Positions 1-11,677 of a stretch of DNA of 11,677 nt are shown here, one piece after another. A model generated the notes under the pieces. It saw only the letters and a program-made list of their open reading frames with translations. It was not told the DNA's origin and did no database searches. Position 1 is the stretch's first letter. Every line of letters begins with the position of its first letter. Both the position numbers and the translations under genes were made by a program. Source of the stretch: Actinomycetota bacterium (GTDB lineage: Bacteria > Actinomycetota > Thermoleophilia > RBG-16-64-13); contig PMIZ01000428.1 of NCBI GenBank assembly GCA_003157225.1, positions 1-11,677 of the forward strand, read 5' to 3'.

Positions 1-60
1 GAGCGCAAGAAGGCCGGTCTCAAGAAGGCACGCAAGCGCCCGCAGTTCTCGAAGCGTTAG
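1..60 (+). CDS. rpsI: 30S ribosomal protein S9, C-terminal end (partial)
   Basis: The window opens inside a + strand gene. The first 19 codons before TAG read ERKKAGLKKARKRPQFSKR. This is the invariant basic C-terminal tail of ribosomal protein S9, ending in the conserved QFSKR, which reaches the P-site tRNA in the small subunit. The rest of the gene lies upstream of the window. In bacteria it normally follows rplM (L13), which I would expect just outside. A strong hairpin and T-rich tract follow (99-133), so the ribosomal operon probably ends here. The tail motif is diagnostic despite the short piece. Confidence 0.95.
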   Translation, partial: ERKKAGLKKARKRPQFSKR

Positions 61-98
61 CAGGCTCTTTCCAGGTCCCTAGTCCCAGGGATTACGGA

Positions 99-133
99 GG
101 CGAGGGAGAAATCTCCCTCGCCTTCTTCTGTTT
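99..133 (+). terminator. Rho-independent terminator after rpsI
   Basis: A perfect 10-bp stem GGCGAGGGAG / CTCCCTCGCC (99-108 and 113-122) with a four-base loop AAAT is followed directly by TTCTTCTGTTT. It lies 38 nt after the rpsI stop and just before the Shine-Dalgarno sequence (CCGGAGG, 134-140) of the next gene. It probably ends or attenuates the ribosomal-protein transcript. No separate promoter for the racemase is obvious in the 84-nt gap, so partial read-through is possible. Confidence 0.85.
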
Positions 134-144
134 CCGGAGGGCAG

Positions 145-1164
145 ATGCCCGAACTACGTGTGGACGTCGATGCGATCGGGAGAAACACCGAGGCAGTGGC
201 CGCCTTGCTCTCCGAGCACGGCCTTGGCCTGGTGGCGGTGACCAAAGGGTGCCTGGGGGAACCCAGGGTCGCGGCGGCCATGATCGCCGGCGGCGCGCTG
301 GCCATCGCCGACACTCGCGATATCAACCTGCGCCGGCTTCACACCGCGCTGCCCGGAGTGGAACTCCACCGCATCCACCTGCCTTCGCTCACCGTGCCCT
401 TTGAACCGGGCGACATCACCTACGTCTCGTCCTGGGAAGGGGCGGCGGCCGTGGCCGAGCTCGGCCCCTTGGGTGATCACGAAGCCACGCCCCGGCGCGT
501 CATGGTGCAGGTGGAAACCGGGGACGAACGCGAAGGGGCACCGCTTGAGAACGTGGAGCGACTCGTACTGGACATCGCCGCAGACCCGCGCCTGGACCTG
601 GCGGGCATCTCCACCAACTACGCCTGTTTCAAGGGGACGCCGAGCGGGATCCGCCGGTCGGTGGAGTCCCTGGCGGCCGCGGCGGGCGCGCTGAGGGCGG
701 CGGGGCAGACGGTGGAAAGGGTTTCGGGGGGCAACTCCAGCCTTCTCAGCCTGCTCGTCGCCGGGGAGCGATTGCCGGTGGAAGTGACGGAGCTACGTTG
801 CGGGGAAGCCTTGCTTCTTGGCCAGGACGCTCTCTTCTATCGTCCTCTGCCGGGGTGCCGAACCGACACCTGTCTGCTGCGAGCTGAAGTGGTCGAAGAG
901 TATACTAGGCCCGCCGCCCGCGGCCTCGTGAGACGCTTGGTGCTCGGCATCGGCAGGCAAGACGTGGGTTCGGGCGGAGTCCGGTTCTTGGAGCCGGGCG
1001 TCAGCGAAATCGGGCGGTCGGCGGACTATCTGGTGGTCGAGGCCGGAGGCGAATGCCCGCCGGTCGCCGTGGGCGCGTTGATCGACATGATCCCAAGCTA
1101 CGAAGCTCTCGTGGCCGCGTGGACGTCTCCTTACGTGGAGCTGACGCTGTTGCTGGGATCCTGA
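145..1164 (+). CDS. PLP-dependent amino-acid racemase, ornithine/alanine racemase-like (COG3457 type)
   Basis: A 339-residue protein with the alanine-racemase-like N-terminal TIM-barrel fold. The likely PLP-binding lysine is K34 in the motif AVTK. Other family marks are GISTNYACF (154-162), the phosphate-binding VSGGNSS (193-199), RCGEALLLG (218-226), LGIGRQDV (267-274) and a C-terminal PSYEAL..A.TSPYVE. This pattern fits the predicted amino-acid racemase family that includes clostridial ornithine racemase better than classical Alr. It probably interconverts L and D forms of an amino acid in the cytosol; the substrate cannot be read from sequence. The start is well supported by CCGGAGG four bases upstream. 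It stands between rpsI and glmS, where actinobacteria usually carry glmM, so a link to peptidoglycan precursor supply is an inference. Only 19 nt separate it from glmS, suggesting co-transcription. A specialised non-catalytic PLP protein is less likely because the lysine and glycine-rich motifs are intact. Confidence 0.85.
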   Translation: MPELRVDVDAIGRNTEAVAALLSEHGLGLVAVTKGCLGEPRVAAAMIAGGALAIADTRDINLRRLHTALPGVELHRIHLPSLTVPFEPGDITYVSSWEGAAAVAELGPLGDHEATPRRVMVQVETGDEREGAPLENVERLVLDIAADPRLDLAGISTNYACFKGTPSGIRRSVESLAAAAGALRAAGQTVERVSGGNSSLLSLLVAGERLPVEVTELRCGEALLLGQDALFYRPLPGCRTDTCLLRAEVVEEYTRPAARGLVRRLVLGIGRQDVGSGGVRFLEPGVSEIGRSADYLVVEAGGECPPVAVGALIDMIPSYEALVAAWTSPYVELTLLLGS

Positions 1165-1183
1165 CGACGGAGGTTTATGGCTG

Positions 1184-3016
1184 ATGTGTGGAATCGTCGG
1201 ATATGCTGGCGACCGGGCTTGCCGGGACATCCTCTTTCGGGGGCTCAGGAGGCTCGAGTACAGGGGTTACGACTCGGCCGGCATCTCTATTGTGAACGAC
1301 GGACGCCTCGCGCTACTTCACTCCGTAGGCAACCTGGACAATCTGGAGGCCATCCTCGGCGGACTCGAGGGTGACGGGACCCTGGGCATCGCCCACACCC
1401 GCTGGGCCACCCACGGGAAGCCCTCGACCGAGAACGCCCATCCCCACACCGACTGCCAGGAGCGCTTCGCCATAGTGCTGAACGGCATCGTGGAGAACTA
1501 CGTGACCCTGAGGAGCGCCCTCCAGGACGAGGGACACATCTTCACCTCGGAGACCGACGCTGAGGTAGTCGCCCATCTCATTGAACGGGCGTATCAGGGC
1601 TCGCTCAAGGATGCGGTGGTCGATGCTTACCGGCAGATGGAAGGGCACTTCACCATTTGCGTGGTCGCTGTGGACGAACCTGACGTGATCGTGGGGATAC
1701 GCAAGGAGACGCCGCTGGTGGTGGGGCTGGGCGAAGGGGAGAACTTCCTGGCCTCGGCCATCCCTGCGTTTCTCGCCCACACCCGCAACGTCATCTTCCC
1801 CGACGATGGTGAGGTGGTGGTGGTCAGGCGCGACGGGGTGCAGATCTTCGATCTCGACGGCGCCACCATTGAGCGGCCGGCGCAGCACGTCGATTGGGAC
1901 GACGAGGCGGCCGAGAAGGCCGGCTACGAGACGTTCATGCTCAAGGAGATCCATGAGCAAGGCGCCGCCCTCGCCGACACCCTTGCCGAGCGTATCGGGG
2001 CCGACGGTCTGGTGACCTTGGATGGCCTCGGCCTTGAGCCCAAAGACATCGAGGCGATAGAGAGGGTAGTGATCGTCGCCTGCGGAACCTCCTATCATGC
2101 CGGACTCGTGGGCAAGCATGCCCTGGAACGCTGGGCTCGCCTGCCCGTGGAGGCCGAGGTGGCCTCCGAGTTCCGCTACCGCAACCCGGTGATCGGCCCG
2201 GATTGTTTATGCATCGCCATCAGCCAGTCGGGAGAGACCGCCGACACGCTGGCCGCCATGCGTCTGGCCCGGCAGGCCGGGGCTCGGGTGCTCGCGGTGA
2301 GCAATATCGTCGGTTCTCAAGCCACTCGCGAGGCCAACGGCGTGCTCTTCACCCGTGCCGGACTCGAAATAGGGGTGGCGGCCACCAAGACCTTCATCAG
2401 CCAGGTGCTCGCCATGTTGCTCCTCGGGTTGTACCTCGGTGAGAAACGTGGCCACCTAAGCGGAGACCAAGTGCGCGCCTACACGGAGGAACTGCGGCAC
2501 ATCCCTGGCATGCTGGACGATTATCTGGCAGCGGGCGCGGCCGCCAAGGTGGAGAGCGTGGCGGCACGCTATGCTTCCAGCCGCTACTTCATGTGCCTGG
2601 GGCGGAACGTAAGCTTCCCAATCGCTCTCGAAGGCGCGCTGAAGCTGAAGGAGATCTCCTATGTCCCCACCGAGGCCTACGCGGCCGGAGAGATGAAGCA
2701 CGGCCCTATCGCTCTGCTGGAGGAAGGCTCTCCGGTCCTGGTAGTGGCCACGGATGGGGCGGTGTACGACAAACTCATGTCCAATGTACAGGAAGTCAAG
2801 GCGCGGGGTGCCCGAGTGATCGCAGTGGCCTCCGAGGGGAACGAGACCATCGCCCAGACGGCCGACGACGTCCTGTACGTGCCTCGCACCAGCGAGATGC
2901 TGTCTCCCCTGATGGCGATCGTGCCGCTCCAACTGTTCGCCTACTATGTAGCCAAGTCCCGTGGGGAGAAGGTCGACCAGCCCCGTAATCTGGCCAAGAC
3001 CGTGACGGTGGAGTAG
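1184..3016 (+). CDS. glmS: Glutamine--fructose-6-phosphate aminotransferase (isomerizing)
   Basis: Makes glucosamine-6-phosphate from fructose-6-phosphate and glutamine, the entry step to UDP-GlcNAc and peptidoglycan. The 610-residue length is typical. The N-terminal glutaminase domain starts MCGIVGYAG, so Cys2 becomes the N-terminal nucleophile after Met removal. It also has HTRWATHG (71-78), NGIVENY (100-106) and ETDAEV (123-128). Two SIS sugar-isomerase domains follow, with ACGTSYHAG (299-307), SQSGETADT (347-355), KLKEISY (487-493), MKHGP (504-508) and the C-terminal DQPRNLAKTVTVE. E490, H506 and K605 match E. coli E488, H504 and K603. The start is fixed by the Cys2 requirement and GGAGG at 1169-1173, ten bases upstream. 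A closer ATG at 1177 is in another frame. The 19-nt leader leaves no room for a glmS ribozyme. acpS follows after 2 nt. Confidence 0.98.
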   Translation: MCGIVGYAGDRACRDILFRGLRRLEYRGYDSAGISIVNDGRLALLHSVGNLDNLEAILGGLEGDGTLGIAHTRWATHGKPSTENAHPHTDCQERFAIVLNGIVENYVTLRSALQDEGHIFTSETDAEVVAHLIERAYQGSLKDAVVDAYRQMEGHFTICVVAVDEPDVIVGIRKETPLVVGLGEGENFLASAIPAFLAHTRNVIFPDDGEVVVVRRDGVQIFDLDGATIERPAQHVDWDDEAAEKAGYETFMLKEIHEQGAALADTLAERIGADGLVTLDGLGLEPKDIEAIERVVIVACGTSYHAGLVGKHALERWARLPVEAEVASEFRYRNPVIGPDCLCIAISQSGETADTLAAMRLARQAGARVLAVSNIVGSQATREANGVLFTRAGLEIGVAATKTFISQVLAMLLLGLYLGEKRGHLSGDQVRAYTEELRHIPGMLDDYLAAGAAAKVESVAARYASSRYFMCLGRNVSFPIALEGALKLKEISYVPTEAYAAGEMKHGPIALLEEGSPVLVVATDGAVYDKLMSNVQEVKARGARVIAVASEGNETIAQTADDVLYVPRTSEMLSPLMAIVPLQLFAYYVAKSRGEKVDQPRNLAKTVTVE

Positions 3017-3018
3017 GC

Positions 3019-3435
3019 ATGGGAGCTCTCGAGGGCGGCCCGCGCGTAGGGTTCGACCTGGTCGAGCTGGACAGATTCGAGCGTGCCCTCGTTCGTCACC
3101 CGGGCCTCATAGCTCGGCTCTTCACTCCGGCCGAGGTCGCGTGCTGTGGCGCGCGGGGGAAGCCTGTCCTTCACTATGCGGCTCGTTTTGCCGCCAAGGA
3201 AGCTGTTGGTAAACTCCTGGGAAGCGGCGTCGTATCCTGGCGGGAGATCGAAGTGGCGAGAGGAGCCCCACCGCTGGTTAGCCTCACCGGGAGAACCGCC
3301 CGTCTAGCCGACGAGCAGGGCATCGCTGAGATACGGGTCTCACTGTCTCACGTGGGTTCGCTCGCGGGAGCTTGTGCCGTTGCTATGGCTTGTTCTTCGG
3401 AAGGAGCGGACGATGGACGACTGCTCGAGTCTTGA
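3019..3435 (+). CDS. acpS: Holo-[acyl-carrier-protein] synthase
   Basis: Transfers 4'-phosphopantetheine from CoA to the serine of acyl carrier protein, activating fatty-acid synthesis. The protein has 138 residues, near the usual 120-130. It carries the AcpS signature VGFDLVELDRFERAL (10-24), with metal-binding D13, and RFAAKEAVGKLLG (56-68), with catalytic E61. The C-terminal SLSH.GSLAGACAVA strand is also present. The start codon lies two bases after the glmS stop and no strong separate ribosome site is seen, so translation is probably coupled to glmS. The 3' end overlaps the next gene by 23 nt. The final ~12 residues are outside the conserved fold and exist mainly because of that overlap. 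The glmS-acpS-nnr order is familiar in actinobacteria and supports the call. Confidence 0.95.
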   Translation: MGALEGGPRVGFDLVELDRFERALVRHPGLIARLFTPAEVACCGARGKPVLHYAARFAAKEAVGKLLGSGVVSWREIEVARGAPPLVSLTGRTARLADEQGIAEIRVSLSHVGSLAGACAVAMACSSEGADDGRLLES

Positions 3436-4978
3436 CGAGCGCCCGGCGGCCTTCACGCCGGCGCAGATGCGTGAACTCGATCGGGCGACCATCGAGGACA
3501 TCGGTATCCCCGGTCCGGTGCTCATGGAACGGGCCGCCCTCGGTGTGAGCCTGTTGATCCAGACCCGGTACGCCGGGAGGCATACTCTCTTCGTCTGCGG
3601 TCCGGGCAACAACGGTGGCGATGGCTTGGCCGCGGCGCGCCAGCTTCACGTTGCCGGCCACCCGGTGGCGTGCGTGGTCGCCGCGGGATCTGCCGCGGAT
3701 CTCAGTGCCGACGCGGCCATGAACTTCCGTGCCGCGGAGAGAGCCGGCGTCAACCTGCGGCTAGGCGAGGTGCCTGACTACCTCTGGGACGAGACCGAGG
3801 TGGTGGTCGATTGCCTGCTTGGCACCGGTGCTTCGGGCGAGCTGCGCGACCGGCCGGCGGAGTGGGCCGCGAAGATCAACGCGGCAGGGGCTCGTGGAGT
3901 CCCGATAGTGGCCGTCGATGTACCTACGGGGGTCGATGCAGCGACCGGTAACATCGCGGTCGGCACTGTGGCGGCCGACGTCACCATCACCTTTCACGCA
4001 GCCAAGAGTGGCCTCGTCTGCCCCCCGGGATCGGAGGCCGCCGGGGAGGTGCTGGTATGGAACATCGGCATCCCCGAGTCGCTCGAGCCGGAGCCCGACC
4101 TCTGGGTGGTGACCGGTGAGGACGTGAACGTGCCGGGCCGCCGGGTGGACGACCACAAGTACCGGGCCGGATACGTGGCCGTTCTGGCCGGCTCGGCTGC
4201 CTATCCCGGCGCTGCCTGGCTGGCATCGCAAGCAGCCTATCGAACCGGAGCTGGCTACGTGCGTCTGCTCATGACCTCCGGTGCCGCGGCGGGGGTGAGG
4301 AATCGCCTAGTTGAGACCGTTCTCGAGGACCTCGGCCCGGGCGATTTTCTGTCCGACGCCGCATCGGTGCTCTCGGTGCTCGCCGATGAGCGCCTGGGCG
4401 CGTTGGTCGCCGGCCCTGGACTGGGGCGCCACCCCTCTACCTTCTCGGCTCTCAAGCGGGTGATACTGGAGAGCTCGGTGCCCACCGTCATCGACGCCGA
4501 TGGCATTGTGGCGTTCTCGGGCGAGGCGGAGAGCCTGCGAGGCCGACCCGGTCTGGTGCTGACGCCGCACGTGGGTGAGCTCGCGGCGCTGCTGGGAGTG
4601 CCCGCGGCGGAATTGGCCAAGACGGCATTGACTGCCGCGCGCGGCGCCGCTCGGGCCACGGGGCAGGTAGTGCTGCTCAAAGGTTCCTCGACGGTCGTAG
4701 CCGCTCCGTCGGGCGAGACACGCGCCGTGCTGCAGGGACCACCACAGCTGGCCTCGGCCGGCACCGGCGACGTGCTCTCCGGGGTGATCGGAACGCTGCT
4801 GGCGAAGGGACTCGAGCCGTTCGAAGCCGCGTATGCCGGCGCCTGGATACACGCCGAGGCGGGTAGGCTGGGGGCGCTTACCGATCCTCAGGGTGTCCTG
4901 GCAGGGGACTTGGTGGACCTTCTTCCGGACGTTATTGCCGACCACATCTACGAGAGGGGACCCTCATGGAGGAGCTGA
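3413..4978 (+). CDS. nnr: Bifunctional NAD(P)H-hydrate epimerase / ADP-dependent NAD(P)H-hydrate dehydratase
   Basis: Repairs damaged, hydrated NAD(P)H. The N-terminal YjeF_N (NnrE) domain interconverts the R and S hydrates and the C-terminal ribokinase-like (NnrD) domain dehydrates the S form at the expense of ADP. The product has 521 residues. NnrE domain, about 14-235: VCGPGNNGGDGL (61-72), DCLLGTGASG (133-142), AVDVPTGVDAATG (167-179) and TFHAAKSG (193-200). NnrD domain, about 248-512: KYRAGYVAVLAGS, VAGPGLGRHPS (332-342), DADGI (361-365), LTPHVGEL (383-390), LKGSSTVV and the ADP/substrate loop SAGTGDVLSG (448-457). I chose ATG 3413 over an upstream GTG at 3374 because AAGGAG (3401-3406) sits six bases before it and it skips a non-conserved extension. 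It overlaps acpS by 23 nt and the next gene by 13 nt, suggesting tight translational coupling. Confidence 0.95.
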   Translation: MDDCSSLDERPAAFTPAQMRELDRATIEDIGIPGPVLMERAALGVSLLIQTRYAGRHTLFVCGPGNNGGDGLAAARQLHVAGHPVACVVAAGSAADLSADAAMNFRAAERAGVNLRLGEVPDYLWDETEVVVDCLLGTGASGELRDRPAEWAAKINAAGARGVPIVAVDVPTGVDAATGNIAVGTVAADVTITFHAAKSGLVCPPGSEAAGEVLVWNIGIPESLEPEPDLWVVTGEDVNVPGRRVDDHKYRAGYVAVLAGSAAYPGAAWLASQAAYRTGAGYVRLLMTSGAAAGVRNRLVETVLEDLGPGDFLSDAASVLSVLADERLGALVAGPGLGRHPSTFSALKRVILESSVPTVIDADGIVAFSGEAESLRGRPGLVLTPHVGELAALLGVPAAELAKTALTAARGAARATGQVVLLKGSSTVVAAPSGETRAVLQGPPQLASAGTGDVLSGVIGTLLAKGLEPFEAAYAGAWIHAEAGRLGALTDPQGVLAGDLVDLLPDVIADHIYERGPSWRS

Positions 4979-5430
4979 CAGTCAGGGACATAATGAAGAC
5001 CGACGTGATCACGGTCGGTCCGGAGACGTCAGTGCGCGAACTGGCCGACATTCTCGCCGAGCACAAGATCAGCGGCGTACCGGTGGTGGACGGCGAGGGG
5101 ATGGTGGTCGGCATCGTGACCGATTCCGACGTGATCCTCCAGGACGCCGACCTCCATTTCCCCTACTACGTCCAGTTCTTGGACAGCGTCATCTATCTGG
5201 AGAGCTTCCACAACTTCCGCGAACGCTTCCGCAAAGCCTACGGGTCCAAGGTGAGCGAGATCATGAGCAGTGAAGTGATCACGATCTCTCCCGACGCTTC
5301 GGTACACGAGGCGGCCACGCTCATGGCCGATCGCAAGGTCAACCGGCTTCCGGTGACGCACGCGCACAAGCTGGTAGGCATTGTCACCAGGGGTGATATC
5401 GTGCAGGCCATCGCCGAGAAGAAGGCATAA
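4966..5430 (+). CDS. Tandem CBS-domain protein
   Basis: A 154-residue stand-alone Bateman module. CBS1 spans about residues 6-58 (DIMKTDVITV, SGVPVVD, GIVTDSD) and CBS2 about 96-152 (EIMSSEVITI, NRLPV, GIVTRGD). The GIVT.(S/G)D segments are the usual adenine-nucleotide ribose/phosphate contact sites. Between the halves is a 35-residue aromatic, helical insert (about 60-94, HFPYYVQFLDSVIYLESF) that is longer than a standard linker and could be a dimer or partner interface. No catalytic domain is attached, so it is probably a cytosolic sensor of AMP/ATP or a related ligand acting on a partner. Its start overlaps the nnr 3' end by 13 nt and is preceded by GAGAGGGGA, so it belongs to the same operon. 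The specific ligand and target are unknown. Confidence 0.9.
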   Translation: MEELTVRDIMKTDVITVGPETSVRELADILAEHKISGVPVVDGEGMVVGIVTDSDVILQDADLHFPYYVQFLDSVIYLESFHNFRERFRKAYGSKVSEIMSSEVITISPDASVHEAATLMADRKVNRLPVTHAHKLVGIVTRGDIVQAIAEKKA

Positions 5431-5460
5431 GAGCTCCAAGAGGGGTGGCACGACAGGATC

Positions 5461-5820
5461 ATGTCCAAGAAAGCAACACGGAGAGCCGCGAGACAGGCCT
5501 TCCCCAAGGCGAAGACGCCCCCGCCGGCCAGGTCGGCATACCGGGCGCGGCCGAAGTCCTCGGCCGGAAGCCGGGGCAGGGCGCCCGTAAGGCTGATCCC
5601 GAAACCCGCGAGCGTCAAGAAGTCGGCGATCATGGGATTGGTCATGGGTGTGGCCTACTTCCTGTTGATCCAGTTCGCCTGGAAGAGCAACACCACCACC
5701 ACCGGGGGGAACCTGATCATCGCGGCGGCTGGTTGTCTGATATCCGGCGGGGTCTTCTACCTCACCGACCGCCTCAAGTACCAGCGGTACCTGCGCAAGA
5801 AGAATGGGTCGTCCAGGTGA
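5461..5820 (+). CDS. Small, highly basic two-helix membrane protein, unknown function
   Basis: I do not recognise a named family. The 119-residue product has a ~54-residue N-terminal tail with 17 Lys/Arg and no acidic residue. Two predicted membrane helices follow, about 55-73 (AIMGLVMGVAYFLLIQFAW) and 83-101 (GNLIIAAAGCLISGGVFY), with a short TNTTTTGG-like polar turn between, then a basic C-tail (DRLKYQRYLRKK). By the positive-inside rule both ends should be cytosolic. D103 is the only acidic residue in the protein. The start is plausible but has a weak ribosome site (GAGGGGTGG, 12 nt upstream). The gene sits 30 nt after the CBS gene and 30 nt before the nucleotidyltransferase. The basic tail suggests binding to nucleic acid, ribosome or acidic lipid, but this is only inference. 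Coding reality is supported by the clear hydrophobic segments and codon bias. Confidence 0.75.
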   Translation: MSKKATRRAARQAFPKAKTPPPARSAYRARPKSSAGSRGRAPVRLIPKPASVKKSAIMGLVMGVAYFLLIQFAWKSNTTTTGGNLIIAAAGCLISGGVFYLTDRLKYQRYLRKKNGSSR

Positions 5821-5850
5821 TGCTGGTCGTGGGCGCGCGATAGAGCCGGC

Positions 5851-7119
5851 ATGATGTCCCTGCAGGTCGTCGCCGATATCCTGCGGCGCCGGCAGACTCA
5901 GGGGTGGCTGGTAGGCGGCAGCGTGCGCGACCGCGAGCTGGGACGCCTCTCTCCCGATCTCGACATCGTGGTGACCGACGACGCGGGGGCGGTAGCCCGC
6001 GAGATCGCGCGACGGCTGGACGTTCCTTGGTTCGTCCTCTCCGAAAGGCATCCGGCGTACAGGGTCATGACCCGCGAGGGTCGCATCGACGTGGCGCCGG
6101 TGAAGGGCGATGGCATCCTTGACGATCTCGGTGAGCGAGACTTCACCGTGAACGCCATGGCTGTGCCGATAGGCGAGACAGAGGTGCTGGATCCCTTTGG
6201 AGGCGTCGCCCATCTCCGGGAACGGCGCCTGGTAACGGTGTCTGAGCGGGTGTTTCGCGACGACCCGCTGCGGATGATGCGCGCGGCTCGCTTTCGTCAA
6301 GTGCTCGGCCTCGAGATCGAGCCGGCGCTTGCCGCCGCGGTGCGGGGGCAAGCGCCCCTCCTTGCCGGCACCGCCGCCGAGCGCATCGTGGCCGAGATGG
6401 CGCTCACGCTGGCCGCCGGCCGGTCCGCCGAGGCGGTGCGCCAGTGGCGCGATCTGGGGCTGCTTGCGCAGTTCTTGCCTGAGACGTCGTGGGATGATCG
6501 GCTCGAGACGACGCTGGTGGTGCTGGAGACGCTCGACGAGATCCTAGACCGGCCCGCCACGTGGTTCCCAAAGGCGGCGCGAGCACTTAGCGGCCGTCTT
6601 GAGCAGCCTCTCGATGGCGCGTTCGCTCGCCCCGTTGCTGTGCGATTGGCCGGACTGATGCACCGAATGCGGCCCGAAGAGGCGGTCCGGGCGGGTCGTA
6701 GGCTGAAGCTGTCGGCGGACATGGTGTCGCTGGCGTCCACCCTGGCGCGCCGAGGGCAGGTGGGCAGTGGCCTCCCGCCGGCGCCGCGGGGGCGCGAGGC
6801 GGTGCTCTTCCTGTGGGAGGTGGCTCCCTGGGAGCCCGAGGTCATCCTTCTCGAAGCTGCAAGAACCACCGACGTTCTCGACACCCTGAATGGCCTGCTC
6901 GATCTGTGGCACGCGTGGGCTTCGGGTGAGGCGCCGCAGGCGCCCGTGGACGGAGTGTCACTGATGTGCGAGCTGGGTCTGGGGAGCGGTCCGCTTCTGG
7001 GCACGGTGCTGCGCGAAGCCCGGCTGGCTTGGGAGGCCGGTGAAGCTACCGACTTGGATCAGGTGCTCGCCGTGGCGCGCGCGGCTCTCGCTCGCGGCAC
7101 CTCGTCGGGCGAGACGTGA
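5851..7119 (+). CDS. Class II CCA-adding / poly(A)-polymerase-type nucleotidyltransferase
   Basis: A 422-residue member of the class II tRNA nucleotidyltransferase superfamily. The N-terminal palm carries GGSVRD (22-27), the metal-binding pair in PDLDIVV (D36, D38), RIDVAP (78-83), ERDFTVNAMA (95-104), LDPFGG (113-118) and the RNA-binding motif RDDPLRMMRAARF (136-148). The helical neck and body follow, then a long C-terminal region (about 215-422) of helices with no visible HD metal-binding motif. It probably adds or repairs the 3' CCA of tRNA. Poly(A) polymerase and A- or CC-adding enzymes share these motifs and cannot be separated by eye. The start could be ATG 5851 or 5854; neither has a strong Shine-Dalgarno. 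The reading frame is the same as that of the preceding gene, whose TGA (5818-5820) is 30 nt upstream. The gene ends just before a large hairpin that separates it from convergent genes. Confidence 0.92.
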   Translation: MMSLQVVADILRRRQTQGWLVGGSVRDRELGRLSPDLDIVVTDDAGAVAREIARRLDVPWFVLSERHPAYRVMTREGRIDVAPVKGDGILDDLGERDFTVNAMAVPIGETEVLDPFGGVAHLRERRLVTVSERVFRDDPLRMMRAARFRQVLGLEIEPALAAAVRGQAPLLAGTAAERIVAEMALTLAAGRSAEAVRQWRDLGLLAQFLPETSWDDRLETTLVVLETLDEILDRPATWFPKAARALSGRLEQPLDGAFARPVAVRLAGLMHRMRPEEAVRAGRRLKLSADMVSLASTLARRGQVGSGLPPAPRGREAVLFLWEVAPWEPEVILLEAARTTDVLDTLNGLLDLWHAWASGEAPQAPVDGVSLMCELGLGSGPLLGTVLREARLAWEAGEATDLDQVLAVARAALARGTSSGET

Positions 7120-7142
7120 TTCCGCAGCGACCTCCAGTAGCA

Positions 7143-7180
7143 GTCCGCGCCGGCTCCTCCCGCAAGGAGCCGGCGCGGAC
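7143..7180. terminator. Perfect 16-bp inverted repeat between convergent genes, probable bidirectional terminator
   Basis: GTCCGCGCCGGCTCCT (7143-7158) is exactly complementary to AGGAGCCGGCGCGGAC (7165-7180), with the six-base loop CCCGCA. It lies 23 nt after the nucleotidyltransferase stop and 46 nt after the stop of the - strand SLH gene. Neither side has a T tract, so it resembles the U-less hairpins seen between convergent genes in GC-rich actinobacteria rather than a canonical intrinsic terminator. It could instead stabilise 3' ends or serve as a protein-binding dyad. The remainder of the gap holds only a weak 5-bp hairpin (GCGCC 7191-7195 / GGCGC 7202-7206). Confidence 0.7.
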
Positions 7181-7226
7181 GGGTAATCCAGCGCCTGGAC
7201 TGGCGCCCGATTCCTTTCTTCGTGCG

Positions 7227-8312
7227 CTACTGCGCGTCTATCTCCACCACCTGAGAGGCCCACTTGCCGCTCGAGGTCACCTGATCAGCCTTCGGGCTGA
7301 CGAAGGCTATCCGCAGCGCCCCCTCGCTGGACTTGAGGGCGTGACCGTCGACAGAGTAGGCCAAGATTACGGTGATGCTGCCGTCGATGGTGGTGACCTC
7401 GTCACCCGTGGTCGGGTTGAACATCGTGACCTTGCCCTTGACGTCATCCGCCGAGAACTGCGCCTTATAGCCGTCGGCCGCGATCGCGTTCATCGTGGTG
7501 ACTCCGCCGGCCAACTTCATCAGGTCCTTGATAGCGACGCCCTTGTAGAGCTTCGGCGCTGTGATATTGCCGGTCTTGTTCTTCCAGCCGCCATAGCCCT
7601 CGGTGGCCGTCATGGCCTTGAGTTCGGCCAGCGTGAATTCCAGCGTACCGGTGGGGCCGGTCACCTTCAGGATCTTCCCCGTGCGGTAGAACAGCTGTGC
7701 GAGTATCTCGGCCGCCTCGCCGCGAGTGGCGTTCGCGGTCGGATTCCAGCTCGCCAGGTCGGCAATGCCGGTGAGCAGGCCGTTGTACTCGGCCTTCCTG
7801 AGGTTGGCGCCGTGGGCCGGGTTGGAGTAGTCGAGCACGCCCTTGTAGTCCGCGGGCGGCTCGGCGAGAGCTGCGCCCGCGGCACGCACCGCTACGCTGA
7901 TCGCCTGCTGCCGGCTCACGTTCTCGTAGAAACCGAAAGTGCCATCGGTGTGTCCCTGGATGATCCCCTGCTGTGCCGCGACTGCTACGTAGCAGCCCGG
8001 GTACAATTGGGTGACAGGGTCGTACGGGGCGGGAGTGTCGGAGAATGGGGATTGATCCGCAGCCGAAACGGGATAGCCCAGGGTCAAGACCGCCATCTTC
8101 GCGAACTGCTGCCGCTGCAGCGGGTTGTCGGGCCTGAACGTACCGTCGTCGTAGCCGCCGATGTATCCACGCGACGCGAGAGCCAGAATGCTGGCTGAGT
8201 AGTCGCTGTTATCTATATCGGTGAACTTGGCGGCAGCCAGAGCGGGAACCGCCACCGCGAGCACAAGGACCACCACCAGCACCAGTCCCGCTATCAACCG
8301 AATCCTTCTCAT
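7227..8312 (-). CDS. Secreted SLH-domain protein with C-terminal SUOX-like (cysteine-less) domain
   Basis: A 361-residue exported protein. The signal peptide is residues 1-28 (MRRIRLIAG, a hydrophobic run, then ALAAA). Three S-layer homology repeats follow, about 29-79 (FTDI..YIGGYDDGTFRP), 90-146 (FSDT..IIQGHTDGTF) and 159-208 (LTGIADLASWNPTANATRGEAA). SLH repeats anchor proteins to pyruvylated secondary cell-wall polymers. Residues 213-361 form a domain like the sulfite-oxidase/YedY molybdopterin-binding fold: TLAELKAM, GYGGWKN, LYKGVAIKDLMKLAGG, AADGY, GSITVILAY, ALRIAFVSP, DQVT. It contains no cysteine, so it cannot bind Mo like YedY. The same domain occurs in both neighbours. I chose ATG 8312 over a 21-codon upstream extension because GAGAGGAG lies five bases before it and the signal peptide begins there. 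It is 62 nt downstream of the other - strand gene, probably one transcript. Fold assignment is from remembered motifs and is moderate; the SLH call is firm. Confidence 0.88.
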   Translation of the reverse strand: MRRIRLIAGLVLVVVLVLAVAVPALAAAKFTDIDNSDYSASILALASRGYIGGYDDGTFRPDNPLQRQQFAKMAVLTLGYPVSAADQSPFSDTPAPYDPVTQLYPGCYVAVAAQQGIIQGHTDGTFGFYENVSRQQAISVAVRAAGAALAEPPADYKGVLDYSNPAHGANLRKAEYNGLLTGIADLASWNPTANATRGEAAEILAQLFYRTGKILKVTGPTGTLEFTLAELKAMTATEGYGGWKNKTGNITAPKLYKGVAIKDLMKLAGGVTTMNAIAADGYKAQFSADDVKGKVTMFNPTTGDEVTTIDGSITVILAYSVDGHALKSSEGALRIAFVSPKADQVTSSGKWASQVVEIDAQ

Positions 8313-8374
8313 GAACACTCCTCTCACGGCCGTTCCCCGTATTGACTGTGCCGGCGCGGTGATGCCGCTCGGCA

Positions 8375-9199
8375 CTACTGGACCTTCAGCTCGACGACCA
8401 TCCTGACCCAGAGCTTGCTGGGTGTCACTTGGTCCTTCGCGGAACTGACGAAGGCCAGCCGAAGCGGTCCCTCGCTGGAGCTGAGCGCCGCCCCATCCTT
8501 CGCATACGCGACTATGACTCTCAAGCTCCCGTTTATGCTGCTGACGGTCTCACCGCTGCCCGGGTCGAACATTGTCACCTGGCCCGCCGCCTGTCCGGAC
8601 GACAGCATCTGCGAGTAGCCGTCGGAAGCGACGACTGTAACCGAACCGCCGCCGCCTACTAGCTCCGTCAGGGATTTCAGCGAGACACCCGTCCACGATA
8701 CCGGACCTGTGATGTTGCTGAGGTCGTTCTTCCAGCCGCCGTATCCGGACGTGGCGGACATGGCTCTGAGATCGGCCAAGGAGAGTTGCTTGGTGCCCGA
8801 CGGACCGCTGAGCTTGAGAGCCACCAGGCCTTTGCTGGTGGTCGTGGTCGGCTTGGCGGTGGTGGTGGTCGCCGAGGTGGCGGTGGTCGTGGGTTTGACG
8901 CTGCTCATGGTCGTCTGGCCCGAGGTCGAGGCGACCGCGCTACTCGAGGAAGTGCTCGCCGCGGACGGGGCGGTGGTGATCTCGGCGGATTGAGCCGTGC
9001 TGCCTGCCGAAGCGCTCGTGGATGAAGTCACGGAGTCCGTGGAACTGGTGACCAGGGCCGAGGTGCTGGTCGGCAGCATGGTGGATTCGCTCGAGTTCTG
9101 TCCACCCGAGCAGGCCCCGAGCAGGAAAGCGGTTGCCAAGACGAAGAAGGCGGCGGTCGCCAGCAAGACCGGTGCCCGGCGCCTGGTGAAGAACTGCAT
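8375..9199 (-). CDS. Lipoprotein with long Ser/Thr linker and SUOX-like (cysteine-less) domain
   Basis: A 274-residue predicted lipoprotein. Residues 1-29 are a basic n-region (RRR) and hydrophobic core ending in the lipobox LGAC, giving lipid-modified Cys30, the only cysteine. Residues 31-125 are a low-complexity Ser/Thr/Ala linker ending in TTTTAKPTTTTSK, long enough to cross a thick wall and a likely glycosylation target. Residues 126-274 form the shared domain: LKLSGPSGTKQLSLADL, GYGGWKN, SWTGVSLKSLTELVGG, ASDGY, GSLRVIVAY, GPLRLAFVS, KDQVT. By eye it is about half identical to the C-terminal domain of the SLH neighbour, so the two are close paralogues. ATG 9199 is preferred to a start 10 codons upstream, because GAGGTG precedes it and the signal peptide starts there. 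It is the first gene of a probable two-gene - strand transcript. Function is unknown; proximity to wtpAB suggests a role in tungstate/molybdate handling. Confidence 0.85.
   Translation of the reverse strand: MQFFTRRRAPVLLATAAFFVLATAFLLGACSGGQNSSESTMLPTSTSALVTSSTDSVTSSTSASAGSTAQSAEITTAPSAASTSSSSAVASTSGQTTMSSVKPTTTATSATTTTAKPTTTTSKGLVALKLSGPSGTKQLSLADLRAMSATSGYGGWKNDLSNITGPVSWTGVSLKSLTELVGGGGSVTVVASDGYSQMLSSGQAAGQVTMFDPGSGETVSSINGSLRVIVAYAKDGAALSSSEGPLRLAFVSSAKDQVTPSKLWVRMVVELKVQ
8825..9109 (-). repeat. Low-complexity Ser/Thr-rich linker coding tract
   Basis: This stretch encodes residues 31-125 of the lipoprotein gene. Serine, threonine and alanine dominate, with runs such as TSSTDSVTSSTSASAGS and TTTATSATTTTAKPTTTT. 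On the + strand it shows ggtggt/gtcgtgg-like repeats around 8837-8897. Such tracts vary in length by slippage and serve as flexible, often O-glycosylated, wall-spanning tethers in monoderm bacteria. Confidence 0.8.
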
Positions 9200-9288
9200 T
9201 GTGCACCTCAGCGAATGTAGTAATTGCACGGCTACATGTGGTATCTAAGAACGGTCTCATAGCCTGTAGACGGCGTCAAGGAGCCGAA
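9200..9288. promoter_or_regulatory. Divergent promoter region with an inverted repeat
   Basis: These 89 nt separate the two divergently transcribed SUOX-like lipoprotein genes, so they must hold the promoter of the - strand pair and of the lipoprotein-wtpAB operon. The ribosome site AAGGAG (9278-9283) serves the + strand gene. A dyad ATGTAG (9215-9220) / CTACAT (9232-9237) with an 11-nt spacer is present and could be an operator. It does not resemble the ModE consensus I know. I could not assign convincing -35/-10 pairs: TTGCAC (9224-9229) and, on the - strand, TTGACG (9279-9274) are -35-like but have no good partner. The region is too short for a Moco riboswitch plus promoter. Confidence 0.45.
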
Positions 9289-10311
9289 ATGGTCTCGACA
9301 AAGAGGTTCGTTCTCCAGTCCCTAGTGTGCGTAGCTTCCCTGGTCGCGGTCCTGGCCGTTCTGATCGCTCTGAGCGGCTGTGGCTCCGACAAGACGACCG
9401 CCGGAGCAGGCGAGGGCATCCTCCAGGTGACCGGCACCGGCGGGACGAAGAGCTACTCGCTCGCGCAGCTCGAGAAGATGCCCAGCAAGGAAGGCTACGG
9501 GGGGATGAAGAGTTCCACGGGCCGCATCACCCCGCCAGTCAAGGTCAAGGGCGTGCTCCTTGACGACCTGTTCGCCGAGGTAGGTGGCTTGCCCGCGGAC
9601 ATGGCTGTGACCATCGGAGCCAAGGATGGCTACGACATGACTTTCTCGGTGGAACAGCTCAAGACCGGCGACTTCATCACCTACGACATGGTCACCGGGG
9701 ACGAGAAGAAGGTCGATGGTCCGCTCAGCGTGATCGTGGCCTACGAGTATGACGGCAAGCCCCTCGACCCGGCCGGTGATGGTCCCTTGCGTCTCGCCAT
9801 CGTGAGCCCGGAGATGAACCAGGTGACCGACGGTCATTGGTGGGTCAAGTGGGTCACCAAGGCCGAGGTGAAACCCATCGAGCAGGAATGGACCCTACAG
9901 CTCAAGGGCAAGCTGACCGAAGCCGTCGACAAGGCCACCTTCCAGTCCGGCGCCGCTCAGGGTTGCCATGGCAACACCTGGACCGATGCCCAGGGCAACA
10001 CCTGGACCGGCATCCCGCTGTACAACCTGGTGGGCCGCGTCGACGACGACATCGCCCATGAGGGCCCCGCCTACAACCGCGACCTGGCCCAGGCCGGCTA
10101 TCAAGTGAAGATCACCACGGCCGACGGCAAGAGCGTCGAAGTGAGCAGCAAGACCATGTACTACAAGAAGGACATCATCGTCGCCTACCAGATGAACGGC
10201 AAGCCTCTCCCGGAGAACTACTGGCCGTTGCGACTCGTGGGAACGGGGCTGAGCGACAGTGACATGGTCGGCCAGATCACCGAGATCGACGCGCTGGTGC
10301 CCACGGGGTAG
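9289..10311 (+). CDS. Lipoprotein with two SUOX-like domains
   Basis: A 340-residue predicted lipoprotein. The signal ends in lipobox LSGC, giving lipidated Cys31, then only a ~12-residue linker. Domain 1 (about 44-195) is homologous to the domains of the two - strand neighbours: YSLAQLEKM, GYGGMKS, KVKGVLLDDLFAEVGG, AKDGY, GPLSVIVAY, GPLRLAIVSP, NQVT. It has no cysteine. Domain 2 (about 197-337) is a divergent copy: GCHGNTWT (225-232), GNTWTGIPLYNLVGRVDDD, TTADGK, IIVAYQMNGKPLP, WPLRLVGTG, VGQITEIDAL. Its C226-H227 lies near where the Mo-ligating cysteine of sulfite-oxidase/YedY proteins is expected, so this half alone might bind a metal cofactor. Such proteins are often auto-labelled molybdopterin-dependent oxidoreductase. 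ATG 9289 is chosen for AAGGAG five bases upstream and the signal peptide start. wtpA follows after 4 nt, so the two are almost certainly co-transcribed, which ties this protein to tungstate/molybdate uptake. Confidence 0.87.
   Translation: MVSTKRFVLQSLVCVASLVAVLAVLIALSGCGSDKTTAGAGEGILQVTGTGGTKSYSLAQLEKMPSKEGYGGMKSSTGRITPPVKVKGVLLDDLFAEVGGLPADMAVTIGAKDGYDMTFSVEQLKTGDFITYDMVTGDEKKVDGPLSVIVAYEYDGKPLDPAGDGPLRLAIVSPEMNQVTDGHWWVKWVTKAEVKPIEQEWTLQLKGKLTEAVDKATFQSGAAQGCHGNTWTDAQGNTWTGIPLYNLVGRVDDDIAHEGPAYNRDLAQAGYQVKITTADGKSVEVSSKTMYYKKDIIVAYQMNGKPLPENYWPLRLVGTGLSDSDMVGQITEIDALVPTG
9970..10009 (+). repeat. 16-bp direct repeat inside the coding region, 24-bp period
   Basis: GGCAACACCTGGACCG occurs at 9970-9985 and again at 9994-10009, separated by 8 nt. 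It encodes GNTWTDAQ-GNTWTG, an eight-residue tandem duplication directly after Cys226-His227 of the second SUOX-like domain. The exact nucleotide identity suggests either a recent duplication or strong constraint. Confidence 0.85.
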
Positions 10312-10315
10312 CCCG

Positions 10316-11470
10316 GTGGCGCCGCCCTTTCAAAACGCACGGACGCGCCGTCGACGGCTTCCGGCGTCGTTGCTGGCATCGCTGATTGCACTCCTGGCTG
10401 TTCTGGGGACGGTCGGACTGTTCTCTGTGGGCTGCTCACACTCCGGCCGGACTACGTCCTCAGGCGGAGGGGGCGGCAAGGTGACCGTGCGGGTGCTCTT
10501 CGCGGGGAGCCTGATCATTCCCTTCGCGCAGCTCGAGAAGGCGTTCGAGGCCGCTCATCCTGACATCGACGTCAACATGGAGGGCCATGGGAGCATCCAA
10601 GCCGTCCGCATCGTGAGCGACACGCACGAGCAGGCCGATCTCGTCGTTACCGCGGATTACCGGCTCATACCGATGCTGCTCTACCAGACGAAGGACCCGG
10701 ACTCGGGATTGCCTTATGCGAAGTGGAGCGTCATGTTCGCCACTAACAAGATGGCCCTCGCCTACACGGACAAGAGCGCCTTCGCGAGCGAGATCGGCCC
10801 GGACAACTGGTTCGACGTCATCGACCGGCCGGGCGTTCGGCTCGGGCTATCCGATCCCCGCTTCGACGCCAACGGGTACCGGGCCCTAATGACCGTCAAG
10901 CTCGCCGAGAGCTACTACGGCCAGCCCGGCCTCTTCGCCAAGACCTTCGGCGGCGTCTTTCGGATACCGGTGACAGCGGGCGGGACCGCGGACAACTCGA
11001 CCATCACCGTTCCCGAGATCCTCGAGACCAAGAGCGGCTCCCACGTGGTGCTCCGTCCGTACAGCGTCAACCTGCTTCCCCTGCTCTCCTCGGGAGACAT
11101 CGACTACGCTTTCGAGTACGAGAGTGTCATCAAGCAGCACGGCTTGAAGTACGTCTCCTTGCCTCCCGAGCTCAACCTGGGCGATCCCGCCTACGCCGCC
11201 GACTACGGCCGGGTGACGGTCAAGCTGGACTTCCAGCGCTTCGCTAGCGTCAAGCCGGAATTCACCGGGGAGCCGATACGGTACGGGGCGACCATCCCCA
11301 GCAACGCCCGCCAGCCGGAGGCCGCGGCGCTGCTGCTGGCCTTCCTCCTGGGGCCTGAAGGGCAACGCATCATGTCGCAGAACTACCAACCCATGATCAC
11401 GCCTGCCCTCACCGACGATCTTTCCGACCTTCCGGAGCCTGTCAAGGCCTACTGCACCTCCGGGAACTGA
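10316..11470 (+). CDS. wtpA: Tungstate/molybdate ABC transporter substrate-binding lipoprotein
   Basis: A 384-residue WtpA/ModA-type oxyanion-binding protein. Residues 11-40 are an Arg-rich n-region, a hydrophobic core and C40 in FSVGC, a non-canonical lipobox, followed by a short Ser/Gly linker. The mature domain starts VRVLFAGSLIIPF (58-70). It continues with EGHGSIQAVR (89-98), ADLVVTADYRLIPM (107-120), WSVMFATNKMALAYTDKS (137-154), LSDPRFDANGYRALM (178-192), VLRPYSVNLLPLL (245-257), DYAFEYESVIKQHGLKY (263-279) and LLGPEGQ (344-350). This matches archaeal-type WtpA well. S65, S93, D184 and an acid of FEYES (E267 or E269) are the likely oxyanion ligands, the two acids giving the octahedral site known for WtpA; exact residue mapping is inferred. 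The start is GTG 10316, seven bases after GGGG and 4 nt after the previous stop; a GTG at 10259 would overlap that gene more. The permease gene follows. Confidence 0.93.
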   Translation: MAPPFQNARTRRRRLPASLLASLIALLAVLGTVGLFSVGCSHSGRTTSSGGGGGKVTVRVLFAGSLIIPFAQLEKAFEAAHPDIDVNMEGHGSIQAVRIVSDTHEQADLVVTADYRLIPMLLYQTKDPDSGLPYAKWSVMFATNKMALAYTDKSAFASEIGPDNWFDVIDRPGVRLGLSDPRFDANGYRALMTVKLAESYYGQPGLFAKTFGGVFRIPVTAGGTADNSTITVPEILETKSGSHVVLRPYSVNLLPLLSSGDIDYAFEYESVIKQHGLKYVSLPPELNLGDPAYAADYGRVTVKLDFQRFASVKPEFTGEPIRYGATIPSNARQPEAAALLLAFLLGPEGQRIMSQNYQPMITPALTDDLSDLPEPVKAYCTSGN

Positions 11471-11483
11471 CGGGGTCTGTCCC

Positions 11484-11677
11484 GTGAACCGGGTTCGAGT
11501 CCTCAGCCGGATGGACTGGGTCTTCTCGCTGCTCGGCCTTCTGCTGCTGCTCTTCATCCTCGTGCCGCTGTTGGCGACCATCTTCGCCTCGAGCCCAGGG
11601 GACTTCTGGCGAGGGATAGCCGACAAGGGGGTGCTTGCCTCGCTGTGGCTGACGTTCACCGCGGCCCTCGCGGCTAC
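11484..11677 (+). CDS. wtpB: Tungstate/molybdate ABC transporter permease, N-terminal part
   Basis: A + strand gene begins with GTG 13 nt after the wtpA stop and is cut by the window end after 64 codons. The sequence VNRVRVLSRMDWVFSLLG leads into a first membrane helix (about 12-33, rich in Leu). Then comes a loop (SSPGDFWRGIADKGV) and the start of a second helix with SLWLTFTAALAAT, a typical opening of the BPD_transp_1 (MetI-like) permease domain and close to archaeal WtpB. It would form the channel for oxyanion import with WtpA and an ATPase (WtpC) expected downstream. ATG 11511 is an alternative start but lacks any ribosome site; GTG 11484 has only a weak one (GGGG, 11472-11475). Confidence 0.87.
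   Translation, partial: MNRVRVLSRMDWVFSLLGLLLLLFILVPLLATIFASSPGDFWRGIADKGVLASLWLTFTAALAA

Follow-up and report, generated by a model that had tools for sequence, protein, structure and literature searches.

Four SUOX-fold domains are spread over three adjacent genes, g1, g2 and g3, in the window (the whole 11,677-nucleotide stretch of DNA that was analysed), and g3 is directly followed by the importer genes wtpA and wtpB. In our best explanation, to which we attach a rough probability of 0.45, the domains of g1, g2 and g3 would be cofactor-less accessory modules of WtpABC that capture an oxyanion or a metal-pterin for the binding protein. The broader proposal of an accessory role in uptake is very probable, given that gene order and fusions repeatedly link the domain to ModA, TupA, WtpA and other importers. 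Fold similarity, location signals, the absence of the ligand cysteine, conserved gene order and fusions are observed, and from these we infer the ligand. Relatives of the domain in several bacterial groups, encoded next to importers of molybdate, tungstate and other substrates or forming part of them, point to an undescribed helper part for scarce-metal uptake.

Table 1. Features of the window and recurring importer loci in other genomes (positions in nucleotides)
Feature	Position	Strand	Description
g1	7227..8312	-	Signal peptide, SLH part and C-terminal SUOX-like domain
g1 SUOX-like domain	7230-7670	-	
g2	8375..9199	-	Lipoprotein with a long Ser/Thr-rich linker and one SUOX-like domain
g2 SUOX-like domain	8378-8839	-	
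g3	9289..10311	+	Lipoprotein (lipobox Cys 31) with two SUOX-like domains, D1 and D2
g3 domain D1	9409..9882	+	No cysteine
g3 domain D2	9883..10308	+	Conserved Cys226-His227 (nt 9964-9969) and His257 (nt 10057-10059)
wtpA	10316..11470	+	Tungstate/molybdate-binding lipoprotein, likely GTG start at 10316
wtpB	11484..11677	+	5' part of the permease gene, GTG at ~11484, ended by the window edge
Recurring FecCD cluster	L122 2936-7360; L123 180-5211; L124 4439-9743; L125; L126; L048 3931-10404		Partly named by eye
ECF importer loci	L073 5589-10863; L077 6741-12007; L079 5116-10498		PF09819 S component, double ABC ATPase, CbiQ-type T component

The g3 protein is the sole window product above the PF00174 cut-off (57.1 bits, cut-off 24), and its predicted model has a mean pLDDT of 91.7. 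The g1 and g2 domains score below this cut-off (15.1 and 17.2 bits, respectively) but are clear homologues of g3 D1. Identity is 51% over 147 aa between the g1 and g2 domains and 41% over 152 columns between the g1 domain and g3-D1. These identities, together with the PF00174 match of g3, confirm the proposal of the initial annotation that an extracytoplasmic domain of ~145 residues is common to the three genes. D2 is a distant member, with 25% identity to D1 in a four-way alignment and a BLASTP match to D1 that spans only 22 columns (E 4e-5, single comparison). Among solved structures, D1 is closest to PruR pterin-binding proteins and sulfite oxidases, and D2 to YedY. The SLH part of g1 matches PF00395 in two stretches (64.9 bits). 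At E <= 1e-3, 479 homologues of g3 were obtained, of which the best 120 were used, and 68 of g2, including the query.

The likely wtpA start is separated from the g3 stop by 4 nt. The wtpA product passes the TIGR03730 cut-off (294.9 bits, cut-off 242.75), scores 313.3 bits against PRK04168 (below its cut-off of 355) and has MA_0280 (3K6U) as its best PDB match (E 6.8e-68). The wtpB gene, incomplete at the window end, gives a partial match to NF040839 (27.2 bits, cut-off 340). The predicted layout, with g3 on the + strand 4 nt from wtpA and wtpB behind it, is thereby borne out. In L001, L002 and L040, a full wtpB is located 3' of wtpA, and genes resembling wtpB and wtpC come after wtpA in these three loci and in L007. 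Genes of the g1 and g2 types are also present in three close relatives, with a divergent arrangement in L001 and L040 and a same-strand one in L002. Housekeeping genes named by eye (racemase-like, glmS, acpS/nnrD-like and CCA transferase) occupy window positions 145-7119, and their order 5' of g1-g3 is the same in L040 and, within its contig stretch, in L001.

The association of g3 with wtpA is conserved. In a scan of genome contigs, wtpA was located directly 3' of g3 on the same strand in all eight g3 loci, which derive from seven genomes of three phyla (Actinomycetota, Chloroflexi and Acetothermia). Among 119 genomes of the relatives' class, a two-domain g3 (>180 bits) was found in 10; 8 of these have wtpA beside it, G029 has a different importer there, and the G074 contig stops before the wtpA position. 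With G074 left out, wtpA thus adjoins g3 in 8 of 9 testable class genomes. Conversely, 10 class genomes contain a wtpA above 300 bits, and a g3-type sequence, fragmentary in G080, adjoins it in 9, the exception being G068. In 301 Chloroflexota genomes, four full g3 copies were found in three genomes, each with wtpA next to it. These counts uphold the earlier view that a SUOX-type domain beside a W/Mo transporter is unlikely to be chance, and a survey of relatives also revealed Mod and Tup partners. The module is dispensable, a point against the accessory-module explanation, since a full g3 is missing from 14 of the 17 Chloroflexota genomes in which wtpA was detected (E <= 1e-15) and no g3-type sequence adjoins wtpA in G068. 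Moco-synthesis genes occur 3' of wtpC in G080 (MoaA and a MoCF_biosynth protein, by Pfam) and G062 (moaA-, moaC- and mogA-like genes, named by eye), and farther downstream in L006 (MoaE) and L008 (MoCF_biosynth). In G003, a wtpA fragment and a wtpB-like gene (276.7 bits against NF040839, below the cut-off of 340) flank the gene of a single-domain lipoprotein (PF00174, 35.1 bits). At two loci, g3 is flanked by two different wtpA-like genes (L006 2-778 and 2382-3350; L008 6946-7848 and 9005-9928).

The domain is also fused to binding proteins, although rarely in the sampled genomes. In G070, the only one of the 119 class genomes with an end-to-end fusion, ModA (TIGR01256, 173.7 bits, cut-off 62.5) is joined to a Cys-less SUOX domain (PF00174, 31.7 bits, cut-off 24) of a sister subtype, and modB follows (TIGR02141, 217.6 bits, cut-off 182.6). 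A search with this SUOX domain retrieved 50 proteins, and the 29 with a precomputed binding-protein domain were taken. These sister-subtype fusions, each a protein cluster, comprise 20 with the TupA model, 7 with ModA (including the cluster of the query) and 2 of the FecB/IsdE type, with PF00174 matches at E <= 1e-3 in 26 of them. No binding-protein domain is listed for the remaining 21 proteins, some of which are g3-like with the sister subtype as a further domain (e.g. P0198). The SUOX domain is C-terminal in some TupA fusions and N-terminal in others, and two fusions or one rearrangement must therefore have occurred. One match that clearly extends into the domain (G356) was obtained from the 71 Chloroflexota genomes that encode TupA, a count that covers C-terminal fusions only. 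Many sister-type domains contain a CxxC (ACADC or similar; P0220, P0080, P0104 and other D3 domains), which the ModA-fused domains of the window's relatives lack.

Additional importer types are found near related domains. Eight stand-alone sister-subtype genes were identified in six class genomes, and seven of them are clustered with a FecB-type binding protein and/or a FecCD permease (G029, G064, G070, G001 twice on two short contigs, and G002 twice). These clusters, whose genes were named partly by Pfam and otherwise by eye, variously include FmdE, DUF364 or NTPase_1. At one G002 site (C7), the binding protein is present and a FecCD permease is absent from the stretch read. The eighth gene, in G017, has CotH-like neighbours. 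A recurring cluster combines a FecCD permease, an ABC ATPase, a FecB-type protein and a SUOX lipoprotein with an FmdE, DUF4213/DUF364 and/or NTPase_1 protein. The presence of FmdE in the FecCD-type cluster hints at a Mo/W substrate. In Bipolaricaulota, D1-like matches were detected in 30 of 100 genomes. An ECF S component lies directly 3' of a triple-domain protein in 8 of the 10 loci read, with no ECF in the other 2, and 7 of the 8 contain the whole ECF set followed by another single-domain protein; the Pfam names of the ECF components derive from L073. Liv-type ABC importer genes are followed, in the same orientation, by the gene of a g2-like SUOX lipoprotein (L052 7689-13768; G092; by eye). 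No importer is in view near the domain genes at the loci read as L049, L050, L053, L083 and L127, and a number of domain matches resemble real SUOX enzymes.

In the proposed mechanism, the old molybdopterin pocket, whose thiolate is gone in three of the four domains, would bind an oxyanion or a metal-pterin outside the cell. The SLH-anchored g1, the long-linker lipoprotein g2 and the lipoprotein g3 would concentrate the ligand near the membrane; the three anchors (SLH, long linker and lipid) suggest capture and concentration toward WtpA. The g3 gene is probably co-transcribed with wtpA, and its product would hand the ligand to WtpA for import. The conserved Cys-His of D2 and the distal His could form a metal site. 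The set served by such modules may be wider, also including ModABC, TupABC and some FecCD-type and ECF importers, with Mo/W and perhaps other substrates. The initial annotation had proposed that the domains act in capture, storage, sensing or use of the oxyanion or metal-pterin; synteny and fusions support its importer link, and the ligand part stays at the level of a proposal.

Of the 119 class genomes, 32 encode tungstoenzymes of the AOR family (PF02730), among them every one of the 10 with g3 and wtpA (including G074, whose contig ends before the wtpA position). This association, which favours the accessory-module explanation, has a P value of 6e-7 by a statistic that ignores relatedness. 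G029, which contains a g3-like protein without the CH motif beside a FecCD importer, has no AOR. Twenty-two class genomes contain AOR without g3 and wtpA, which counts against the accessory-module explanation.

One alternative is a PruR-like function in which the domains would not carry the metal: a free, reduced pterin would be bound extracellularly, and the domains would serve in sensing or in allosteric control of the importer. According to excerpts of PMC13259868, PruR is a SUOX-fold pterin binder that lacks the ligand Cys and has Trp in its place. D1, and by homology g1 and g2, resemble the PruR structures (7KOM, 7KP2, 7KOS and 7RKB) in their SUOX fold, the lack of a Mo-ligand Cys and their location outside the cytoplasm. 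The same excerpts describe PruR as a single domain of ~170 aa coupled to DcpA, whereas two-domain or anchored forms coupled to importers are observed here. In the loci read, the neighbours noticed are importers, with no DcpA-type gene noticed among them. At the ligand-Cys position, where PruR has Trp, 1 of 29 D1-type sequences has Cys and the other 28 have Ser, Asn or Thr. Moreover, the Arg of PLR is kept in 26 of the 29 D1-type sequences, whereas PruR chains read Trp or Phe. A sensor role alone would leave the binding-protein fusions unexplained, and we regard this alternative as unlikely.

In sulfite oxidase, the PLR Arg and the VKW Lys hold the pterin phosphate. The VKW Lys is kept in 23 of the 29 D1-type sequences, and the retained Arg and Lys of D1 could hold a tetrahedral oxyanion or a metal-pterin. 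Their persistence argues against a second alternative, a structural module for docking or spacing that would keep the importer's binding protein in the envelope and bind no small ligand, as do the strongly conserved polar residues of g3 (H183, H227, D252, H257, R168 and R315), which suggest a site. The very diverse partners (Wtp, Mod, Tup, FecCD-type and ECF), the missing ligand Cys in most domains, the additional loss of the PLR Arg in the sister subtype and the SLH and long-linker anchors favour such a module, which we nevertheless consider improbable.

Alternatively, the domains could be extracellular receptors for metal-pterins (Moco, Tuco or breakdown products) that feed Mo/W to ModA, TupA and WtpA. 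Cofactor from other cells would be captured, its Mo/W stripped or presented and thereby salvaged from dead neighbours, and the pterin would perhaps also be salvaged via ECF or FecCD-type partners. Such receptors would explain a Moco fold beside all three known Mo/W importer families, and yet this reading appears decidedly unlikely.

It is very unlikely that g3 owes its place in the operon to being a Mo/W enzyme of the SUOX family with a need for the imported metal. The PF00174 annotation of g3 and the similarity of D2 to YedY are in its favour, as is the pairing of D2 C226 with the Mo-ligand Cys in hhalign (probability 90); MAFFT puts a His at this position. However, cysteine is absent from the g1, g2 and D1 domains, the VKW Lys is nearly gone from D2 (K in 1 of 23), and the recurrent importer partnership and fusions would be odd for an enzyme. 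As far as is known, exported Moco enzymes require Tat. The g3 N-terminus contains a lipobox and no twin-Arg motif, and among 113 full-length g3 homologues a lipobox was detected by pattern in 97 and a loose twin-Arg pattern in 16. Because three of the four domains are Cys-less and g3 has a lipoprotein signal without twin-Arg, the window domains are probably not Moco enzymes. They share the fold and part of the pocket residues with the SUOX molybdoenzymes (sulfite oxidase, SorA and YedY/MsrP) but differ in these features and in their importer partners.

A c-type heme domain in D2, with g3 as an electron carrier, is scarcely credible: CH-motif matches in the best 120 of 479 g3 homologues (n=123) include 27 CX4CH and 5 CX2CH, H257 is invariant in 64 sequences, and the diheme model NF041762 matches weakly, but within D1 for the window proteins, whereas 90 of the 123 matches have a single Cys before the His, including window g3 (GCHG, without a CXXCH motif), its 82%-identical relative P0002 has two, and two ECF-linked relatives read CPCH, a Cys variation unusual for heme attachment.

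WtpABC, ModABC and TupABC are usually described as a binding protein, a permease and an ATPase. The window accordingly encodes WtpA and the start of WtpB, and relatives of the domain are fused to ModA and TupA. Excerpts of the comparative survey PMC6147048 contain no SUOX-fold importer component, and the new molybdoprotein fusions listed there include none with ModA, TupA or WtpA. The main text of PMC9246946, which covers W transport, contains neither the word SUOX nor the term sulfite oxidase. Neither a report of the domain with importers nor a description of such a layout was found in searches of the open-licence literature, in keeping with the initial suggestion that no named system has this arrangement.

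The SUOX fold, the PruR pterin binders and the Mo/W importers are already known, and the new element is a non-catalytic SUOX domain as an importer part. If the accessory-module explanation is true, many proteins currently annotated as 'DMSO/TMAO reductase YedYZ catalytic subunit' or 'molybdopterin-dependent oxidoreductase' would be non-enzymes; both annotations occur among the best 120 of the 479 g3 homologues. Mo and W are scarce metals, and a recurring further component that is built on a cofactor fold and, in places, joined to binding proteins of two of the three known types would alter the three-part picture of their importers.
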